Assembly (NCBI RefSeq): GCF_037023755.1
Contig: NZ_CP146100.1
Span: 6,540,501-6,604,500 of the forward strand
Direction: 5' to 3'
Length of the DNA: 64,000 nucleotides
Source: Saccharopolyspora sp. SCSIO 74807
GTDB lineage: Bacteria > Actinomycetota > Actinomycetes > Mycobacteriales > Pseudonocardiaceae
Below the pieces are notes generated by a model. The model was not told where the DNA came from, searched no databases, and was given only the letters and a program-made list of their open reading frames with translations. A program made the position numbers and the translations under genes. Shown piece after piece: positions 1 through 64,000 of the stretch (positions within the stretch are counted from its first letter, which is position 1; every line of letters starts with the position of its first letter).

Positions 1-412
1 GCTGCCGGTCATCCGGTACCGCACCCGCGACCTCACCAGGCTGCTGCCCGGCACCGCCCGCCCGAACCTGCGGCGGATGGAGAAGATCACCGGCCGCAGC
101 GACGATCTGATCATCCTGCGCGGGGTGAACGTCTTCCCCACCCAGATCGAGGAACTGGTGCTGCGCGCGGACGGCCTGTCCCCGCACTTCCAGATCACCT
201 TGACCCGCAAGGGCCGGATGGACCACATGACGATCCGCGTCGAAGCCGACGAGGACATCACCCCGCAGCAGCGGGCCGCGGCTCCGGAGCTGCTGACCAA
301 GGCGGTCAAGGACGCGGTCGGCATCAGCGCCGAGATCGCCGTGGTCGCCCCGGACACGCTGGAACGCTCGGTCGGCAAGCTCCGGCGCGTCCTCGATCAC
401 CGGGAGGGGTGA
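1..412 (+). CDS. paaK: Phenylacetate-CoA ligase, C-terminal part (5' end outside window)
   Basis: The frame is open from base 2 and ends at TGA 410-412, giving about 136 residues of the C-terminal domain of a PaaK-type AMP-forming ligase. The stretch SDDLIILRGVNVFPTQIE is the hinge and start of the small C-terminal domain in this family, and GKLRRV near the end carries the usual catalytic lysine region. In the family the enzyme converts phenylacetate, ATP and CoA to phenylacetyl-CoA at the head of aerobic phenylacetate breakdown. The stop overlaps the start of the TetR gene (TGATG), so the two are translationally coupled. Substrate is inferred from the family only, because the binding domain lies upstream. 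Confidence 0.88.
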   Translation, partial: LPVIRYRTRDLTRLLPGTARPNLRRMEKITGRSDDLIILRGVNVFPTQIEELVLRADGLSPHFQITLTRKGRMDHMTIRVEADEDITPQQRAAAPELLTKAVKDAVGISAEIAVVAPDTLERSVGKLRRVLDHREG

Positions 413-1011
413 TGCCGGCCCGCACGAACGGCAACCGCGGCCGCCCCGGGTACGACCTGGACTCGGTGCTGCGCACCGCGGCCGCGGTGTTCCACGAGCG
501 CGGCTACGACGGCACCAGCATGGAGTTGCTGGCGAACCGCCTCGGCATCACCAAGTCCGCGATCTACCACCACGTCTCCGGCAAGGAAGAACTGCTGCGG
601 CTGACGGTCGACCGGGCGCTGGACGCGCTGCTCGCGGTGGCCGACGAGCCCGCGGCGCAACGCGGTCCGGCGCTGGACCGGCTGCGGCACGTGCTGCGGC
701 GCAGCGTGCGGGTGCTGGTGGACGAGCAGCCGTTCGTGACGGTGCTGCTGCGGGTGCGCGGCAACAGCGAGGTGGAGCGGCAGGCGCTGGCGCGGCGCCG
801 CGAGATCGACGGGTTCCTCAGCGACCTGGTCGCGGCCGCCGAGCAGGAGGGCGCGATCCGCCCGGACCTCGATCCGGCGCTGACCACCCGGTTGCTGTTC
901 GGCATGGTCAACTCCGTCATCGAGTGGTACCGGCCGGGCACCGGCCTGTCCGCCGAGGAGCTCGCCGAGGCCGTCACGAAGATCGCTTTCGATGGACTCC
1001 GGAACGGCTAG
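412..1011 (+). CDS. TetR-family regulator, probably of the phenylacetate genes
   Basis: The protein is 199 residues. The N-terminal helix-turn-helix runs over about residues 15-60 (TSMELLANRLGITKSAIYHH), followed by an all-helical ligand domain of normal length for TetR proteins. ATG 412 is chosen because it overlaps the stop of the ligase gene by one base; a GTG three bases earlier also exists. A TetR protein directly after paaK is typical of PaaR-like repressors that respond to phenylacetyl-CoA, so that is the likely effector (inference). Its 3' end overlaps the convergent EF-hand gene by 38 bases. Confidence 0.85.
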   Translation: MPARTNGNRGRPGYDLDSVLRTAAAVFHERGYDGTSMELLANRLGITKSAIYHHVSGKEELLRLTVDRALDALLAVADEPAAQRGPALDRLRHVLRRSVRVLVDEQPFVTVLLRVRGNSEVERQALARRREIDGFLSDLVAAAEQEGAIRPDLDPALTTRLLFGMVNSVIEWYRPGTGLSAEELAEAVTKIAFDGLRNG

Positions 1012-1570
1012 CGCCGCCTGCCGGGAAACTGCGCGGGCGGCCGGATATGAGTTCGATGTCCAGCCGGCCGTAGTGGTAGTCGCGCACCGCTTGCAGCATC
1101 TGGTTCAGCGACAGCTCACCGCGGCCGTAGTGGTCGATCTTGTCGAAGGCGACGCCGCCGTCGGCCACGCTCATTCCGTGCGCGGACAACCACTTCGCGA
1201 ATTCGGCGCGGTCGATCCGGCCTTCGTCCTTCTTCGCGCACAATCCGATGACCGCCGTCAGCACCGGCGTGAGCATCCGGTTGAACGCGGCTTCGCCCTG
1301 CTCGAAGATGAGGTCTTCGCAAACCCTGCGAAACTGTTGCTCGTTCACGGATCCGTCCGGTCTGGCCCCCGATTCCCCGGCCACCACGTCGAACATCCAG
1401 CACAACGCGTTGCGCAGATCCCGGGCGGCCGGCGAGGTGCTGCCCCGGCCGAATGCGCGCACGATCCGATCCGCCTCGTGCTCGAAGTCCGAGCGCCGCA
1501 ACACCCCTTTGCCGGCGACGTCCCACCGGTCGAAGCGCGCCTTGAGTCGGTCGCTGATGACGGCATTCAT
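974..1570 (-). CDS. Calerythrin-like EF-hand protein with degenerate calcium loops
   Basis: This 198-residue protein has the layout of calerythrin, including the start MNAVISDRLKARFDRWD and the block LIFEQGEAAFNRML. The calcium loops are damaged. EF1 reads DVAGKGVLRRSD, with positions 3 and 5 no longer acidic or Asn. EF3 reads AKKDEGRIDRAE, losing the first Asp. EF4 reads DHYGRGELSLNQ, with Tyr and Arg at positions 3 and 5 and Gln for the final Glu. A tail of about 20 basic residues follows the normal end and overlaps the TetR gene. ATG 1570 is chosen by alignment with the calerythrin N-terminus; ATG 1573 is just upstream. It is a paralogue of the intact gene at 4230 and probably binds calcium weakly or not at all. 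Confidence 0.82.
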   Translation of the reverse strand: MNAVISDRLKARFDRWDVAGKGVLRRSDFEHEADRIVRAFGRGSTSPAARDLRNALCWMFDVVAGESGARPDGSVNEQQFRRVCEDLIFEQGEAAFNRMLTPVLTAVIGLCAKKDEGRIDRAEFAKWLSAHGMSVADGGVAFDKIDHYGRGELSLNQMLQAVRDYHYGRLDIELISGRPRSFPAGGASRSGVHRKRSS

Positions 1571-2515
1571 CATGGAACTGGCCTTTCTCACTTCAACGCT
1601 GGGCGAACCGGCACCGGCGGCCCCGCCGCACCCGACTGCGAACGTTTCGCCAGGACAGGACGGTCACGTCGGCCGCTTTCCGGCGAGCGCGCAGCAAGTT
1701 GCGCCCGGCGACGAACGCCGCGAGCGTTCCGGTCGCCGGAAAGCTGGGGAATCAAGGGGATTTCCGTTCCGACTTCGCGTGCAGGGGCCGCCCGCCGAGC
1801 CCGCCGAGCCCCGGTCCGGCCCTCGGCGACCGTACCCGCTCCGCGATCGGAGAAGGAGGGTTCACCCGAACTCGGAACCAAGATTCACCACATGGAGTGA
1901 TCTTGCCATCTGCCGGTTCCGCACCGGCTCGGCGGACGCATTACCCGGAAAGCGTAATACGGTTCCGAGAACGCCTGGTCAGAATACTCAAATGACCAAA
2001 GTAGACGGTCCAGAAAACCACTCTTGAGCACTTTCCCCCGCTGCTACGGTCGGCGCAACGCCGGACGCCGAAAGCACGACGGACGTCTTCGGCCATTCGC
2101 CGAAAATTTGCGCGTCGAGGGGGAAGATCAGCGTGCGGATCGCGATGCGAAAGCACATTCCGGTGCACTCACACGGCCGCGCGGTGCGGATCACCGGACC
2201 GTCCGATGGCTTCGTCCGCGCCTGCCGCAGCGCTTGGCCGCTGCACCCGGCGCGGACGAGGGCGTGCCCGCGGACAGCGGGGCGCGCAGCGGCGGCGGCC
2301 CGGCCCGGCGACCGGGTGCCCGCCGGGTCGCCGTCCTCCGGTGCGCGGTCTTGCCGCCACCGGCCCGCCGCGCGAGTCGCCGAATCCACCTCGGCCACCG
2401 GTGTCCCTGCGCCCCCGGCCGGGGCAGGCGCGCCGTCCCCGGTGCTCCGCGACTGACGCCGCCGGACGCCGCGCGACCAGTTTCGATCGAAGAAACCGAA
2501 GACGAGGAGTTCCAC
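1571..2515. other. Long intergenic region without a supported gene
   Basis: About 945 bases lie between the divergent EF-hand and secreted-protein genes. The half nearest the EF-hand gene is GC-rich with no convincing reading frame. At 1880-2050 the base composition drops, and a TTGAGC (2024-2029) with TACGGT (2045-2050) 15 bases later looks like a loose vegetative promoter reading right. An ATTAC/GTAAT inverted repeat lies near 1940-1955. A GTG frame at 2133-2456 has a good Shine-Dalgarno sequence but an Arg/Ala/Pro-rich product without recognisable features. The region may hold a decayed gene and a long leader for the secreted-protein operon. Confidence 0.4.
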
Positions 2516-2815
2516 ATGCGCCTTTCCCGATCCGCCCCGGTCCTGCTCGCCGCCGCGCTGACCGCGCTGCCCGCCGGAGCGGCCGGCGCAGCCACCGGCC
2601 AAGTCACCGTTTTCGAAACCGAGGTCCAGAAGCTGAGCACCTACGACGACCCGGCGGGCTGCCACAAGCTGCCGCCGGCCGCGCACGTGCTGACCAACCA
2701 GACGAACGAGCCGGTGCAGATCTACGGCGACCCGTTCTGCCTGACGCCGAGCCTGACCGTGCAACCCGGTCACGGTTCGCACGTCGCGCCCGGCAGCGGC
2801 AGCTTCTCCGCATGA
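2516..2815 (+). CDS. Small secreted protein with two cysteines
   Basis: The protein is 99 residues. An Arg-containing N-terminus, a hydrophobic Leu/Ala core and an Ala-rich end (about residues 1-26) form a Sec signal peptide, probably cut near GAAGA. The mature part of about 73 residues has two cysteines (GCHKLP and FCLTP), likely a disulphide, and ends HVAPGSGSFSA. The pattern of alternating beta-type residues recalls crystallin-fold secreted proteins of actinomycetes, but this is a guess. GAGGAG lies 7 bases before ATG 2516. The stop overlaps the start of the sugar-nucleotide dehydrogenase (ATGA), so the two are co-translated, an unusual pairing. Confidence 0.8.
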   Translation: MRLSRSAPVLLAAALTALPAGAAGAATGQVTVFETEVQKLSTYDDPAGCHKLPPAAHVLTNQTNEPVQIYGDPFCLTPSLTVQPGHGSHVAPGSGSFSA

Positions 2816-4110
2816 CACCTCCGTCTGCTCCGGACGGACGTGACGCTGGGACGCCGGTCGATCTGGTGGTCGTGGGACTCGGCTACGTGGGACTCCCGCT
2901 GGCCGCGCGAGCCTGCGAGGCGGGTGTGCGCACCATCGGGCTGGACGTCTCCGCGGAGGTGGCGGACGGTCTCAACGCCGGACGCTCGCACGTGGGCGAC
3001 GTGCCCGATTCCGTGGTCGCCGACATGGTCGCGGCGGGCTTCACGGCCACCACGGCTCCGTCGGTGCTCGCCGCCGCCGACACGATCGTGCTGTGCGTGC
3101 CCACGGGGCTGTCCGCATCAGGTGAACCGGATCTGACCGCGGTGCGCGCGGCCGCGCGCACGGTGGCCGGGCGGTTGCGGCCGGGGACGCTGGTGGTGCT
3201 GGAGTCGACGAGCTACCCGGGCACCACGGAGGAAGTGGTGCGCCCGATCCTGGAGCACCGCAGCGGATTGCGCGCCGGGGACGACTTCCACCTGGTGTAC
3301 TCGCCGGAGCGGATCGACCCGGGCAACGCGCGCTTCAGCATGATCAACACGCCCAAGGTGGTCAGCGGGTGCACCCCGTTGTGCGCCAAGCACGGCGTGG
3401 CGTTCTACGGGCGGTTCGTCGATTCCCTGGTGGTCTCCCGCGGCACCCGCGAGGCGGAGATGGCCAAGCTGCTGGAGAACAGCTATCGGTACGTGAACAT
3501 CGCGCTGGTCAACGAGGTGGCGCTGTTCTGCGACCGGGTGGGCATCGACGTGTGGGACGTGCTGCACTGCGCGTCCACCAAACCGTTCGGCTTCGCGCCG
3601 TTCCAGCCCGGCCCCGGGGTGGGCGGGCACTGCATCCCGGTCGACCCGAGGTACCTGGAGAGCAAAGCGCGCGACGAGGGCTTCTCGTTCAGCACGCTCT
3701 CCTCGGCCCGGGCGGTCAACGAGCAGATGCCGGAGCACGTGGTGGACCGGGCCGCGGCGCTGCTGGCGGGCCAGGGCAAGCGATTGGCCGAGGCGCGGGT
3801 GCTGCTGCTCGGCGTGGCCTACAAGCCGGATGTGGCCGACACCCGCGAGTCACCGGCGTACCCGGTCGCGCGCGGGTTGCGGGCCCGCGGCACGTCGGTG
3901 GCCTTCCACGACCCCAACGTCTCCCGGCTGCACGTGGACGGGACGGAAGTGCCCAAAGTGGACGGTCTGAATCCCGCGCTGCGGGCGGCCGACCTGGCGA
4001 TCCTGATGCAGGACCACCGCTGCTACGACCTGGTGCAACTCGCCGCTTCCGGCTGCGTGCTGCTGGACACCCGCGGAAAGGCGGCCGGAGCCGCGGTGAC
4101 GTTGCTGTGA
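2812..4110 (+). CDS. Nucleotide-sugar 6-dehydrogenase (UDP-GlcNAc/ManNAc type)
   Basis: The protein is 432 residues, normal for the UDP-glucose/GDP-mannose dehydrogenase family. The NAD-binding motif VVGLGYVGLP is near residue 20, the central helix contains EMAKLLENSYRYVNIAL, and the catalytic cysteine sits in GPGVGGHCIPVDPRYL. That cysteine context is typical of UDP-N-acetyl-glucosamine or -mannosamine 6-dehydrogenases (WbpA/WecC branch) rather than UDP-glucose dehydrogenase. It would oxidise C6 of the sugar nucleotide to a uronic acid using two NAD. ATG 2812 overlaps the stop of the secreted-protein gene. It may supply a UDP-amino-uronic acid to the amino-sugar genes downstream, or act in surface polysaccharide synthesis. 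Confidence 0.88.
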   Translation: MTPPSAPDGRDAGTPVDLVVVGLGYVGLPLAARACEAGVRTIGLDVSAEVADGLNAGRSHVGDVPDSVVADMVAAGFTATTAPSVLAAADTIVLCVPTGLSASGEPDLTAVRAAARTVAGRLRPGTLVVLESTSYPGTTEEVVRPILEHRSGLRAGDDFHLVYSPERIDPGNARFSMINTPKVVSGCTPLCAKHGVAFYGRFVDSLVVSRGTREAEMAKLLENSYRYVNIALVNEVALFCDRVGIDVWDVLHCASTKPFGFAPFQPGPGVGGHCIPVDPRYLESKARDEGFSFSTLSSARAVNEQMPEHVVDRAAALLAGQGKRLAEARVLLLGVAYKPDVADTRESPAYPVARGLRARGTSVAFHDPNVSRLHVDGTEVPKVDGLNPALRAADLAILMQDHRCYDLVQLAASGCVLLDTRGKAAGAAVTLL

Positions 4111-4175
4111 ACCGCTGCGCCGCAGCGGACGAACGAGGCTTTCGCGGAATTTGCCCCCCAAATCCCGCGTGAGGG

Positions 4176-4193
4176 CCGGAGCCGCGGCTCCGG
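4176..4193. promoter_or_regulatory. 18-bp perfect palindrome upstream of calerythrin gene
   Basis: CCGGAGCCGCGGCTCCGG is a perfect 18-bp palindrome 36 bases before the calerythrin start. Its left part (GGCCGGAGCCGCGG) also occurs about 90 bases upstream at the end of the dehydrogenase gene. It could be an operator or a hairpin in the leader; nothing in the sequence decides which. Confidence 0.35.
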
Positions 4194-4229
4194 TGCAAGT
4201 GGACAGTACCCGAATGAGAGGAGAGTGCT

Positions 4230-4763
4230 ATGAGCACCGCTCTGGCCACCGAACGGCTCCGCAAGCGCTTCGCCAAGTGGGACATCGACGGCAGCGGCAG
4301 CTTGGAGCGCGCCGACCTGGAGAAGGAGGGCGAGAAGATCGCCCAGGCGTTCGGCAAGTCGCCGACCAGCCCGGAAGGGCAGGCCATGCGCTCGGCGTTC
4401 ACCACCATGTTCGGCTACCTCGCGGACAACGCCGGGGTCGGCGCCGACGGCGCGCTGACCGAGGACGACTTCGTGCGCGTCGCGCAGAAGATGATGTTCG
4501 AGGACGGCGAGACGGCCTTCGACGGCGTCCTCGGGCCGGTGGTGCGCGGCATCGTGGGCCTGTGCGACAAGAACGCCGACGGCCAGATCAACGGAGCGGA
4601 GTTCGCCTCCTGGCTGACCGCGGTCGGCGTGGACCGGTCGCAGGCATCGGGCACGTTCGCCCAGGTCGACGCGAACGGCAACGGTGAGCTCTCGGTGGAC
4701 GAGCTGCTCGCCGCGGTCCGCGACTTCCACTTCGGACGGTCCGAGATCGAGCTGTTGGGCTGA
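4230..4763 (+). CDS. Calerythrin, cytoplasmic EF-hand calcium-binding protein
   Basis: The protein is 177 residues, the same length as the S. erythraea protein. EF1 is DIDGSGSLERAD (near residue 20), EF3 is DKNADGQINGAE (near 113) and EF4 is DANGNGELSVDE (near 147). The second EF site (near 70) is atypical and should not bind calcium, as in calerythrin. The loops keep acidic or Asn residues at positions 1, 3 and 5 and Gly at 6. There is no signal peptide, so it should act as a cytoplasmic calcium buffer or sensor. GAGAGGAG precedes ATG 4230 by about 6 bases. A strong terminator follows, so it is a single-gene unit. The family is common in eukaryotes (sarcoplasmic calcium-binding proteins) but rare in bacteria. 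Confidence 0.93.
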   Translation: MSTALATERLRKRFAKWDIDGSGSLERADLEKEGEKIAQAFGKSPTSPEGQAMRSAFTTMFGYLADNAGVGADGALTEDDFVRVAQKMMFEDGETAFDGVLGPVVRGIVGLCDKNADGQINGAEFASWLTAVGVDRSQASGTFAQVDANGNGELSVDELLAAVRDFHFGRSEIELLG

Positions 4764-4780
4764 GCAGGCGACGATCGCGA

Positions 4781-4826
4781 GAAGGCCGGTGCCCCCTACC
4801 TCGCCACGGGGTCACCGGCCTTTTCC
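4781..4826 (+). terminator. Rho-independent terminator after calerythrin gene
   Basis: AAGGCCGGTG pairs with CACCGGCCTT across a short loop, with a further CCCC/GGGG match inside, and a run of four T follows. It lies about 20 bases after the stop. Confidence 0.85.
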
Positions 4827-4856
4827 TTCGGATCGCCGCTGCTATCGCGCAGCGCG

Positions 4857-5306
4857 CTACGACACCAGGCTCGCGAGCTGTGATTCACCGGCGCACGCCG
4901 GCACGCCCTGGGTGAACGAAAGCGGAGTTTCCGGCTGCAACCGCAAATCGGCCCCGGTCACCACGTGCTCCGTGCGCACGAGGACGTTGTAGTGGTTCGG
5001 GAAGTGGCAGGCGTCGAACCCGAGCACGGTGCCCACCAGGTCGCCGCCGATCCAGAACCGGTCACCGCGGTCCAGCACGCCCGCGCAGCCGAACTCGGCG
5101 AATCCGAGGAACCCCACCCGGTCGATGCGGGCGCCCGGCTCGGCGTCCCGGTGGTCGGTGCTGACCAGCTCGTGCAGTTCGCCGCGGCGCACGCACCGGC
5201 TGGCGTGCGGTTCCAGGGACATGCCGCGTTGTTCGCGGCGGTGCAGCAGGATCTTCACCAGCGTCGCGTGCAGCGTCCGCTTGGGGCCGTCCTCTTCCAG
5301 GTTCAT
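4857..5306 (-). CDS. Conserved protein of unknown function, last gene of the minus-strand cluster operon
   Basis: The protein is 149 residues and soluble, with no signal peptide or membrane segment. Visible features are the basic start GPKRTLHATLVKILLHRREQ, a middle block GARIDRVGFLGFAEFGCAG and a motif GFDACHFPNHYNVLV with His and Cys that could be catalytic or metal-binding. I do not recognise a characterised family. ATG 5306 overlaps the stop of the upstream oxidoreductase (ATGA), so it is the sixth and last gene of a tightly coupled operon and probably takes part in the same pathway. Confidence 0.72.
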   Translation of the reverse strand: MNLEEDGPKRTLHATLVKILLHRREQRGMSLEPHASRCVRRGELHELVSTDHRDAEPGARIDRVGFLGFAEFGCAGVLDRGDRFWIGGDLVGTVLGFDACHFPNHYNVLVRTEHVVTGADLRLQPETPLSFTQGVPACAGESQLASLVS

Positions 5307-6286
5307 CGAATGCACTCCTTTCCATGCTCACCGGCGGACCGGTCGTGCACCCGGTAGGTGTCGGCGACCAGTTCCAGCGCGGCCAGCCCGCCGTCCCTGC
5401 TGAGGCCGTCCCTGCTGAGGCCGCTACCGCCGCCGCTGCTTCCGCCTGCGCAGCGACCGTTGTCGATGGCCGCGCCGAAGTCGGCCAGGATCCCGTCGTA
5501 CTCGTGCCACAGCGAGGCTTTGAACCCGTCGTGCCCGGCGAGCATGTCCGCCCGCCGCACGCTGCCGTCCGCGAACCGCAGCTCGACGTCCTTGGTCTCC
5601 CCCGGGTGCGACCAGTCGAGTTCCACGATGGCCGGTACGCCGGTGGCCGAGCGCAGCCGCACCACGGCCTGCCGGTCCACGCCGTGCTCGTCGCGGGTCA
5701 CGGCTGCGTCGCGCACCGATACCTCACCGAGGAACAACCGCACCAGGTCGAACGCGTTCGGACCGTTGTCGGCGACGCATCCACCGCCGCAGCGGACCGG
5801 GTCCAGGTACCAGGTGTCGCCGCCGAGGTGTTCCTCGATGCGTTCGAGGTAGCGCACCGTCATCGACTCGATCCGGCCTTCGGCCCCGGCCAGCAGCCGC
5901 AGCACGTTGTCGTTGTAGCGGCGGTGGAACGCGGTGAACAGCGTGGTCCGCTCGGCGAGCCCGGCCAGCTCGCGGCCTTCCGCGACGGTGATCGCGAGCG
6001 GTTTTTCCACGCACACCGGTAACTCCGCGCGCAGCGCGTCCCGGCACACGCGCGCGTGCGTGTCGTTGGGCGCGGTCACGATCACGGCGTCGAGGTCGGC
6101 GGCGTGGAACATGTCGCGGTGGTCGAGGTAGCCGGTCGCGCGCGAGAGGTGCGGGCCCAGAACGGCGGCGTGCACGTCGCAGACGCCGGCGAGTTCCCAG
6201 TGCGGCGACCGTTGCACCGCGGCCAGGTAGTAGTGCGCCATCGTGCCGAGTCCGACCACGCCGACGCGCCGCGGCGCGCTCAACAT
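5303..6286 (-). CDS. Gfo/Idh/MocA-family NAD(P)-dependent oxidoreductase (second in operon)
   Basis: The protein is 327 residues. The Rossmann motif GVVGLGTMAHYYL lies at the N-terminus and the family signature VCVEKPLA, with its catalytic Lys, near residue 100. The C-terminal domain (WYLDPVRCGGGCVADNG, then a conserved aspartate region) is typical of sugar or inositol dehydrogenases of this family. It probably oxidises or reduces a ring hydroxyl to a ketone. Near the C-terminus is a Gly/Ser-rich segment from a duplicated 15-bp unit (GLSRDGLSRDG). ATG 6286 overlaps the stop of the Ldh2 gene by 7 bases. It is one of two such oxidoreductases in the operon, so two redox steps on a cyclic polyol or sugar are likely. 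Confidence 0.85.
   Translation of the reverse strand: MLSAPRRVGVVGLGTMAHYYLAAVQRSPHWELAGVCDVHAAVLGPHLSRATGYLDHRDMFHAADLDAVIVTAPNDTHARVCRDALRAELPVCVEKPLAITVAEGRELAGLAERTTLFTAFHRRYNDNVLRLLAGAEGRIESMTVRYLERIEEHLGGDTWYLDPVRCGGGCVADNGPNAFDLVRLFLGEVSVRDAAVTRDEHGVDRQAVVRLRSATGVPAIVELDWSHPGETKDVELRFADGSVRRADMLAGHDGFKASLWHEYDGILADFGAAIDNGRCAGGSSGGGSGLSRDGLSRDGGLAALELVADTYRVHDRSAGEHGKECIR
5391..5420. repeat. 15-bp tandem duplication inside oxidoreductase gene
   Basis: CCGTCCCTGCTGAGG occurs twice in direct succession, encoding repeated LSRDG on the minus strand. The flanking codons are Gly/Ser-rich. It looks like a recent in-frame slippage event in a tolerant loop. Confidence 0.8.
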
Positions 6287-7383
6287 GTCCCCGCTTCCAG
6301 TCCCAGCTCGACCAGTTCGCGGTACACCCCGGCGCGGATCGGCACGCCCGCGATCTTGCGCTGCCGCGCCCGTTCCGCTTCGTGCCAGCCCGGGTACCGC
6401 ACCGGTTCGTCGCCCAGCGGCGGGCATTCCACCAGCGTGCTGAACAGTCCGCGGGCGTCGCCTGCGAAATCCCCGTGCGGGCGCAGCACTCCCGGCGCGA
6501 TGGCGAGCACGAAGAAACCGATGTCGTCGTCGCGGCCGTGCGCGCCACCGTCGCCCGCCAGCGCTTCCGGGGCCGGGCCGAGACCCGCGCCGGACAACGC
6601 CGCGGACAGCAGCTCCACCACCAGTCCGAGCCCGAATCCTTTGTGCGCGCCGGTTTCCGGCTCGCCGCCGAGCCAGCGCAGGTGCGCTTCGCGCCGGTCG
6701 AACGCGGCCGGGTCGGTCACCGCTGCGCCGGAGTCGTCGGCCAGCCAACCTTCCGGTACTTCCTCGGCGTTGGCCGCGGCCACCCGCACTTTGCCCGTCG
6801 GAACCACGGTCGTGCTCATGTCCAGCAGGAACGGGTGGCCTTCCAGTGCGGGCGCGGCGACGCTGAGCGGGTTGGTGCCGAGCATGCTCAGCGCCCCCAG
6901 CGGCGGGCGCGCGATCCGCTGCTCGCCGCAGTTGCTCGCCACGATGCCGATCATGCCGCGTTCGGCGGCGCGCACCGCGTGGAATCCGGCGCAGCCGAAG
7001 TGCGTGCCGCCGCGCACCGAGACCAGCCCGATCCCGTGCTCGTCCGCCCGGTCGGCGGCCGAGTCCATGGCGTCCGCGGCGGCCCACAGCCCGAGCGCGC
7101 GGCGGGAGTCGACCACCGCGCACGCGCCGAGGTCGGTCAGCACCTGCGGTTCGGCGCCCGGGTCGATCCGCCCGGCCGCCAGCTGCGGCAGGTAGAGCCT
7201 GGTGAGGTTGAACATGCCGTGCGACTCGTAGCCGCACAGGTCGCCGTGGCAGAGCGCGGCAGCGGCGGTGGCCGCACGCGCCTGCGGCACGCCGCGTTCG
7301 GTGAACAGGCGGGTGACCAGCTCCAGCAGAGCGGTGTGGTCCACGGCGACCTGGTGCCCGGCGTTCTCCGCGAGCGCTGTCAT
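6280..7383 (-). CDS. Malate/L-lactate/ureidoglycolate-type dehydrogenase (Ldh2 family)
   Basis: The protein is 367 residues. Family motifs are GYESHGMFNL near residue 52, GGTHFGCAG near 125 and KGFGLGLVVELL near 240. These enzymes use NAD(P) without a Rossmann fold and interconvert 2-oxo and 2-hydroxy acids, or cyclic imines and amines (delta-1-piperideine-2-carboxylate reductase type). ATG 7383 overlaps the M20 gene stop by four bases (ATGA). In this operon it could act on an oxidised sugar acid or an imino acid intermediate; the substrate cannot be read from the sequence. Confidence 0.87.
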   Translation of the reverse strand: MTALAENAGHQVAVDHTALLELVTRLFTERGVPQARAATAAAALCHGDLCGYESHGMFNLTRLYLPQLAAGRIDPGAEPQVLTDLGACAVVDSRRALGLWAAADAMDSAADRADEHGIGLVSVRGGTHFGCAGFHAVRAAERGMIGIVASNCGEQRIARPPLGALSMLGTNPLSVAAPALEGHPFLLDMSTTVVPTGKVRVAAANAEEVPEGWLADDSGAAVTDPAAFDRREAHLRWLGGEPETGAHKGFGLGLVVELLSAALSGAGLGPAPEALAGDGGAHGRDDDIGFFVLAIAPGVLRPHGDFAGDARGLFSTLVECPPLGDEPVRYPGWHEAERARQRKIAGVPIRAGVYRELVELGLEAGTC

Positions 7384-8729
7384 CGGGCGGTCCCCTTTCC
7401 GGCATCCGTCGCGGGATGCCTCTCGGTGCGTTGTGCCGGTGCTTCGGTCCTGAGTGGACGCTCGGCTGCGGTTCCCGCGGCGCTTTTCAGCAGCGCCGCG
7501 ACGGCGGCTGCGAAGTCCTGCAGTTGCGCCAGCTCGGCGTATTCGCCTTCGGCGTGGGCGTTGTTGGTCTCCAGCGAGCCGGGTCCGAGCACGACGGTGC
7601 CGGTTCCCGGCCGCTCGGCCATCCAGATGGCGTCGCAGGTGAACGCGGACTCTTCGGCGGGCCAGCCGGGAACGCCCGCGCGTTCGAGCAGTTCGTCCGT
7701 CCACGAGTGACCGCCGCGGAGCGCGGGCAAGCCGCGCTTGAGCCATCGGAGCTCGGTGATCGATGCGGCCTCGGCGGCGGTGCGGGCGAATTCCCTGGTA
7801 CCGCCGAAGGTCCGGGTGAACTCGGAGAGCCCGCGGTGCAGCGAGTCCTCCAAGTCCCGTTCGGCCGCCGCGCCTTCGTCCGACGACTCGTAGGAGAGGT
7901 TCAGCAGCAGCCCACCGCTTCCGTAAACCCGGTTGTGCAGCTCGCCGGTGTGCAGTCCCGCGACGCACAACCTCCCGGGCCGCTCCTGCGGGTCGAGCTC
8001 TTTCGCCAAGTGCTGCGCCAGGAAACCCAGCAGCACGGTCGCGTTGTGCCCGGCATCGGGACGGTCGTCGATGGCGCCCGCACCGTCGACGCTCAGCATC
8101 GCGGTGGCCGAGGCGGTGGATCGGGTCAGGTAGCGCATTCCGGTCGGTTCGCAGAAGACGTTGAGACGCCCGAGGAAACCGGCGTCGACCAGCGGCCTGG
8201 TGCCGAAACTTCCCATCGCGCCGCCTTCTTCACCGGCGACGGCCTGCACCAGCACGCCGAGGTCGCGGCCGATCGCCGGTTCGGTGCGGGCTGCCTCGCG
8301 GATGCCCGCCAGCAGCGCGACCGCGGGACCTTTCGCGTCGATGGACCCGCGGCCGGTAAAGCGTTCGCCGTCGAAGCACACCGGCTCAAGACCGGCGACC
8401 GTGTCCAGATGCACGTTGAACATCACCGTGGACTCCCGCGGAAGCTGCGGGCCGAGCCGCAGCACGAGGTTCGGTTGCCCGGCGAGGAAGTTCTCGTCGG
8501 CGGCGGCTTCCCGGACGGTGCGGGGCACTCCGGGCGCGTCGAGCACGCTCGATGGCGCAGCGGCGTGGTGCACCACCCGGAGACCCGATTCCCGTGCCGA
8601 TTCGGCATAAAATCGTTGGGCTCGGGCGATGTCCGAGGGTTCGCCGCTGCGTTCCAGGGGATTGACGGTGGGCGTGCGCAGCAAGCGCAGCAGCAGTTCG
8701 CGGTCCTGCGCCGAGATCAAGCCGGTCAT
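7380..8729 (-). CDS. M20-family metallo-amidohydrolase/peptidase
   Basis: The protein is 449 residues, normal for the ArgE/DapE/ACY1 family. Metal and catalytic positions are visible: HLDTV (near residue 100), GRGSIDAKGP (near 120), GEEGG (near 155) and a late His in NNAHAEGE (near 410). These enzymes hydrolyse an amide, often removing an N-acyl group from an amino acid or amine. ATG 8729 overlaps the isomerase stop (ATGA). In an amino-sugar pathway the likely job is N-deacylation of an intermediate (inference). It lacks a signal peptide and should be cytoplasmic. Confidence 0.86.
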   Translation of the reverse strand: MTGLISAQDRELLLRLLRTPTVNPLERSGEPSDIARAQRFYAESARESGLRVVHHAAAPSSVLDAPGVPRTVREAAADENFLAGQPNLVLRLGPQLPRESTVMFNVHLDTVAGLEPVCFDGERFTGRGSIDAKGPAVALLAGIREAARTEPAIGRDLGVLVQAVAGEEGGAMGSFGTRPLVDAGFLGRLNVFCEPTGMRYLTRSTASATAMLSVDGAGAIDDRPDAGHNATVLLGFLAQHLAKELDPQERPGRLCVAGLHTGELHNRVYGSGGLLLNLSYESSDEGAAAERDLEDSLHRGLSEFTRTFGGTREFARTAAEAASITELRWLKRGLPALRGGHSWTDELLERAGVPGWPAEESAFTCDAIWMAERPGTGTVVLGPGSLETNNAHAEGEYAELAQLQDFAAAVAALLKSAAGTAAERPLRTEAPAQRTERHPATDAGKGTAR

Positions 8730-9604
8730 GCGCGTCCGCTGCTTCCTGCGATTCGTGTTGCCGCGCAAGGCATCGAGTCCCGCAGCAGACCTTCCAGGCT
8801 CCGTCCCGCCTCGACGAAGCGATCCGCGGCGGACTCCCCCGCGACCACTCCGTCGTGCGGGCGCGCGGACAGATGCGGTTCCAACGACAGCGCCCCGCTG
8901 TAGCCGGAATCCCGCAGCAGGCGCAAGCAGTCCGCGACCCGTGCCGAACCGGTCCCCGGCAGCACGTAGGTGGCGTTGCCCGCACTGCCGACAGCGTCTT
9001 TGACGTGCACGTGCGCCACGTGCGCCACGACCTGCCCGAGCAGTGCGCAGGCGTCGTACCCGTGCTCGATCCCGTTGCCGGTGTCGAACAACAACCGCAG
9101 CGAGGCACCCGCCTCGGCCAGCATCCGCAGCATCCGACCGGCATCGCGACCGGCCCATCCCGCGCAATTCTCGTGCAGCAGCACCACATTCAGCTCGTCC
9201 GCCCGCTGCGCCAAGCGCGCCACGCGGTCCAGCACGCGCTCTCGCCACTCCGCTTCCGGCAGCCCGTCGTTCGGGTAGGACATGATCCGCACGTAGCGGG
9301 TGCCCAGCTCGGCGGCCCGCGCCGCCAGCACCTCCAGCTCGCGCAGGTCGTCGGTGAACGGCGCGGTCACCGGGCGCGCCCAGTTCCCGATCCTGGAAGC
9401 CAGGCACGGCACCGCCAACCCGGCATCGCGCACCGCCGCGCGCAGCCGCCGGAACCGTTGCTCGTCGAGGTCTCCGAGCGCCGCACCGTCCACATTGCGC
9501 AGTTCGATGCCGCCGAAGCCGATGCGCTCGATCGCGGCCAGCTGACCGGGAAGATCGACCGCGGCTTCGTCACCGATGCCTGCCAGCAGGTGGTCACCCG
9601 GCAT
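8726..9604 (-). CDS. TIM-barrel sugar phosphate isomerase/epimerase family protein
   Basis: The protein is 292 residues with the (beta/alpha)8 pattern of xylose-isomerase-like proteins (IolE/IolI relatives). Expected metal-site regions are LLHENCAGW, LLFDTGNGIEHG, HVHVKDAVG and a late Glu in GALSLEPHLSA. It may isomerise, epimerise or dehydrate a keto-sugar or keto-inositol. ATG 9604 is preferred to GTG 9610 because GAGGGGA lies 9 bases before it. The start overlaps the end of the first Gfo/Idh gene by 11 bases. Pairing an IolE/IolI-type barrel with Gfo/Idh enzymes recalls inositol and rhizopine-type metabolism. Confidence 0.82.
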   Translation of the reverse strand: MPGDHLLAGIGDEAAVDLPGQLAAIERIGFGGIELRNVDGAALGDLDEQRFRRLRAAVRDAGLAVPCLASRIGNWARPVTAPFTDDLRELEVLAARAAELGTRYVRIMSYPNDGLPEAEWRERVLDRVARLAQRADELNVVLLHENCAGWAGRDAGRMLRMLAEAGASLRLLFDTGNGIEHGYDACALLGQVVAHVAHVHVKDAVGSAGNATYVLPGTGSARVADCLRLLRDSGYSGALSLEPHLSARPHDGVVAGESAADRFVEAGRSLEGLLRDSMPCAATRIAGSSGRA

Positions 9605-10610
9605 GTGCACGACTCCCCTCTGCTCCGGTCCCCTCGGCTCCGGTCGGCAGGCCGCACCGCTTCGCCGCGGTCATCAGCCGCACGACGTCCCCGTGCAGTC
9701 CGAAGTGCTCGGCGGTGCGCCCGGCGGCGAAGTCGCGGTAGGCGCGGAGCATGAACGCCGTCAGCGCGTCGTCCGGGAAGACCTCGGGCTCGGCCCCGTC
9801 CACGACCAGCTGCGCGTGGTCGTCGTCATCGCTGAGCGGGTAGTGCCCGGTGACCCGGCCGTGCTCGAACTCCAGCGTGATGCTGCGTTCCCGCACGGGC
9901 GCGGTCAGGTCCGAACGCAGCTCGCTGAGCACCCCGCTGTCGTGGCGCAGGGTCATCGCCGCCGCGCCCATCCGCGGCGCGACCACGTGCCCGCACCGCA
10001 TGTCGGAGCACTCGGCGGCAACGAGTCCGGCGGGTCCGGCCAGCCGCAGCACCACCCCGAGCGAGTGCGGCAGTTCCACGTCGAACGCGGTCGGATGCCC
10101 GGAGGTCACCAGCGACCGGTGGAACCTGGGTTTGTGCTGGGCGAATCGGATCGAGCGCAGCCGGCCGCGGCCGCTACCGGCCAGCAGCCGGGCCAGCCGC
10201 GTGGTCAGCGCGGACTCGAGCCAGTGCGCCACCACGGCCAGGTTCAGCCCGTACCGCTCGCGCAACGAGGCGATCTGGGCGTACTCGTCCGAGTCGGCGG
10301 CCAGCGGCTTCTCGACGATGATCCGCCGGTAGCCGAGTCCGGCCAGCTCGCGCAGCAGCTCCGGCCTGCGCACCGGCGGGGTGCAGACGTGCACCGCGGT
10401 CCGGCTCGGGTCGGCGAGGCCGGCGGCGGTGCGCACCGAGTCGACCACCGTGACCCCGCGCTGCTCGGTGCACGCGTGCTCCATGGGGTCGCAGGCCAGC
10501 ACCGGGCCGGGCTGGAACAGCTCGCCTGCCGCCGCGCGGGCCTTGGCCAGCACCCGCAGGTGCAGTCCGGCTCCCGCGCGGCCGAGTCCGGCCACGAGTG
10601 TGTGCAGCAT
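9594..10610 (-). CDS. Gfo/Idh/MocA-family oxidoreductase (first gene of operon)
   Basis: The protein is 338 residues. The Rossmann start LVAGLGRAGAGLHL, the EKP motif in RIIVEKPLAADSDEY (near residue 100) and a C-terminal alpha/beta domain assign it to the family. It is only distantly similar to the second oxidoreductase at 5303 and is longer in its C-terminal half. ATG 10610 has a GGAGCACC ribosome site. It leads a six-gene operon running left in which every start overlaps the previous stop. The relation to WbpB-like 3-dehydrogenases or scyllo-inositol dehydrogenases cannot be settled by eye. Confidence 0.8.
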   Translation of the reverse strand: MLHTLVAGLGRAGAGLHLRVLAKARAAAGELFQPGPVLACDPMEHACTEQRGVTVVDSVRTAAGLADPSRTAVHVCTPPVRRPELLRELAGLGYRRIIVEKPLAADSDEYAQIASLRERYGLNLAVVAHWLESALTTRLARLLAGSGRGRLRSIRFAQHKPRFHRSLVTSGHPTAFDVELPHSLGVVLRLAGPAGLVAAECSDMRCGHVVAPRMGAAAMTLRHDSGVLSELRSDLTAPVRERSITLEFEHGRVTGHYPLSDDDDHAQLVVDGAEPEVFPDDALTAFMLRAYRDFAAGRTAEHFGLHGDVVRLMTAAKRCGLPTGAEGTGAEGSRAHAG

Positions 10611-10960
10611 CGGTGCTCCGTCCTTTTCGGAACCGTTTTCGTCCGTTGTGGACGCAAGCAGGAATGGCCGCACGGAATGGCTTTTCCCTGCGAGCGCACC
10701 GTTCGGTGCGCGGCCGCGGGGGACACTAGCGGATTGCCGTTTCCGGATCCATGGGCGGGGTGGGAGCACTTCACGCAGACGATCACCGGAAAGAGTGAAA
10801 GATGCTCGGAAACGGCGGATGTTCTTTCGGCCGATCGGCGCGTTCGGCTAGGTTCTCCGGCCGAAGATCTCCGCCTGAGTCCGCCGCCGGAATGACCCGC
10901 GGGCGCAAATGACTCCTATACCCGACACCGGAACGGACGGGGATCGGAAACCCTGGAAAC

Positions 10961-11035
10961 CCCAGCTCGAAAAACCCCAGCTCGAAACGCGCAGCTCGAA
11001 ACCGAAGGGCTCGAAAACCGCACGGTTCGAGCGCG
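10961..11035. repeat. Periodic TCGA array, about 15-bp period
   Basis: Five TCGA motifs start at 10967, 10982, 10996, 11011 and 11027, spaced 15, 14, 15 and 16 bases. The first three sit in the repeated context CAGCTCGAAA. The spacing suggests either a degenerate 15-bp minisatellite or an array of protein-binding sites upstream of the plus-strand operon. Confidence 0.6.
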
Positions 11036-11080
11036 CCAGTCCGCAGCAGCCCAGTCCACAGGAGCCCAATCCACAGGAGC
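11036..11080 (+). repeat. Three 15-bp units that duplicate the ribosome-binding site
   Basis: The units CCAGTCCGCAGCAGC, CCAGTCCACAGGAGC and CCAATCCACAGGAGC lie head to tail; the last two differ at one base. The last unit supplies the Shine-Dalgarno AGGAGC for GTG 11090, and the middle one carries an identical copy 15 bases upstream, so the operon has a tandem pair of ribosome-binding sites. Confidence 0.75.
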
Positions 11081-11089
11081 GTGGTCATC

Positions 11090-12307
11090 GTGTCCCGCGG
11101 CGCGGATTCCGCAGGGGCGCGGGAGGAATTACCGGCCCCGGCCGGTCCCGCGCCGATTCCCTTCTTCACCCAGGCCCGTACCTTCGACCGGCTGTGGCCG
11201 CAGATCAGCGCGCGGGTCGAGGAGGTCTTCGACAACGGCAAGTTCTCGCACGGCAGGCAGGTGGCCGAGCTGGAGCGCCGGCTGGCCGACTACACCGGCG
11301 CCCGCTTCGCCGTCGCCGTCAACAGCGGCACCGACGCGCTCGTGCTGCTGCTGCGCGCCGCCGGGCTCCAGCCCGGTGACGAGGTCGTGGTGCCCGCCTA
11401 TTCGTTCGTGTCCACCGCCACCTCCGTGGTGCTGGCCGGGGGGCGCCCGGTGTTCGCCGACATCGACCCGGTGACCTACGCGCTCGATCCGTCCGAAGTG
11501 GACCGCGTTGCCGGTCCGCACACCCGATTCGTGCTGCCCGCGCACCTGTTCTGCCAGATGGCGCAGATGAGCGCGCTGTCCCGCGCCGCCGCGCGGCACG
11601 GCCTCACGGTGCTGGAGGACAGCGCCGAAGCGATCGGGATGCGCCAGGTCGGCGTGCACGCCGGACTGCACGGGCTCGGCGGAGTGCTGTCGTTCTTCCC
11701 CACCAAGACGCTGGGCGCGCTGGGCGACGCGGGGGCGGTGCTCACCGACGACGCCCGGGTGGCCGAGCTGGTGTCCGGGCTGCGCCACCACGGCCGGTTC
11801 GGCCGCACGGTGGACAACTTCCCCGGCATCTCCACCGAGACCGCGCTGGTCGGCACCAACAGCAAGATGGACGACATCCAGGCCGCGGTGCTGCTGGCGA
11901 AGCTGAACCGGCTGGACGACGACATCGCGCGCCGCGCCCGGCTGGCGGCGGCTTACCGGGAAAGGCTTTCCGGACTGCCGGGAATCGTCGCCCTGCCCCG
12001 GGTCGTCGACTCCGGACCGGGTTCCGGCGCGGTTTTCTACGTCTACCTGATCGAAGTGGAAGGCCGGGACGATTTGATCGCGCACCTGACCGAACGCGGA
12101 ATCGGCACCGAAACCTACTACCCGGTTCCGCTGCACCTGCAGCCCTGTTTCCGCGAACTCGGCCACCGGCCCGGTGATTTTCCCCGCGCCGAAGCTGCGG
12201 CGGAACGCGCGCTCGCCCTTCCGCTCTACCCGGATCTGTCCATCCGGGAACTGGACCGGGTGTGCGCTGCGGTTAGCGAGTTCTGCACAGCGAGGAGCGC
12301 GCGATGA
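11090..12307 (+). CDS. DegT/DnrJ/EryC1/StrS-family PLP aminotransferase (first of pair)
   Basis: The protein is 405 residues. Family features are VAVNSGTDALVLLLRA (near residue 75), DEVVVPAYSFVSTA, the aspartate region VLEDSAEAIG and the PLP lysine in SFFPTKTLGALGDAG (near 205). It transfers an amino group, usually from Glu or Gln, to a keto-sugar or keto-cyclitol. GTG 11090 is preferred over GTG 11081 because AGGAGC then sits 9 bases upstream. The stop overlaps the second aminotransferase start (ATGA). The SGTD and SFFPTK wording is closer to sugar 3-aminotransferases than to AHBA synthase, but this is weak evidence. Confidence 0.88.
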   Translation: MSRGADSAGAREELPAPAGPAPIPFFTQARTFDRLWPQISARVEEVFDNGKFSHGRQVAELERRLADYTGARFAVAVNSGTDALVLLLRAAGLQPGDEVVVPAYSFVSTATSVVLAGGRPVFADIDPVTYALDPSEVDRVAGPHTRFVLPAHLFCQMAQMSALSRAAARHGLTVLEDSAEAIGMRQVGVHAGLHGLGGVLSFFPTKTLGALGDAGAVLTDDARVAELVSGLRHHGRFGRTVDNFPGISTETALVGTNSKMDDIQAAVLLAKLNRLDDDIARRARLAAAYRERLSGLPGIVALPRVVDSGPGSGAVFYVYLIEVEGRDDLIAHLTERGIGTETYYPVPLHLQPCFRELGHRPGDFPRAEAAAERALALPLYPDLSIRELDRVCAAVSEFCTARSAR

Positions 12308-13440
12308 ACCGGGATCTGCCGTTCTTCCCGCCCGATCTGTTCGAAGCGGACCGCAAGGTGCTGCTCGACCTGCTGCGCGAGATCGGGCGCGCGCCGGAGC
12401 AGAAGTTCATCCTCGGCGAGCACACCGCCGCGTTCGAGGAATTGCTGCGGGAATCGCTGGGTGCGTCCGATGTGGTCGCCTGCGGCAGCGGAACCGCCGC
12501 GCTCGGGCTGGTCCTGCGGGCGATGGACGTCGGCCCCGGCGACGAGGTGGTCGTGCCGGCGTTCGGCTGCGCGCCGCTGGCGTCCTCCGTGGTCTCGGTG
12601 GGAGCGATGCCGGTGTTCGCGGACGTCGACCCGCGGACCATGGTGGCCGACCCGGACGCCGTGGAGCCGCTGATCAACCACCGCACCAAGGCGATCATGC
12701 CCGCGCACATGTTCTCCGTGATGGCGGACATGCCCCGGTTCGCCGAGCTGGCCGACAAGTGGGGCGTGCGGCTGCTGGAGGATTCCGCGGTGGCGCAGGG
12801 CGCGGTGCTCGACGGCGTGCCCGCCGGACTCTGGGGCGACGCGGGAGTTTTCTCGTTCGTGCAGGTCAAATCGTTCGGGATGCCGGGTGAGGGCGGTGCG
12901 GTCGTCACCCGCGATGCCGAGCTGGGCAGGCGCGTGCGGCTGCTGCGCAACCACGGGCAGCGGGAGCGCTTCGTCTACGCGGAGATCGGCACCAACAGCC
13001 GGTTCGACGAGATCCAGGCGGCGTTCCAGCTGCACCGGCACGCCGGTTTCGCCGACCGCCTGCGCCGCCGCGCCGAGATCGCCGAGCACTACACCGAGCG
13101 GTTCGCCGCGCTGGCCGACCGGGGCGTCGTGGCACCGCCGCCCGGGCGCAACGGCCGCTGCTACTACGTGTACTGCCTGCAAGCCGACGACCGGGACGGG
13201 CTGCGCGAGCACTTGGCCGCGCGCGGCATCGGCTCGCACGTGTACTACCCGCTGCCGCTGCCGCGTCAGGTCGCGTTCGCTCCGTACGCCGCTGCGGAGC
13301 AGAGCTGGCCGAACGCCGAACGCGCCAGCGCCCGGATCCTGGCGCTGCCGATCCACCCGCACCTGTCCGACACCGACGTGGCCCGCGTCGCCGACGCGGT
13401 ACGCGAGTTCGCCGCCCACCAGGAGATCGCCGAATCATGA
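12304..13440 (+). CDS. DegT/DnrJ/EryC1/StrS-family PLP aminotransferase (second of pair)
   Basis: The protein is 378 residues. VACGSGTAALGLVL (near residue 60), DEVVVPAFGCAP, LLEDSAVAQG and the PLP lysine in SFVQVKSFGMPGEGG (near 190) define the family. The C-terminal part (RFDEIQAAFQL and HVYYPLPLP) is also typical. It is clearly diverged from the first aminotransferase, so the pair probably aminates two positions or two substrates, as in aminocyclitol pathways (inference). The gene is joined by ATGA overlaps to both neighbours. Confidence 0.88.
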   Translation: MNRDLPFFPPDLFEADRKVLLDLLREIGRAPEQKFILGEHTAAFEELLRESLGASDVVACGSGTAALGLVLRAMDVGPGDEVVVPAFGCAPLASSVVSVGAMPVFADVDPRTMVADPDAVEPLINHRTKAIMPAHMFSVMADMPRFAELADKWGVRLLEDSAVAQGAVLDGVPAGLWGDAGVFSFVQVKSFGMPGEGGAVVTRDAELGRRVRLLRNHGQRERFVYAEIGTNSRFDEIQAAFQLHRHAGFADRLRRRAEIAEHYTERFAALADRGVVAPPPGRNGRCYYVYCLQADDRDGLREHLAARGIGSHVYYPLPLPRQVAFAPYAAAEQSWPNAERASARILALPIHPHLSDTDVARVADAVREFAAHQEIAES

Positions 13441-14393
13441 CGCTGCCCACCGTGTCCGCCGGAACGCGCGCCACCCGGCCGGAGAGCAAGGCGCGCAGCT
13501 ACACCCGGCTGGGCAACCTGGACATCTACGACTACTACCTGAGCATCCTGGTGGCTGCTTCGGCCGTGCTGATGGCGCCCGCGGCGCCGGGGACGCTGCC
13601 GATGCTGCTGCTGTTCCTGCTCGGCGAGGTCGGCACGGTCGTCGCGCTGGTCGCGTTCGACGACGTGACCGGCTTCCGCGACGGCAGCGACCTGGTCAAC
13701 TACGGGCCGGACGATCCGCTGCGCAAGAAGCTGCGCAAGCCGCTGGTCGCGGGCACGTTGACGGTGCCGGAGGCGTTGCGGTTCGGCTGGCTCACCGCCG
13801 TGGCCGGGGGTCTGCTGTGGACCGCTGCGATCGCGGTGTCCCCGCACACTCCGATGTGGACGGTCGCGATGATCGCGGTGACTTGGGTGTTCGCGCTGCA
13901 GTACTCCTACGGTCTCAAGCTCAGCTACCGCGGTTTCCAGGAGGCGTTCCTGGTGGCGCTGGGCGCGGTGCTGGTGCTGGCGCCGCACGCGCTGGCGACC
14001 GGCCGGTTCTCCGGGTTCCTCTGCGCGCAGGCCGTGCTGTTCGGCATGGGCGTGCTGATGTTCGGCGTGTACTCCAACACCAACGACGTCGATGGCGACC
14101 GGGGCGTGGGCCGGTGGACGGTGGCCGCGCTGACCTCGGTGCGCGGCAACGTGGCGTTCATCGGCGCGCTTTCGCTGGGCGAGTTCCTGATCGGCGCGGT
14201 CGCCTCGGCCACCGGAGCCGCGCCGGGGTGGTTCGTGCTGCTGATGCTGCCCGCCACGGCGCTGCGGGCTCGTCAGTTCCACCTGGGTTTCCGGCGCGGC
14301 GAGACGATGCGCGCCCGCAAGCTCGGATTCTCGGTGCACCGCACCAGCGTGGCGCTGCTGGTGCTGGCGAACCTGCTGGCTGGGTCGGTATGA
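13437..14393 (+). CDS. UbiA-family membrane prenyltransferase
   Basis: The protein is 318 residues with about eight hydrophobic segments. The two aspartate-rich motifs of the family are present: VAFDDVTGFRDGSD (near residue 75) and SNTNDVDGDRGVGRWT (near 210). These bind the magnesium-diphosphate of an isoprenoid donor. The acceptor is usually an aromatic acid or quinone precursor, although one branch (decaprenyl-phosphoryl-phosphoribose synthase) uses a sugar phosphate, which would fit an amino-sugar cluster. ATG 13437 overlaps the aminotransferase stop by four bases. The second motif resembles MenA-type enzymes most. Confidence 0.86.
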   Translation: MTLPTVSAGTRATRPESKARSYTRLGNLDIYDYYLSILVAASAVLMAPAAPGTLPMLLLFLLGEVGTVVALVAFDDVTGFRDGSDLVNYGPDDPLRKKLRKPLVAGTLTVPEALRFGWLTAVAGGLLWTAAIAVSPHTPMWTVAMIAVTWVFALQYSYGLKLSYRGFQEAFLVALGAVLVLAPHALATGRFSGFLCAQAVLFGMGVLMFGVYSNTNDVDGDRGVGRWTVAALTSVRGNVAFIGALSLGEFLIGAVASATGAAPGWFVLLMLPATALRARQFHLGFRRGETMRARKLGFSVHRTSVALLVLANLLAGSV

Positions 14394-15739
14394 GCACGGA
14401 TCTGGACGTCGCGGTCGTCGGCGCGGGATTGGCCGGGCTGGCCGCGGCCACCGAGCTGCGCCGGGCCGGGCTCGCGGTCCGGGTCTTCGAATCGGAGCCG
14501 CAAGTCGGCGGTCGCACCACCTCGTTCCGGCAGGATGGGTACACGGTGGACACCGGCGCGGAGCAGATATCGCCGCACGGATACCGCGCGACGTGGCGGT
14601 TGCTGGACCGGATGGGCGTGCGGCTCGACGACGTCCCGGTCCTCGGCGGCCCGGTTGCGGTGTGGCGCGATGGGCTGGCGCGGCCGGGAGTCGCCGAACC
14701 GCGCGGCATGCTCACCGGTGCCGGTCTGACGCCGCGGGCTCGGCTGGATCTGGCCCGGTTCCAGCTGTGGGCGCGGCGGCGCCGCGCTTGGTTCGACACC
14801 GACCACCCGGAGCGTTCCCCGCTGCGCGGCACGACCGTCGCCGAGTTCGCCCACCGCTACCACCGGGACCTGCACGACTACCTGCTGCAACCGGTCGCGG
14901 GCACGTTCTTCGGCTGGAACACGGAGCGCTCCGCGGCGGCTGTCCTGATCGGACTCCTGCTCGCGGTCGGCGACGCGTCGAGCTGGCGAACGTACCGCGA
15001 CGGCATGGACACCTTGGCGCGCCTGCTGGCGGCCGACCTGGACGTGGCGACCGGCTGCGCGGTGCACGAGGTCGTCGCGGAGCGCGCATCGGCCACCCTG
15101 CTGACCACATCGGACACCGTGACGGCGCGCTCGGTGCTGCTGTGCGTACCCGCGCCGGTGGCGGCGATGCTGCACGCGAACCCGCCGGAGGACGAGTCTG
15201 CCTACCTCTCGGCCTGCACGTTCCGGCCCGCGCTGAAGGTGAGCTGCCTGCTGGACCGGCCGCTGGCGCCCGCGGGCGCGCGTGCGTACGCGCTGCTGAC
15301 TCCGGAGGTCGAGGAGGACGTGCTGTCCGCGATCCTCTTCGACCACCAGAAGCATCCGGGACGGGCACCGGCGGGCAAGGGCCTGCTGACGCTGATGCCC
15401 GCCGCCGACCTCACGCACTCCCTTGTGGACGCTCCCGACGACGTCGTCGTGGCGCGGCTGACGCACGCGGCCGCGCGCTACCTGCCCGAACTGCCCGCCG
15501 CGAACCGGCGCAACTTCGTGCACCGGTACCGGCACGGCCTGCCGGAGGCCGCTCCGGCGGCGCTGCACCGGCGGCCGCGGTTCATGGCACGCCCGCTCCG
15601 TTCCGTCGATTACGCCGGGGACTGGGTGATGCAACGTCCGGCGTCCGAAGGGGCGGTGCGCGCCGGTGCGCTCGCCGCCTCCCGCACCTTGAGCCGCCTG
15701 CGCGGCCGGCCGCAAACCGTTGCGCCGCAACGAGCCTGA
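14390..15739 (+). CDS. FAD-dependent amine oxidase/desaturase-like enzyme
   Basis: The protein is 449 residues. The dinucleotide motif VAVVGAGLAGLAAATELRRA at the N-terminus is followed by QVGGRTTSFRQDGYTVDTGA. The C-terminal FAD motif is YAGDWVMQRPASEGAVRAGA. This architecture is shared by phytoene-desaturase, HpnE (squalene-associated) and protoporphyrinogen-oxidase-like enzymes. With a UbiA enzyme directly upstream (ATGA overlap), it may oxidise or desaturate the prenylated intermediate. A role as a flavin amine oxidase on the aminated product is the alternative. Confidence 0.84.
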   Translation: MSTDLDVAVVGAGLAGLAAATELRRAGLAVRVFESEPQVGGRTTSFRQDGYTVDTGAEQISPHGYRATWRLLDRMGVRLDDVPVLGGPVAVWRDGLARPGVAEPRGMLTGAGLTPRARLDLARFQLWARRRRAWFDTDHPERSPLRGTTVAEFAHRYHRDLHDYLLQPVAGTFFGWNTERSAAAVLIGLLLAVGDASSWRTYRDGMDTLARLLAADLDVATGCAVHEVVAERASATLLTTSDTVTARSVLLCVPAPVAAMLHANPPEDESAYLSACTFRPALKVSCLLDRPLAPAGARAYALLTPEVEEDVLSAILFDHQKHPGRAPAGKGLLTLMPAADLTHSLVDAPDDVVVARLTHAAARYLPELPAANRRNFVHRYRHGLPEAAPAALHRRPRFMARPLRSVDYAGDWVMQRPASEGAVRAGALAASRTLSRLRGRPQTVAPQRA

Positions 15740-15776
15740 CCGCGATCCATCCCGCACTCCCGGAAAGGAACTGGCG

Positions 15777-17384
15777 TTGAAACCGCACGACATGGGTGTT
15801 CTCTTCGACGAGTGCGCGGACCGGCGCGACTCACCGCGGGTGCACCTGGACCGCCCGTTCGACATCGCACCGCAGGGCGGTACCTGCTACGAAGCCCCGG
15901 ACCTGGCCGTCCTGGTGCGGCAGGCCGCGGGCTGGCTGGCGGCCGCCGGGGCGGGCCGCGGCGATCGGGTGGCGATCGTCAAGGAGAACCACTGGGACTA
16001 CGACCTGCTGGCCTGCGCGGCGATCCGGCTGGGTGCCGTTCCCGCGCAGCTTTCCGCGCAGCTGCCGCCGGATTCGGTGGAGTTGTTGCTCAAACGGCTC
16101 GAACCGGCGGTGCTGGTGAGCACCTCCGCGGTGCTCGGGGCCGCCGGTGCGCAGGGCACGGACTTGGTCGCGTTCGCCCGCAGCACCGTCGTGCTGGACG
16201 GGGACGATCCGGGCGCGGCGGTTCCGGGAACGGCGAGCTTGTCCGAACTGCACGGCCAGGACGCCCCCGCGCCGCGCCGCCGCGACGGGGACGCACCGCT
16301 GGTCATCAACCACACCTCCGGGACGACCGGAGTACCGAAGCTGGTGGTGCATTCCACTCGCACGATCGTCGGTGAATTGGCGCGGTTCGAGGCCATGCCG
16401 CTGCCGAAGATCGGTGTGGGCCGGGACGACACGGTGCTCAACGCCAATTCCTTCGCCCACGGGCGCACGTTCTGCTGGACCGGGGTGGTGATGAGCATGG
16501 CGCCGCGCGAGCTCGTGGTGCTCGGCGACCAGGACCCGGACCGCGCGGACCCGCTGCTGCGCGCGCATCCGCCGACCATCGTCGAGGCGCTGCCCTCGAC
16601 CTACGTCCGCTTCCGCCCGCTGACCGACCGATTGGACAACCCGTTCCGCAGGACACGGTTGTTCATCAGCACTTACGACGCGGTGCACCCGCCGACCATC
16701 CGCGCCTACCTCGGTGCGACCGCGCGACGTGGTCCGGTGTGGATGCAGGGGTGGGGGCAGACGGAGACGGGACCGTTGACGTTCCGGTTCCACACCCGCC
16801 GTTCGCTGCACGATTCCCCGGGCTGCGGCAAGACCCGGGACGTGGGCAGGCCGGTTCCGTTCAAGACGCGGCTGCGTGTTGTCGACCCGGACACCTTCGA
16901 GCCGGTGCGGCGCGGGCGGCCCGGCCTCGTGCTGGCGCGCACCGCAGCCCGCTGCCAGGACTACGCGGGGGAATCCGGGCGCTGGGCCGCGAAGCGGCAC
17001 GGCGACTGGTGGAACACCGGCGACATCGGGATGCGCACCCGCACCGGGTCCGTGCTGCTGCTGGATCGGGAGGTCGACCGGGTTCCGGAGCTGAGCTGCC
17101 TGGAAACCGAAGACGTGCTGGAGGACCGGCTACCGGTCGCGCAGGAGTGCGTCGTGCTCGGCAGGCCCGACGCACCGCCGCTTCCCGTGGTGGTCACCGT
17201 GGACGGACGGCTTTCCGGCGCCGCGTGGCGGCGTGCGACCCGTGGCCTGCCGCCGATGCAGGAGCCGGTCGCGTTGACCTGGGACCGCGTTCCGCGCACC
17301 GGCACCGGCAAGGTGCGCAGGCTGGAACTGCTCGAACAGCTCACCGGCAGCACCGACACGGCCGGTTCGGGCAGGTGGACCTAG
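15777..17384 (+). CDS. AMP-forming acyl-CoA synthetase/ligase with unusual C-terminal core
   Basis: The protein is 535 residues. The P-loop INHTSGTTGVPKLVVHS (near residue 180), WGQTETGP (near 325) and NTGDIG (near 415) are standard, and a C-terminal Lys occurs in GTGKVRRLEL. The usual hinge motif (GR-x-x-D-x-I-K) is replaced by LLDREVDRVPELSCLETEDV, so the C-terminal domain is divergent. TTG 15777 is the likely start because AAGGAA lies 7 bases upstream; ATG 15792 is the alternative. It should adenylate a carboxylic acid and pass it to CoA or another acceptor. A gap of 37 bases separates it from the FAD gene. Confidence 0.83.
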   Translation: MKPHDMGVLFDECADRRDSPRVHLDRPFDIAPQGGTCYEAPDLAVLVRQAAGWLAAAGAGRGDRVAIVKENHWDYDLLACAAIRLGAVPAQLSAQLPPDSVELLLKRLEPAVLVSTSAVLGAAGAQGTDLVAFARSTVVLDGDDPGAAVPGTASLSELHGQDAPAPRRRDGDAPLVINHTSGTTGVPKLVVHSTRTIVGELARFEAMPLPKIGVGRDDTVLNANSFAHGRTFCWTGVVMSMAPRELVVLGDQDPDRADPLLRAHPPTIVEALPSTYVRFRPLTDRLDNPFRRTRLFISTYDAVHPPTIRAYLGATARRGPVWMQGWGQTETGPLTFRFHTRRSLHDSPGCGKTRDVGRPVPFKTRLRVVDPDTFEPVRRGRPGLVLARTAARCQDYAGESGRWAAKRHGDWWNTGDIGMRTRTGSVLLLDREVDRVPELSCLETEDVLEDRLPVAQECVVLGRPDAPPLPVVVTVDGRLSGAAWRRATRGLPPMQEPVALTWDRVPRTGTGKVRRLELLEQLTGSTDTAGSGRWT

Positions 17385-17386
17385 CG

Positions 17387-18175
17387 ATGACGATCTCGGA
17401 GTCCTACGTCTTCGGCGAACAGCACCGCACCGAGCAGCATCGGCTGCTGGCGCGGGCGCACGACCCGATGACCTCGGACCGCCTCGCCTCGACCGGTGTC
17501 ACCGACGGTTGGGACTGCCTGGACGTGGGCTGCGGCGGCGGCAGTATCGCGCTGTGGCTGGCCGAGCGCGTCGCTCCGACCGGGACGGTGCTGGCCACCG
17601 ACATCCGCCCTGGCCCGCTCGAATCGCGCCCGGGGCTGCGCGTCGCGACCCATGACGTGGCCGTGGATCCGTTGCCGGAGGCCGGTTTCGATCTGATCGT
17701 GGCCCGCTTGGTGCTGCGCCACCTGCCGAAGCGGCAGCAGGTGCTGAACAAGCTGGTGCGCATGTTGAAACCGGGCGGCTGGTTGCAGGTCGACGAGTTC
17801 GACACCTCGTACGAGCCGCTGCTGCTGGCCCCGGACGAGCCCGCCGCGCGGCTGTACGAGAAGTTCCTCGCCGCCAAGGAATTCGTGATGCGTTCGTCCG
17901 GTGTGGACCCGAAGTGCGGGCGGCGGATCGCGGCGGCGATGCGGGAAGCCGGTTTGGTCGGCATCGACCCGCAGCCGTACGTCCAGGTCCGCCGACCGGG
18001 TTCCGCCGACCTGGAGCTGCTGGCGAACCACACCAGGCAGCTGCGCGACGGGCTGCTCGCGGCAGGAATGTCCGAGGACGAGCTCGACGAGTTGCGGGAT
18101 CTGGTGCGTGCGCCGGACTTCCGGGCATCGTCCAGCGTGATGTACTCGGTGCACGGGCGGAAGGTGCACGCATGA
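17387..18175 (+). CDS. Class I SAM-dependent methyltransferase
   Basis: The protein is 262 residues. Motif I is CLDVGCGGGSIALWLAER (near residue 45), an acidic residue ends the second strand (ATDIRPG), and the post-motif FDLIVARLVLRHLPKRQQVL (near 100) belongs to small-molecule methyltransferases. The C-terminal half is helical. It probably methylates an O, N or C atom of the cluster product. ATG 17387 comes 3 bases after the ligase stop, and its stop overlaps the CoA-transferase start. Confidence 0.87.
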   Translation: MTISESYVFGEQHRTEQHRLLARAHDPMTSDRLASTGVTDGWDCLDVGCGGGSIALWLAERVAPTGTVLATDIRPGPLESRPGLRVATHDVAVDPLPEAGFDLIVARLVLRHLPKRQQVLNKLVRMLKPGGWLQVDEFDTSYEPLLLAPDEPAARLYEKFLAAKEFVMRSSGVDPKCGRRIAAAMREAGLVGIDPQPYVQVRRPGSADLELLANHTRQLRDGLLAAGMSEDELDELRDLVRAPDFRASSSVMYSVHGRKVHA

Positions 18176-19773
18176 GCGCGCCGCCGACGGCTCCCGACGT
18201 CGCGTCGGCCGTGGCGGCGGGACAGCTGGACGCACTCGGACTGTCCGATCCGGACGTGGAATGCGTGGTGGATTGGTCCGGCCCGGTTCAACTGCCGTTG
18301 CACGACGAAGCATCGGTGCAAGCCGCCTGCGGGATCATGCACGTGCATGGCCGTGCCGCGGGACGCCCGGTGCCGCTGGCGGTCGACTACGCCTCGACCG
18401 TGGCCGGAGTCCTTGCCGCACAAGGAGTTCTGGCCGCCGCGATCGCCCGGGCACGCGGCGCTCGGGTGAACTCGGTGCGCACTTCCGTCGCGCAAGCGGC
18501 GCTGCTGAGCGTGCAGCAATACCTGGCCGCCGCCACGGCAGACGACCCGCCCGAGGAGGTTCGGGCCGGTCTGCGCCCTCCGTTCACGACAGCGGACGGT
18601 GTGCGAATCGAGGTGGAGACGCTCAACGCCGAGGCCTGGCAGCGGTTCTGGCGCGCACTCGGCGCCGCGGACTCCGCGATCGCCCGAGGCTGGTGGCCGT
18701 TCCAGCAACGCTTCGCCACCGCCACCTGCGGCCTTCCCGCGGCACTGCACGATGCCGTGGGTGCCGCCACGCACGCCGAAATCCGCACGGCTGCCGGGAA
18801 AACGGGGATCAGCGTGCTCCCGGTCCGCGACGAACCCACCGGCCCGATGGATCTGCCTGCCTGCACGCTCACCCACCTGCCGGGATCGCAGCCTCATCGG
18901 TTGCCACCTCCCGGTGCCTTGCCGCTCGACGGGATCGTGGTGGTCGAGTCGACCCGCCGGGTGCAGGGACCGGCCGCCGGGCACGTGCTGCGGATGCTGG
19001 GCGCGGACGTGGTGCGCATCGAGCCACCGGGCGGCGATCCGATGCGCGGGGTTCCGCCGATGGTGCGCGATCGATCCGCCCGGTACTTGGCGTTGAACGC
19101 CGGAAAGCGCGTGGTCGAACTGGACCTGAAGACTCCGGGCGGATGCCGCGGGCTGCGCGAGCTCGTCGCGGAGGCGGACGTGTTCTTGCACAACTGGGCT
19201 CCCGGAAAAGCAGCGCAGCTCGGGCTCGACGCGCAAGACCTCGCGAGCAGCAGCCCCGGGCTCGTCTACGCGTGGGCCTCCGGATGGGGCTCGGCGATGG
19301 GCACGGATCCACCGCTCGGCACGGATTTCCTGGTGCAAGCCCACAGCGGCCTGGCCGCCGCGATCTCGAAACCGGCGGCGCCGTCGTTGATGACGCTGAC
19401 CGACGTGCTGGGTGGCCTGGTGTGCGCGCAGGGAGTGCTGGCCGCACTGCTGCGGCGGCTGCGCACCGGCTCAGGGTCCAGAGTGGACACTTCGCTGCTG
19501 TCCGCGGCCGGAGTCGTGCCGCGGCACCGCACCGATCGTCGTCTGCATCGGACCCGAGATGGTTTCTCCGTGCTCCCCGAAGGATCCACCTCGGACTTCG
19601 CGGACCGGCGGGAGATGCCGACGGAAGCACTGGTTTCCCGCTGCGCCGATGCAGGTCCGCCCGTGGCGCCGGTGTGCACGGATCTCGCGGAACTCGCGGC
19701 CGATCCACGATTCCGCCACGCGCTCGGCCACGACGGCCACACCTACGTCCGCACCCCCTGGGAGTTCTCGTGA
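18172..19773 (+). CDS. Double CaiB/BaiF-type (family III) CoA-transferase with truncated first half
   Basis: The protein is 533 residues against about 400 for a single family member. Residues 1-235 look like the second part of a CaiB protein: the active-site aspartate loop GRPVPLAVDYASTVAG near residue 80 and the small domain after it, but no N-terminal Rossmann half. Residues 240-533 restart with a proper N-terminus (LDGIVVVESTRRVQGPAAG), GADVVRIEPPGGDPMRG, and a second Asp loop PSLMTLTDVLGGL. Family III enzymes transfer CoA between acids or racemise 2-methylacyl-CoA. DddD is a known fused example. It probably works with the two neighbouring ligases. Confidence 0.8.
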   Translation: MSAPPTAPDVASAVAAGQLDALGLSDPDVECVVDWSGPVQLPLHDEASVQAACGIMHVHGRAAGRPVPLAVDYASTVAGVLAAQGVLAAAIARARGARVNSVRTSVAQAALLSVQQYLAAATADDPPEEVRAGLRPPFTTADGVRIEVETLNAEAWQRFWRALGAADSAIARGWWPFQQRFATATCGLPAALHDAVGAATHAEIRTAAGKTGISVLPVRDEPTGPMDLPACTLTHLPGSQPHRLPPPGALPLDGIVVVESTRRVQGPAAGHVLRMLGADVVRIEPPGGDPMRGVPPMVRDRSARYLALNAGKRVVELDLKTPGGCRGLRELVAEADVFLHNWAPGKAAQLGLDAQDLASSSPGLVYAWASGWGSAMGTDPPLGTDFLVQAHSGLAAAISKPAAPSLMTLTDVLGGLVCAQGVLAALLRRLRTGSGSRVDTSLLSAAGVVPRHRTDRRLHRTRDGFSVLPEGSTSDFADRREMPTEALVSRCADAGPPVAPVCTDLAELAADPRFRHALGHDGHTYVRTPWEFS

Positions 19774-21377
19774 CCTGGACATCGCGCAGCGGCACGGAGA
19801 TCCGCGACCTCGTACCGCCCGAAGCACGCCGCCGGTGGGTCCGCGATGGCCACTGCCCCGGCCGCGACCTCTACACGCTGTTCCGCGCGCGGGTCGACGC
19901 ACACCCGCGGCGCGAAGCGGTCATCGACGACGAGCGCACCCTCGACTACGCCGCGCTGGACCGGGAAGTGCGCCGCATCGCCTCGGCGCTGACGGCCGCG
20001 GGCGTGCGGGACCGCGACATCGTCGGCATCCGGCTGCCCAACGGCTGGCGCGCAGTGGTGACCGAACTCGCGGTCGCCGCGATCGGCGCGGTGGCGCTGC
20101 CCTACCCCGCGGGCCGCGGAATCCGCGACACCGCGGCACTGCTCGGGAAATCCCGCGCCGCAGCGGCCGTGTTCGGGTCCACTTCGGACGCCGACGGAAC
20201 CACCTGCCTGCCGGACCTGCGGGTGCTGCGGACCTTCGGCGCGGGCGAGGACGGCCCGAGGTCGCTGGACACCGCACCCGCCGGTGCCTGGCAACCGCCC
20301 GCGATCGATTCCGAGGCACCGGTCCGGATCCTGGTCACCTCCGGGTCCGAAGCCGAACCGAAGATGATCGCGTACTCGCACGACGCGATGGCCGGTGGCC
20401 GCGCCAACTACGTCCGGGCGCTGCACGACGGCTCCGACCCGGTCCGCGCGTTGATGATGATGCCGCTGTCCTCCTCGTACGGTTCCTGCGCGACGCACGT
20501 GAGCATCGCAGCGCTCGGCTCGACGCTGGTGCTCATGGACCGCTTCGACCCGGTGACCGCGCTGCGGCTGGTGCGCGAGCACCGTCCGACGCACTTGTTC
20601 GGCGTACCGACCATGCTGCGCCGCCTGGCCGAGCACCCGCCGGGCCCGGACGAGGACAACACGTGCCTGCGCACCGTCGTTTCCAGCTCGGCGCCGCTTT
20701 CGGAAGTCACCGCCGACGCGTGCGCGCGACGCCTGCGAGCCCGCGTGATCAGCGTCTACGGCTCCTCGGACGGCATCAACTGCCACACCGCGCGCACCGG
20801 CCTCGACGGCAGCGCGGGCCTGCCCGATCCGGCGGTCGCGCAGCTGCGGATCATCGCCCCGGACGGTCGCCCGCTGCCGCCGGGCGAGCCGGGTGAGATC
20901 TGCGCGCGCGGGCCGATGACCCCGCTGAGCTACGTCGCCGCACCCGACCTCGACGCCCGCTACCGCACCCGCGACGGGTGGGTGCGCAGCGGCGACCGGG
21001 GCGTCCTCGACGGGCAGGGCAGGCTGCACGTGCTGGGCCGGCTCAAGCAGGTCGTGGTCCGCGGCGGCCACAACATCAGCCCGGCCGAGGTGGAGCTGGA
21101 GATCCGCGCGCACCCGGCGATCGTCGACGTCGCCTGCGTCGCCGTGCCGGACGACGACCTGGGTGAACGGTTGTGCGCGTGCGTGAGCCTCGCCGCAGGC
21201 TCGGCCGAACTGCAGCTGCCCGCGCTCACCGCGTTCCTGCAGGCCCGGGGGCTGGAGCGGCGGAAGCTGCCGGAAGCGTTGGTGGTGCTCCCGGAGTTGC
21301 CGCTGGCCCCCACCGGCAAGGTCTGCCGCCGCACGGTCACCGCGATCGCGGTGCACCGGGCGGTGCCGGTTCCGTGA
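19770..21377 (+). CDS. AMP-forming acyl-CoA synthetase, cyclohexanecarboxylate/aryl-acid ligase type
   Basis: The protein is 535 residues. The P-loop is ILVTSGSEAEPKMIAYSH (near residue 180), with Ala-Glu instead of the usual Thr-Gly, as in some cyclic-acid ligases. Other motifs are VYGSSDG (near 330), RSGDRG and GRLKQVVVRGGHNISPAEVE (near 425), and the C-terminal Lys is in PTGKVCRR. GTG 19770 overlaps the stop of the CoA-transferase gene (GTGA). It ends the operon. The substrate is probably a cyclic or aromatic carboxylic acid; two ligases in one operon suggest two acids or a two-step activation. Confidence 0.85.
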   Translation: MTWTSRSGTEIRDLVPPEARRRWVRDGHCPGRDLYTLFRARVDAHPRREAVIDDERTLDYAALDREVRRIASALTAAGVRDRDIVGIRLPNGWRAVVTELAVAAIGAVALPYPAGRGIRDTAALLGKSRAAAAVFGSTSDADGTTCLPDLRVLRTFGAGEDGPRSLDTAPAGAWQPPAIDSEAPVRILVTSGSEAEPKMIAYSHDAMAGGRANYVRALHDGSDPVRALMMMPLSSSYGSCATHVSIAALGSTLVLMDRFDPVTALRLVREHRPTHLFGVPTMLRRLAEHPPGPDEDNTCLRTVVSSSAPLSEVTADACARRLRARVISVYGSSDGINCHTARTGLDGSAGLPDPAVAQLRIIAPDGRPLPPGEPGEICARGPMTPLSYVAAPDLDARYRTRDGWVRSGDRGVLDGQGRLHVLGRLKQVVVRGGHNISPAEVELEIRAHPAIVDVACVAVPDDDLGERLCACVSLAAGSAELQLPALTAFLQARGLERRKLPEALVVLPELPLAPTGKVCRRTVTAIAVHRAVPVP

Positions 21378-21491
21378 TTCGCCGCGCTCGCCTCGGAACC
21401 GCGGGCACGCCACTCGATCAGCCGGGATCGCGCGGAGATCGTTCGCCGCAACGGATATCCGAGGAGTCGTTCACTCCGACGCTCGCGCGGG

Positions 21492-22499
21492 TCAGTACTC
21501 GGCGCGCAGAGCGGTGGTGAGCCGGTCCTTGATCGACAGCGGCGCCCAGCTCGCCCGCACGGCGTTGAGCTGCAGCCGGACCAGGTCGGCGGGAGCGAGT
21601 TCGAGTTCGGCGTGCAGCGCCAGCAGGTTGTCGGTGAGGTAGGCGCCGAAGTACGCCGGATCGTCCGAGTTCACCGTCACCGCGAGCTCCGCGGCCAGCA
21701 TCCGCCCGATCTCGTCGGCCTTCGTCCCGCCGCCGTTCACCCAGCTGTTCGACACCGGGCAGGTGGTGAACCCGGTGCCGCGCCGCTGCGCCTCGGCGAC
21801 CAGTTCCGGGGATTCCAGCACGTTGCTGCCGTGGTCGATGCGGTCCACTCCGATCTCGTGCAGGCACTGCCGGATGTGCTCGACCGAGTCCTGCTGGTCG
21901 ATGTCGCAGTGCGCGGTGAGCAGGTAGCCCTCCTGCCGCGCCCGCCGGAACACCTCGGCGAACTTGCGCGGCGGGTTCCCGCGCTCGTCGGAGTCCAGCC
22001 CCACGCCGACGATCCATTCCTTGTACGGCAACGATTCCAGCAGCGTCGCCATCGCGTAGCCGGGCTCGTGATCGCGCAGGAAGCACATCACCAGCTGCGC
22101 GTGCAGGTCGTGGCGGCGCGCGGCGTCGAGCTGCGCGCGGCGGATGCCGCGCAGCACGGTGCCGAACGGGATTCCGCGGGCGGTGTGCGCCTGCGGGTCG
22201 AAGAAGACCTCCGCGTACCGGACCCCTTCGCCCGCCGCGCGCCGCAGGTACGCGGCGGTCAGGTCGTAGAAGTCCGCCTCGGTGCGCAGCACGTCCATGC
22301 CCTCGTAGTAGCCGGTCAGGAACGAGGGCAGGTCGTGGAACCGGTAGCCGGCGCGCACCTGCTCGACGGTTTCGAACGGGAACGGGATGCCGTTGCGCTC
22401 GGCCAGCCGCAGCTTCAGCTCCGGTTCCAGGGTGCCTTCCAGGTGCACGTGCAGTTCGACTTTCGGCATCGTGCGGACGATTTCGCCGATCTCACGCAC
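21492..22499 (-). CDS. Adenine deaminase (adenosine deaminase superfamily)
   Basis: The protein is 335 residues. The zinc motif is VELHVHLEGTLEPEL near residue 15, the catalytic Glu/His regions are LTAHCDIDQQ and RIDHGSNVLE, and the final Asp pair is in NSDDPAYFGAYL. The EGTLEPEL and SDDPAYFG wording is that of the adenine deaminase branch (yeast Aah1 type) rather than classical adenosine deaminase, which has TDDP. It would convert adenine to hypoxanthine in purine salvage. GTG 22499 has a GGGAGGA site 7 bases upstream. It faces away from the monooxygenase gene. Confidence 0.85.
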   Translation of the reverse strand: MREIGEIVRTMPKVELHVHLEGTLEPELKLRLAERNGIPFPFETVEQVRAGYRFHDLPSFLTGYYEGMDVLRTEADFYDLTAAYLRRAAGEGVRYAEVFFDPQAHTARGIPFGTVLRGIRRAQLDAARRHDLHAQLVMCFLRDHEPGYAMATLLESLPYKEWIVGVGLDSDERGNPPRKFAEVFRRARQEGYLLTAHCDIDQQDSVEHIRQCLHEIGVDRIDHGSNVLESPELVAEAQRRGTGFTTCPVSNSWVNGGGTKADEIGRMLAAELAVTVNSDDPAYFGAYLTDNLLALHAELELAPADLVRLQLNAVRASWAPLSIKDRLTTALRAEY

Positions 22500-22721
22500 G
22501 CTGGGTCCTCCCTGCCGGGTGCGCCGTCACCTCCGAACGGTAATGGCTCGGTCACTCGCGGCCACTACGCCGATCAGCGGCTGCGCGAGGATCATTCAGC
22601 CCGGGCGGCGTGCTGCCTCCGGCGACGGCGCCTTATCAGGATGTGACAACGGCGGTTCCCTCCGCTGTCCCGCGGCGGCCATCATCTGGGTGTCGTGACC
22701 GGCCGAAACCGAGGAGCCCGC

Positions 22722-23048
22722 GTGATCTTCATCGTCGTCAAGTTCAGCATCCGCCCCGACCGCGCGGAGGAATGGCTCACGCTGGTCGACGAGTTCACGC
22801 AGGCCACCCGCGCCGAACCGGGCAACCTGTTCTTCGACTGGGCGCGCAGCGTGGACGACCCGAACACCTTCGTGCTCACCGAAGGTTTCGCCTCGCAGGA
22901 GGCGGGCTCGGAGCACGTCAATTCGGAGCACTTCAAGACCGCGATGTCCTGGATCCCGGACGTGATCACGAAGACCCCGGACATCATCAACACCGAGGTG
23001 CCGGGCGAGGGCTGGTCGAAGATGGGCGAGCTGGAGCCCCGCGGGTGA
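22722..23048 (+). CDS. Antibiotic biosynthesis monooxygenase (ABM) domain protein
   Basis: The protein is 108 residues with a single dimeric alpha/beta-barrel ABM domain: IFIVVKFSIRPDRAEEWL at the N-terminus, then FFDWARSVDDPNTFVLTEGF and HVNSEHF. Proteins of this YgiN-like size act as cofactor-free quinol monooxygenases or detoxifying enzymes; the exact reaction is unknown here. GTG 22722 is chosen because GAGGAG lies 5 bases upstream. A terminator follows. Confidence 0.85.
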   Translation: MIFIVVKFSIRPDRAEEWLTLVDEFTQATRAEPGNLFFDWARSVDDPNTFVLTEGFASQEAGSEHVNSEHFKTAMSWIPDVITKTPDIINTEVPGEGWSKMGELEPRG

Positions 23049-23097
23049 GCATCCGCCCCGCGAACCGCCGGGTCGGCTGAACGGCCTGCGCATGAGG

Positions 23098-23130
23098 AAC
23101 CCGCCGGGTGCTCGACCCGGCGGGTTTTCC
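23098..23130 (+). terminator. Rho-independent terminator between convergent ABM and CBS genes
   Basis: AACCCGCCGGGT and ACCCGGCGGGTT form a perfect 12-bp stem around loop GCTCG, followed by a short T run on the plus strand. Confidence 0.88.
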
Positions 23131-23171
23131 AACGGCCGGTCGGCCCGGCCGAAGCGGCGGTTTCCGGTGGC

Positions 23172-23588
23172 TCACGCCGTGGACAGCGTCTCCACCAGAT
23201 CCCCGACCTCGTGGTGCGGCAGTGCCTTGGCCACGTCGGACAGCGTGACCATGCCGACCAGGCGCTGCTGGTCGATCACCGGAAGCCTGCGCACCTTGTA
23301 GTGCCGCATCGTGGCCAGCACGTCCTCGGCGGTGTCGTCGGCACCCACCGTGGCGGCTTCGGCCTGGTTCAGGTCGCCCGCGGGGAAAGCGCCCGCGTCG
23401 CGGCCCTGGCTCAGCACCTTGACCACCAGGTCGCGGTCGGTGACCACGCCCTTGATCTTGTCGTCCTTGCCGCAGATCGGCAGACCCCCGACCCCGAGAT
23501 CGCCCATCATGCGCGCCGCGTCCGCGGCCGTCTGTTCCGTGTTCACGCACTTCGCGCCTGCGGTCATCATCTCGCGTGCCGTGGTCAT
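23172..23588 (-). CDS. Two-CBS-domain protein
   Basis: The protein is 138 residues made of a pair of CBS motifs and nothing else (REMMTAGAKCVNTEQTAADA...GVVTDRDLVVKVL, then TVGADDTAEDVLATMRHYKV...GMVTLSDVAKAL). Such stand-alone Bateman modules bind adenosine ligands (AMP, ATP or SAM) and occur as stress or hypoxia proteins in actinobacteria. ATG 23588 starts the conserved N-terminus. The gene stands alone, facing the terminator at 23098. Confidence 0.9.
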   Translation of the reverse strand: MTTAREMMTAGAKCVNTEQTAADAARMMGDLGVGGLPICGKDDKIKGVVTDRDLVVKVLSQGRDAGAFPAGDLNQAEAATVGADDTAEDVLATMRHYKVRRLPVIDQQRLVGMVTLSDVAKALPHHEVGDLVETLSTA

Positions 23589-23854
23589 GGTCGTGAACCT
23601 CCTGAGTCGCCACGTCGGCGTGCGGCCCCGGTCGGCCGAGGCCGCGATCTCCTCATCCCGGGTCTACCCGGGCACCGCGGCCGATACACCCGTGGGCTCG
23701 CAGCCGCGGACGCAGCTGGGCGCGGAGTTCACCGGCTGACCGCGGAAGCTCGGTGTGCCAGCCTTGAACGGCAAGCGATCTCCGCAGTCCCCCATCACCA
23801 CGGCGCGGGTGCCGCGACGAGATCGACCGAAGACACCGAGGAGCGCGACGGCCG

Positions 23855-24688
23855 ATGACCGAACGCCCGACGATCCTGCTGACCGGTGCCACCGACGGCC
23901 TCGGCCACGCGCTGGCGCAACGGCTCGCCGCCGAAGGCGCACGGCTGCTGCTGCACGGCCGCGACCCGGACAAACTCGCGTCCGTCGCAGAGCAGCTCCA
24001 CCGCGAGCACGGCGAGCGCCCGCACACCGCGGTCGCCGACATGGCCGAGCTCGCGCAGGTCCGGGAACTGGCCCAGACGGTGCGCGGCGCGACCGACCGG
24101 CTCGACGTGCTGATCAGCAACGCCGGGATCGGCGCGAGCGGACCGGGCGGGCGCGAACGGACCACCAGCGTCGACGGCCACGAGCTGCGGTTCGCGGTGA
24201 ACTACCTGGCCGGGTTCCTGCTGACGCTGGAACTGCTGCCGCTGCTGCGGGAAACCGGCCGCGCAGGCGGGCGACCGTCGCGAGTGGTCAACGTCGCCTC
24301 GGCCGGTCAGCAGGCGCTGGACTTCGACGACCTGATGCTGCGGCACGACTACCGCGGCGGCCGCGCCTACTGCCAGAGCAAGCTCGCGCAGATCATGTCC
24401 GGGTTCACCCTGGCCGAGCTGCTGCCCGCGGACGAGGTGGTGGTCAACAGCCTGCACCCGGCGACCTACATGCCGACCAAGATCGTGACCGCGGAGCGGA
24501 TCGACAGCATCGAGGACGGCGTGCGGGCCACCCGCAGGCTCGCGGTGGACGGCGAACTCGCCGGGGTCACCGGCCGGTACTTCGACCGGACCAGCGAGTC
24601 GCGGGCGCACGAACAGGCTTACGACCCGCGGGCTCGCGCGGCGCTTTGGGAGCGGAGCCTGGAACTCACCGGGCATCCCGGCAGCTGA
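23855..24688 (+). CDS. Short-chain dehydrogenase/reductase (SDR)
   Basis: The protein is 277 residues. The cofactor motif LLTGATDGLGHALAQRL is at the N-terminus, NAG in ISNAGIG near residue 88, the catalytic Ser in NVASAGQ and the YxxxK motif in AYCQSKLAQIM near 170. The overall form (a Tyr-Cys-Gln-Ser-Lys tetrad within a 280-residue protein) resembles retinol-dehydrogenase/WW-oxidoreductase-like SDRs. The substrate is unknown. It is a single gene facing the LAL regulator, 55 bases from it. Confidence 0.87.
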   Translation: MTERPTILLTGATDGLGHALAQRLAAEGARLLLHGRDPDKLASVAEQLHREHGERPHTAVADMAELAQVRELAQTVRGATDRLDVLISNAGIGASGPGGRERTTSVDGHELRFAVNYLAGFLLTLELLPLLRETGRAGGRPSRVVNVASAGQQALDFDDLMLRHDYRGGRAYCQSKLAQIMSGFTLAELLPADEVVVNSLHPATYMPTKIVTAERIDSIEDGVRATRRLAVDGELAGVTGRYFDRTSESRAHEQAYDPRARAALWERSLELTGHPGS

Positions 24689-24743
24689 GCGCCGGTCCTC
24701 GAACTCGTTCTGCGCGGGTGGCCGGTTGGCCGCCGTCCCGTGC

Positions 24744-27284
24744 TCACGATTCCCAGGAGGCCGCGAGCAGGGCGAGTTCGGCGCGCCCGGCGAGCCCGAG
24801 CTTGCGGTAGATCCGGGTCAGGTGCTTTTCCACCGCCCGCGAGCTCACCGCCAGCTCGGTGGCGATGCGCTGGTTGCCGAACCCGGCGGCGACGAGCCGG
24901 GCGATGCGCAGTTCCGCGGGCGTCGGCTCGGCGTGCGTCCCGCCGTTGGCGGCGATGTGCACCGCGGAGCGCAGGCCGGGCACGCCGCAGGCCGCGGCGA
25001 GCAGCTCGCCTCGACCGGCTTCCTCGGCGGCTTCGGCGGGAGCTGTCGCGCGAAGCCGTTGCCCCAGCAGCAGGTGCGTTTTCGCCGATTCCAACGTGCA
25101 CGGCGTGCCGCGCAGCACGTCGAGGGCGCGGCGGAAGAAGTCGATGCTCGCTTCGCCGTCGGTGACCGCGCCCCAAACCCGCAGGGCGCGGCCGATTCCG
25201 CTCGGCACGCCCCACTGCACCGCCAGGCGATGGTCCTCGGCGATCACCTCGACGGCCGCTTCCGAGCGGCCGAGCCGGTGTTGCAGCAGGCAAACCCAGC
25301 TGCGCCACGGCAGCAGGCAAGGGTTGCGCCAGCCCGCGCGATCCAGTTCCCGGCCGCATTCCAGCAGGTGCGCCAGCGCGGTTTCGATTTCGTCGCCGAT
25401 CGCCGCGAGCGCACCGGCGCACAACGACCGCACCCACTCCGGGGATTTCCTGCTGCGATGCCGGGAGAGCACCGGTGCGGCGCGCACCAGGTCGCCGGTG
25501 TCCAACATGGACCAAACCAGCGTAACGAGGCAGTCCGCGACCACGGAGGTCAATTCCGGGTCGCAGCGGCGCAGGGTCCGCTCCGCGAGCGCGGCGGCTT
25601 CGCTGGGGCGGCCGGAGCGCATCAGCACGAAGCTCCACTGCGCATCGATGATGAGGGTGGCGGCCGAATCCGGCGCGAGCGCACGCACTGCACGCAGCCT
25701 GCGCTCGGCTTCGCCGAACTCGTCGGCCATCGCCAGCGCGTGCGCCGCCAGCGGAACCGCACCGAACGCGTCGTCCGCGGGCACCTTGCGCGCCCAAGCC
25801 TGCACGCTGTCCACATCGGTCCCGCCAAGTGCGGCCGCGTGCAGCAGGACCGCCGCCCGTTCCGGATCCGCGTCCTCCTGCGGAAGGTCGCGGAAAAGGC
25901 TGGCCGTGTCGCTCGTCCACCCGGCTTCGCGCAGCCGCGCGAACCGGTACCGAGCGTCCATCGCGTCGCGAACGTCGCTCGGCAGCTCGTCGTTTCCGCG
26001 CAGCCGCCCCAATTCGTCGACCACCGAAGGCGGCGCCGCGTCCAGCAGCGCCAGCGGAATCTCGTTGAGAGCCGCCGACCGCTGCCCGGCCGAGTCGAGA
26101 CCGGGCACTGCCTGCGCGATGTGCCGCACGGCGGCGGCCGGGTCGCCGGAGCGCTCCGCCCGCGCCAGATCGGTCAGCAGGTCCGCACGATCGGGGCGGG
26201 CCAGCAATCCTCGTCGCAGACAGCGGATCGCGGCGGGCTCGTCCCCGCGCCGCAGCGCGGACCGCCCGGCCGCGCGCAACACCTCGACTTCCCATTCGTC
26301 GCGCACGACGTCGCAGGTGAGGTGTTCGGCCACCACTTCAGGCGGCTGGTCGTCGGCGTGCAGCGACCGCGCGGCCGCGCGGTGCGCGTCGGCGGCCTCC
26401 GCGGCGTCGGACTGCGATGCCACCGCCTCGGCGAACACCGGGTGCACGAAACGCGGGGCGTCCGCTGCGACCACGAGGCCCAGTTCGGCCAGTGCACCGG
26501 CCGCGCACTCGGCCGAATGCTGCCGGGCGGCGAGACCGGGCCCCAGCAGCGCGATGTCGCGGGCGGCTGCCCGCACCGGCTCGGGCTGCTCGCGCAACAC
26601 CGCCAACGCGCGCTCGCCGACCGCCCGCGGGCGCAATGCGCGGAGCAACTCCACATCGGACTCGCACGGACGTCCGCCGGCTTCGCGAAGATCCTGCAGC
26701 AGTGCGTACAGCAGCAACGGTATTCCGGCGGAAATGTCCTGGCACACCCGCACGAATTCGTCATCGCCGCGCTCGCCGAACAGATCTTCCACGACCGCCG
26801 AGATCCCGTCCGCGGTCAACGGATCGAGCCGCCTGCACGTGGAACTCCCCAGCGATGCCGGCCCGTCCGCACCGTCCATTCGAGATGCGACCAGCAGAAC
26901 CCGCGACGCTGCTGACTCCGCCAGCGATTCCAGCCACCGCAACGAATCCGCATCCGCGCGGTGGAGATCGTCGACGATTACCACGACCGGCCCGGTGGAT
27001 CCGAGCAATTCCCGCCGCAGCGCGGCGAAATCGTCCAGGTCCGGGAAAAGCCGATGCAACAGCCCTGCCGGGACGGCAACGGAACCGGCCACCGCGCGCA
27101 ACACCCGTGCGCCCTGCTCCCGCGCGATCCGGGCGATCTCGCCGCACAGCGCGGATCTGCCGATGCCTACCGGCCCGGAGAAGACCAGCGTCCCGCCGCT
27201 ACCCCGCCGCGCCGCCGCGAGCGCCGTCGTCACGAGGTCGATCTCGGCGTCGCGCTCGCGCAGCACTGCCGTCCCGATGCGCAA
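24744..27284 (-). CDS. LAL-type LuxR-family ATPase regulator (copy 1)
   Basis: The protein is 846 residues. The N-terminal ATPase has Walker A FSGPVGIGRSAL (Arg in place of Lys) and Walker B VVVIVDDLHRAD. A long TPR-like helical middle follows, then a C-terminal LuxR helix-turn-helix (LRIARLVAAGFGNQRIATEL, then VEKHLTRIYRKLGL). LAL proteins are large pathway or sugar-responsive activators. The start is uncertain: TTG 27284 is the farthest possible, and GTG 27266 gives MLRERDAEIDLV, the usual LAL start. It lies 77 bases downstream of the mannitol-type PTS genes on the same strand and might control them. Confidence 0.87.
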   Translation of the reverse strand: MRIGTAVLRERDAEIDLVTTALAAARRGSGGTLVFSGPVGIGRSALCGEIARIAREQGARVLRAVAGSVAVPAGLLHRLFPDLDDFAALRRELLGSTGPVVVIVDDLHRADADSLRWLESLAESAASRVLLVASRMDGADGPASLGSSTCRRLDPLTADGISAVVEDLFGERGDDEFVRVCQDISAGIPLLLYALLQDLREAGGRPCESDVELLRALRPRAVGERALAVLREQPEPVRAAARDIALLGPGLAARQHSAECAAGALAELGLVVAADAPRFVHPVFAEAVASQSDAAEAADAHRAAARSLHADDQPPEVVAEHLTCDVVRDEWEVEVLRAAGRSALRRGDEPAAIRCLRRGLLARPDRADLLTDLARAERSGDPAAAVRHIAQAVPGLDSAGQRSAALNEIPLALLDAAPPSVVDELGRLRGNDELPSDVRDAMDARYRFARLREAGWTSDTASLFRDLPQEDADPERAAVLLHAAALGGTDVDSVQAWARKVPADDAFGAVPLAAHALAMADEFGEAERRLRAVRALAPDSAATLIIDAQWSFVLMRSGRPSEAAALAERTLRRCDPELTSVVADCLVTLVWSMLDTGDLVRAAPVLSRHRSRKSPEWVRSLCAGALAAIGDEIETALAHLLECGRELDRAGWRNPCLLPWRSWVCLLQHRLGRSEAAVEVIAEDHRLAVQWGVPSGIGRALRVWGAVTDGEASIDFFRRALDVLRGTPCTLESAKTHLLLGQRLRATAPAEAAEEAGRGELLAAACGVPGLRSAVHIAANGGTHAEPTPAELRIARLVAAGFGNQRIATELAVSSRAVEKHLTRIYRKLGLAGRAELALLAASWES

Positions 27285-27361
27285 CCGCGATCACCACCCG
27301 AACCCGCACGATGACGATTTTCCTTGCACCGCAACGTATTTCACGGCGTGAATCGGGAGGT

Positions 27362-27847
27362 TCACCGATCAGCCCGCCCGGACCGCAACAACCGCTCCAC
27401 CGTCTCGGCGTCCGGCGCCTCGCGGAGCCTCGCGGCGCGCGCCGGATCCATCAGCACCTTCGCCAGCGCCGCCAGCAGGTCCAGGTACCCGGCACCGCGC
27501 TCCTCGGCGGCTCCGTCCGACTGCCCGGAACCGGCCGCGATCGCCACGCACAACCGCACCAGCGCGCCGTCGCTCCAGCGCACGCCACCGGGGAATTGCA
27601 GCACCACCAGCGCAGTGCGGTGCACGTGCTCACCGGATCCCGCGGTGCCGTGCGGAATCGCCACTCCTTCGCCGATGTGCGTGGAGACCGACTTCTCCCG
27701 CTCGTGCATCGCGGCGACGTACGGTTCGTCGACCGCGCCCGCCTCCACCAGCGACCGGCCGCACTGCTGCACCGCCTCGAAGTGGTCGGCCGCGCACAAC
27801 CCGAGCCGGACCGCGGCGGGCCGCGGCGGGTGGTGCTGCGCCGTCAT
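27362..27847 (-). CDS. PTS EIIA component, mannitol/fructose type
   Basis: The protein is 161 residues. The phosphorylated histidine is in GEGVAIPHGT near residue 65, and the domain (PTS EIIA type 2) covers most of the chain. It receives phosphate from HPr and passes it to the EIIB protein encoded upstream. ATG 27847 overlaps the EIIB stop by four bases, so IIC, IIB and IIA are co-translated in that order. Confidence 0.88.
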   Translation of the reverse strand: MTAQHHPPRPAAVRLGLCAADHFEAVQQCGRSLVEAGAVDEPYVAAMHEREKSVSTHIGEGVAIPHGTAGSGEHVHRTALVVLQFPGGVRWSDGALVRLCVAIAAGSGQSDGAAEERGAGYLDLLAALAKVLMDPARAARLREAPDAETVERLLRSGRADR

Positions 27848-28299
27848 CCGGAGCCGCCCAGGGGACCGCCGTCCCGCACCGCCTGCTCCACCCGGTCGAA
27901 CACCGGGTCGCCGAGGAAGCTGCGAAAACCCATGATCACCGCCGAGCCGGTGTCCTCCCGGCGCGCCCGCTCCAGCATGGTCTCCTGGCACAGCACCAGA
28001 TCCGCGTCGTCCGGGATGTGCGTGACCGAGGCCGCGGCCACCGACACGTCGTAGGGCTTGAGCCTGCCCGCGAGCTGGGCGGCGACCATGGCGCTGCTGC
28101 CCATCCCCGCGTCGCAGGCGACGATCACCTTGCGCACCTCGGCACCTTCGATCGTGCCCGTCCAGTGCTCCTCGGCAGCGCGCCGCGCGGACCCGGCCGG
28201 TTCCGCGACGCGGGAGGACTCCGGGTCCTGCCCGTCCGGTATCCGGGCGGGCCGCGACTTGCCGGTCAGCGCGAATCCGATCGCCCGCCACAGGCTCAC
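27844..28299 (-). CDS. PTS EIIB component, mannitol type, separate polypeptide
   Basis: The protein is 151 residues. A variable N-terminus of about 55 residues leads to the EIIB domain with the phosphorylated cysteine in VIVACDAGMGSSAMVA near residue 63. In many bacteria this domain is fused to the membrane EIIC (MtlA); here the IIC stop and the GTG 28299 start overlap (GTGA), so the fusion is split but translation is coupled. Confidence 0.85.
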   Translation of the reverse strand: MSLWRAIGFALTGKSRPARIPDGQDPESSRVAEPAGSARRAAEEHWTGTIEGAEVRKVIVACDAGMGSSAMVAAQLAGRLKPYDVSVAAASVTHIPDDADLVLCQETMLERARREDTGSAVIMGFRSFLGDPVFDRVEQAVRDGGPLGGSG

Positions 28300-29384
28300 G
28301 AGACCGCACCTCCTTCCGCGACCCCGGCCGCGGGCTCCCGGCGCAGTTTGAGCAGCAGCGCGGCGACCGCGAACGACACCACCGCGGAAGCCGCGATACC
28401 GGCGATCACGCCGGGGAAACCGCCCTTCGGCGTCACCGCCAGCACCGCCACGACGCTGCCCGGCGACGGCGTGGCGACGACGCCGGCACCGGTCACGCTG
28501 AACACGAACACCCCGGCGGCGGAACCGGCGACGGTGGCCAGCAGCAACCGCGGTGCTGCCAGCACGTACGGGAAGTAGATCTCGTGGATGCCGCCGAGGA
28601 ACTGGATGACCATCGCGCCCGGCGCGCTGGAACGCATCGCTGGCGCCCCGAACAGCGCGACCGCCAGCAGCAGCCCCAAACCGGGCCCCGGGTTGGGTTC
28701 GACGAGGAACTCGATGGCCTTGCCGGTGCTCATCGACTCCGAGACGCCGAGCGGCCCGAGCACCCCGTGGTTGACGGCGTTGTTCAGGAACAGCACCTTG
28801 GCCGGCTCCACGAACACCGACACCAGCGGCAGCAGGTGCATCCCGATCAGCAGCCGCACCCCCTGGCCGAGGGTGACCGTGGCGCTTTCGATGACCGGGC
28901 CGATCGCCAGCATCCCCAGGATCGCCAGCACACCACCGATGATCCCGGCGGAGAAGTTGTCCACCAGCATCTTGAAGCCGGGCGCGACGTGCTTGCCGAC
29001 CCGCTCGTCGAACTGCTTGAGCACCCAGCCCGCCAGCGGTCCGACGATCATCGCGCCGAGGAACATCGGGATGTCCGCGCCGGTGGCGATGCCCGCGGTG
29101 GCCACCGCGCCGACCACCGCGCCGCGCCTGCCGTGCACCTGGCTGCCGCCGGTGTAGCCGATCAGCAGCGGCAGCAGCAGCTTGATCATCGGCTCGTTGA
29201 GCTGCGCGAGGTAGGGGTTCGGCAGCCAGCCGGCCGGCGTGAACAGCGCGCTGCACAGTCCCCAGGCGATGAAGGCGCCGATGTTGGGCAGCACCATGCC
29301 CGCCAGCCGCCCGCCGAAGCGCTGCACCGCCGCGCGGGCTCTTCGGGCCGGTGCGCCCGGGTCTTGCGTGGCCGTACCCGACAT
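28296..29384 (-). CDS. PTS EIIC permease, mannitol type
   Basis: The protein is 362 residues with many transmembrane segments and the mannitol-EIIC features LPNIGAFIAWGLCSALF, GIATGADIPMFLGAMI and the substrate loop IHEIYFPYVL. It transports and phosphorylates mannitol or a related hexitol. ATG 29384 has GGGAAG 8 bases upstream. No mannitol-1-phosphate dehydrogenase lies next to the operon, so the phosphorylated product must be handled elsewhere, or the substrate differs. Confidence 0.88.
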   Translation of the reverse strand: MSGTATQDPGAPARRARAAVQRFGGRLAGMVLPNIGAFIAWGLCSALFTPAGWLPNPYLAQLNEPMIKLLLPLLIGYTGGSQVHGRRGAVVGAVATAGIATGADIPMFLGAMIVGPLAGWVLKQFDERVGKHVAPGFKMLVDNFSAGIIGGVLAILGMLAIGPVIESATVTLGQGVRLLIGMHLLPLVSVFVEPAKVLFLNNAVNHGVLGPLGVSESMSTGKAIEFLVEPNPGPGLGLLLAVALFGAPAMRSSAPGAMVIQFLGGIHEIYFPYVLAAPRLLLATVAGSAAGVFVFSVTGAGVVATPSPGSVVAVLAVTPKGGFPGVIAGIAASAVVSFAVAALLLKLRREPAAGVAEGGAVS

Positions 29385-29894
29385 GGTTGTCACTTCCCGT
29401 GCTCGCCGACGCCTGTGTCGATCACCGCCCGCGCCGGACTCGGGTGACCGCTGCCCGGTGGGACGCGGTGCGCGCCGGGTCCTGGCGCGGGTCGTGCGGC
29501 TGCGGCGCGGCGCCGCCGGGCGAGTTCGCCGGTCGTGGGCTCGCGGCAGCCTCGGGAAAGATAACCGGCCGGGTCTTCGGCTCCGGCGCCCACGTGCGCG
29601 CAAGGAGCGGGACGCGGCTCGCGCGGTGCGCAGCCGACGGGTGCCGCATCGGCAGCGCGGCCGGTGGCGGGGCCGCTGATCAGCGTCGATTCGCTGGTAC
29701 CGCGCGGTGCTCGCCCGGCCGGGGGTGGCGCGGCGGTGGCGGTCGCGAGCACGTGCGCAGCCCTCCCGTGGTGGACGACGACCGGCCGGGTCGTCTCGGG
29801 TGAGCGATCTTGCACGGGGGCCGCGGCGTTGGCAAGCGAGCGGGCGACGCGGTCGGGCTCGGGATTTTCGCGGACGGACTGCGATTCTCGTTCG
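29385..29894. other. Intergenic region upstream of the PTS operon
   Basis: About 510 GC-rich bases between two minus-strand genes. It must hold the PTS promoter and the end of the PAS-LuxR transcript, but I see no clear -35/-10 pair, terminator or reading frame of normal composition. Short Arg/Pro-rich frames on both strands look like noise. Confidence 0.4.
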
Positions 29895-30689
29895 TTACTT
29901 CACGAACTCCGGCAGGACTCGCGGGGGCCATTGGCCGAGACCGAGGATGCCCAGCGAGTACCCCTTGGACACGAGCGCGGGACGGTTGCCGACCTTCAGC
30001 TTCCGCAGCAGCGTCGCCACGTGGTACTCCACGCCGCCGCGGCTGAGGTAGAGCTTCGTCGCCAGCTGCACGGTCGACTCGCCCGCGGCGACGCCCTCCA
30101 GGATTCGCGCGTCGAGTTCGCTGAGCATCTTGTCCGCGCCGCCGGTCACCGCCTGCCGCGGCGGTTCGTCCGGCCGCAGCAGCACCAGCACGGCCTCGGC
30201 GCGGCCGGACCTGCTGGGCACCGCGATGCCGGTCAGCTCACCGGCGAAGACGGTGTCCGACCCGGCGCTCGCCGCGTCCGGATCCGGGCGGGCACCCGAG
30301 TCCTTCGGCCGCAGCGCCGAGTTCCGCGCCCCGAGCACCGTCTCGTTCGCCGCCGGCTCCGCGCCCTTGCCGCCGACGGCCACCGTGCGCTCGATGAACC
30401 GCGGTCCGCGGCCTTCGACCAGCCGCGCGAACTGGTAGCGGAACCGGCCGCGCACGCCCGGGTGCAGGAAGTCCGGGAATTCGCGGCCGAGCACGTCGGC
30501 GGTGCCGCGGCCGAACTGCTTGGCGAAATGCCGGTTCGCCTCCAGCACGCGCATTCCCGGATCCAGGCTCGCCATGCACATCCCGGACTGCTCGAACAGC
30601 GAGCGGAACAATTTCCGGTAGCCGTCGGCGGACCCGTGTTCCACGTCGTCCGGCTCGTTTCTGGTTCGGATCGTGGCGGCGGCTGCCAT
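29895..30689 (-). CDS. PAS-LuxR regulator (PimM-like)
   Basis: The protein is 264 residues. An N-terminal PAS domain (about residues 28-130: LFEQSGMCMASLDPGMRVLE, then FGRGTADVLGREFPDFLHPG) is joined to a C-terminal LuxR helix-turn-helix (LDARILEGVAAGESTVQLA, then SRGGVEYHVATLLRKLKV). This arrangement is known from polyene macrolide cluster activators such as PimM, which bind conserved operators. No polyketide genes are in this window, so its target is either distant or unrelated. ATG 30689 is the only good start. A promoter is visible 80-110 bases upstream. Confidence 0.88.
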   Translation of the reverse strand: MAAAATIRTRNEPDDVEHGSADGYRKLFRSLFEQSGMCMASLDPGMRVLEANRHFAKQFGRGTADVLGREFPDFLHPGVRGRFRYQFARLVEGRGPRFIERTVAVGGKGAEPAANETVLGARNSALRPKDSGARPDPDAASAGSDTVFAGELTGIAVPSRSGRAEAVLVLLRPDEPPRQAVTGGADKMLSELDARILEGVAAGESTVQLATKLYLSRGGVEYHVATLLRKLKVGNRPALVSKGYSLGILGLGQWPPRVLPEFVK

Positions 30690-31030
30690 GACGGATCATC
30701 CATTCCTTCTCCGGCATCACTGCGCGGTCCGCTGCTGCGAGCGATGGGACCACCAGTTTTTCCGTCGCGAAGGCTATGGAGCGAAAACCAACCAAGTCAA
30801 CACTGGAGGCGGCTGGAGCTTAAGGCTGCGGTCGCCGTGCCCGCGGGTTCGGTGCGGTGCGGGCCGGTACGGTTCGGTGGGCGATGAACTGCGGTTTCAC
30901 CGCGGGGAAGGGCGTGCGGGCGGGCTCGGCGGCGACTGCTCAGCGGGCGCGCGAACCCCACACGCCCGGATCGAAACAAACACAACCCGAATTCGCCGGA
31001 ACGTCTCCGCGACGTACTGTGTCGTACGGT
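30690..31030. other. Intergenic region between PAS-LuxR and LAL copy 2
   Basis: About 340 bases. The right part near 30771-30800 holds a promoter for the PAS-LuxR gene. The stretch 30845-30885 is a low-complexity GGT(T/A)CGGT-type repeat. Nothing else is recognisable. Confidence 0.45.
30771..30800 (-). promoter_or_regulatory. Vegetative-type promoter for PAS-LuxR gene
   Basis: On the minus strand TTGACT (30800-30795) and TAGCCT (30776-30771) are separated by 18 bases, close to the actinomycete consensus TTGACN and TANNNT. The predicted leader to ATG 30689 is about 75 bases. Confidence 0.55.
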
Positions 31031-33877
31031 TCACGCACCGCGCACGGGCCGCTCCGCGGGAATTCTCCGGCGCACCGCCGCGGCGAGCCCGGCACGGCCG
31101 TCGACCCCCAATTTGCGGTAAACCGCGCTGAGCCGTTTCTCCACCGCCCGGCGGCTGATCCGGAGTTCGTCGGCGATGTCCTGATTGGTGTGCCCGAGCG
31201 CGGCCAATCCGGCCACCACTTCCTCGGCCCGGGTCAATTCCGCGGTGTTCGGCGCGGAATGCGGCTCGGGCCCGTCTTCGGCCGGTGCGGCGTTGCAGCG
31301 GGCGGCGAGCAGCCTGCCTTCGGCGATCAGCGCCTCGGACTCGGCAGGTGCCCGGTCCGCCAGCGCGGAACCCAGCGCGGTCAGCGCCTGCGCCAGCACC
31401 AGCTCGTCGGTGCCCGTGCGCAGCACCTGCACGGATTCGCGCAGCAGCCGGACGCCGCGAGAACCGCCGGTGACCGTCGCGAGCACCCGCAGCGCCAGGC
31501 CGAGCTGGGCGGGCGCGCCCCACTGCCGGGCCCGCTCGAGTTCCTGCTCGGCCAGCCCCGCGGCGGCGTGCCGCGCGCCGAGCCGGTGGTGCAGCAGCGC
31601 AGCGGTCGGGCGCCACGAGTACATCGCGGTGCCGTGCCAGCCGGATTGCTCCAGCCGCCTGCCGCAGTCGAGCACGTGCGCCAGCGCCGACTGCGGCTGC
31701 CCGTTCTGCAGCGCCATCGCGGACTGTAGGAGCCGCCTGGTCGCGAACAACCGCAGGTCGTGCGCAGCGCCGGGCAGCTGCAGCACCCGATCGGCCAGCT
31801 CGGGGTCGCGCAGTCGCCGAGCGACCGTGCCCAGCGCGCACACCGGCAGCACCATCGCCTCGTTGCGCGCCGGATCGGCCAGCTCGAACGCGGTGAGCGC
31901 GACGCTGCGGGCTGGTGCGAGCTGCCCGGAGCTCATCAGCAGCAGGCTCCGCTCGGCCGCCACTACCGCCTCGGTGCCGGTGGCGCCGCGTTGCCGCGCG
32001 TTCTCGCCCGCCAGCCCCAGCCACGACTCCAGTCCTTCCGGCGCGCCCGCCGCCAGCAGCAGCGGCGGCAGGTAGGCCAGCATCGAGTGCACCGCGGTCG
32101 AGGCGTTCGCCGGTTCCTGTTCCAGCAGTTCCCGCGCCATGCCTGCGACTTCGGCCGCCCGTGCCCGCCCGGACAGCGTCACCGCGGACAGCAGCACCAC
32201 GCGCAATTCGCGTTCCGCGGCACTGCCCGCACCGGCACCGAGTTCGCCGAGCCGGGCGGCGGCGGCCGGATGCGTGGCGGCGTCTTCCAGCGCCGCGTAC
32301 CGCGTCCGCGCCTCCAAGCGCAGCGCGAGCTGGCCATCGGCGTCGGAGGGCGGGCCGAGTTCCCCTTGGACCCGCTGCACCAGCTCCGCGACCTGCGGCA
32401 GCGCCCCGGCGGCGGTCAGCGGCAGCTGCGCGACCACTTCGGCCCGTTCGCGCACCCCGGGCAGCCTGGGAACGGCTTGGGTGATGTGCCGGACCGCGGA
32501 GCCGACGTCGAACGCCAGCTCCACCGACCCGAGCTCGGCCAGCAACCGCGCGCGATCCGCACCAGCGGGGTCCAGGTCCAGCAGGGCTCGGCGCAGGTAG
32601 CGAGCGGCCGTCTCCGGAACGCGCGGCCGCACCGCGGCCGCGGCCTCCCGCAGCCGCAGCACGCCCCGGTCCGGCAGCGCGGAGTTGACCAGCAGCAGCT
32701 GGTCCGCGACCGCCTCCGGTGGGCGGCCGTGGCCGTGCAGCAGCTCGGCGGCGCGCAGGTGCAGGTCGTCCTCGGCATCGGCCTGCTCGTCCACGACCGC
32801 GAGCACGTCGTCGGCGACTTCCGGACTGATCGCGGCGATGCGGTCCACCCGCACCTCGAACCACGGTTCCAGCGCGCGCAGCGCGTCGTCGTAGCGCACC
32901 GGGTCCAATTCGGACAGTTGTTGGACCAGCGCCGGATCCGCGTGCTCGCCCAGCGCGACCACCGAGCGGGCCACCAGCGCGGCCGGTGCGGTCAACTCCT
33001 TCGCCAACCGCCGCCTGCGATCGTCGCCTGCGAGCTCGTGCAGCCACGCCACCGGATCGGGCTCGGTGTGCACCGCGTGCGCCACCGCTTGGTCGAGCAG
33101 GCGCACCAGGTCGCGCGGATTGCCGCCGGTGAGCTCGTGGCAGCAGGCGGCGAACTCCGCATCGACGTCGAGCCGCGCGCGCACCAGCTCGCCGGTCGCC
33201 GCCGCCGACAGCGGACCGGGGCGCAACCGGTGCCCGGCTGCCGCGGTGAACTCGTGCATCAGCGCCGCGCGGTCGCGCTCGGGTTCCCGTCCGGCGCCGA
33301 GCACCGCCGCGATCAGCACTCGCATCCCGCGCAACCGCGCCACCAGGTGCACGAGGCAACGCAGCGACGCGTCGTCGGCGAAGTGCAGATCGTCCACCAC
33401 CAGCACGACCGGCCGGACGGCGCTGGTGCGCACCAGCAGTGCGTGCAGCGAATGCAGCACCGAGATCGGGACGGTGCCCGCCTGCGAGTCCGCGTCCTCG
33501 CCGGCGGGCGGCAGCGCGTCGCGCGGGGTGTCCGCTGTGGATGAAGCAACCGGAACGTCCGGAGCGTCGCCCGTCGCGGAGTCGCCAGCAGTGTCTATTG
33601 TGGATGGTCGAGTTGCCGCTTCGACGCGGGCGGCCTCCGAGAGCCCGCGCAGCAGGCGGCGCGCGAGCCCGAACCGGAAGGTCCGCTCGCTCGCGGCACC
33701 GCTCGCGCTCAGCACCAGCGCACCGCTGTCGTCCGCCAAGCCGCGCAACCGCTCCAGCAGCGCCGACCGGCCGCTTCCGGGCGTCCCCTCGATGTGCACC
33801 AGCGCACCGGATCCCGCCAGGACCGAGTCCACCGCCCGGCTCGACGCGGCCAGTTCGGCCTCGCGCTCGACCAGCAT
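31031..33877 (-). CDS. LAL-type LuxR-family ATPase regulator (copy 2)
   Basis: The protein is 948 residues starting MLVEREAELAASSRAVD, the classical LAL opening. Walker A is EGTPGSGRSALLERL (Arg replaces Lys) and Walker B VVLVVDDLHFADDASL. The middle is helical and repetitive, and the C-terminal helix-turn-helix includes GHTNQDIADELRISRRAVEK and VYRKLGVDGR. ATG 33877 is favoured over the longer frame because it aligns with the family start and avoids overlap with copy 3. It lies 4 bases downstream of copy 3, so the two are one transcript. Target genes are unknown. Confidence 0.87.
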   Translation of the reverse strand: MLVEREAELAASSRAVDSVLAGSGALVHIEGTPGSGRSALLERLRGLADDSGALVLSASGAASERTFRFGLARRLLRGLSEAARVEAATRPSTIDTAGDSATGDAPDVPVASSTADTPRDALPPAGEDADSQAGTVPISVLHSLHALLVRTSAVRPVVLVVDDLHFADDASLRCLVHLVARLRGMRVLIAAVLGAGREPERDRAALMHEFTAAAGHRLRPGPLSAAATGELVRARLDVDAEFAACCHELTGGNPRDLVRLLDQAVAHAVHTEPDPVAWLHELAGDDRRRRLAKELTAPAALVARSVVALGEHADPALVQQLSELDPVRYDDALRALEPWFEVRVDRIAAISPEVADDVLAVVDEQADAEDDLHLRAAELLHGHGRPPEAVADQLLLVNSALPDRGVLRLREAAAAVRPRVPETAARYLRRALLDLDPAGADRARLLAELGSVELAFDVGSAVRHITQAVPRLPGVRERAEVVAQLPLTAAGALPQVAELVQRVQGELGPPSDADGQLALRLEARTRYAALEDAATHPAAAARLGELGAGAGSAAERELRVVLLSAVTLSGRARAAEVAGMARELLEQEPANASTAVHSMLAYLPPLLLAAGAPEGLESWLGLAGENARQRGATGTEAVVAAERSLLLMSSGQLAPARSVALTAFELADPARNEAMVLPVCALGTVARRLRDPELADRVLQLPGAAHDLRLFATRRLLQSAMALQNGQPQSALAHVLDCGRRLEQSGWHGTAMYSWRPTAALLHHRLGARHAAAGLAEQELERARQWGAPAQLGLALRVLATVTGGSRGVRLLRESVQVLRTGTDELVLAQALTALGSALADRAPAESEALIAEGRLLAARCNAAPAEDGPEPHSAPNTAELTRAEEVVAGLAALGHTNQDIADELRISRRAVEKRLSAVYRKLGVDGRAGLAAAVRRRIPAERPVRGA

Positions 33878-33881
33878 CCGA

Positions 33882-36347
33882 TCAGCTCCGCCCGTCCAGT
33901 TCGGCGGGCAGCTGGGCACGCCGCTGCACGCCGAGCTTGCGGTAGACCTTGGTGAGCCGCAGCTCGACCGCCCGCACGGTGACGCCCAATTCCGCCGCGA
34001 TGTCGCCATTGGACAGTCCCCGCACCGCGAGGGCGGCGGTCCGGCGTTCCGCCGTCGTCAACGCGGTCGGCGTGGCGGTTTCCGGAACCCGGCTCGGCCC
34101 GCTCGTCGTTGCGGCCGGGGCGTGCTCGTGCGGCAGAAGACCCGGCACAGTCCAGTTTTCGGCGATTTCCCGTTCCTCGACGCCGAGCGCCGCGGCCGCA
34201 CCGGTGCGTCCGAGCACGCCTTGGGCCGCCGCTGCCGACCGCCGCCACGGCAGCACCGCCGGGTTCAGCCTGCTCTTGGCGCGCATGATCCGGCCGCACT
34301 CCTGGAAATACCCCAACGCGGTCGCAGCGTCCCCGGCTGCCAGCCGCAATTCGCCGCGAGCGTGCAGCAGGTAGCTGAACGCCATGCCGCGCTCCGCGCC
34401 CAACGGCAGCTCCACCGCAGCGGCCCGCTCCGCCGCGTCGAAGTTGCCGCGCCGCAGCGCCAGGGTGATCTCCGCGGCGACCTGGTGCGGCTGGCTCATC
34501 GGATGCCGGGCGTGCAGCGGAAGTTCCTCGGCGGCCGCGGCAAGATCGGCCTGCGCGTCGGTCCAGCGTTCGTCCGCTGTGGCCACGATCGCGCGCTGCA
34601 CCAGTGCGTTCGCGGCGGCCGCGAGGCAACCTTCGCGGCGCGCGTCGGAGAGCACATCGGTCAGCCCCGCGGCCGCTTCGGCCAGGTCCGCGCGGCAGGC
34701 GAGCGCACGCGCTGCCGCGATCCGCGGCGTCAACGGCGACCTCCGGTCAGCCAGCGCCGCCCGCGCCAGCGTCCGCACCAGATCCGGATGTCTCCCGGCG
34801 CAGGCCAGCCGCCAGGCCAGCACCCCGGCTTGGGCCGCGTCGCCGGGTTCCTCCGGCAGCGCGGGCACTTCCGGCGCGGCCGATGCCGGTTCAGGGCCGC
34901 ACCCGTCCGCTGCCAGCAACGCCAGAGCCTGCAGCGCGGGCTCGGATATCCGCCCGCACACCCGGGAAAGTTCCCGCCACGCGAGCTCCGCGTCGCCACG
35001 AGCCAGCAGCAGGTCCGCGGCGCGCACCAGCACCGCCGGGTCCGCGGTTTCCGGTGCATCCGCCAGCACCTGCCGCAACCCGCCGTCACCTGCCGCGGGA
35101 TCGTGCACGACCTGGGAAGCGGCGAGCACCGTCCGCAACTGCGCCCGGTACGAGTCCGCGACCGGCTCGCGCAACGCGCGGCGCAGCAACACCGCGGCCC
35201 GCTCGTCGCGACCCGCCATCCGGTGCCGCGCGGCCGACTGCACCAGCGTGTCGACCACCCACCGGCTGTGCAGCGGCGGAGCGTGCACCAGCAGTTCGGC
35301 GAGCACGTCCGGTTCGACCGCGGCGGCCCGGTTGCCGATCTCGGCGGCCCGCGCGTGCAGCTGCTCGCGCCGCGCCGGGTCCATCTCGGCGAGCACGGCC
35401 GAAGCCGTGGCAGCGCCCGGTTCGAGCAGTCCGTGCCCGGCCAACGCATCGCCGGCCGCGGCCGCGGCGCCGGGCTGCATCCCGGCGATCGCGCCGACCA
35501 GCTCGAAGTCGAACCGGCCCGCGCACACGGCGATCGCCTGCAACAGCCGGGCCTGCTCGGCGGGCAGGCCGCGCACGGTCCGCTCGGCCAGCTCGCCTTC
35601 CGCCTCGGCGGCCAGTTGCCGGAACCGCGCCAGGTTCCGCGGGTGCGGGCTCAGCCCCTCCGCGCGGTATTCGCGCAACGCCGCGCTGAGCACCGCCGGG
35701 TTGCCCGCGGTGCTTTCCGCAGCGGCCACGGCGAACTCGCGCGGCCCGCGTTCCGGCAACATCCCCTCGACCTCCTCGGCGGACAGCGGTCCGAGGTGGA
35801 TTTCCCGCACCGGCACCGGAATCGCGCCGTCGAACCGGTCGGGCACCTCGGCGAAACCACCGCGCACCGCGCGCACCATCAGGACCGCGGATCCGTCGGA
35901 GTGCTGGGCCACTTCCCGCCACCAACGCCGCGACCACGGGTCGGTCCACTGGTCGTCGTCGACCGCCACCAGCAGCGGTTCCTCCCGCGCCAGCGCCAGG
36001 AAACGCCCGCACATCTTGGGTTCGCAGGTTTCGCCCGCGCCCATCCAGCTGATCCGCGCGAGCTGCTCCGGCGGCAGCAGCACGCCCGCGAGCTGCGCGA
36101 CGGTGCTGTAGGGCAACTCGGTCTCGATCGGCGAGCTGCGGGCCACGGCGGTCCGCACCCCCGCCGCGCGCGCCTGCTCGACGACGGCGGTCAGCAGTGC
36201 GCTGCGCCCGGCGCCGGGCGGGCCGGTCACCGTCACCAGCGCGGAACGACCGGCGCGCAGTTCGCCGACCAAGTGGGCGAGCACGCCGAGTTCCGCATCC
36301 CGCCCTGCGAGACCGCACCCGGAGAATCGCTGGACCTCGTTCGCCAT
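33882..36347 (-). CDS. LAL-type LuxR-family ATPase regulator (copy 3)
   Basis: The protein is 821 residues. Walker A is TVTGPPGAGRSALLTAV (Arg replaces Lys) and Walker B LLVAVDDDQWTDPWS. The C-terminal helix-turn-helix reads RGLSNGDIAAELGVTVRAVE, then KVYRKLGVQRR. ATG 36347 starts MANEVQRFSGCGLAGRDAEL. It is the first gene of a two-gene transcript with copy 2. Between Walker A and the helix-turn-helix lies a long alpha-helical TPR-like region without obvious insertions. Sequence divergence from the other copies suggests old duplication rather than recent amplification. Confidence 0.87.
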   Translation of the reverse strand: MANEVQRFSGCGLAGRDAELGVLAHLVGELRAGRSALVTVTGPPGAGRSALLTAVVEQARAAGVRTAVARSSPIETELPYSTVAQLAGVLLPPEQLARISWMGAGETCEPKMCGRFLALAREEPLLVAVDDDQWTDPWSRRWWREVAQHSDGSAVLMVRAVRGGFAEVPDRFDGAIPVPVREIHLGPLSAEEVEGMLPERGPREFAVAAAESTAGNPAVLSAALREYRAEGLSPHPRNLARFRQLAAEAEGELAERTVRGLPAEQARLLQAIAVCAGRFDFELVGAIAGMQPGAAAAAGDALAGHGLLEPGAATASAVLAEMDPARREQLHARAAEIGNRAAAVEPDVLAELLVHAPPLHSRWVVDTLVQSAARHRMAGRDERAAVLLRRALREPVADSYRAQLRTVLAASQVVHDPAAGDGGLRQVLADAPETADPAVLVRAADLLLARGDAELAWRELSRVCGRISEPALQALALLAADGCGPEPASAAPEVPALPEEPGDAAQAGVLAWRLACAGRHPDLVRTLARAALADRRSPLTPRIAAARALACRADLAEAAAGLTDVLSDARREGCLAAAANALVQRAIVATADERWTDAQADLAAAAEELPLHARHPMSQPHQVAAEITLALRRGNFDAAERAAAVELPLGAERGMAFSYLLHARGELRLAAGDAATALGYFQECGRIMRAKSRLNPAVLPWRRSAAAAQGVLGRTGAAAALGVEEREIAENWTVPGLLPHEHAPAATTSGPSRVPETATPTALTTAERRTAALAVRGLSNGDIAAELGVTVRAVELRLTKVYRKLGVQRRAQLPAELDGRS

Positions 36348-36808
36348 CAGCGGCCCCTGCGCCGACCGGAGAACCGCATCATCAGCGAGCGAATATGAAA
36401 ATCACTCAGGAATAACCCGGCGGAGTCAGCACCGCGCATTCCCTCACGAAACGTGCTCAACGGCGCTTACTCACCCGCATTACCGGATAGCGGCCGGGGA
36501 GAGTCCGCATTCGCCGGAAGCCGCTCGGCCACCGAAACCTCCCATGGCTCGCAATGCCGAATGCGCCGGAACGCCGAATGGCCCGAAACGCCGAACGAGC
36601 CGGAACATTGGCGGGGCAGCACATCGTTTCAACAACTCACCGGCCGGGCAGCGCACCGGCTGCCGCAGCCGAGCGGATCATACCATCGCCATCGCCCGAT
36701 TCCGGCGGCGTGGCAACGGATTCCTGGATCGTGGACGACCACCCGGAATGATCAGTCAAGCTGATACCGCGGTCGGCGAATTCTTCCGGACTCCGGCGAA
36801 AAACCCGC
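36348..36808. other. Intergenic region between LAL copies 3 and 4
   Basis: About 460 bases of lower GC content than the genes. It contains three 17-bp degenerate tandem units (36553-36603) and must carry the promoter of the copy 3 and copy 2 transcript. Several short plus-strand frames run through it, but their products are repetitive and unsupported. Confidence 0.45.
36553..36603. repeat. Three 17-bp degenerate tandem units
   Basis: AATGCCGAATGCGCCGG, AACGCCGAATGGCCCGA and AACGCCGAACGAGCCGG lie head to tail and share AAYGCCGAAYG. They sit about 200 bases upstream of the LAL copy 3 start and could be binding sites or a neutral minisatellite. Confidence 0.6.
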
Positions 36809-39800
36809 TCAACCCGCCTGCTCCACGAGCGCCGCAGGCAATGCCGCCCGCCCGCGCACCCCGAGCTTGCGATAAGCGCTGGTCAAATGCAGTTCCACGG
36901 TGCGCACGGTGAGGAACAGCGACTCCGCGATCTCCCGGTTCGTCGCCCCTTCCGCGGCCCGGTCGGCGACCCGGCGCTCGCTGCCGCTGAGCGCGTCCGC
37001 GGGCGAGCCGGTGCCGCGGCGCAACCGCCCGCCCGCGGCCAGCAACGCGGCCGAGGACAGCGCCACCTGCCTGCGGTCCCGCCGCAGCACCGACATGTCC
37101 AGCGAAGATCGCAGGTGCCCGCGCGCTCCTTCCGCATCACCTTCCGCCAGCAGCCGCCGCCCCAGCAGGTATTCGGCTTCAGCGTGCGCCAGCTTGCCGG
37201 GCGAGCCGGCCAGCGTCCGCACCGCCGAGGACAGCAACCGCAGCCCTTCCTCCCCGGGCGTGACGACACCGCGCGCGGTCAACGCCATGCCCCGCGCACG
37301 CACCGTGCCCCACCGCGCCGCCAACTCCGCGCCGTGCTCGGCGATCCGCTGACCTTCTTCGTGGCGCCCGAGCGCGGCGAGGATCCGCGCCGCGTCGTAC
37401 CACCACGCCGCGAACACCGGGTTCGTGATGCCCGCTTCGCTCAGGCTTTCCCCGCAGTGCAGCAGGATTTCCAGCGCACCGGCCGTGTCGCCGAGCGCTT
37501 CCCGCGCCCACGCCCGGGCCATCAGGTACGGGTGGTACTCGAAGGTGAACTCCCCGAAGCGGGCGCGGTCGATCCCGCGCAGCAGTTCGTCGGCCCGCGC
37601 CGCCTCGCCCTGCCGGATCAGCGCCATCGCCAGCGAGGTCTGCGGCATCGTCATCGCCCCGACCCAGGACTCCTGGACCAGCACGTCGTAGCAGGACTGC
37701 CCGTCGGCGAGCGCTTCGGCGAGGTCGCCGGTCCAGTGCCGCACGATCGCGCGGGTGCTGGTGGCCAGGCAGTAGGTCCACGCCTGCCCGGTGGCCTGCG
37801 CGTGCTCGATGAGCAGCCCCAGCGCGGCGAGCGCTGACTCGTTGTCGTCGGCCATGTACAGCGACAGCGCCGAGCCCATCAGCGCCCAGCCGCCGCTTTC
37901 CACGTCGCTGATCCGCAGCACCCGGCGGGCCTGCTCGGCGGGTTCCTCGGCGTGCCGGAAGGTGCGCAGCGTCCCCAGCGAGGACAGCAACGCCAGCAGC
38001 TGCCGCTCCTCGGCGGTGACCCCGGCGGGATCGGGCCTGCCGCGGAACCGCTCACCCGCGCTGCGCACCGTGGACTTCTCGTCCATCCCGGACAGCAGCA
38101 CCACCGCCTCGATCGCGGTGCGCAACGCCAGATCGGCGCCCGCGGGCTCCGGCCCGACCAGCGCGTCGAGCTCGTCGAGCACCCCGGAGGTCAGTTCGTA
38201 GGCGCGCACCGAGTTCTGCGCGGTCAGCGAGATCAGCGCGTACTGCGCCGCGACCGGCACCCGGCTGCGCGGCTCGTCGAGCAGTTCCAGCGCGCGTTCC
38301 AGCTGGCGCAGCGCGGTCTCCGGTTCGAGCTGGCCGAGCATCCGCGCGCACTGCACCAGCACCGCGACGTCGTCGCCGTCGAACTCGAGGACCCGCCGCA
38401 GGTAGCGGGCCGCCATTCCCGGCGCGCCGCGGTGTTCCGCGCAACCGGCGGCTTCCCGCAGCACATCGGTCATCCACGGCCGCGGCGCCGCGGGCAGCAG
38501 CAACAGCGGCACCGCCACCTCTTCGGCCGGGCGGCCCACGTCGTTGAGCAGCGTCGCCGCGCGTTCCCGCAGCCGCCGCAGCACCTCGTCCGGACTGTCG
38601 CGCAGCACCGCCTGGCGGACCGAGTCGTGCACGAACTCCGCGCAGCCGTCGGCCGCTTCGGTGACCAGGTCGCGGCGGCCGAGTTCGCGCACCGCCGCGG
38701 AAACCGTGCGCTGGTGGGTCCGCGCCAGCGCCGCGATCAGTTCGGGCTGCTCGCCCGGCAGCACCGCGATCGCGCGCGCCACCGCGAGGACCCGCGCGGG
38801 CAGTCCCTCCACAAGGGACGGCGCGACCACGGTCCGCCCGAGCTCTTCGAGCACCACCGGGTCCCAGCCTTCGCCGGGATGCTCGCGCAACCGCGCCGCG
38901 ACCATGCCGAGCAGGAACGGGTTTCCGCCGGTCAGCTGCGCGCAACGGGCCGCGAAGTGCTCGTCCGGCGCGCTGCCCGCCGAGGCGGCGAGCAGCTCAC
39001 CCGTGGCTCGCGCACCGAGCGCGGGCAGGTCCACGGTGCGGCACAGCGGCATCTCGGCGATCTCCCCGAGCATTTCCGGGCCCGCGCCGCCGTCGCCGGT
39101 GCGCTGGGTCAGCAGCACCAGCAGCGGCAGGTCCTCCGCGCGCCGCAGCAGGAAAGCCAGCCACCGCAACGAATTCTCGTCGCACCACTGCACGTCGTCC
39201 ACGGCCAGCACCAGCAACCCGTCGGCGGTGAGTCCTGCGACGAGCCAGTGCAGCCCGTGCAGCACGGCGTAGGTGCTGCTCGGCGCGGGGGCGAGGCCGT
39301 CCGGCTGCAGCGCGGGCAGCGCGAGCCGGGCGCTGCCCCGCAACGCATCCGGCCGGGGCGCATCGGGCTGCGTTGCCTCGAGCCGGGGTGCATCGGTCTG
39401 CAGTGCTTCGGGCCGCGATGCATCAGTCCGAAGTGCGTCGGCGCCGGGTGCATCAGCCCGGGATGCATCGGCCCGGGATGCATCGGCCCGGGATGCATCG
39501 GCGGAGTCTTCGGCCGCGGTGCCGAATCCCAACGGCTGGAACAAATCGCGCACCGCGCCGTAAGCTCCCGACCCCGCATCCGGGCAGCGGGCGCGCAACG
39601 TGCGCGCGGCGACCGGCGCCAGCCGTCCGAGCGCGGCGTGCAGCAGCCCGGTCTTGCCGATGCCCGCGGGCCCGCGCAGCAGAACCGCCCGGCCGGAACC
39701 GCTCCCGGCTTGCTCCGCGATCCCGGTCAGCAGCTCCAGCTCGTCGTCCCGGCCGAACAATTCGGCAGGCCCGGCCCGGTCCGCACGGGCTGGTCCCGGG

Positions 39801-39829
39801 ATGTTCCGGTGCCGTTGCTCGGCGTACAT
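36809..39829 (-). CDS. LAL-type LuxR-family ATPase regulator (copy 4) with repeat insertion
   Basis: The protein is 1006 residues. Unlike the other three copies, Walker A is standard (LLRGPAGIGKTGLLHAAL, near residue 50); Walker B is LLVLAVDDVQWCDENSL. Between them, about residues 110-165, is a low-complexity segment of eleven five-residue units of the ADASR/TDAPR type. The C-terminal helix-turn-helix includes GATNREIAESLFLTVRTVEL and AYRKLGVRGR. ATG 39829 is chosen because AGGAGC lies 7 bases upstream; the frame is open further upstream but without a ribosome site. It is transcribed divergently from the XRE regulator gene at 40018. Confidence 0.88.
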   Translation of the reverse strand: MYAEQRHRNIPGPARADRAGPAELFGRDDELELLTGIAEQAGSGSGRAVLLRGPAGIGKTGLLHAALGRLAPVAARTLRARCPDAGSGAYGAVRDLFQPLGFGTAAEDSADASRADASRADASRADAPGADALRTDASRPEALQTDAPRLEATQPDAPRPDALRGSARLALPALQPDGLAPAPSSTYAVLHGLHWLVAGLTADGLLVLAVDDVQWCDENSLRWLAFLLRRAEDLPLLVLLTQRTGDGGAGPEMLGEIAEMPLCRTVDLPALGARATGELLAASAGSAPDEHFAARCAQLTGGNPFLLGMVAARLREHPGEGWDPVVLEELGRTVVAPSLVEGLPARVLAVARAIAVLPGEQPELIAALARTHQRTVSAAVRELGRRDLVTEAADGCAEFVHDSVRQAVLRDSPDEVLRRLRERAATLLNDVGRPAEEVAVPLLLLPAAPRPWMTDVLREAAGCAEHRGAPGMAARYLRRVLEFDGDDVAVLVQCARMLGQLEPETALRQLERALELLDEPRSRVPVAAQYALISLTAQNSVRAYELTSGVLDELDALVGPEPAGADLALRTAIEAVVLLSGMDEKSTVRSAGERFRGRPDPAGVTAEERQLLALLSSLGTLRTFRHAEEPAEQARRVLRISDVESGGWALMGSALSLYMADDNESALAALGLLIEHAQATGQAWTYCLATSTRAIVRHWTGDLAEALADGQSCYDVLVQESWVGAMTMPQTSLAMALIRQGEAARADELLRGIDRARFGEFTFEYHPYLMARAWAREALGDTAGALEILLHCGESLSEAGITNPVFAAWWYDAARILAALGRHEEGQRIAEHGAELAARWGTVRARGMALTARGVVTPGEEGLRLLSSAVRTLAGSPGKLAHAEAEYLLGRRLLAEGDAEGARGHLRSSLDMSVLRRDRRQVALSSAALLAAGGRLRRGTGSPADALSGSERRVADRAAEGATNREIAESLFLTVRTVELHLTSAYRKLGVRGRAALPAALVEQAG
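39336..39503. repeat. 15-bp minisatellite, eleven units, inside LAL copy 4
   Basis: The pentamer GCATC or a one-base variant recurs at 39345, 39360, 39375, 39390, 39405, 39420, 39435, 39450, 39465, 39480 and 39495, exactly every 15 bases. The last three units (39456-39500) are identical copies of GCCCGGGATGCATCG. The unit length keeps the reading frame and encodes five residues. Confidence 0.92.
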
Positions 39830-40003
39830 CGCACTGCTCCTGATCTCGGTGCGGCGGGAGGTTACCGGCGGTACACAGCGCGGCACAACGACGACCGGAC
39901 CGCGGCACCGGGAAGGCATGAATTTCCCCGGTATATTCCGAGATTCTTGCTGAATCCTTTCCGGTGATCTTTTCACGGTCCGCACACGTCCGATCACTTT
40001 CCG

Positions 40004-40018
40004 TATAGCATCGCCCGG
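40004..40018 (+). promoter_or_regulatory. Possible -10 element of a leaderless transcript
   Basis: TATAGC (40004-40009) lies 8 bases before GTG 40018, and no Shine-Dalgarno sequence is present, which suggests transcription starting at or next to the start codon. No good -35 hexamer is visible. Confidence 0.3.
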
Positions 40019-41349
40019 TGCCCGGAGAGGAGATCCCGCCGGAATTCTGGCGTTGCCCGCAGGTCCGCGACGCCTTGGCGGCCCACGACATCGGCTCGGT
40101 CTACCGCGCGCTGCGCACGCACGGCGTGCCGCAGATCCGCATCGCGGCGCTGACCGGGCAAGCCCAGAGCGAAGTCAGCGAAGTGCTCAGCGGCCGCGCG
40201 GTGCGCAGCTACGACCTGTTGTCCCGCATCGCCGAGGGACTCGGCGTGCCGCGCGGCTGGATGGGCCTCGCCTACGCCGGAGGTGACGAGCAGGCACCCG
40301 ACGCGGAAGAAGAGGAGGAGCAGGTGAAACGACGGAGTTTCCTGTCCTACGCGGGCTCCGTGGTGGTCGGTGGGCAAACCGACGCCGGCCCGCCGGGCGT
40401 GCGCGACCTCACCGCGCACAGCGCTGCGCCGACCAGGGTGGGCGCTTCGGACCTCGCCGCGATGCAGCGGATGATCACCGAGCTGCGCACGCTGGATCAG
40501 CGCTACGGCGGCGTCGGCCAGTACGGCACGATCGCCGCGTCGGCCCGGCAGGCCGAGGCGATGCGCGAGGCGTGCATGTCCGAGCAGGTACGCGCGGACC
40601 TGATGGCCATGCTGTGCAACCTGCACGCCACCGCGGGCTGGATCGCGGCGGAGAACGGGTTGTTGCAAGCCGCGCACGGGCACTACGGGCGCGCGCTGTC
40701 GTTCGGCCGGGAAGGCACGGATCCGCTGGCGATCTCCCGCGCCCTCTACGCCGCCGGGCGCACCGAGCTGCACTTCGGCGATGCCGAGTCGGCGTTGAAG
40801 CTGTTCCAGCTCGGTTCGCTGCGCACCGACTCGTCACCGCTGGTGAGTTCGGTGCTGCAGCTCAACTGCGCGTGGGCGGCCGCGTTCGGGCAGCGCAAGA
40901 ACACCGTGCAGCGCGCACTGGAGCAGGGCCGCAGCCAGCACGCGGCCGCGTCGATCGACGACGACTACCCGCTGCTGCGGTGGTTCCGCGAAGCCGACCT
41001 GCTGGGCATGACCGGGTCGGTGCAGCTGGCGATGGGTGATCACGAAGGCGCCGCGGGGAACCTCTCGCGCGCGGTGGCCGCCCGCGCTCCGGGCGAGGTG
41101 CGTTCCACCGTGTTCGAGCTGGCGAGCCTCGGGGAGGCCAAGTTCGCGCTCGGCGACCACGCCGCCGGTTTCCGGCACGGCCGCCGCGCGGTGCTGCTGG
41201 CCTCCCGGGTGCGCAGCGCGCGCCTGCGCGGCCGGCTTGCCGGGTTGCGCGCGTGGTCGGCGCAGCTGGCGGACCGGCAGCACGCGGCCCGCGATGACGC
41301 CGCGGAGCTACTCACCCGCATCGACCGGCTCGCCGGCGTGCAGGGCTAG
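40018..41349 (+). CDS. XRE-family regulator with TPR-like C-terminal domain
   Basis: The protein is 443 residues. The N-terminal Cro/CI-type helix-turn-helix (about residues 35-90) includes QIRIAALTGQAQSEVSEVLS and RSYDLLSRIAEGLGVPRGW. An acidic linker DAEEEEEQ leads to RRSFLSYAG and a long helical TPR-like region (residues 145-440) of the type seen in NsdA-like developmental regulators of actinomycetes. GTG 40018 appears to be leaderless. It is divergent from LAL copy 4 with a 188-base shared control region. The target is unknown. Confidence 0.83.
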   Translation: MPGEEIPPEFWRCPQVRDALAAHDIGSVYRALRTHGVPQIRIAALTGQAQSEVSEVLSGRAVRSYDLLSRIAEGLGVPRGWMGLAYAGGDEQAPDAEEEEEQVKRRSFLSYAGSVVVGGQTDAGPPGVRDLTAHSAAPTRVGASDLAAMQRMITELRTLDQRYGGVGQYGTIAASARQAEAMREACMSEQVRADLMAMLCNLHATAGWIAAENGLLQAAHGHYGRALSFGREGTDPLAISRALYAAGRTELHFGDAESALKLFQLGSLRTDSSPLVSSVLQLNCAWAAAFGQRKNTVQRALEQGRSQHAAASIDDDYPLLRWFREADLLGMTGSVQLAMGDHEGAAGNLSRAVAARAPGEVRSTVFELASLGEAKFALGDHAAGFRHGRRAVLLASRVRSARLRGRLAGLRAWSAQLADRQHAARDDAAELLTRIDRLAGVQG

Positions 41350-41583
41350 CGCCTCCTCCGGCGTGATTTCGCCGGCGATCACCCGGCGTGCCAACGCGTA
41401 GCTGACCGGTCGCGCGGTTCCTGCTCGCTCGGTCAGCAGCCACACGACGCAATCCAGCATCGCCCGGAAGTAGCCTTTCGCCCGGTCCCGCCCGCCCGGC
41501 GCGGTGCCCAGCGCCGCCCCGCCGCGGGCGCGCTGCGCGAGTGCGGCGCGCGCACCGGCGACGGTTTCCTGCAGCGCGTCCAC
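41308..41583 (-). CDS. Small protein of unknown function
   Basis: The frame encodes 91 residues from GTG 41583, 4 bases after the 5'-nucleotidase stop. The C-terminal part DRAKGYFRAMLDCVVWLLTE, then ARRVIAGEITPEEALAL, has normal amino-acid composition and predicted helices. It overlaps the convergent XRE gene by 42 bases, and its ribosome site is weak. It may be a real coupled gene or a chance frame. Confidence 0.4.
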   Translation of the reverse strand: MDALQETVAGARAALAQRARGGAALGTAPGGRDRAKGYFRAMLDCVVWLLTERAGTARPVSYALARRVIAGEITPEEALALHAGEPVDAGE

Positions 41584-41587
41584 CGGC

Positions 41588-43276
41588 TCACCCGGTGGCG
41601 GTGATCCGGTCCGCAGGCGGCGGCACGATGCCCGGGTGCGCGCCGAGGTATCCCAGCAGCGCGTCCAGATCGACCGGGCCACCGGTCACGTCGGTGCCCT
41701 CGGTGAAGCCGCTGAAGCCGTCGCCGCCGCCCGCCAGGAAGTTGTTCACCGCGACGCGGTAGGTCGCGCCCGGATCAACGGGTTCGCCCGCGATGGCCAG
41801 ATCGGACACCTTGGACCCGGCGGGCGCGGATTCCGAGTAGGCGTAGTGCAAAGTGGACGAAATCTGCAGCATCGTCGCGCCGTCGCCCTGCCACTGCTGC
41901 TCCAGCACGTTCTTCAACTGCGCGCCGGTGAGCGTCATGGTCTGCATGGTGTTGCCGAACGGCTGCACGGCGAACGCTTCGCCGTAGGTGATCACGCCGT
42001 CACCTTCGCCGTTCGCCGACGACCGGTGCGGCAGGTCGGCGCGGATTCCGCCGGGGTTGGTCAGCGCCACCTGCGCGCCGGTCCCCTTGGTGGCTTCCAT
42101 CTGGGCGTCGGCGATGAGGTCGCCGAGCGTGGTTTCCCCGGACGGCGCGGGATCGCGGCTCAAGTCGCCGGTGGCGGTGCCCACTTCGCGGTTCGCGATC
42201 GGGGCGGCTTTGGTCTTGGCTTCGTCGACCAGCGCGGCGGTTTCCGGGTCGGGTGCGATGTCGCGGCTGACGATTTCGTTGCGCGCCTTGGTCTTGTCCC
42301 GCACGACGTCGCCGGTTCGGTGGTTGATGCTCAGGTCCATCGTGGACAGCAGACGCCCGTAGGAAGCGCCTTGCACGACCGGGCGCGGATCGCCGGCCGG
42401 GTCGTCGACGGTGCAGTTGTACTGCTGGTGGCTGTGCGCGGTGAACAGCGCGTCGACCTTCGGCGAGGCGGCCGCCGCGACGCGAGTGGCCGGTCCTTCC
42501 GGGGCCACCGCACAGGAATCCGGCCCGCCGCCTGCGGCTTCGTCGCCCTGGTGCATCAGCACGACCTGCGCTTTGACCCCGAGTCGGTCGAGCGCTTCGG
42601 CGGTGCGGTCGATGGCGGCGACCTCGTCGCCGAACTCCAGGCCCGCCACCGCGTCCGGGCTCACCGACTGCGGCAGGTCGTGCAGCGTCACGCCGATGAT
42701 CCCGATGGGCACACCGCCGGAGCGCTGCACGCTGAACGGCAGCAGCGCGGGCCTACCGTCCGCAAAGGACACATTCGCACCCAGGGTCGGGAAATCGGCA
42801 CCGTCGAAGGAATCCCGGAACGCGCAGCCGTCCTCGGGGTGGCACCCGCCGCGCTGCATCCGCTGCAGCTCGGGGTAGCCCTCGTCGAATTCGTGGTTGC
42901 CGACGACTTGGGCGCGCACGTCCTGCGAGTTGAGGAATTCGACGGTCGGTTCGTCGTGGAACAGCGCGGATTCCACCGGCGATGCGCCCACGCTGTCCCC
43001 GGCCGAGAGCACCAGCGAGTTCGGCACCTCCGCGCGCAGCCGGTCGATGTGCGCGGCGAGGTAGGCGGCACCGCCCGCCGGGACGCTCGTCCCGTCCGCC
43101 AGCTCGACCTCGCCGGATGATCCGGACGGCGCCGCGAGGTTGCCGTGCAGGTCGTTGAACGTGATCAACCGCACCTCGGTGTCGGCGGGCGCTGCCTGCG
43201 CGGGCAGCGCCGTTCCGAAGGTGACCAAGCACGCGGCGACCGCGACGGCGGCGCTGCGCACGCGACATGCGCGCAT
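41588..43276 (-). CDS. Secreted 5'-nucleotidase/2',3'-cyclic phosphodiesterase (UshA-like)
   Basis: The protein is 562 residues. A Sec signal peptide (residues 1-28, ending PAQA-AP) precedes the metallophosphatase domain with LITFNDLHGNL, LSAGDSVGASP, VVGNHEFDEG and a late HSHQ motif. The C-terminal 5'-nucleotidase domain binds the nucleoside and contains NPGGIRADL and QPFGNTMQTMTLTGAQL. It releases phosphate and nucleosides from extracellular nucleotides. ATG 43276 has GGAGGA 7 bases upstream. Two palindromic repeats lie just upstream of it. Confidence 0.9.
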   Translation of the reverse strand: MRACRVRSAAVAVAACLVTFGTALPAQAAPADTEVRLITFNDLHGNLAAPSGSSGEVELADGTSVPAGGAAYLAAHIDRLRAEVPNSLVLSAGDSVGASPVESALFHDEPTVEFLNSQDVRAQVVGNHEFDEGYPELQRMQRGGCHPEDGCAFRDSFDGADFPTLGANVSFADGRPALLPFSVQRSGGVPIGIIGVTLHDLPQSVSPDAVAGLEFGDEVAAIDRTAEALDRLGVKAQVVLMHQGDEAAGGGPDSCAVAPEGPATRVAAAASPKVDALFTAHSHQQYNCTVDDPAGDPRPVVQGASYGRLLSTMDLSINHRTGDVVRDKTKARNEIVSRDIAPDPETAALVDEAKTKAAPIANREVGTATGDLSRDPAPSGETTLGDLIADAQMEATKGTGAQVALTNPGGIRADLPHRSSANGEGDGVITYGEAFAVQPFGNTMQTMTLTGAQLKNVLEQQWQGDGATMLQISSTLHYAYSESAPAGSKVSDLAIAGEPVDPGATYRVAVNNFLAGGGDGFSGFTEGTDVTGGPVDLDALLGYLGAHPGIVPPPADRITATG

Positions 43277-43354
43277 CCGATTGTCCTCCCACCCACCAGT
43301 GATCCACCGGACATTCTGCCGCCACCCCTCCCCCGAATCCACCCTCTCTTTTCG

Positions 43355-43405
43355 GAGTGAACGGCCTGTTCGTCCCACTAGATTGGTCGAGCGGTCCGTT
43401 CACTC
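43355..43405. repeat. Palindromic intergenic repeat, copy 1
   Basis: The unit starts GAGTGAACGG and ends CCGTTCACTC, a perfect 10-bp terminal inverted repeat, with the inner sequence CTAGATTGGTCGAGCGGT. It is one of two copies within 170 bases and resembles small REP-like or MITE-like elements. Confidence 0.8.
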
Positions 43406-43475
43406 CTCGCGAACCCGGCAGTTGCCGCGCGCCCGACACGCCCGCACATCCCCATTCCGAGCAGCTTCGATCCGG

Positions 43476-43524
43476 GTGAACGACCTGTTGGTCCGGCTAG
43501 ATTGGTCGAGCGGTCCGTTCACTC
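43476..43524. repeat. Palindromic intergenic repeat, copy 2
   Basis: The unit runs from GTGAACGACCTGTTGG to GAGCGGTCCGTTCACTC and shares the core CTAGATTGGTCGAGCGGTCC with copy 1. It differs at about five positions, mainly in the left arm. Confidence 0.8.
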
Positions 43525-43694
43525 GGAGATGTGCGGCGGATGGCCTGGCGTGTCCGGCAGGGTGCGGGCACCGCCAGGAGCAGGGTGCGGTGACCGCCGG
43601 GGCGGGCGGCCGGTCATCGGCGGCGGGCGGCGACACGCGGAGTCTTGGGGTGCGGGAGAGGACTCGGCCCAACATGTAGTGTGGCCGCGCTGAT

Positions 43695-43893
43695 GGTCAC
43701 CGGGGTGCCCGGTGGGACAACAGGGAACCCGGTGCGAATCCGGGACTGCCCCGCAGCGGTGAACGGGAACGACCGCCGTCACCACCTCCCCGGGTGGTGC
43801 AGCACTGGACGCCCGAGGCGTCCGGGAAGCGACGGCCAGTAGGTCCGGCGCGACGACGCCGGCTGCTCGTGAGTCCGAAGACCTGCCATCGGT
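43695..43893 (+). promoter_or_regulatory. Cobalamin (adenosylcobalamin) riboswitch
   Basis: Conserved blocks appear in the right order: GGGAACCCGGTGCGAATCC, then GGGACTGCCCCGCAGCGGTG, the B12-box-like GCGACGGCCAGTAGG and the closing GAGTCCGAAGACCTGCC. It lies 130 bases upstream of nrdA. In Streptomyces coelicolor a riboswitch in the same place turns off the class I nrd operon when vitamin B12 is available, so the B12-dependent class II enzyme is used instead; the same logic is likely here. Confidence 0.9.
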
Positions 43894-44025
43894 GCGCGCA
43901 CGAGGGGTGCGCGCTGTCCGGGACCTCGCGGGCGGGTCGCGCGGACGTGCGGTGCTGCGCGCCGCTGTCCCCGCGCGCTCGTCGACGGCCCCGGGCTGGT
44001 GTCCGAGCTTGCGAGGAGACAGCCA

Positions 44026-46542
44026 GTGACCCGATCACCCATCGCCCCAGCATCCACACAGCACGCAGCATCCGCGCAGGCGGCAGCACCCGCGCAGGCC
44101 CCGGAACGGACCGCCGCCGCGCCGCCCGACCTCGAAGTGACCGGCCCGGACGGCACCCGGCACCGGCTGGACTGGTCCCGGGTCAGCACCGTCGTGGAGC
44201 AAGCCTGCACGGGATTGTCCGATGTGGACTCCGCACGAGTGCTGCGCGAGGTCCGCCGCACGCTCTACGACGGGATGCGCGCGGCCGAACTGGCCGAGTC
44301 GCTCACCATGTCCGCCCGCACTCTGGTCGAGAGCGAACCGAACTATTCCCTGGTCACCGCACGCCTGCTGCTGGACGAGCTGCGCCGCGAGGCGCTCAGC
44401 GCGCTGCACGGCGCGCCCCGGCAGGCCGACCAGGTCCAGATGCGCGAGCACTACCCGTCCTACTTCGCCGCGTACGTCGGCCGCGGTGTCGAGCTGGGGC
44501 AGCTGGACCCCGAGCTGGCGCGCTTCGACCTGGACCGGCTCGGCGCGGCGCTGGACGCCGACCGGGACACCACGTTCGGTTTCCTGGGCCTGCGCACGCT
44601 TTACGACCGTTACCTGCTGCACGACGGCGGCGTCCGCTTCGAGCTGCCGCAGGCGTTCTTCATGCGCGTCGCGATGGGTCTGGCGCTGCAGGAAGACGAT
44701 CGCGAGGCGCGCGCCATCGAGTTCTACGACCTGCTGTCGTCGTTCGACTTCATGTGCTCCACGCCGACGCTGTTCAACGCGGGAACCACCCGCCCGCAGC
44801 TGTCCTCCTGCTTCCTGACCACTGTGGACGATGACCTGCCGGGGATCTTCCACTCCGTGAGCAACAACGCGCTGCTGTCGAAGTACGCGGGCGGGCTGGG
44901 CAACGACTGGACCCCGGTGCGCGGAACCGGCGCGCACATCAGGGGGACCAACGGCAGCTCGCAGGGCGTCGTGCCGTTCCTGAAGATCGCCAACGACACG
45001 GCGGTAGCGGTCAACCAGGGCGGCAAGCGCAAGGGCGCCGTCTGCGCCTACCTGGAGACCTGGCACATCGACATCGAGGAATTCCTCGACCTGCGCAAGA
45101 ACACCGGCGACGACCGCCGCCGCACGCACGACATGAACACCGCCAACTGGGTGCCGGACGAGTTCATGCGCCGCGTGCACGCCGACGGCACCTGGACGTT
45201 GTTCTCCCCGGACGAGGTCCCGGACCTGCACGACCTCTACGGCGCGGAGTTCGCGCAGCGCTACCGCCACTACGAGGCCGCCGCCGAGCGCGGCGAGCTG
45301 AAGGTCTTCCGGCAGGTCGGAGCCGTGGACCTGTGGCGGCGGATGCTGACGATGCTGTTCGAGACCGGGCACCCGTGGATCACCTTCAAGGACCCGTGCA
45401 ACCTGCGCTCCCCGCAGCGGCACGCCGGCGTCGTGCACTCCTCCAACCTGTGCACCGAGATCACGCTCAACACCAGCTCGGACGAGGTCGCGGTGTGCAA
45501 CCTCGGCTCGATCAACCTGGCCCGCCACGTCACCCCGGACGGCATCGACCACGAGCGGCTGCGCGGCACCACGCGCACGGCGGTGCGGATGCTGGACAAC
45601 GTGATCGACGTGAACTTCTACACGATCCCGGAGGCGCGCAACTCGAACCTGCGGCACCGCCCGGTAGGGCTGGGGCTGATGGGCTTCTCGGACGCCCTGT
45701 TCGCCCAACGCATCCCGATGGCTTCGCAGCGGGCGGTGGAGTTCGCCGACCGCAGCATGGAGGAGATCAGCTTCCACGCCATCGCCGCCTCGAACGAGCT
45801 CGCCGTCGAGCGCGGTCGCTACGAGTCCTTCGACGGTTCCCTCTGGAGCCAGGGCGTGCTGCCGATCGACTCCCTGCGGCTGCTCGCGGAATCTCGCGGT
45901 GACGCCGATTTCGACCATTCGTCCACGATGGACTGGGACGCGTTGCGGGAACGCGTCCGCACCGGCGGGATGCGCAACTCCAACGTGATGGCCATCGCGC
46001 CGACGGCGACGATCTCGAACATCTGCGGCGTGGGCCAATCCATCGAACCGCTCTACCGCAACCTGTACGTCAAGTCCAACATGTCCGGCGACTTCACGGT
46101 GCTCAACGAGGACTTGGTGCGAGACCTGAAGACGGCCGGGTTGTGGGACGAGCAGATGGTGCGCGACCTGAAGTACTTCGACGGCGACCTCAGCCCCGTC
46201 GAACGCGTCCCCGCCGAATTGCGGGCGCTCTACGCCACCGCCTTCGAGATCGAGCCGCGCTGGCTGGTCTCGGCCGCCGCGCGCAGGCAGAAGTGGCTCG
46301 ACCAGGCGCAATCGCTGAACCTCTACTTGGCCGAACCCAGCGGCCGCAAGCTCGACGAGCTCTACCGCAGCGCGTGGCGAGCGGGACTGAAGACCACCTA
46401 CTACCTGCGGTCGGCCAGCGCCACGCACGTGGAGAAGAGCACCTTGCGAGGCACCGACGGCCGGCTCAACGCCGTCTCCCCCGCAGCCGCCGAAAGTCCA
46501 CAGTGCTCAGTCGAAGACCCGGAATGCGAGGCGTGCCAGTAA
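44026..46542 (+). CDS. nrdA: Ribonucleotide reductase class I, large subunit
   Basis: The protein is 838 residues. An N-terminal ATP-cone-like region (residues 35-120) is followed by the R1 barrel with SSCFLTTVDDDLPGIFHS, HSSNLCTEITLN, the IAPTATISNI region and the C-terminal redox pair CEACQ. It reduces ribonucleoside diphosphates using the radical made by NrdB. GTG 44026 is chosen because GAGGAG lies 8 bases upstream; longer frames lack a ribosome site. The partner NrdB has class Ic features, so this is probably a class Ic large subunit. Confidence 0.93.
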   Translation: MTRSPIAPASTQHAASAQAAAPAQAPERTAAAPPDLEVTGPDGTRHRLDWSRVSTVVEQACTGLSDVDSARVLREVRRTLYDGMRAAELAESLTMSARTLVESEPNYSLVTARLLLDELRREALSALHGAPRQADQVQMREHYPSYFAAYVGRGVELGQLDPELARFDLDRLGAALDADRDTTFGFLGLRTLYDRYLLHDGGVRFELPQAFFMRVAMGLALQEDDREARAIEFYDLLSSFDFMCSTPTLFNAGTTRPQLSSCFLTTVDDDLPGIFHSVSNNALLSKYAGGLGNDWTPVRGTGAHIRGTNGSSQGVVPFLKIANDTAVAVNQGGKRKGAVCAYLETWHIDIEEFLDLRKNTGDDRRRTHDMNTANWVPDEFMRRVHADGTWTLFSPDEVPDLHDLYGAEFAQRYRHYEAAAERGELKVFRQVGAVDLWRRMLTMLFETGHPWITFKDPCNLRSPQRHAGVVHSSNLCTEITLNTSSDEVAVCNLGSINLARHVTPDGIDHERLRGTTRTAVRMLDNVIDVNFYTIPEARNSNLRHRPVGLGLMGFSDALFAQRIPMASQRAVEFADRSMEEISFHAIAASNELAVERGRYESFDGSLWSQGVLPIDSLRLLAESRGDADFDHSSTMDWDALRERVRTGGMRNSNVMAIAPTATISNICGVGQSIEPLYRNLYVKSNMSGDFTVLNEDLVRDLKTAGLWDEQMVRDLKYFDGDLSPVERVPAELRALYATAFEIEPRWLVSAAARRQKWLDQAQSLNLYLAEPSGRKLDELYRSAWRAGLKTTYYLRSASATHVEKSTLRGTDGRLNAVSPAAAESPQCSVEDPECEACQ

Positions 46543-46583
46543 GGCATCCGCACCCCTCACCGAGCTGAACTCCTGGAGTGAGC

Positions 46584-47654
46584 ATGACCTCCCTGCGAAC
46601 CGACACCACCGGCCTCGGCGAGATCGACCGCGCCGCAGGCCGCGTCGACGCCGACGACAAGTCGATGATCAACGCGCGCGCCGACGTCAACCAGCTGCTA
46701 CCGATGAAATACGGCTGGGCGTGGGAGAAATACCTCGCCGGCTGCAACAACCACTGGATGCCGACCGAGGTGTCCATGCACGCCGACATCGCGCTGTGGC
46801 GCTCCCGCGACGGTCTCACCGACGACGAGCGGCTGATGCTCAAGCGCAACCTCGGCTTCTTCGCCACCGCCGAATCCTTGGTGGCCAACAACATCGTGCT
46901 CGCCGTGTACCGGCACATCACCAATCCGGAGTGCCGCCAATACCTGCTGCGCCAGGCCTTCGAGGAAGCGGTGCACACGCACACCTTCCAGTACATCTGC
47001 GAAAGCCTCGGCCTCGACGAGGGCGAGCTGTTCAACGCCTACCGCGAGATCCCGTCCATTTCGGACAAGGATGCCTGGGCGCTGCGCTACACCCAGCACT
47101 TGGAAGACCCGCAGTTCGCCACCGGCGGCCAGCAGCGCGATCAGGCGTTCCTGCGCGACCTGATCGCCTTCTACGTGATCTTCGAAGGCATGTGGTTCTA
47201 CACCGGCTTCGCGCAGATCCTCGCGCTGGGCAGGCGGAACAAGATGGTCGGCATCGCCGAGCAGTACCAGTACATCCTGCGCGACGAGTCGATCCACCTG
47301 AACTTCGGCATCGACTGCATCAACCAGATCAAGCTGGAGAACCCGCAGTTGTGGGCACCCGAGTTCCAGGCAGAGGTGCGCGGGATGCTCACCGAGGCCT
47401 GCGAGCTGGAGGTCGCCTACGGCCGCGACACGATGCCGCGCGGCATCCTCGGCCTCAACGCCGAACTCTGCGAGCAGTACATGCATTTCATCACCAACCG
47501 CCGCTGCGTCCAATTGGGACTGGATCCGGTTTTCCCCGCGGCGGAGAACCCGTTCCCGTGGATGTCCGAGGCGATGGACCTCAAAAAGGAGAAGAACTTC
47601 TTCGAAACCCGAGTCACCGAGTACCAGTCCGGCGCCTCCCTGAGCTGGGACTGA
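46584..47654 (+). CDS. nrdB: Ribonucleotide reductase class I, small subunit, class Ic type
   Basis: The protein is 356 residues. The metal ligands are visible: Glu97 in [12 protein letters not shown], Glu128 and His131 in [12 protein letters not shown], and a later E-x-x-H in [10 protein letters not shown]. The residue four after His131 is Phe135, where class Ia and Ib proteins have the radical Tyr, and the first ligand is Glu instead of Asp. Both are hallmarks of class Ic proteins (Chlamydia trachomatis), which use a manganese-iron centre instead of a tyrosyl radical. ATG 46584 has GGAG 5 bases upstream and follows nrdA by 41 bases under the same riboswitch. Confidence 0.93.
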
Positions 47655-47666
47655 CGGGCTCCCTTC

Positions 47667-47706
47667 GAGCGCGACCCCGTCCCCGCACCGCAGGGGACGG
47701 GGCGCT
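47667..47706. terminator. Hairpin between convergent nrdB and siderophore-binding genes
   Basis: CCCCGTCCCC and GGGGACGGGG form a perfect 10-bp stem around an 8-base loop, extended below by GAGCG/CGCTC. It has no T run on either strand but sits exactly between the two converging genes and probably slows both transcripts. Confidence 0.6.
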
Positions 47707-48698
47707 CAACCCGGTGCGGCAGCTTCGAGCTGGTCGGCGAGTCCGGTCATGATGCCCGCATAGCTCGCGTAGCTGCACGGCGCGACCGCGTGCCATTCGA
47801 CGAACCGGTCGTGCGCGGCGGCTTCCTGCGCGGCGAACACCGGATTGCGCTTCATCTCCGACGGCGGCAACGAAGCCGGTCTGGTGTCCCACATCAGCAC
47901 ATCCCCGCGGTAGGACCCGGCGTTCTCCCAGGACAACCGCTCGAAGTACCCGCCACCGCCGGTGTCCGGACGCGCGGGCGCCTGGATCGGCAGTCCGAGC
48001 TCCCGCACGTAGTAGTCCAGGTCGGGGTTGCGCGCTGGCACCACGACGAAGAATTCCTGCTTGGTGCCACCGATCGCGAGGATGCTGCGGTGCTGCTCCC
48101 GCATCCGCGCCCCGATCCTGCGCAACCGTTGCGCGGCCGCGTGAAATCGGGCCTCGTCCGCGCGCATCCGCTCCGAGTCCACATCGGACCCGAGCGCGCG
48201 GGCGAGTTCGCGGTAGGCCCCGATCGTCTCCGGCAGCGACCTGCCGGACTGCTCGATGCCGACGGTCGCCGCGATCGACCGCGCCTGCCGCTCCTGCTCG
48301 ACGGTCAGGTGCCACAACCCCTCGAACTCCGCGTACTTGCCGCTGACCAGCAGGTCCGGCCGCAACGCCGCGGTGCGTTCCATGTCCAGCTCGCCGTATC
48401 CGGGTCCGGTGACATCGATGACCCGGCGCGGATCGATGCTGCCGGCCTCCGGCTCGGTGCTGCCGTCGTCGCGCACCAGCGGGCCGAAGGTGCCCACCAC
48501 CGGCACGCCGAAGTCGTTCAGCGCGCCCGCCGCGGAGACCTGTGCGATGATCCGCCGCGGCACGGCGCCGCTGGTAGCCCGCACACCCCGGTCGTCCACG
48601 AAGGACCATCCGGGCGCGCTGCCGCCGTCCGGTGCGGAGCAACCCGCCAGCGCACCCAGGGACAGCCCCAGCCCGAGCACGCGCCGCCGACTCACCAT
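47706..48698 (-). CDS. Siderophore/iron ABC transporter substrate-binding lipoprotein
   Basis: The protein is 330 residues. The N-terminus MVSRRRVLGLGLSLGALAGC has a lipobox with Cys near residue 20 and a twin-arginine-like RRR, so it is a membrane-anchored lipoprotein, possibly Tat-exported. The rest matches FepB/FhuD-like periplasmic-binding proteins (GYGELDMERTAALRPDLLV). It should bind a ferric siderophore or haem. ATG 48698 has GGAGGA 5-6 bases upstream. An iron box covers the promoter shared with the divergent gene. No permease or ATPase is adjacent. Confidence 0.85.
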   Translation of the reverse strand: MVSRRRVLGLGLSLGALAGCSAPDGGSAPGWSFVDDRGVRATSGAVPRRIIAQVSAAGALNDFGVPVVGTFGPLVRDDGSTEPEAGSIDPRRVIDVTGPGYGELDMERTAALRPDLLVSGKYAEFEGLWHLTVEQERQARSIAATVGIEQSGRSLPETIGAYRELARALGSDVDSERMRADEARFHAAAQRLRRIGARMREQHRSILAIGGTKQEFFVVVPARNPDLDYYVRELGLPIQAPARPDTGGGGYFERLSWENAGSYRGDVLMWDTRPASLPPSEMKRNPVFAAQEAAAHDRFVEWHAVAPCSYASYAGIMTGLADQLEAAAPG

Positions 48699-48714
48699 CA
48701 CGTCCTCCAACCGT

Positions 48715-48733
48715 TGAGGTTAGGCTAGCCTAC
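48715..48733. promoter_or_regulatory. Iron box (IdeR/DmdR operator) between divergent iron genes
   Basis: TGAGGTTAGGCTAGCCTAC matches the actinobacterial iron-box consensus TTAGGTTAGGCTAACCTAA at 16 of 19 positions and is partly palindromic (TAGGCTAGCCTA). It would repress both divergent genes when iron is plentiful. Confidence 0.85.
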
Positions 48734-48764
48734 GTAGGCCCCGATAGGCGAAGGGTTTCCGGCG

Positions 48765-49697
48765 ATGGCCCGACGGCAGGACGTCCCCCGTCCGCAGTAC
48801 GTGGTGTTCCAGGCGCGCGTGGCGCGCGTGCGACGACTCGGCCCGAGCTTCACCCGCATCACGTTCACCGGCGACGACCTGCACAGATTCGGCATCGGCG
48901 GACTCGACCAGCGGATCAAGCTGATGCTGCCGCAGCCCGGCCGCACCATCGCCGACCTGCCGGACGGACCGGACTGGTACCCGCGCTGGCAGGCGATGCC
49001 GGACGAGGTGCGCCCCACGCTGCGCACCTACACCGTGCGCGCGCACCGGCCGGAGGCCGCCGAGCTGGACATCGACTTCGTGCTGCACGGAGTCGACGCC
49101 GGCCACGGCGGACCGGCCTCGACCTGGGCGGCGACGGCCGCGCCGGGCGACGAGGCCGGCCTGCTCGGACCGGACCGGCCCGGCAGCGGACCCATGTGGG
49201 GCTGCGAATGGTCCCCGCCGCGCTCCGCCCATCGGCTGGTGCTCGCCGGGGACGAGACCGCGGTGCCCGCGATGGCGGCCATCGTGGAGTCGCTGCCCGC
49301 CGACGCCCGCGGCGTGGTCTGCGCCGAAGTGCCCACCGTGGACGACATCCAGACCTGGGAGGGCCCGCGGAACGTGGAGATCCGCTGGCTGGTGCGGCGG
49401 CGCCCGACCGGCTGGCTGCCGCACGGCGCGCTGCTGGAGGACTCGGTTTCGGCCGCGCTGTCCGAGTTCAGCGCCAGCGGCGGGGACTGCGCCACCGCGC
49501 TCGAAGACGTCGACGTCGACTCCGCGACGCTGTGGGATGTGCCGCAGGAGACGACCGCGGCGACCGCCCGGCTCTACGGCTGGCTGGCCGGCGAAGCCTC
49601 CGTGATCAAGCGGCTGCGGCGGCTGATGGTGCAGGACCACCAGGTACCGCGGGGCGCGGTGGCGTTCATGGGCTACTGGCGCGCGGGGCGCAGCTGA
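48765..49697 (+). CDS. Siderophore-interacting protein (FAD-dependent ferric reductase)
   Basis: The protein is 310 residues. The FAD-binding barrel contains PTLRTYTVRAH, the RxYT motif near residue 88, and the NAD-like domain contains HRLVLAGDETAVPAMAAIVE near 165. The C-terminal Trp-rich end (MGYWRAG) is typical of ViuB/SIP proteins. It releases iron from siderophores by reduction in the cytoplasm. ATG 48765 has a weak AAGGG site. It is expressed from the divergent iron-box promoter. Confidence 0.9.
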   Translation: MARRQDVPRPQYVVFQARVARVRRLGPSFTRITFTGDDLHRFGIGGLDQRIKLMLPQPGRTIADLPDGPDWYPRWQAMPDEVRPTLRTYTVRAHRPEAAELDIDFVLHGVDAGHGGPASTWAATAAPGDEAGLLGPDRPGSGPMWGCEWSPPRSAHRLVLAGDETAVPAMAAIVESLPADARGVVCAEVPTVDDIQTWEGPRNVEIRWLVRRRPTGWLPHGALLEDSVSAALSEFSASGGDCATALEDVDVDSATLWDVPQETTAATARLYGWLAGEASVIKRLRRLMVQDHQVPRGAVAFMGYWRAGRS

Positions 49698-49759
49698 GCC
49701 CGCATCACAACGACGACCTCTTGGCAGCCTCACCGGACGCATGTCAGGATCTTCTTGGT

Positions 49760-49778
49760 TTTGGTAAGGCTAACCTAA
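49760..49778. promoter_or_regulatory. Iron box upstream of haem oxygenase gene
   Basis: TTTGGTAAGGCTAACCTAA matches the consensus TTAGGTTAGGCTAACCTAA at 17 of 19 positions and lies 15 bases upstream of GTG 49793, so it should block expression in iron-rich cells. Confidence 0.87.
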
Positions 49779-49792
49779 CCACGGAGGTTCGA

Positions 49793-50479
49793 GTGTCACC
49801 CGCGCAGCAACCGGTCCGCAGTGATTTCGCCGGCCGCCTCCGGTCGGAGACCCGCACCGAGCACGAACACGTCCAAACCCTGCCCTTCCTGCGCGCCCTG
49901 ATCGCCGGCGAGCTGGAGGCCGACGCCTACGCGGTGATGCTCGCCCAGCACTACTTCGCCTACCAGGTCCTGGAATCGGCGGCCGAAGTGATGCGCAGCG
50001 ACGTCGTCGCCGGGCCGTTCGTCAGCGACCGGCTGCGCAGGCTGCCGCACCTGGAGACCGACCTGCACTACTACCTCGGCCCGGACTGGCGCGAAGTGAT
50101 CAGCGCCAGCGAGGCCACCGAGCGCTACTGCGAGCGGCTGCGCGAGGTGTGCTTCGACTGGCCCGGCGGGTTCGTGGCGCACCACTACACCCGTTGCCTG
50201 GCCGATCTCTCCGGCGGCGCCGTGATCCGCTCGGCGATGCAGCGCAGCCTGAACCCGCCGGACGGGCAGGGCTTCGCGTTCCTCACCTTCGACGACGTGC
50301 CCAGCCGCCCCCGGGTGCGCAACGCCTACCGGCTGCTGCTGGACACCGCAGGCTGGGACTCGCGGGAGCAGAAGCGGATCACCGCCGAGGTCCGGCTGGC
50401 GTACCACTTGAACACCGAGGTCTTCACCGACCTGGGACGCAGGCTGCCACCGCGGATCCCGCGGCAGCGCGGTGCGTGA
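49793..50479 (+). CDS. Biliverdin-producing haem oxygenase
   Basis: The protein is 228 residues. The proximal haem-ligand region is RSETRTEHEHVQTLPF near residue 20, and the distal glycine helix region LADLSGGAVI is near 140, both standard in HmuO-type enzymes. It opens haem to release iron, carbon monoxide and biliverdin. GTG 49793 has GGAGG about 6 bases upstream. With its own iron box, it belongs to the same iron-starvation regulon as its left neighbours. Confidence 0.88.
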   Translation: MSPAQQPVRSDFAGRLRSETRTEHEHVQTLPFLRALIAGELEADAYAVMLAQHYFAYQVLESAAEVMRSDVVAGPFVSDRLRRLPHLETDLHYYLGPDWREVISASEATERYCERLREVCFDWPGGFVAHHYTRCLADLSGGAVIRSAMQRSLNPPDGQGFAFLTFDDVPSRPRVRNAYRLLLDTAGWDSREQKRITAEVRLAYHLNTEVFTDLGRRLPPRIPRQRGA

Positions 50480-50538
50480 CCCGGGGTGCCGCAGCACGAC
50501 GAGTGGTCCGGGGATGCGGGGAGCAACCCCGCGCGGGG

Positions 50539-50577
50539 GCCGGGGCGATGCGGGAGGCGAATCGGCATCGCCCCGGC
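50539..50577 (+). terminator. Strong hairpin downstream of haem oxygenase
   Basis: GCCGGGGCGATGC and GCATCGCCCCGGC form a perfect 13-bp stem with a 13-base loop, starting 59 bases after the stop. There is no T run, so it is a likely but not classical terminator. Confidence 0.55.
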
Positions 50578-50730
50578 CGGGGCCGGCGCCACGCGGGGAC
50601 GGGGACGCGACGCAGGCCCGTCTTCGGACCGCCCGGCCGGGGAGGTCGGCCGGGTCACATCAGCCGGGCACCTCGGCAGGAGCCCGGTCGGAACCGGGTC
50701 GGAACGAGCCACGCGGGCGGCCGGGCCGGT

Positions 50731-51111
50731 TCATGCCGCCTCGCCGGTATGCCTTCCGGGTTCGGCGGAATTGTCCGGAAGACCGTTCCGGCCCGGCGGA
50801 TTCCGCGGATCCTCCGGGTCGGCATCCGGCCACTCCGGTTGCCCCGGCCCGGTCGGCAGTTGCCCGGAGAAATACCCGCCACCGGAGTACGGCGCGCGCA
50901 ATTCCCGGGTGCCGCGGAATGTGGCGAGAACAGCGGCGCACGCCGCGCAGGGAATTCGCCCGTCATCCGGCAGCGGGCCGATGAGCCTGCGGTGCACCGG
51001 TCCGCCGATGCGGTGCCCGCAAGCGGCGGCGGGCGCGGTCCCGCGCGCGGACACGGCCACCTTGTGCCAAGTCGCGGCGAACGCGGATGCCATCCAGGCG
51101 TGCGCGCTCAC
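50731..51111 (-). CDS. Small Cys/His-containing protein, possible zinc-ribbon type
   Basis: The protein is 126 residues from GTG 51111, which has GGGAGG 7 bases upstream. Residues 1-70 contain SAHAWMASAFAATWHKV, ACGHRIGGPVHR and GRIPCAACAAV; the Cys and His spacing suggests a zinc site. The C-terminal 55 residues are Pro/Gly-rich and probably disordered. Proteins of this sort often neighbour XRE/DUF5753 regulators in actinomycetes, as here (divergent XRE gene at 51482). Function is unknown. Confidence 0.55.
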   Translation of the reverse strand: MSAHAWMASAFAATWHKVAVSARGTAPAAACGHRIGGPVHRRLIGPLPDDGRIPCAACAAVLATFRGTRELRAPYSGGGYFSGQLPTGPGQPEWPDADPEDPRNPPGRNGLPDNSAEPGRHTGEAA

Positions 51112-51499
51112 CGGACGCCTCCCGACCCCGCCGGCTCCCGGCCCGAGCCGGGTTTTTCCCCGCACGAGGCCGAATCCGCGCCGGACGCCGTGCGTCCGGG
51201 GTCCGCCCGGCCGACGGGGTCCTCCGCACCGCGCACCATTCCCCCTTCCAAATCAGAAACCGATTCACTTCATTCGATTCGCAGCATCGCTCCGCCCGGA
51301 ACACCGGAGCACTTTTCGGTACCCGCACCCGCGGCCGCACCGGACGCCGCGCCGGTTCGCATCGGACCGGCCGTTCACCGCCGAGCGCGCCGCCGTCCGC
51401 GCGGAAATACCGGAAACAGGATGTCGGGTTCCGAGACCTATTGACAATAGCTCGTTCGGATGATCGCCGATCTTGTTGCAAATGACTAACATTCCTTCC
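51112..51499. other. Intergenic region upstream of XRE regulator
   Basis: About 370 bases. CCCGGC/GCCGGG with a following TTTTT (51137-51157) is a good plus-strand terminator shape, although no plus-strand gene ends nearby. An 11-bp palindrome TATTGACAATA (51439-51449) containing TTGACA lies 33 bases before the XRE start and could be a promoter with an autoregulatory operator. A matching -10 is not obvious. Confidence 0.45.
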
Positions 51500-52351
51500 A
51501 TGAACGGAACCACTCCCCGGCCCCGCGCCTATGTGCTGGGCGCCGAAATGCGCGACGCACGCCAGAAAAGCGGTCTCGCGCTGCGCAGGCTGGCCGCGAT
51601 CCTGGACGTCTCGCACTCGGTGCTGGTGCGCTGGGAGCGCGGGGACCGGGTGCCGTCGGCCGAGTCGGTCTCCGCGGTCTGCGCGGTGCTCGGCAGCAGC
51701 GCCACCGCGCGCAACCGGATGCTGAAGCTGGCCCGCGAGGCGGCCGCCGAGCCGCCACCGAGCACCCCGATAGGCGTTCCCGGGCAGTCCGACCAGCTCG
51801 CAACCCTGCTGGAGTTCGAGCGGACCGCCACCAGGATCACCGACGTGGCGACCAACGTGGTGCCCGGCCTGCTGCAGGCACCGGAGTACGCCCGCGCGAT
51901 CATCCACGCGGGCGAGACGGAGAACGCGGACAAGCGGGTCGCGCTGCGCCTCGGCCGCCGCGAGATCATCACCCGCCGCAGGTCACCGGTGCACTACCGC
52001 GCGCTCATCCTGGAAACGGCGCTGCACCAGCCGATCGGCGACCCGGGCACGCTGCTGGAGCAGCTGCGGCTGCTGCTGGAGCTGGGCGCGCAGGACACCG
52101 TCGAGATCCGGGTGATCCCGAACAGCGCGGGGTGGACTCCCGCGCACTCCGGGGATTTCTTCCTGCTGGAGTTCTCCAAGGCGGCGCCGGTGGTGCACCT
52201 CGAACACCACCGCGGTTCGGTTTTCCTGCAGTCCGAGTCGGACGTCGCGGCGTTCGTGCGAGCCCGGGACGAGGTCGAACGCGTGGCCATGAGCTGCGCC
52301 GACTCGGCCGAGCTGATCACCGGGATCATCGCGCGGGCGCGGGCGGCCTGA
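51482..52351 (+). CDS. XRE-family regulator with DUF5753-type C-terminal domain
   Basis: The protein is 289 residues. The helix-turn-helix spans about residues 18-75 (LALRRLAAILDVSHSVLVRW, then GDRVPSAESV). The C-terminal domain includes VVPGLLQAPEYARAII and VIPNSAGWTPAHSGDFFLLE, the DUF5753 signature of actinomycete XRE regulators, often paired with DUF397 proteins. No DUF397 gene is adjacent. ATG 51482 is preferred; ATG 51500 and TTG 51473 are alternatives, and none has a clear ribosome site. Confidence 0.86.
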   Translation: MTNIPSMNGTTPRPRAYVLGAEMRDARQKSGLALRRLAAILDVSHSVLVRWERGDRVPSAESVSAVCAVLGSSATARNRMLKLAREAAAEPPPSTPIGVPGQSDQLATLLEFERTATRITDVATNVVPGLLQAPEYARAIIHAGETENADKRVALRLGRREIITRRRSPVHYRALILETALHQPIGDPGTLLEQLRLLLELGAQDTVEIRVIPNSAGWTPAHSGDFFLLEFSKAAPVVHLEHHRGSVFLQSESDVAAFVRARDEVERVAMSCADSAELITGIIARARAA

Positions 52352-52575
52352 GTTCGCAGCCGTGCCATCTTCGGCCGGTACGACGCCGCGCACTTCGGCC
52401 ACGTGTCGTCGCGAACGTGGCCGTACGGGCGATACCGGGTGATGGGTTGCACGCTTGCACCTTCGCGAGTCCGGCTCCGGGCGTCAGCGTTTTCGCGGCT
52501 CGGCGCGGATCACGCAGATTTCCGGACCAGCGCAGGCGACGTGGACCCCGGAGATCGTCCGGGTAGCCACGGGGC

Positions 52576-53157
52576 ATGCACACCGGCGACACCAGCGACA
52601 CCGTGCGGAGCACGAAGCCTGGCACCGTGCGGAGCACGAACCCTGGCACCGTGCAGACCTTCCCGTTCCGGTTCTGGCGGCGGTACCAGGTGCTGGGCCT
52701 GCCGTTCGGCATCGCGCCGCCGACGGCGTGGGTGCGGGTCAGCGCGGCCGAGCTCGTCGTGCGGTTCGGGCCGTGGTGCGTGCGCAGCCCGCGCTCGAAC
52801 ATCGCCTCGACCACCGTCACCGGCCCGTACTGGCTGGTGAAGACGGCCGGTCCTGCGCACCTGTCGCTGGCCGACGGCGGGATCACCTGCGCGACCAACG
52901 GCGAGCGAGGGCTGTGCGTGCGGTTCGCCGAGCCGGTGCCGGGCATCGAGCCGCTGGGCGTGCTGCGGCATCCGGCGGTGACCGTCACCGTCGACGACTG
53001 CCCTCGGCTGGCGGCTCTGCTCGCCCAGCCCCCGGAGCGAACCGAGCCGGACCGGGACCGCCCGCAGCGGGCTGCCCGCGCGACGGGCCGGGCAGCGGCG
53101 GGCCGTTCTTCGCCGGATCGCTCAGCGCGGCCATCCGCAGGCAGGCGCCGCGGATGA
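52576..53157 (+). CDS. Conserved protein of unknown function with repeated N-terminus
   Basis: The frame encodes 193 residues from ATG 52576. The core (FRFWRRYQVLGLPFGIAPPT, then GPWCVRSPRSNIASTTVTGP) has alternating beta strands like a PH-type or SRPBCC-adjacent barrel and ends near residue 155. The last 40 residues are Arg-rich and overlap the convergent DUF1990 gene. The first 25 residues come from a 24-bp tandem repeat, so GTG codons at 52603, 52627 and 52651, all in frame, are alternative starts. Function is unknown. Confidence 0.6.
   Translation: MHTGDTSDTVRSTKPGTVRSTNPGTVQTFPFRFWRRYQVLGLPFGIAPPTAWVRVSAAELVVRFGPWCVRSPRSNIASTTVTGPYWLVKTAGPAHLSLADGGITCATNGERGLCVRFAEPVPGIEPLGVLRHPAVTVTVDDCPRLAALLAQPPERTEPDRDRPQRAARATGRAAAGRSSPDRSARPSAGRRRG
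52600..52647. repeat. 24-bp tandem duplication at gene start
   Basis: ACCGTGCGGAGCACGAA followed by (G/C)CCTGGC occurs twice in succession (52600-52623 and 52624-52647), and a partial third copy follows. Each copy supplies an in-frame GTG, so repeat changes would alter the N-terminus or the choice of start. Confidence 0.8.
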
Positions 53158-53695
53158 AGCGCAGCTGGGTGCTCCGCCCGAACAGCTCGAATCCCAGCCG
53201 CACCACCGGGTTCGCGATCGGCGCCGCCCGCGAGTACGCCTGCACGCGGAATTCGACCGCGCCGCTGGTGAGGTCCTTGCGCACCGAGAAGCCCATCTGC
53301 CCCTGCTCCAGATGTCCTTGCAAAGTGCGGTAATTCCACCCCCACCGGCGCACCCCGCACGCGGTGTCGTCGACGACCTCGCCCACCCGGCACGGCAACC
53401 GGAAGGTGAGGCCGTAGAACCGGGTCACCAGCAGCAGGTCCGATTCCGCGAGGGTGTCCGACGAGCGGTGCACGCGTTGCACCAGCGCGGGGTCGGCGAA
53501 CTCGTAGTGCCGCACCAGCGAGCAGGCGACTTCCCAGGTGCCGCCGGGCAGCGGCTCGCCCGGCGGTTCGGCGCGCAGCTGCTGGCGGAAGTCGTCGATG
53601 TGCCAGTCCGCTGCTGCGGGGGTCCGGGGCACGTCGAAGTTCAACGGCAACTCGGCAAGCCGCTGCACTTGCTCGGCTCCTCGCCGGGGGAACAC
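52985..53695 (-). CDS. DUF1990-family protein (first of two)
   Basis: The protein is 236 residues with the DUF1990 pattern: WHIDDFRQQL near residue 33, VACSLVRHYEFADPALVQRV near 55, WGWNYRTLQGHLEQGQMGF near 120, and a C-terminal Arg/Pro tail. GTG 53695 is preferred over GTG 53701 because GAGGAG is then 6 bases upstream. The 3' end overlaps the convergent unknown gene by 173 bases, unusually long. The biochemical role of DUF1990 is unknown. Confidence 0.8.
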   Translation of the reverse strand: MFPRRGAEQVQRLAELPLNFDVPRTPAAADWHIDDFRQQLRAEPPGEPLPGGTWEVACSLVRHYEFADPALVQRVHRSSDTLAESDLLLVTRFYGLTFRLPCRVGEVVDDTACGVRRWGWNYRTLQGHLEQGQMGFSVRKDLTSGAVEFRVQAYSRAAPIANPVVRLGFELFGRSTQLRFIRGACLRMAALSDPAKNGPPLPGPSRGQPAAGGPGPARFAPGAGRAEPPAEGSRRR

Positions 53696-53746
53696 GCCCA
53701 CCTCCTCGTCGTCGACGTCGCTCGCAAAGCCTGGGGTGGAGAGCGC

Positions 53747-54400
53747 TCAGCCTTCCCGTCCGGTGTAGATCTCCACGCCCTGGACCATTCGCCCGCCTGC
53801 GGCCGCGCAAACCCGCTCGCAGCAGTGCACCCAGAGGTACGCCTGCATGAACTTGGACAGCTGGAGCCGGTCGTAGAGCAGATCGGCGGCCCAGCTGCCG
53901 CTGCGCGCCCAGGATTCGATCTCGAAGACCAGCTCCGTGCCGCGGTCTTCGGCGCGGAACTCGATCTGCCCGGCTTCCAGGTGCCCGCGCCGGGTGGCGA
54001 GCCGGAACGAGCGCGGGGTCTGCGCGACCACGCGCACCGGGCCGTTCCACGGGCCCGGCATCCGCACCACCAGGTCGTCGCCGAGCCGCAGGTCGCGGTG
54101 ATCGCCTTCGGGCTCGAACCGCGCCACCTCGCTCGGGACCATCGAGTCCGGCGCCGCCATGAACGACGCCATCACCGTCTCGGCCTCCCGCAGGTGCACG
54201 TGCACGCGCACGCCGTAGCGGCGGTGGAACAGCGGACCGACTCCGTCTTCGATGCGTTGCAGGTCCGCTCCGGTGGCCAGTTCCGGCGAGCGCACCTGTT
54301 CGGCCTGTTCCACCTGGTGCACCGGGATGCCGGTGGTGAGGTGCCGCAGCGCGGCGAACGCGAGTCCGGGCGGCCAACGCCACAGCCAGGCGCCGATCAC
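53747..54400 (-). CDS. DUF1990-family protein (second of two)
   Basis: The protein is 217 residues. HRRYGVRVHVHLREAETVMA near residue 57, RLGDDLVVRMPGPWNGPVRV near 100 and RRGHLEAGQIEFRAEDRG near 140 match the family pattern of the neighbouring gene. GTG 54400 overlaps the stop of the DUF4383 gene (GTGA), so membrane protein and DUF1990 protein are co-translated. The two DUF1990 proteins are diverged paralogues and may form a hetero-oligomer or bind different ligands. Confidence 0.82.
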   Translation of the reverse strand: MIGAWLWRWPPGLAFAALRHLTTGIPVHQVEQAEQVRSPELATGADLQRIEDGVGPLFHRRYGVRVHVHLREAETVMASFMAAPDSMVPSEVARFEPEGDHRDLRLGDDLVVRMPGPWNGPVRVVAQTPRSFRLATRRGHLEAGQIEFRAEDRGTELVFEIESWARSGSWAADLLYDRLQLSKFMQAYLWVHCCERVCAAAGGRMVQGVEIYTGREG

Positions 54401-55059
54401 TCCGCGCCGCCCTCCAGCTTGCGGCGGGCCCTGGCGCGTTCGGCGGCTCGGCGGCGGGCTTGATCGCGCATCACCAGCTGCGTCTGCTCCGGAGTGGGGT
54501 GGCCCTCGCCCATCGCCATCTCCGCCTCGCGGTACTGCTGTTGCTGCGCATCGGTTTCGCTCGCCTCGAAGTCGAGCTGTTCCTCCGGGTGCGGGCGGTT
54601 CTTGCGCATCGGGTGCTCCCGGCGATACGGGTTGTCCGGTGGCAACCCGCCGGACATCCGCCCGTAGAGCCCGGTGAACAGCAGGATCATCCCCACGATC
54701 AAGCTGAAGAACACGTTCGGCAGCCGGAACGCCAGGATGTTCAGGGAGGTGTGCAGGATCGCCAGGTGCACCAGCCCGGAAAGCAGGAAAACCCCGCCGA
54801 ACCCGGTGGTGACGGTGGACGCCTGCCAACCGCCCCAGGCCGCGCAGCCGATCAGGATCACGCCCGCCACCAGGGAGATGATCGAGAGCAGGCCGTTGCT
54901 GGACAGTCCGAGGACCGGCTGACCGCTGGTGCTGAAGAACTGCAATCCGCGCGCCAGCCCGAGGATCGCGAAGACCAGCAGGAGCACGCCGAGCAGGACT
55001 GCGCCGATGCGGTGAACCGTGTGCACCGGATGAGGAGGAACCGGTTTACCGCGCGTCAT
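54397..55059 (-). CDS. DUF4383-type integral membrane protein
   Basis: The protein is 220 residues with four transmembrane segments (about residues 18-38, 58-78, 88-108 and 115-135) and a charged C-terminal tail rich in Gln, Glu and Arg, probably cytoplasmic. HLAILHTSLNILAF and NVFFSLIVGMILLFTGLYGR are characteristic of DUF4383. ATG 55059 has GGAGG 6 bases upstream. It leads a three-gene minus-strand unit with the two DUF1990 genes. Confidence 0.83.
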   Translation of the reverse strand: MTRGKPVPPHPVHTVHRIGAVLLGVLLLVFAILGLARGLQFFSTSGQPVLGLSSNGLLSIISLVAGVILIGCAAWGGWQASTVTTGFGGVFLLSGLVHLAILHTSLNILAFRLPNVFFSLIVGMILLFTGLYGRMSGGLPPDNPYRREHPMRKNRPHPEEQLDFEASETDAQQQQYREAEMAMGEGHPTPEQTQLVMRDQARRRAAERARARRKLEGGAE

Positions 55060-55246
55060 CACCGACCTCCGGATCGAGTCGCACGCCTACGCATTCCGAA
55101 TACCCGTCCGCCGGGCGCACTACACCGCGGACCCGCGCAGGTCGCCCGGTCGCCGGGTACCGGCCGGTGATCACGAGCCCTAAAGTTGGTGCGCACCGCG
55201 CCGGGGGACCCGGCGAGCACGTCGCCGTCGATGCGGGGATCTGGTG

Positions 55247-56452
55247 ATGAGCCGCGACAACAAGATCCTGCTGGCCGCGCTGGCCGGCGGTTCCGTGCTG
55301 GTTCCTGCCGTGCTCGGCCTGGGCCTGTCCTGGCCGCCTTGGGCGTGGGGCCTGTTCGCCGCGCTGCTGCTGGCCGCGGTCGCCGCGTACGGCAGGCACG
55401 TGCTGCAGCGGCAGCGGCAAGATGCGTTGCACGAGGCGTTGCTGGCGCAGCGCCGGGCACCGGCCGCGCCGGAACCCGAGCCGGAGCCGTTCCAGCCGCG
55501 CCAGGTCCGGGACGTTCCGCTGCCCAGTTCCGAGGCCGACTACCGCTTCGTGTTCAGCGCGACGGTGTGGTGGCGCCGCCCGGCCGACGCGGTCGGCGTC
55601 GGGCACGAGAACCCGGCGGAGTTGGCGGTGGAGACGGTGCTCTCCCGCGCCCGGCTCATCACCGCGGGCGAGCACCCCGCCGGACGCGGCGCGATCGAGC
55701 ACCGGCTCGCGGCCGCGCTGGGCGCGGTGACCCGCGACGAGCACCGGCACATCGAGGCGTGGGCCGCGGACTTGGCGCTGACCTTGCCGGAGGTCGACGC
55801 CGACCGGCTCCGCAGGCTCGCCGAGGTCCGCAAGGACGAGCAGGTCTGGCAGCTGGAACGCGACCACGAGCGCAACAAGCGCGCCTACCTCGCCGACGAG
55901 GTGCTGCGCGACACCGGCAGCGCCGTCGTGTGGTGGCTGGCGCGCCACGACGACGAAGTGGAACGCGCCGCCGAACTGATCGGCACGCTCGCGCAGCTGT
56001 CCGCGGCCGCGAACGGAACCGAGATCGCCGAGCAGTTCCGGCACCTGGTGCCCGCTTCGCGGCAGGCACCGTTCCAGAACGGGCGGCCGCTGCGCGCGGA
56101 GTCGCTGTCGTTCACCGGCTCGCTGGAGGGCGGGAGCTCGTACCTGTCCTACGGGGAACTCTCGGCAGGCGGGGAACTCTCGGCAGGCGCGTTGGCCCCC
56201 GGCGAGCCGACCGGCGACGCCGAGCGTGCCGCGATCGAGCAAGTCGACGGCCTGCTCCGCGAGCTCGACCCGGAAACGGCCGAACGGTCGGGGCTCGCGG
56301 ACCGGCTGGCGGCGCTGTTCGACTCGGCCGGGCAGCACGAGTTCGCCGACTCGATCCGGCAGCGGTACGGCGATCCCGCGAACCCCGGAACCGCGGACGC
56401 CGACCAGCCGTGGGCCGACGTGCCCCCTCAGCCCAACCGTTCGTCCACGTAG
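55247..56452 (+). CDS. Membrane-anchored protein of unknown function
   Basis: The protein is 401 residues. Two hydrophobic helices (residues 7-25 and 29-48) anchor it; a PEPEPEP linker (near 70-76) leads to a long, charged, probably coiled-coil cytoplasmic part with Arg/Glu-rich helices (DEQVWQLERDHERNKRAYLA). A duplicated GELSAG segment comes from an 18-bp tandem repeat at 56153-56188. No family is recognised. ATG 55247 is preferred over GTG 55244. It overlaps the convergent zinc-finger gene by 25 bases. Confidence 0.75.
   Translation: MSRDNKILLAALAGGSVLVPAVLGLGLSWPPWAWGLFAALLLAAVAAYGRHVLQRQRQDALHEALLAQRRAPAAPEPEPEPFQPRQVRDVPLPSSEADYRFVFSATVWWRRPADAVGVGHENPAELAVETVLSRARLITAGEHPAGRGAIEHRLAAALGAVTRDEHRHIEAWAADLALTLPEVDADRLRRLAEVRKDEQVWQLERDHERNKRAYLADEVLRDTGSAVVWWLARHDDEVERAAELIGTLAQLSAAANGTEIAEQFRHLVPASRQAPFQNGRPLRAESLSFTGSLEGGSSYLSYGELSAGGELSAGALAPGEPTGDAERAAIEQVDGLLRELDPETAERSGLADRLAALFDSAGQHEFADSIRQRYGDPANPGTADADQPWADVPPQPNRSST
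56153..56188. repeat. 18-bp tandem duplication
   Basis: GGGGAACTCTCGGCAGGC is present twice head to tail and codes for a doubled GELSAG in a loop of the membrane-anchored protein. Confidence 0.85.
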
Positions 56453-56694
56453 CACCAGGACCACGACTCGCCCGGCTCGAACGAGCGGATCACCGGATGC
56501 CCGGTGTCGCGGTGGTGCCCGGTGGCGTGCCGGTCCGGGCTGGAATCGCAGCAGCCGACGTGCCCGCACTCGGTGCACAGCCGCAGGTGCGCCCACACCT
56601 GAAGGCCCTTGGCCAGGCAGTCCTCGCAGCCCCCGGGGGAACTCGGCACCGGCGACAGCGCGGCGGCGACCTCCAGGTGATCACATCCGGGCAC
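56428..56694 (-). CDS. UBP-type zinc-finger protein
   Basis: The protein is 88 residues. The Cys/His spacing (CDHL, CEDC, CTECGHVGCCDSS, RHATGHHRDTGHPV) is that of a ZnF-UBP domain, which in eukaryotes binds the ubiquitin C-terminus; bacterial stand-alone copies have unknown partners. GTG 56694 has AAGGGGG 7 bases upstream. It converges on the membrane-anchored protein gene. Confidence 0.9.
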   Translation of the reverse strand: MPGCDHLEVAAALSPVPSSPGGCEDCLAKGLQVWAHLRLCTECGHVGCCDSSPDRHATGHHRDTGHPVIRSFEPGESWSWCYVDERLG

Positions 56695-56828
56695 GACTGC
56701 CCCCTTCCGGAACGCGCTGCTCGGGCGCTGTCCACCCTAGGGCCTCGCGAACGCTGCGCGGCCGGGTCGTTGTTCCCGGACGGCCCCGACCTGCGCGGTA
56801 CGAGCGCGCAACGGGTACGACAGGGCGC

Positions 56829-58385
56829 ATGCACGAGTTCCCGCAAGTGATGTTGCTGCTGGCAGGCGCGCTGGCGGTCACGGCGCTGGCCCGCCGCTGG
56901 GGGTTGTCGGAGCCGCTGGCGCTGGTGCTGGCCGGGCTGGCGGTGTCGTTCGTGCCCGGCGTGCCGGATTACGCGATCAACCCGGAAGTGATCCTGGTGC
57001 TGGTGCTGCCGCCGCTGCTGTACTCGGCGGCGCTGACCAGTTCCGCGCTGGGCCTGCGCGCGAACCTGCGGCCGATCGGTTCGCTCGCGGTCGGTGCCGT
57101 GCTGGTGACGACGGTCGCGGTGGGTTTCGCGGCGTGGGCGCTGGTGCCCGGGATGCCGCTCGGGCCCGCGCTGGTGCTGGGCGCGGTGGTGGCTCCGCCG
57201 GACGCGGTGGCGGCGACCTCGATCGGTCGCCGACTGGGGTTGCCACGCAAGGTGATGACGATCCTGTCCGGGGAGAGCCTGGTCAACGACGCTTCGGCGC
57301 TGACGGTCTACCGCGTCGCCGTCGCCGGTGTGGTCGGCGCCGGTTACACGCTGCTGCAGGGCGTCGGCGTGTTCGTGCTCGCGGCCGCGGGCGGGCTGGT
57401 CGTCGGCTGCGCGGTGGGCTGGGCGGTGCACCGCCTCCGGCTGGCGCTGGCCGACGGGGTGTTGGAGAGCGCCGTGGGCCTGCTGGTCCCGTTCGCGACC
57501 TACCTGCTGGCCGAGGCGATCCACGCCTCCGGAGTGCTCGCCGTGGTCGTGGCGGGGCTGTACCTGGCGCAGCGGGCGCCTTCGGGCACCGCGGCACGGC
57601 GGCTGCAGGACCGCGCAGTGTGGCGTTCGGCGGACACGCTGCTGGAAGCGGTGGTGTTCGCGCTGATCGGGTTGCAGCTGCGCAGCGTCACCGAAGGCGT
57701 CGCAGGACGGCTTTGGCCGCTCGTGCTGGCCGGGCTCGCGCTGACCGCCGCGGTGGTGCTGGTGCGCGCGGTCTGGGTGTTCGGCACGTTGCTGCTGCCC
57801 GATCGGATCGCTCGCGGAGCGGATGCGGCGCCGTGGCAGCACGGCTTGGTGGTGGCCTGGGCGGGAATGCGCGGTGTGGTCTCGCTGGCCGCGGCCGCCG
57901 CGATCCCGGTGCTGGCGTTTCCGAACCGCGCGGAAGTCGTGTTCCTGGCGTTCTTCGTCACGCTGGGCACGTTGCTGCTGCACGGCGCGACGCTGCCGTG
58001 GGTGATCCGGTGGCTCGGAGTGCGCGGCCGGGAGAGCTACACCGACGCGCTCGCCGAGGCCGAGGCCGCGCACAACGCCGCGCTCGCCGCCCGCGGGCGG
58101 CTGGACGCGCTCACCGCCGAGGCGGAACCACCCGCCGAGGTCGCCGAGCAGCTGCGTCGCGCGGCCGAACGCCGCAGCCACCGCGCGTGGGAACGGCTCG
58201 GCCGCCCCGATGCCGACTTGGGCGAAAGCCCCACCACCGCCTACCGGCGGCTGCGCATCGAAATGCTGGACGCCGAGCGCGAGGTGTTCGTGCGTTTCCG
58301 CGACGAAGGCCGCATCGACGACGAGGTGCTGCGCCGGGTCTTGCACGAACTCGACTTGGAAGACGTCATGCTGCAACGCGACTGA
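56829..58385 (+). CDS. CPA1-type sodium/proton antiporter
   Basis: The protein is 518 residues with about twelve membrane segments in the first 400. Ion-site motifs are present: VVAPPDAVAATSI (near residue 125), GESLVNDASALTVYR (near 150), and LVVAWAGMRGVVSLAAAAAI (near 345). A C-terminal hydrophilic tail of 110 residues is helical and likely regulatory. It exchanges protons for sodium or potassium across the membrane. ATG 56829 starts the first helix. The structured repeat at 58399 follows directly. Confidence 0.9.
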   Translation: MHEFPQVMLLLAGALAVTALARRWGLSEPLALVLAGLAVSFVPGVPDYAINPEVILVLVLPPLLYSAALTSSALGLRANLRPIGSLAVGAVLVTTVAVGFAAWALVPGMPLGPALVLGAVVAPPDAVAATSIGRRLGLPRKVMTILSGESLVNDASALTVYRVAVAGVVGAGYTLLQGVGVFVLAAAGGLVVGCAVGWAVHRLRLALADGVLESAVGLLVPFATYLLAEAIHASGVLAVVVAGLYLAQRAPSGTAARRLQDRAVWRSADTLLEAVVFALIGLQLRSVTEGVAGRLWPLVLAGLALTAAVVLVRAVWVFGTLLLPDRIARGADAAPWQHGLVVAWAGMRGVVSLAAAAAIPVLAFPNRAEVVFLAFFVTLGTLLLHGATLPWVIRWLGVRGRESYTDALAEAEAAHNAALAARGRLDALTAEAEPPAEVAEQLRRAAERRSHRAWERLGRPDADLGESPTTAYRRLRIEMLDAEREVFVRFRDEGRIDDEVLRRVLHELDLEDVMLQRD

Positions 58386-58398
58386 TCGGCGTTTCACT

Positions 58399-58594
58399 AC
58401 GGTTCTTGATCTTTGTCTTGTCAGCGGCGTAGCCGCTGAGCAGTGGCCATGCAAGCAACCGGCACCGCCGCGGGTTCTCAGCGGCTTCCTCGCGAGGACA
58501 GCGATTTCGCCGCGTAGGGGCCTACGTCAGAAATCGATCCCGGAGCGAGGAAGCCGCTGAGGTTCCGCCACCGGCACCGCCACGCAAATCATTC
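58399..58594. repeat. Structured intergenic repeat, copy A
   Basis: The element has a small hairpin CAGCGGC-GTA-GCCGCTG (58422-58438), a conserved block AGCAACCGGCACCGCCGCGG, then a long hairpin with a perfect 17-bp stem: CTCAGCGGCTTCCTCGC at 58477-58493 and its complement at 58545-58561. Inside are nested stems CGATTTC/GAAATCG and CGTAGG/CCTACG. The tail is CTGAGGTTCCGC and ACGCAAA. It fills the gap between convergent antiporter and IclR genes. Copy B at 63331 shares loops and flanks but not stem sequences. Confidence 0.85.
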
Positions 58595-58602
58595 TGAAAA
58601 AG

Positions 58603-59397
58603 TCAGGTTTCCAGGAATCCCAGCTGCGCGGAGAGTTCTTTCGCCGCTACCGTCATCGCACCGATCACTTCGCGCATCCGCTTGCGGGAGAACCGGTACG
58701 ACGGCCCGGACGCGCTGAGCGCGGCCACCACCTCGCCGTCGTGCCGGTGCACCGCCACCGCCGCGGCGTTGAGCCCGAGCTCGAGCTCCTCGTAGCTGGT
58801 GGCGTACCCGTCCCGCACGATCAGGTCGAAGCCGTCGCGCAATTCCCCGGGGTCGATGACGGTCCGCGTGGTGTACTGCGCCAGCTCCCCCGCCAGCAGC
58901 GCTTCCTGGTCGTCGTCGGGTGCGTGCGCCAGCAGCACCTTCCCGCTGGAAGTGGCGTGCAGCGGAGTGCGCTGGCCGACCCAGTTGTGCGCGGTCACCG
59001 ACGCGGTGCCGCGGGCCTGGCTGATGTTGATCGCGACGTCCTCGTCGCGGACCGCGATGTTCACGGTCTCGCCGAGGTCGGCGGCCAGCGACTCGCAGTA
59101 CGGGCCGCCCAGCCGGGGCAGGTCCAGCCGGTCGGTGGCCGCCCCGGCCAGCCGCACCACACCGAACCCGATCATGTACTTGCCGCGTTCGCCGAGCTGC
59201 TCCACCAGCCCGCGCGAGACCAGGACGCTGACCAGCCGGGAAGCGGTGGATTTGTGCACGCCGAGTTCCCCGGCGATTTCGGTGATGCCCGCTTCGCCGT
59301 TGCGGGCCAGCAGTTCCAGCACGCTCACCGCCCGGTCCACGGACTGCACGAGTGCGCCGGGCTTTTCGCGTTCGGCCGGTTGAGGAGCGTTGACCAC
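58603..59397 (-). CDS. IclR-family regulator
   Basis: The protein is 264 residues. The winged helix-turn-helix (about residues 17-75) contains SVDRAVSVLELLARNGEAG and ELGVHKSTASRLVSVL. The ligand domain contains HATSSGKVLLAH (near 148) and RDGYATSYEELELGLNAAAV (near 195), both standard for IclR. It lies next to the sarcosine oxidase operon on the same strand (downstream of soxG) and may control it. GTG 59397 is the likely start. Confidence 0.9.
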   Translation of the reverse strand: MVNAPQPAEREKPGALVQSVDRAVSVLELLARNGEAGITEIAGELGVHKSTASRLVSVLVSRGLVEQLGERGKYMIGFGVVRLAGAATDRLDLPRLGGPYCESLAADLGETVNIAVRDEDVAINISQARGTASVTAHNWVGQRTPLHATSSGKVLLAHAPDDDQEALLAGELAQYTTRTVIDPGELRDGFDLIVRDGYATSYEELELGLNAAAVAVHRHDGEVVAALSASGPSYRFSRKRMREVIGAMTVAAKELSAQLGFLET

Positions 59398-59585
59398 GGT
59401 TGGACCCGAATCCCGTCGCTGGTGGTTTTCCTAGCGACCATACCCGGCGTTCCGCATCGCGCAACAGGGTCGAAGGGCGATTCCGCTGCGGACGATACCT
59501 CCCCGATGCCCGTGACCGAGCCGGGAACACGCCGCGCAGGCAGCGGCCGTTGCTCGGCGCCGCGATCTTGAACGCAGCGCCCTGA

Positions 59586-60197
59586 TCAGGCAGGCCCGCG
59601 CAGCGCGTCCAGCAGGAGATCGGCCAGGTAGCCGGCGAACGAATTCCGCACCAGGATCCGGTAGTCCGGCTCCGGTCCGAGCTGCCAGAGCACGGCCTGG
59701 GTGCGGCCGAGCAAGGTCTGCGCGCAGTGCCCCGCGGCGAACGCGCGCGGGTGCAGGTCCAGCGAGCACACCTTCTCCAGCACGTCCCGGGCGGACCCGC
59801 CGCCGAGTCGCAGCGTGGTGCGGTTCGCGGACAGGTCGACGACCGACGCGGCACCGGCGGAACCGAGCGCGTCGCGCAGCGATGCGGCCTCCCCGTCCGG
59901 CGCCATCAGCAGCCATTCGTCCGGGCCGAGCCACAGCGCCGCCCGCTGGACGTCGCCGCCCACACGGTTCGCCTTGCGCGGCAACGGGATTCCCGCCGCG
60001 TTGCCGAGCCGCGCGAGCTGTTCGGGCGCGGCCCGCAGGTTCACCTGGGTCAGGAAGGGTTCCTCGGCGAGCCGGGTGCCGCGCGGCCCCGCGGCCGCGG
60101 CCAGTTCGGCGGCGCGGTCGGCGAGCGGGCTGCGGCGCAGCCGTTCGACGCCTGCCGGGCCGGTGGTGCCGGGTTCAACCGGGCTGATGACCGTCAC
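59586..60197 (-). CDS. soxG: Sarcosine oxidase gamma subunit
   Basis: The protein is 203 residues. The pattern RTTLRLGGGSARDVLEKVCS, with CAQTLLGRTQAVLWQLG and a C-terminal FAGYLADLLLDAL, is that of SoxG, a GcvT-like small subunit. GTG 60197 overlaps the end of soxA by 23 bases. It completes the heterotetramer with SoxA, SoxB and SoxD. Confidence 0.9.
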   Translation of the reverse strand: MTVISPVEPGTTGPAGVERLRRSPLADRAAELAAAAGPRGTRLAEEPFLTQVNLRAAPEQLARLGNAAGIPLPRKANRVGGDVQRAALWLGPDEWLLMAPDGEAASLRDALGSAGAASVVDLSANRTTLRLGGGSARDVLEKVCSLDLHPRAFAAGHCAQTLLGRTQAVLWQLGPEPDYRILVRNSFAGYLADLLLDALRGPA

Positions 60198-63018
60198 GGC
60201 GCGCTCCTTCCGGGTCGTAGAAGACGGGTTCGGTGACCTCGGCGGAAATGGCGGTGCCGCCGAGCGGGGCGTGCAGCACCTCGCCGACCCGGCCGCGTCC
60301 GCCGCGGATCAGCGCCAGGGCGAACGTCCGCCCCAGCGCGGCGCTGCGGTAGCTGGAGGTCACGTGCCCCAGCATCGGCACCGGCGGAGTCAGCGGCGTG
60401 CCCGGTTCGATGAGCTGGGCGCCTTCCGGCAACAACGCGTCGGAGTCCACCGGCAGCAGCCCGACCAGCTGCTTGCGATCGGAACGCGCGGTGTCCGGCC
60501 GGGCGAACGAGCGCTTGCCGATGCAGTCCTTGCGCTTGGAGACGACCCAGTCCATGCCGAGGTCCAGCGGGGTGACCGTGCCGTCGGTGTCCTGGCCGAC
60601 GATGACGAACCCCTTCTCCGCGCGCAGCACGTGCATCGTCTCGGTGCCGTAGGGCGTGATCCCGAGACCCGCGCCGTCCTCGGTGACCGCGTCCCACGCC
60701 GCCTGGCCGTACCAGGACTCGACGTTGATCTCGAAGGCGAGCTCGCCGGAGAACGAGATCCGGCAGATCCGGGCCGGAATCCCGTTGCGCAGCAACGCTT
60801 CCCGGACCTCCATGAACCCGAAGCCGGCGGCCGAGACGTCCAGCTCCGGTGCGACGCGCGCCAGCACCGCGCGGGAATCCGGGCCTGCCACGGCGATCGT
60901 GGCCCACTGCTCGGTCACCGAGGTGCAGCGCACGTCCAGCTGCGGCCACTCGGTCTGCAGCCACTCCTCCAGCCAGTCCAGCACCGCGGCCGCGTTGCCG
61001 GTGGTGGTGCTCATCAGGTAGCGGTCCGCGGCCAGCCGCATCGTGACGCCGTCGTCGAAGACCATGCCGTCGGCGGTGCACATCATGCCGTAGCGGGCCT
61101 TGCCCACGGCGAGCTTCGCGAAACCGTTGGTGTAGACGCGGTTGAGGAATTCCGGCGCGTCCGGGCCGACCACTTCGATCTTGCCGAGGGTGCTGGCGTC
61201 CATCATCGCCACCCCGGTGCGCGCGGCCGCGCATTCGCGCAGCACCGCGGTTTCCATGTCCTCGCCCGGCTGCGGGTAGTACCAGGGACGCTTCCACTGG
61301 CCGACGTTCTCGAACTCCGCGCCCGCGCGGACGTGCCAGGCGTGCATCGGCGTGGTGCGCACCGGATCGTGCAGCTCGCCGCGGTCCCTACCGGCCATCA
61401 GCTCGAACCGCACCGGGCGCGTCGGCGGCCGCGCACCGGTCGGTCCCAGCGCCGCTGGCGAGTCCATCCCGAGCAGGGTCGCCAGCACGCCGAGCGCGAC
61501 GATGCCGGAGGTCGCGCCCTGATCGCTGCCGGTGCCGATCGTGGTGTAGCGCTTCACGTGCTCCGGCGAGCTCAGACCGGCTTCGACCGCGCGGCGGACG
61601 TCGGCGACCGTCGCGTCCCGCGCCTGGTCGACGAAGATCTCCCGCTCGTCGCCATCGACCAGCCACAGCGGCCGGGGACGCGCGCACGTCAGGTCACCGC
61701 GCACCGCGGGCACCGGCGGCGGCACCACGCGGAACCCGCTCGCGGTCGCGGACGCGGCTCCGGCGGCGAACCCCTGCGCCAAGCAGCCGGCAAGGTCGTA
61801 CGTGCCGCGCGCGGCACCGACGATCCGCCCGTCCTTGTCCGGATCAGCCTGCTCCGGGTCCGGAACGAATCCGGCCACCACGGGATCCCACCGCAACGCG
61901 CCGGAGGAACCGGCCAGTTCGGTCGCCGGGTTCCAGCCGCCGCACACCGCGAGCAGGTCGCAGCCGAACTCCTCCGGTTCCCCGATCGGCCTGCCCCGCT
62001 CGTCCAGATCCCGCACGCGAACACCCGAAACCCGTTGTGCGCCAACGGTTTGCACCACGGCAGAGCCGATCCGCACCGGGATGCCCGCTTCGCGCGCCCG
62101 CGCGGCGAGCCGAGCGGGCGGGTCGTTCCGGCTGTCCACCAGCACCGGTACCCGAGCCCCGGCCGCGACGAGGTCCAGCGCCGTCGCATAAGCACTGTCC
62201 GAAGTGGTGCACACGACCACCTCCCGCCCCGGCAGCACCGCGAACCGGCGCACGTACCGGCGGACCGCGGAAGCGAGCACGACCCCGGGCCGGTCGTTGC
62301 CCGCGAACGCGATCGGCCGCTCCCGCGCACCCGCCGCGAGCACCACCTGCTGGGTCCGCAGGTGCCACAGGCGGTGCTGCCCCGGGTGCTTGCCAGGTCC
62401 GGGATGTTCGGCCACGAGCAGGTATCCGTGGTCGTAGTGGCCGACCGCGGTAGCGCGGGTCAGCACCCGCGTCTCGGGCAGTTCGACGAGTTCCCGCACC
62501 GCCCGCCGCACCCACTCCGGACCGGGCAGGCCGTCGACCACCTCGTCGCCGTCCAGCAGCGCGCCGCCGAGTTCCCGATTGCGCTCCACCAGGATCACCC
62601 GCGCGCCGCTGCGACCGGCCGCGAGGGCGGCGGCGATCCCGGCGGGGCCGGCTCCGATCACGACCACGTCGGCGTGCCGGTACTTCTTGTCGCAGCGGGA
62701 CTCCTCGCCCGCTTCGGCCCAGCCGACGCCGGAGAGCCTCGCCACTTCCAGACCGTCTCGCAGCTCCACTTCGGTCGCGGGCACCATCGGCTCGGGCTCG
62801 TCGAGCACCTGGACCATCGCGTTCGGCTCGCTCGCGTCGGCGGTGAGGATTCCGCGCGGGCGGCCGAGATATGGCGACGGCGCGGCCTCGATCTCGCCCG
62901 CGGCCAGCAGCGCCGAAGCAAGCGTGTCGCCGGGATGCCCGAGCATCGGCGTGCCGTCCACGGTGAACCGGACCGTGCGGCTGCGGTCGATGCGGCCGCC
63001 GCTGCCGAGCCGGGTCAT
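60175..63018 (-). CDS. soxA: Sarcosine oxidase alpha subunit
   Basis: The protein is 947 residues. A ferredoxin-like N-terminal part (TVDGTPMLGHPGDTLASALL) precedes an NAD-binding FAD domain (VVVIGAGPAGIAAALAAGRS, near residue 120). The last 370 residues form a GcvT-like folate-binding domain (MMDASTLGKIEVVGPDAPEF, then GMDWVVSKRKDCIGK). With SoxB, SoxD and SoxG it oxidises N-methylglycine to glycine, passing the methyl group to tetrahydrofolate and forming hydrogen peroxide. ATG 63018 overlaps the soxD stop (ATGA). Confidence 0.93.
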   Translation of the reverse strand: MTRLGSGGRIDRSRTVRFTVDGTPMLGHPGDTLASALLAAGEIEAAPSPYLGRPRGILTADASEPNAMVQVLDEPEPMVPATEVELRDGLEVARLSGVGWAEAGEESRCDKKYRHADVVVIGAGPAGIAAALAAGRSGARVILVERNRELGGALLDGDEVVDGLPGPEWVRRAVRELVELPETRVLTRATAVGHYDHGYLLVAEHPGPGKHPGQHRLWHLRTQQVVLAAGARERPIAFAGNDRPGVVLASAVRRYVRRFAVLPGREVVVCTTSDSAYATALDLVAAGARVPVLVDSRNDPPARLAARAREAGIPVRIGSAVVQTVGAQRVSGVRVRDLDERGRPIGEPEEFGCDLLAVCGGWNPATELAGSSGALRWDPVVAGFVPDPEQADPDKDGRIVGAARGTYDLAGCLAQGFAAGAASATASGFRVVPPPVPAVRGDLTCARPRPLWLVDGDEREIFVDQARDATVADVRRAVEAGLSSPEHVKRYTTIGTGSDQGATSGIVALGVLATLLGMDSPAALGPTGARPPTRPVRFELMAGRDRGELHDPVRTTPMHAWHVRAGAEFENVGQWKRPWYYPQPGEDMETAVLRECAAARTGVAMMDASTLGKIEVVGPDAPEFLNRVYTNGFAKLAVGKARYGMMCTADGMVFDDGVTMRLAADRYLMSTTTGNAAAVLDWLEEWLQTEWPQLDVRCTSVTEQWATIAVAGPDSRAVLARVAPELDVSAAGFGFMEVREALLRNGIPARICRISFSGELAFEINVESWYGQAAWDAVTEDGAGLGITPYGTETMHVLRAEKGFVIVGQDTDGTVTPLDLGMDWVVSKRKDCIGKRSFARPDTARSDRKQLVGLLPVDSDALLPEGAQLIEPGTPLTPPVPMLGHVTSSYRSAALGRTFALALIRGGRGRVGEVLHAPLGGTAISAEVTEPVFYDPEGARRDGHQPG

Positions 63019-63257
63019 GACGTGATCTCGTTCGTCGCGGTGTCCCGGACCAGGTCGAACCAGCGCCTGCACCCCGCGGTGTGCACCCAGCGCTCGGCGA
63101 GGCTGCCGCTCGGATTTCCCCGTACGAACAGGTATTCCGCCCAGGCGGCGTCGTCCAGCCCGGCCGGGTCGGCCGGGTATCGGACGTGCGCCTGACCGCC
63201 GTAGCGGAACTCCACCTCGTCCCGCTCACCGCACCAGGGGCAAGGGATGCGCAACAT
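63015..63257 (-). CDS. soxD: Sarcosine oxidase delta subunit
   Basis: The protein is 80 residues with the zinc-binding residues of SoxD: CPWCG near residue 6 and HTAGCRRWF near 63. YLFVRGNPSG is also conserved. ATG 63257 starts the conserved sequence MLRIPCPWCG. It sits between soxB and soxA but is separated from soxB by 282 bases that contain repeat copy B. Confidence 0.92.
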   Translation of the reverse strand: MLRIPCPWCGERDEVEFRYGGQAHVRYPADPAGLDDAAWAEYLFVRGNPSGSLAERWVHTAGCRRWFDLVRDTATNEITS

Positions 63258-63539
63258 CACGTCCCTCCACTTCGGATCATTTGGGCTCTTGTCTTCGAGC
63301 GGCGCGGGGCTGCGCCTTTTGCGTGGCGGCACGTTCTTGTGTTCGGCCTTGGAAGCGGCGCAGCCGCTTGCGGCGGACCACCTGAGCAACCGGCACCGCC
63401 GCGGGTTCTCAGGCGTCGTCTCGCGAGGACAGCTCAGACGCCGAGTAGGGCGCGCTACTTCAGGACGAGATCCCGCAGCGAGACGGCGTCTGAGGTTCCG
63501 CTAAGCGACCCACTACGCAAACCACCTTTCAAACATTCT
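63258..63539. other. Gap inside the sox operon occupied by structured repeat
   Basis: In most sox operons soxB and soxD are nearly contiguous. Here 282 bases intervene, and nearly all of them belong to repeat copy B plus a hairpin GGCGC-GGGGCT-GCGCC with TTTT (63301-63320). No reading frame is supported. Confidence 0.7.
63331..63527. repeat. Structured intergenic repeat, copy B
   Basis: It has the same order as copy A: hairpin AAGCGGC-GCA-GCCGCTT (63353-63369), AGCAACCGGCACCGCCGCGG, and a long hairpin with arms CTCAGGCGTCGTCTCGC (63408-63424) and GCGAGACGGCGTCTGAG (63478-63494), 15 of 17 pairs. The innermost stem is AGTAG/CTACT, and the tail is CTGAGGTTCCGC and ACGCAAA. The first hairpin's closing pair is A-T here and C-G in copy A, and the inner stem also differs with pairing kept. 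It lies between soxB and soxD. Confidence 0.85.
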
Positions 63540-64000
63540 TCAGTGCGCCACGGCAGCGGCGCCGTGTTCGTCGATGAGGGCCCCGGTGCGGAACCGCTCC
63601 AGCCCGTAGGGCTCGTTGAGCGGATGCGGCGCACCGGTGGCAACGGTGTGCGCGAACACCCGGCCGACGGCCGGAGTCGCCTTGAACCCGCCGGTGCCCC
63701 ATCCGCAATTGACGAACAGGCCCTCCACCGGCGTGGGCCCGATGATCGGCGAGGCGTCCGGCGTGACGTCCACGACGCCCGCCCAAGTCCGGATCACGTG
63801 CGCCCGCGCGAACATCGGGAACAGCTCCACCGCCGCGGCGAGCTGCTGCTCCAGCACGTGCACCGACCCGCGCTGCCCGTAGCCGTTGTAGGTGTCGATC
63901 CCCGCGCCGAGGACCAATTCCCCCTTGTGCGCCTGGCTGCAGTAGACGTGCACGTGGTTCGACATCACCACGCACGGGTGCACCTGCTCCAGCAGCTCGG
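63540..64000 (-). CDS. soxB: Sarcosine oxidase beta subunit, C-terminal part (5' end outside window)
   Basis: The visible 153 residues carry the C-terminal end of a SoxB/DadA-type flavoprotein: [36 protein letters not shown] and [12 protein letters not shown]. It holds the covalent flavin and oxidises sarcosine. The stop is TGA 63542-63540. Repeat copy B follows before soxD. Confidence 0.92.

Follow-up and report, generated by a model that had tools for sequence, protein, structure and literature searches.

A pair of structured repeats in a 64,000-nucleotide stretch of a Saccharopolyspora genome (hereafter the window) belonged to an element that was mobile, dispersed and polymorphic between strains, and that sat at the 3' ends of genes. 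In our judgement, this element is probably a MITE-like mobile 3'-end hairpin of about 200 bp that resembles the SPRITE and BOX repeats and is used or tolerated as a terminator. The term "MITE-like" was chosen because the G+C-rich core (0.58-0.75) lacked the AT-richness that is listed as a MITE characteristic in PMC3049150. Arguably, AT-richness is not a defining trait for MITEs in GC-rich hosts. A high-copy structured mobile repeat is documented in Saccharopolyspora and in other genera of its family, Pseudonocardiaceae. Moreover, covariation, which is widely taken as proof of a functional RNA, arose here within a species faster than independent mutation allows, and the share of it that comes from DNA recombination rather than from selection becomes directly testable.

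The two copies in the window

It had originally been predicted that the window contained two matching structured repeats whose stems differed in a paired manner. Both were confirmed where they had been predicted, with a spacing of 4931-4933 according to the reading of the window and a repeat search, and the family behind them was larger than described. Their parts were the following.

58388..58602, + strand: element copy 1, subfamily A (outer limits deduced from the calls of the neighbouring genes and the GG..GTTTCA-type end of other copies)
58422..58438, + strand: hairpin 1 of copy 1 (stem CAGCGGC/GCCGCTG, loop GTA)
58448..58590, + strand: conserved core of copy 1, 143 model positions (covariance-model match at contig 6598948-6599090, E 3.5e-37)
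58470..58493, + strand: 5' arm of the long stem of copy 1
58513..58526, + strand: inner hairpin tip of copy 1 (CGTAG..CTACG)
58545..58568, + strand: 3' arm of the long stem of copy 1
63300..63539, + strand: element copy 2, subfamily B (limits approximate)
63353..63369, + strand: hairpin 1 of copy 2 (stem AAGCGGC/GCCGCTT, loop GCA)
63379..63523, + strand: conserved core of copy 2 (covariance-model match at contig 6603879-6604023, E 6.3e-33)
63401..63424, + strand: 5' arm of the long stem of copy 2
63444..63459, + strand: inner hairpin tip of copy 2 (AGTAG..CTACT)
63478..63501, + strand: 3' arm of the long stem of copy 2

Copy 1 occupied the whole gap between two convergent genes. Copy 2 was antisense to both of its neighbours, which, judging from the gene order, look like the soxB and soxD genes in an operon for sarcosine oxidase. 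The differences between the copies were as first described: the stem of the first hairpin changed from CAGCGGC/GCCGCTG to AAGCGGC/GCCGCTT (58422-58438 vs 63353-63369) and the inner stem from CGTAG/CTACG to AGTAG/CTACT. The counts given for the long stem were also borne out, with 17 of 17 Watson-Crick pairs in copy 1 and 15 of 17 in copy 2, where the remaining two were G.T wobbles (by eye). Compared with dinucleotide shuffles, the folding-energy z values of the two copies were -5.96 and -2.65. In a second strain of the species (HNM0986, genome G060), one pair of the copy 1 inner tip was T-A and not G-C (GTAT..ATAC), and two loop bases were absent from the inner tip of copy 2. Just upstream of copy 2 (63317-63335), a fragment TTTTGCGTGGCGG was similar to the reverse complement of the element 3' end and may be left over from an older copy in inverted orientation.

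Size and spread of the family

A search of the host genome with copy 1 gave 50 rows at E <= 0.001 (40 of 150 candidates scored), some of which were second pieces or reverse-strand matches of single places, so that the likeness of the two window copies was not due to chance. Copy 2 gave 40 rows in an overlapping set. A covariance model of 143 positions, built from 43 core sequences, produced 47 rows in the same genome when 150 of 7727 candidates were scored, namely at least 32 full copies (E < 1e-11), 7 reverse-strand matches of these and 8 weak or short matches. At least 37 copies were present in HNM0986 (150 of 7390 candidates scored). In a congener (G001), the first 400 kb contained 23 full copies vs 3 in the first 400 kb of the host genome; extrapolated from these 400 kb, the G001 genome would carry about 390 copies and the copy number would differ about twelvefold between the congeners.

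Relatives of the element were found in at least 14 of 60 related genomes with up to 14 candidates scored per genome: all five of the genus, 7 of 31 from other genera of the family and 2 of 24 from elsewhere in the order, the last two resting on one weak match each. Since the candidates were scored in part, these copy and genome counts are lower bounds. When 80 named SoxA loci were examined, the majority of them from other actinobacteria, the core was present only in those of S. shandongensis, S. oryzae and Saccharopolyspora sp. HNM0986. The copies formed two main subfamilies with common loops and different arms, and in 6 of 31 aligned copies, about 13 columns were taken up by an insert or by a different interior. 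Two short derivatives (L021 and L022) ended or rejoined by eye inside the ACCGGCACCGC repeat that flanks the long hairpin, as if this hairpin had been deleted. Several copies in the first 400 kb of G001 (among L135-L154; cores at 39448, 366035 and 389372) had arrays of mini-hairpins directly upstream, also by eye; their stems differed and their loop was mostly GNA closed by C-G (GCGGC GAA GCCG, TTCGC GAA GCGAA, TGTGC GAA GCACA).

A plasmid, phage or viral-contig origin was dropped since copy 1 had no match in the plasmid and phage collections and the exact core pattern had none in viral contigs. Searches of the open-access literature gave no description of the element family, and the word Actinobacteria was absent from the main text of a MITE review (PMC10969869).

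Fold, covariation and the folded strand

The consensus core was a single long hairpin. Its outer stem contained G.U, U.U and U.G oppositions that hardly varied, its middle helix was variable, its internal loop (GCGAGGACAGC facing GATCCCGSAGCG) was conserved, and an inner hairpin completed the fold. A covariance model and a covariation test had been proposed together with the original prediction; across the 43 sequences, two-sided changes were observed in 22 of 36 pairs, and the covariation score was 0.382 vs 0.116 in shuffled alignments (0 of 500) and at most 0.070 when the pairing was slid. The prediction was to fall if only two copies existed or if stem changes did not preserve pairing, and it stood on both points: many copies were found, and 96.7% of cells retained a standard pair. 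Variation was concentrated in the middle helix, whose entropy in 22 G001 rows was 1.12 bits per column vs 0.18 in the other stems and 0.14 in the single strands, both rows of the inverted copy L137 being left out. The length of this helix was constant by eye except in L014, L071 and L084.

Structure counts were made on alignments fitted to the covariance model (A3 and A4), of which A3 had 104 rows from 103 copies, one copy being present on both strands. The 62 distinct middle helices in the 104 rows contained 367 Watson-Crick pairs, 52 G.T or T.G pairs, 6 A.C or C.A pairs and 9 others. Since the wobbles would become A.C mismatches if the minus strand were folded, the ratio of 52 to 6 pointed to the plus strand, and the strand written in the original prediction was therefore probably the folded one. 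A strand mutation bias (C>T) was rejected as the source of the wobble excess because the unpaired columns had no such excess (C>T 1.4%, G>A 2.1%). When the hairpin was folded by itself, the plus strand gave the more stable structure in 93 of 104 rows; when the core was folded with its tails, the minus strand folded better, and the plus strand was favoured in only 27 of 104 rows.

The orientation of the interior was normal in 98 of 104 rows, inverted in one and ambiguous in five, the latter being four diverged G029 copies and the second-strand row of the inverted copy. In the inverted case (L137, G001 contig C1 53260-53401), the interior lay reversed between intact arms. The loop of hairpin 1 had the form GNA or GNNA in 27 of 30 rows from the host genome, 23 of 24 from G001 and 23 of 50 from other genomes. 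Loops of this type are exceptionally stable in DNA, so the element may also fold as single-stranded DNA.

Gain and loss between strains

The original prediction had offered a hairpin mobile element as one reading of the repeats, and this part was supported by insertion polymorphism with target duplication and by orthologous sites that were empty in two congeners. HNM0986 belongs to the same species as the host, with 5.7 flank substitutions per kb over 22 orthologous loci (about 0.6%). Genome G060 was equated with HNM0986 because the contig coordinates of its SoxA match were identical. Among the 30 of its 37 copies that were compared, 22 had an intact counterpart in the host genome, three a shortened one (L334, L339, L340) and five none (L317, L323, L327, L329, L337). 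L323 was cleanly absent from the host genome; (C)CTA flanked the insert at either end in HNM0986 and occurred a single time at the empty host site (L123). L329 was likewise clean against its empty site (L377), with (C)CTA duplicated. A target site duplication at a known empty site, which is a MITE trait, was thus found at two sites only, with a CTA-containing duplication of 3-4 bp. The junctions of L317, L327 and L337 were unclear.

Parts of copies were also lost. In L334 and L339, the host copies were shortened and the hairpin was lost between short direct repeats, and the host copy of L340 had a 66-nt deletion relative to HNM0986. Four host copies without a partner among the 30 compared HNM0986 copies were looked up in that strain: L165 was absent there, L155 had a gap that was shorter by about 100 nt, and for L162 and L175 the two flanks were on different contigs. 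L165 had no clear duplication and adjoined a terminator-like hairpin that was intact, which means that this place did not require a new terminator. The genes next to the window copies had kept their order in S. shandongensis and S. oryzae, but both copies were missing; the aligned blocks at these sites were 44 to 100 bp apart, and the gaps held simple inverted repeats by eye. S. shandongensis had a private copy less than 2 kb away, where the window had none.

Position relative to genes

Gene contexts were taken from a small codon-usage gene caller and not from curated annotation. Among 30 host copies, 8 were located between convergent genes, 14 were co-directional antisense, 5 co-directional sense, 2 divergent and 1 unclear. 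The corresponding numbers were 9, 8, 6 and 0 divergent for 23 G001 copies, and 16, 15, 8, 2 and 9 unclear for 50 copies from other genomes, some of the same genus. Convergent sites were enriched (17 of 52 vs 31 of 278 background gaps, p = 0.0003) and divergent sites depleted (2 of 52 vs 57 of 278, p = 0.0026), the background being intergenic gaps of at least 150 bp with the element-bearing gaps included. With co-directional neighbours, 37 copies were antisense vs 19 sense; these genes would thus mostly be read through the minus strand of the element, whereas the wobbles pointed to the plus strand. In the 36 rows from other genomes with a facing right-hand gene, the stop lay a median of 6 nt beyond the point 10 nt past the core end.

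Ends and candidate mobilising enzymes

Two insertion sequences with PF13340 matches, L060 in the host genome and L358 in G003, used a CTA/TTA-type target and had ends beginning with GGGCGTGTT or GGGGTCCTTTCAGAATG; we take them to be IS5-family-like. They were about 0.9 kb long, with a DDE-type transposase gene over most of their length. Ends of the GGNNNTGTTT type were visible by eye in the element, and copy-specific outer inverted repeats were not above swapped-flank controls. The similarity of the element ends to those of L358 or L354 was modestly above random, and these comparisons did not establish an autonomous partner insertion sequence. L354 (G016) was an IS5-family-like element at 1341-2292 that lay inside the CTGAG stem base of a copy. 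It was rejected as a parent because its flanks were the element's own core, that is, it had inserted into a copy, and the repeats themselves were therefore targets of insertion sequences. The insertion sequence L092-L094 was rejected as a parent as well because its ends were unlike those of the element by eye.

In the model that we favour, an IS5-family-like DDE transposase would recognise ends of the GGNNNTGTTT form and move the element in trans, and insertion would occur at CTA-containing sites with a duplication of 3-4 bp. The conserved cargo would be a single-strand-specific hairpin in which the loops and stem edges are kept by sequence and the helix between them only by pairing. Most likely, this hairpin would act as, or be tolerated as, a transcription 3' end or an insulator between genes. 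Its arms would acquire sequence changes in coupled steps, either by recombination among copies or by template switching from one arm to the other.

Coupled changes in the arms and alternative explanations

Between the two strains, the 22 orthologous copies comprised 792 pair cells, of which seven had changed in both partners and another seven in only one. All seven two-sided changes led from one Watson-Crick pair to another, and only 0.14 would be expected if the two sides had changed independently (Poisson p about 2e-10). Four of the seven affected one and the same inner-tip pair, window copy 1 included; the alleles of this pair were common among other copies, which fits conversion between copies. 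Template switching between arms fits the paired changes as well as conversion does. Since seven two-sided changes had accumulated at a flank divergence of about 0.6%, coupled DNA events can produce covariation, which was thus probably due in part to DNA recombination rewriting both arms at once. The "selection on structure" of the original prediction was partly supported, by the wobble asymmetry, the near-fixed orientation of the interior and the sequence-invariant loops, and its argument from compensatory changes was weakened because such events can yield paired changes.

These coupled changes are also what would be expected from a purely selfish MITE, in which 3' ends merely tolerate insertion and the structure is kept by DNA-level homogenisation of the arms without any RNA or host function, a reading to which we give a real but lesser chance. 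The inverted interior and the hairpin losses at short direct repeats in L334 and L339 are known palindrome effects, and arm homogenisation with spacer inversion by template switching has been reported in yeast (PMC8604942). The convergent enrichment of pneumococcal repeats was interpreted as tolerance in PMC3049150. However, a wobble asymmetry of 52:6 would not be expected from arm copying, only one of 104 rows was clearly inverted (five were ambiguous), and the loops and stem edges were near-invariant while the middle helix varied.

It appears unlikely that the element is in the first place a structured small RNA or cis-regulatory RNA whose mobility is secondary, with the plus strand transcribed and a protein or ligand reading the GCGAGGACAGC/GATCCCGSAGCG loop. 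The two-sided changes in 22 of 36 pairs and the wobbles tolerated on the plus strand would agree with this, as would the core being 69% identical among six genomes (79 rows) vs 28% for the outer flanks and 29% for random segments. Against it, the orientation of the downstream gene was inconsistent, so the element was not a leader, copies were gained and lost within the species, and the copy number differed about twelvefold between congeners by extrapolation. Furthermore, a known RNA family was dropped because there was no Rfam match above the gathering threshold. With Rfam 15, copy 1 had only sub-threshold matches far under the cut-off (miRNA models and Ms_IGR-8), copy 2 had none, and 15 loci of other genomes had none at E <= 0.05. 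The only match above threshold in the whole window lay elsewhere and was a cobalamin riboswitch (43677-43904, + strand, 83.6 bits, E 4.2e-19).

More speculatively, the repeats could represent a new class of hairpin-cargo elements. A structure-reading factor would keep the loops, the helix and the orientation of the interior, template switching would continually rewrite both arms, and the cargo would be passed between different transposon ends across genera; we consider this improbable as a whole.

A REP-like DNA hairpin mobilised by a Y1 (RAYT/IS200-IS605) transposase is largely refuted and very improbable: the dispersed hairpins at 3' ends and the GNA/GNNA loops of hairpin 1 are reminiscent of it, but PF01797 did not co-occur with the element (4 of 14 element-positive genomes, not found in the other 10, and 6 of 46 element-negative ones), and two insertions had a target duplication, which Y1 transposition is not expected to make.

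Comparison with known repeats

Returning to the MITE-like 3'-end hairpin that we favour, the nearest parallel in layout is the pneumococcal SPRITE repeat. As judged by layout and position, both are short structured repeats that are enriched between convergent genes near 3' ends. According to PMC3049150, SPRITE is strongly enriched between convergent genes near 3' ends, and co-option as terminators was suggested for it. Of all pneumococcal repeat insertions, about half belong to the core and the others differ between strains. A passage there that apparently concerns SPRITE states that no comparable empty site was found. Unlike SPRITE, the Saccharopolyspora element was about 200 bp long, GC-rich and present in several genera, and it had strong covariation, a strand-biased structural core and two observed target duplications.

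By the same comparison of layout and position, it resembled BOX and RUP of S. pneumoniae as a high-copy structured repeat. The proposal in PMC3049150 is that IS transposases act on these repeats in trans by way of similar ends. The element differed from them in that its core had no array of boxB-like modules and its candidate IS5-family ends were weakly matched.

The ERIC, Correia/NEMIS and RU repeats are MITE-like intergenic palindromes that affect transcripts. As described, they are set apart from the present element, whose core was kept between genomes while its outer flanks were at background identity. In its target and ends, the element was reminiscent of the insertion sequences L060 and L358 (CTA/TTA-type target, ends of the GGGCGTGTT or GGGGTCCTTTCAGAATG kind), which differ in being about 0.9 kb long and in carrying a transposase gene. 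As for intrinsic terminators, the position of the element after stop codons fits a putative terminator role.
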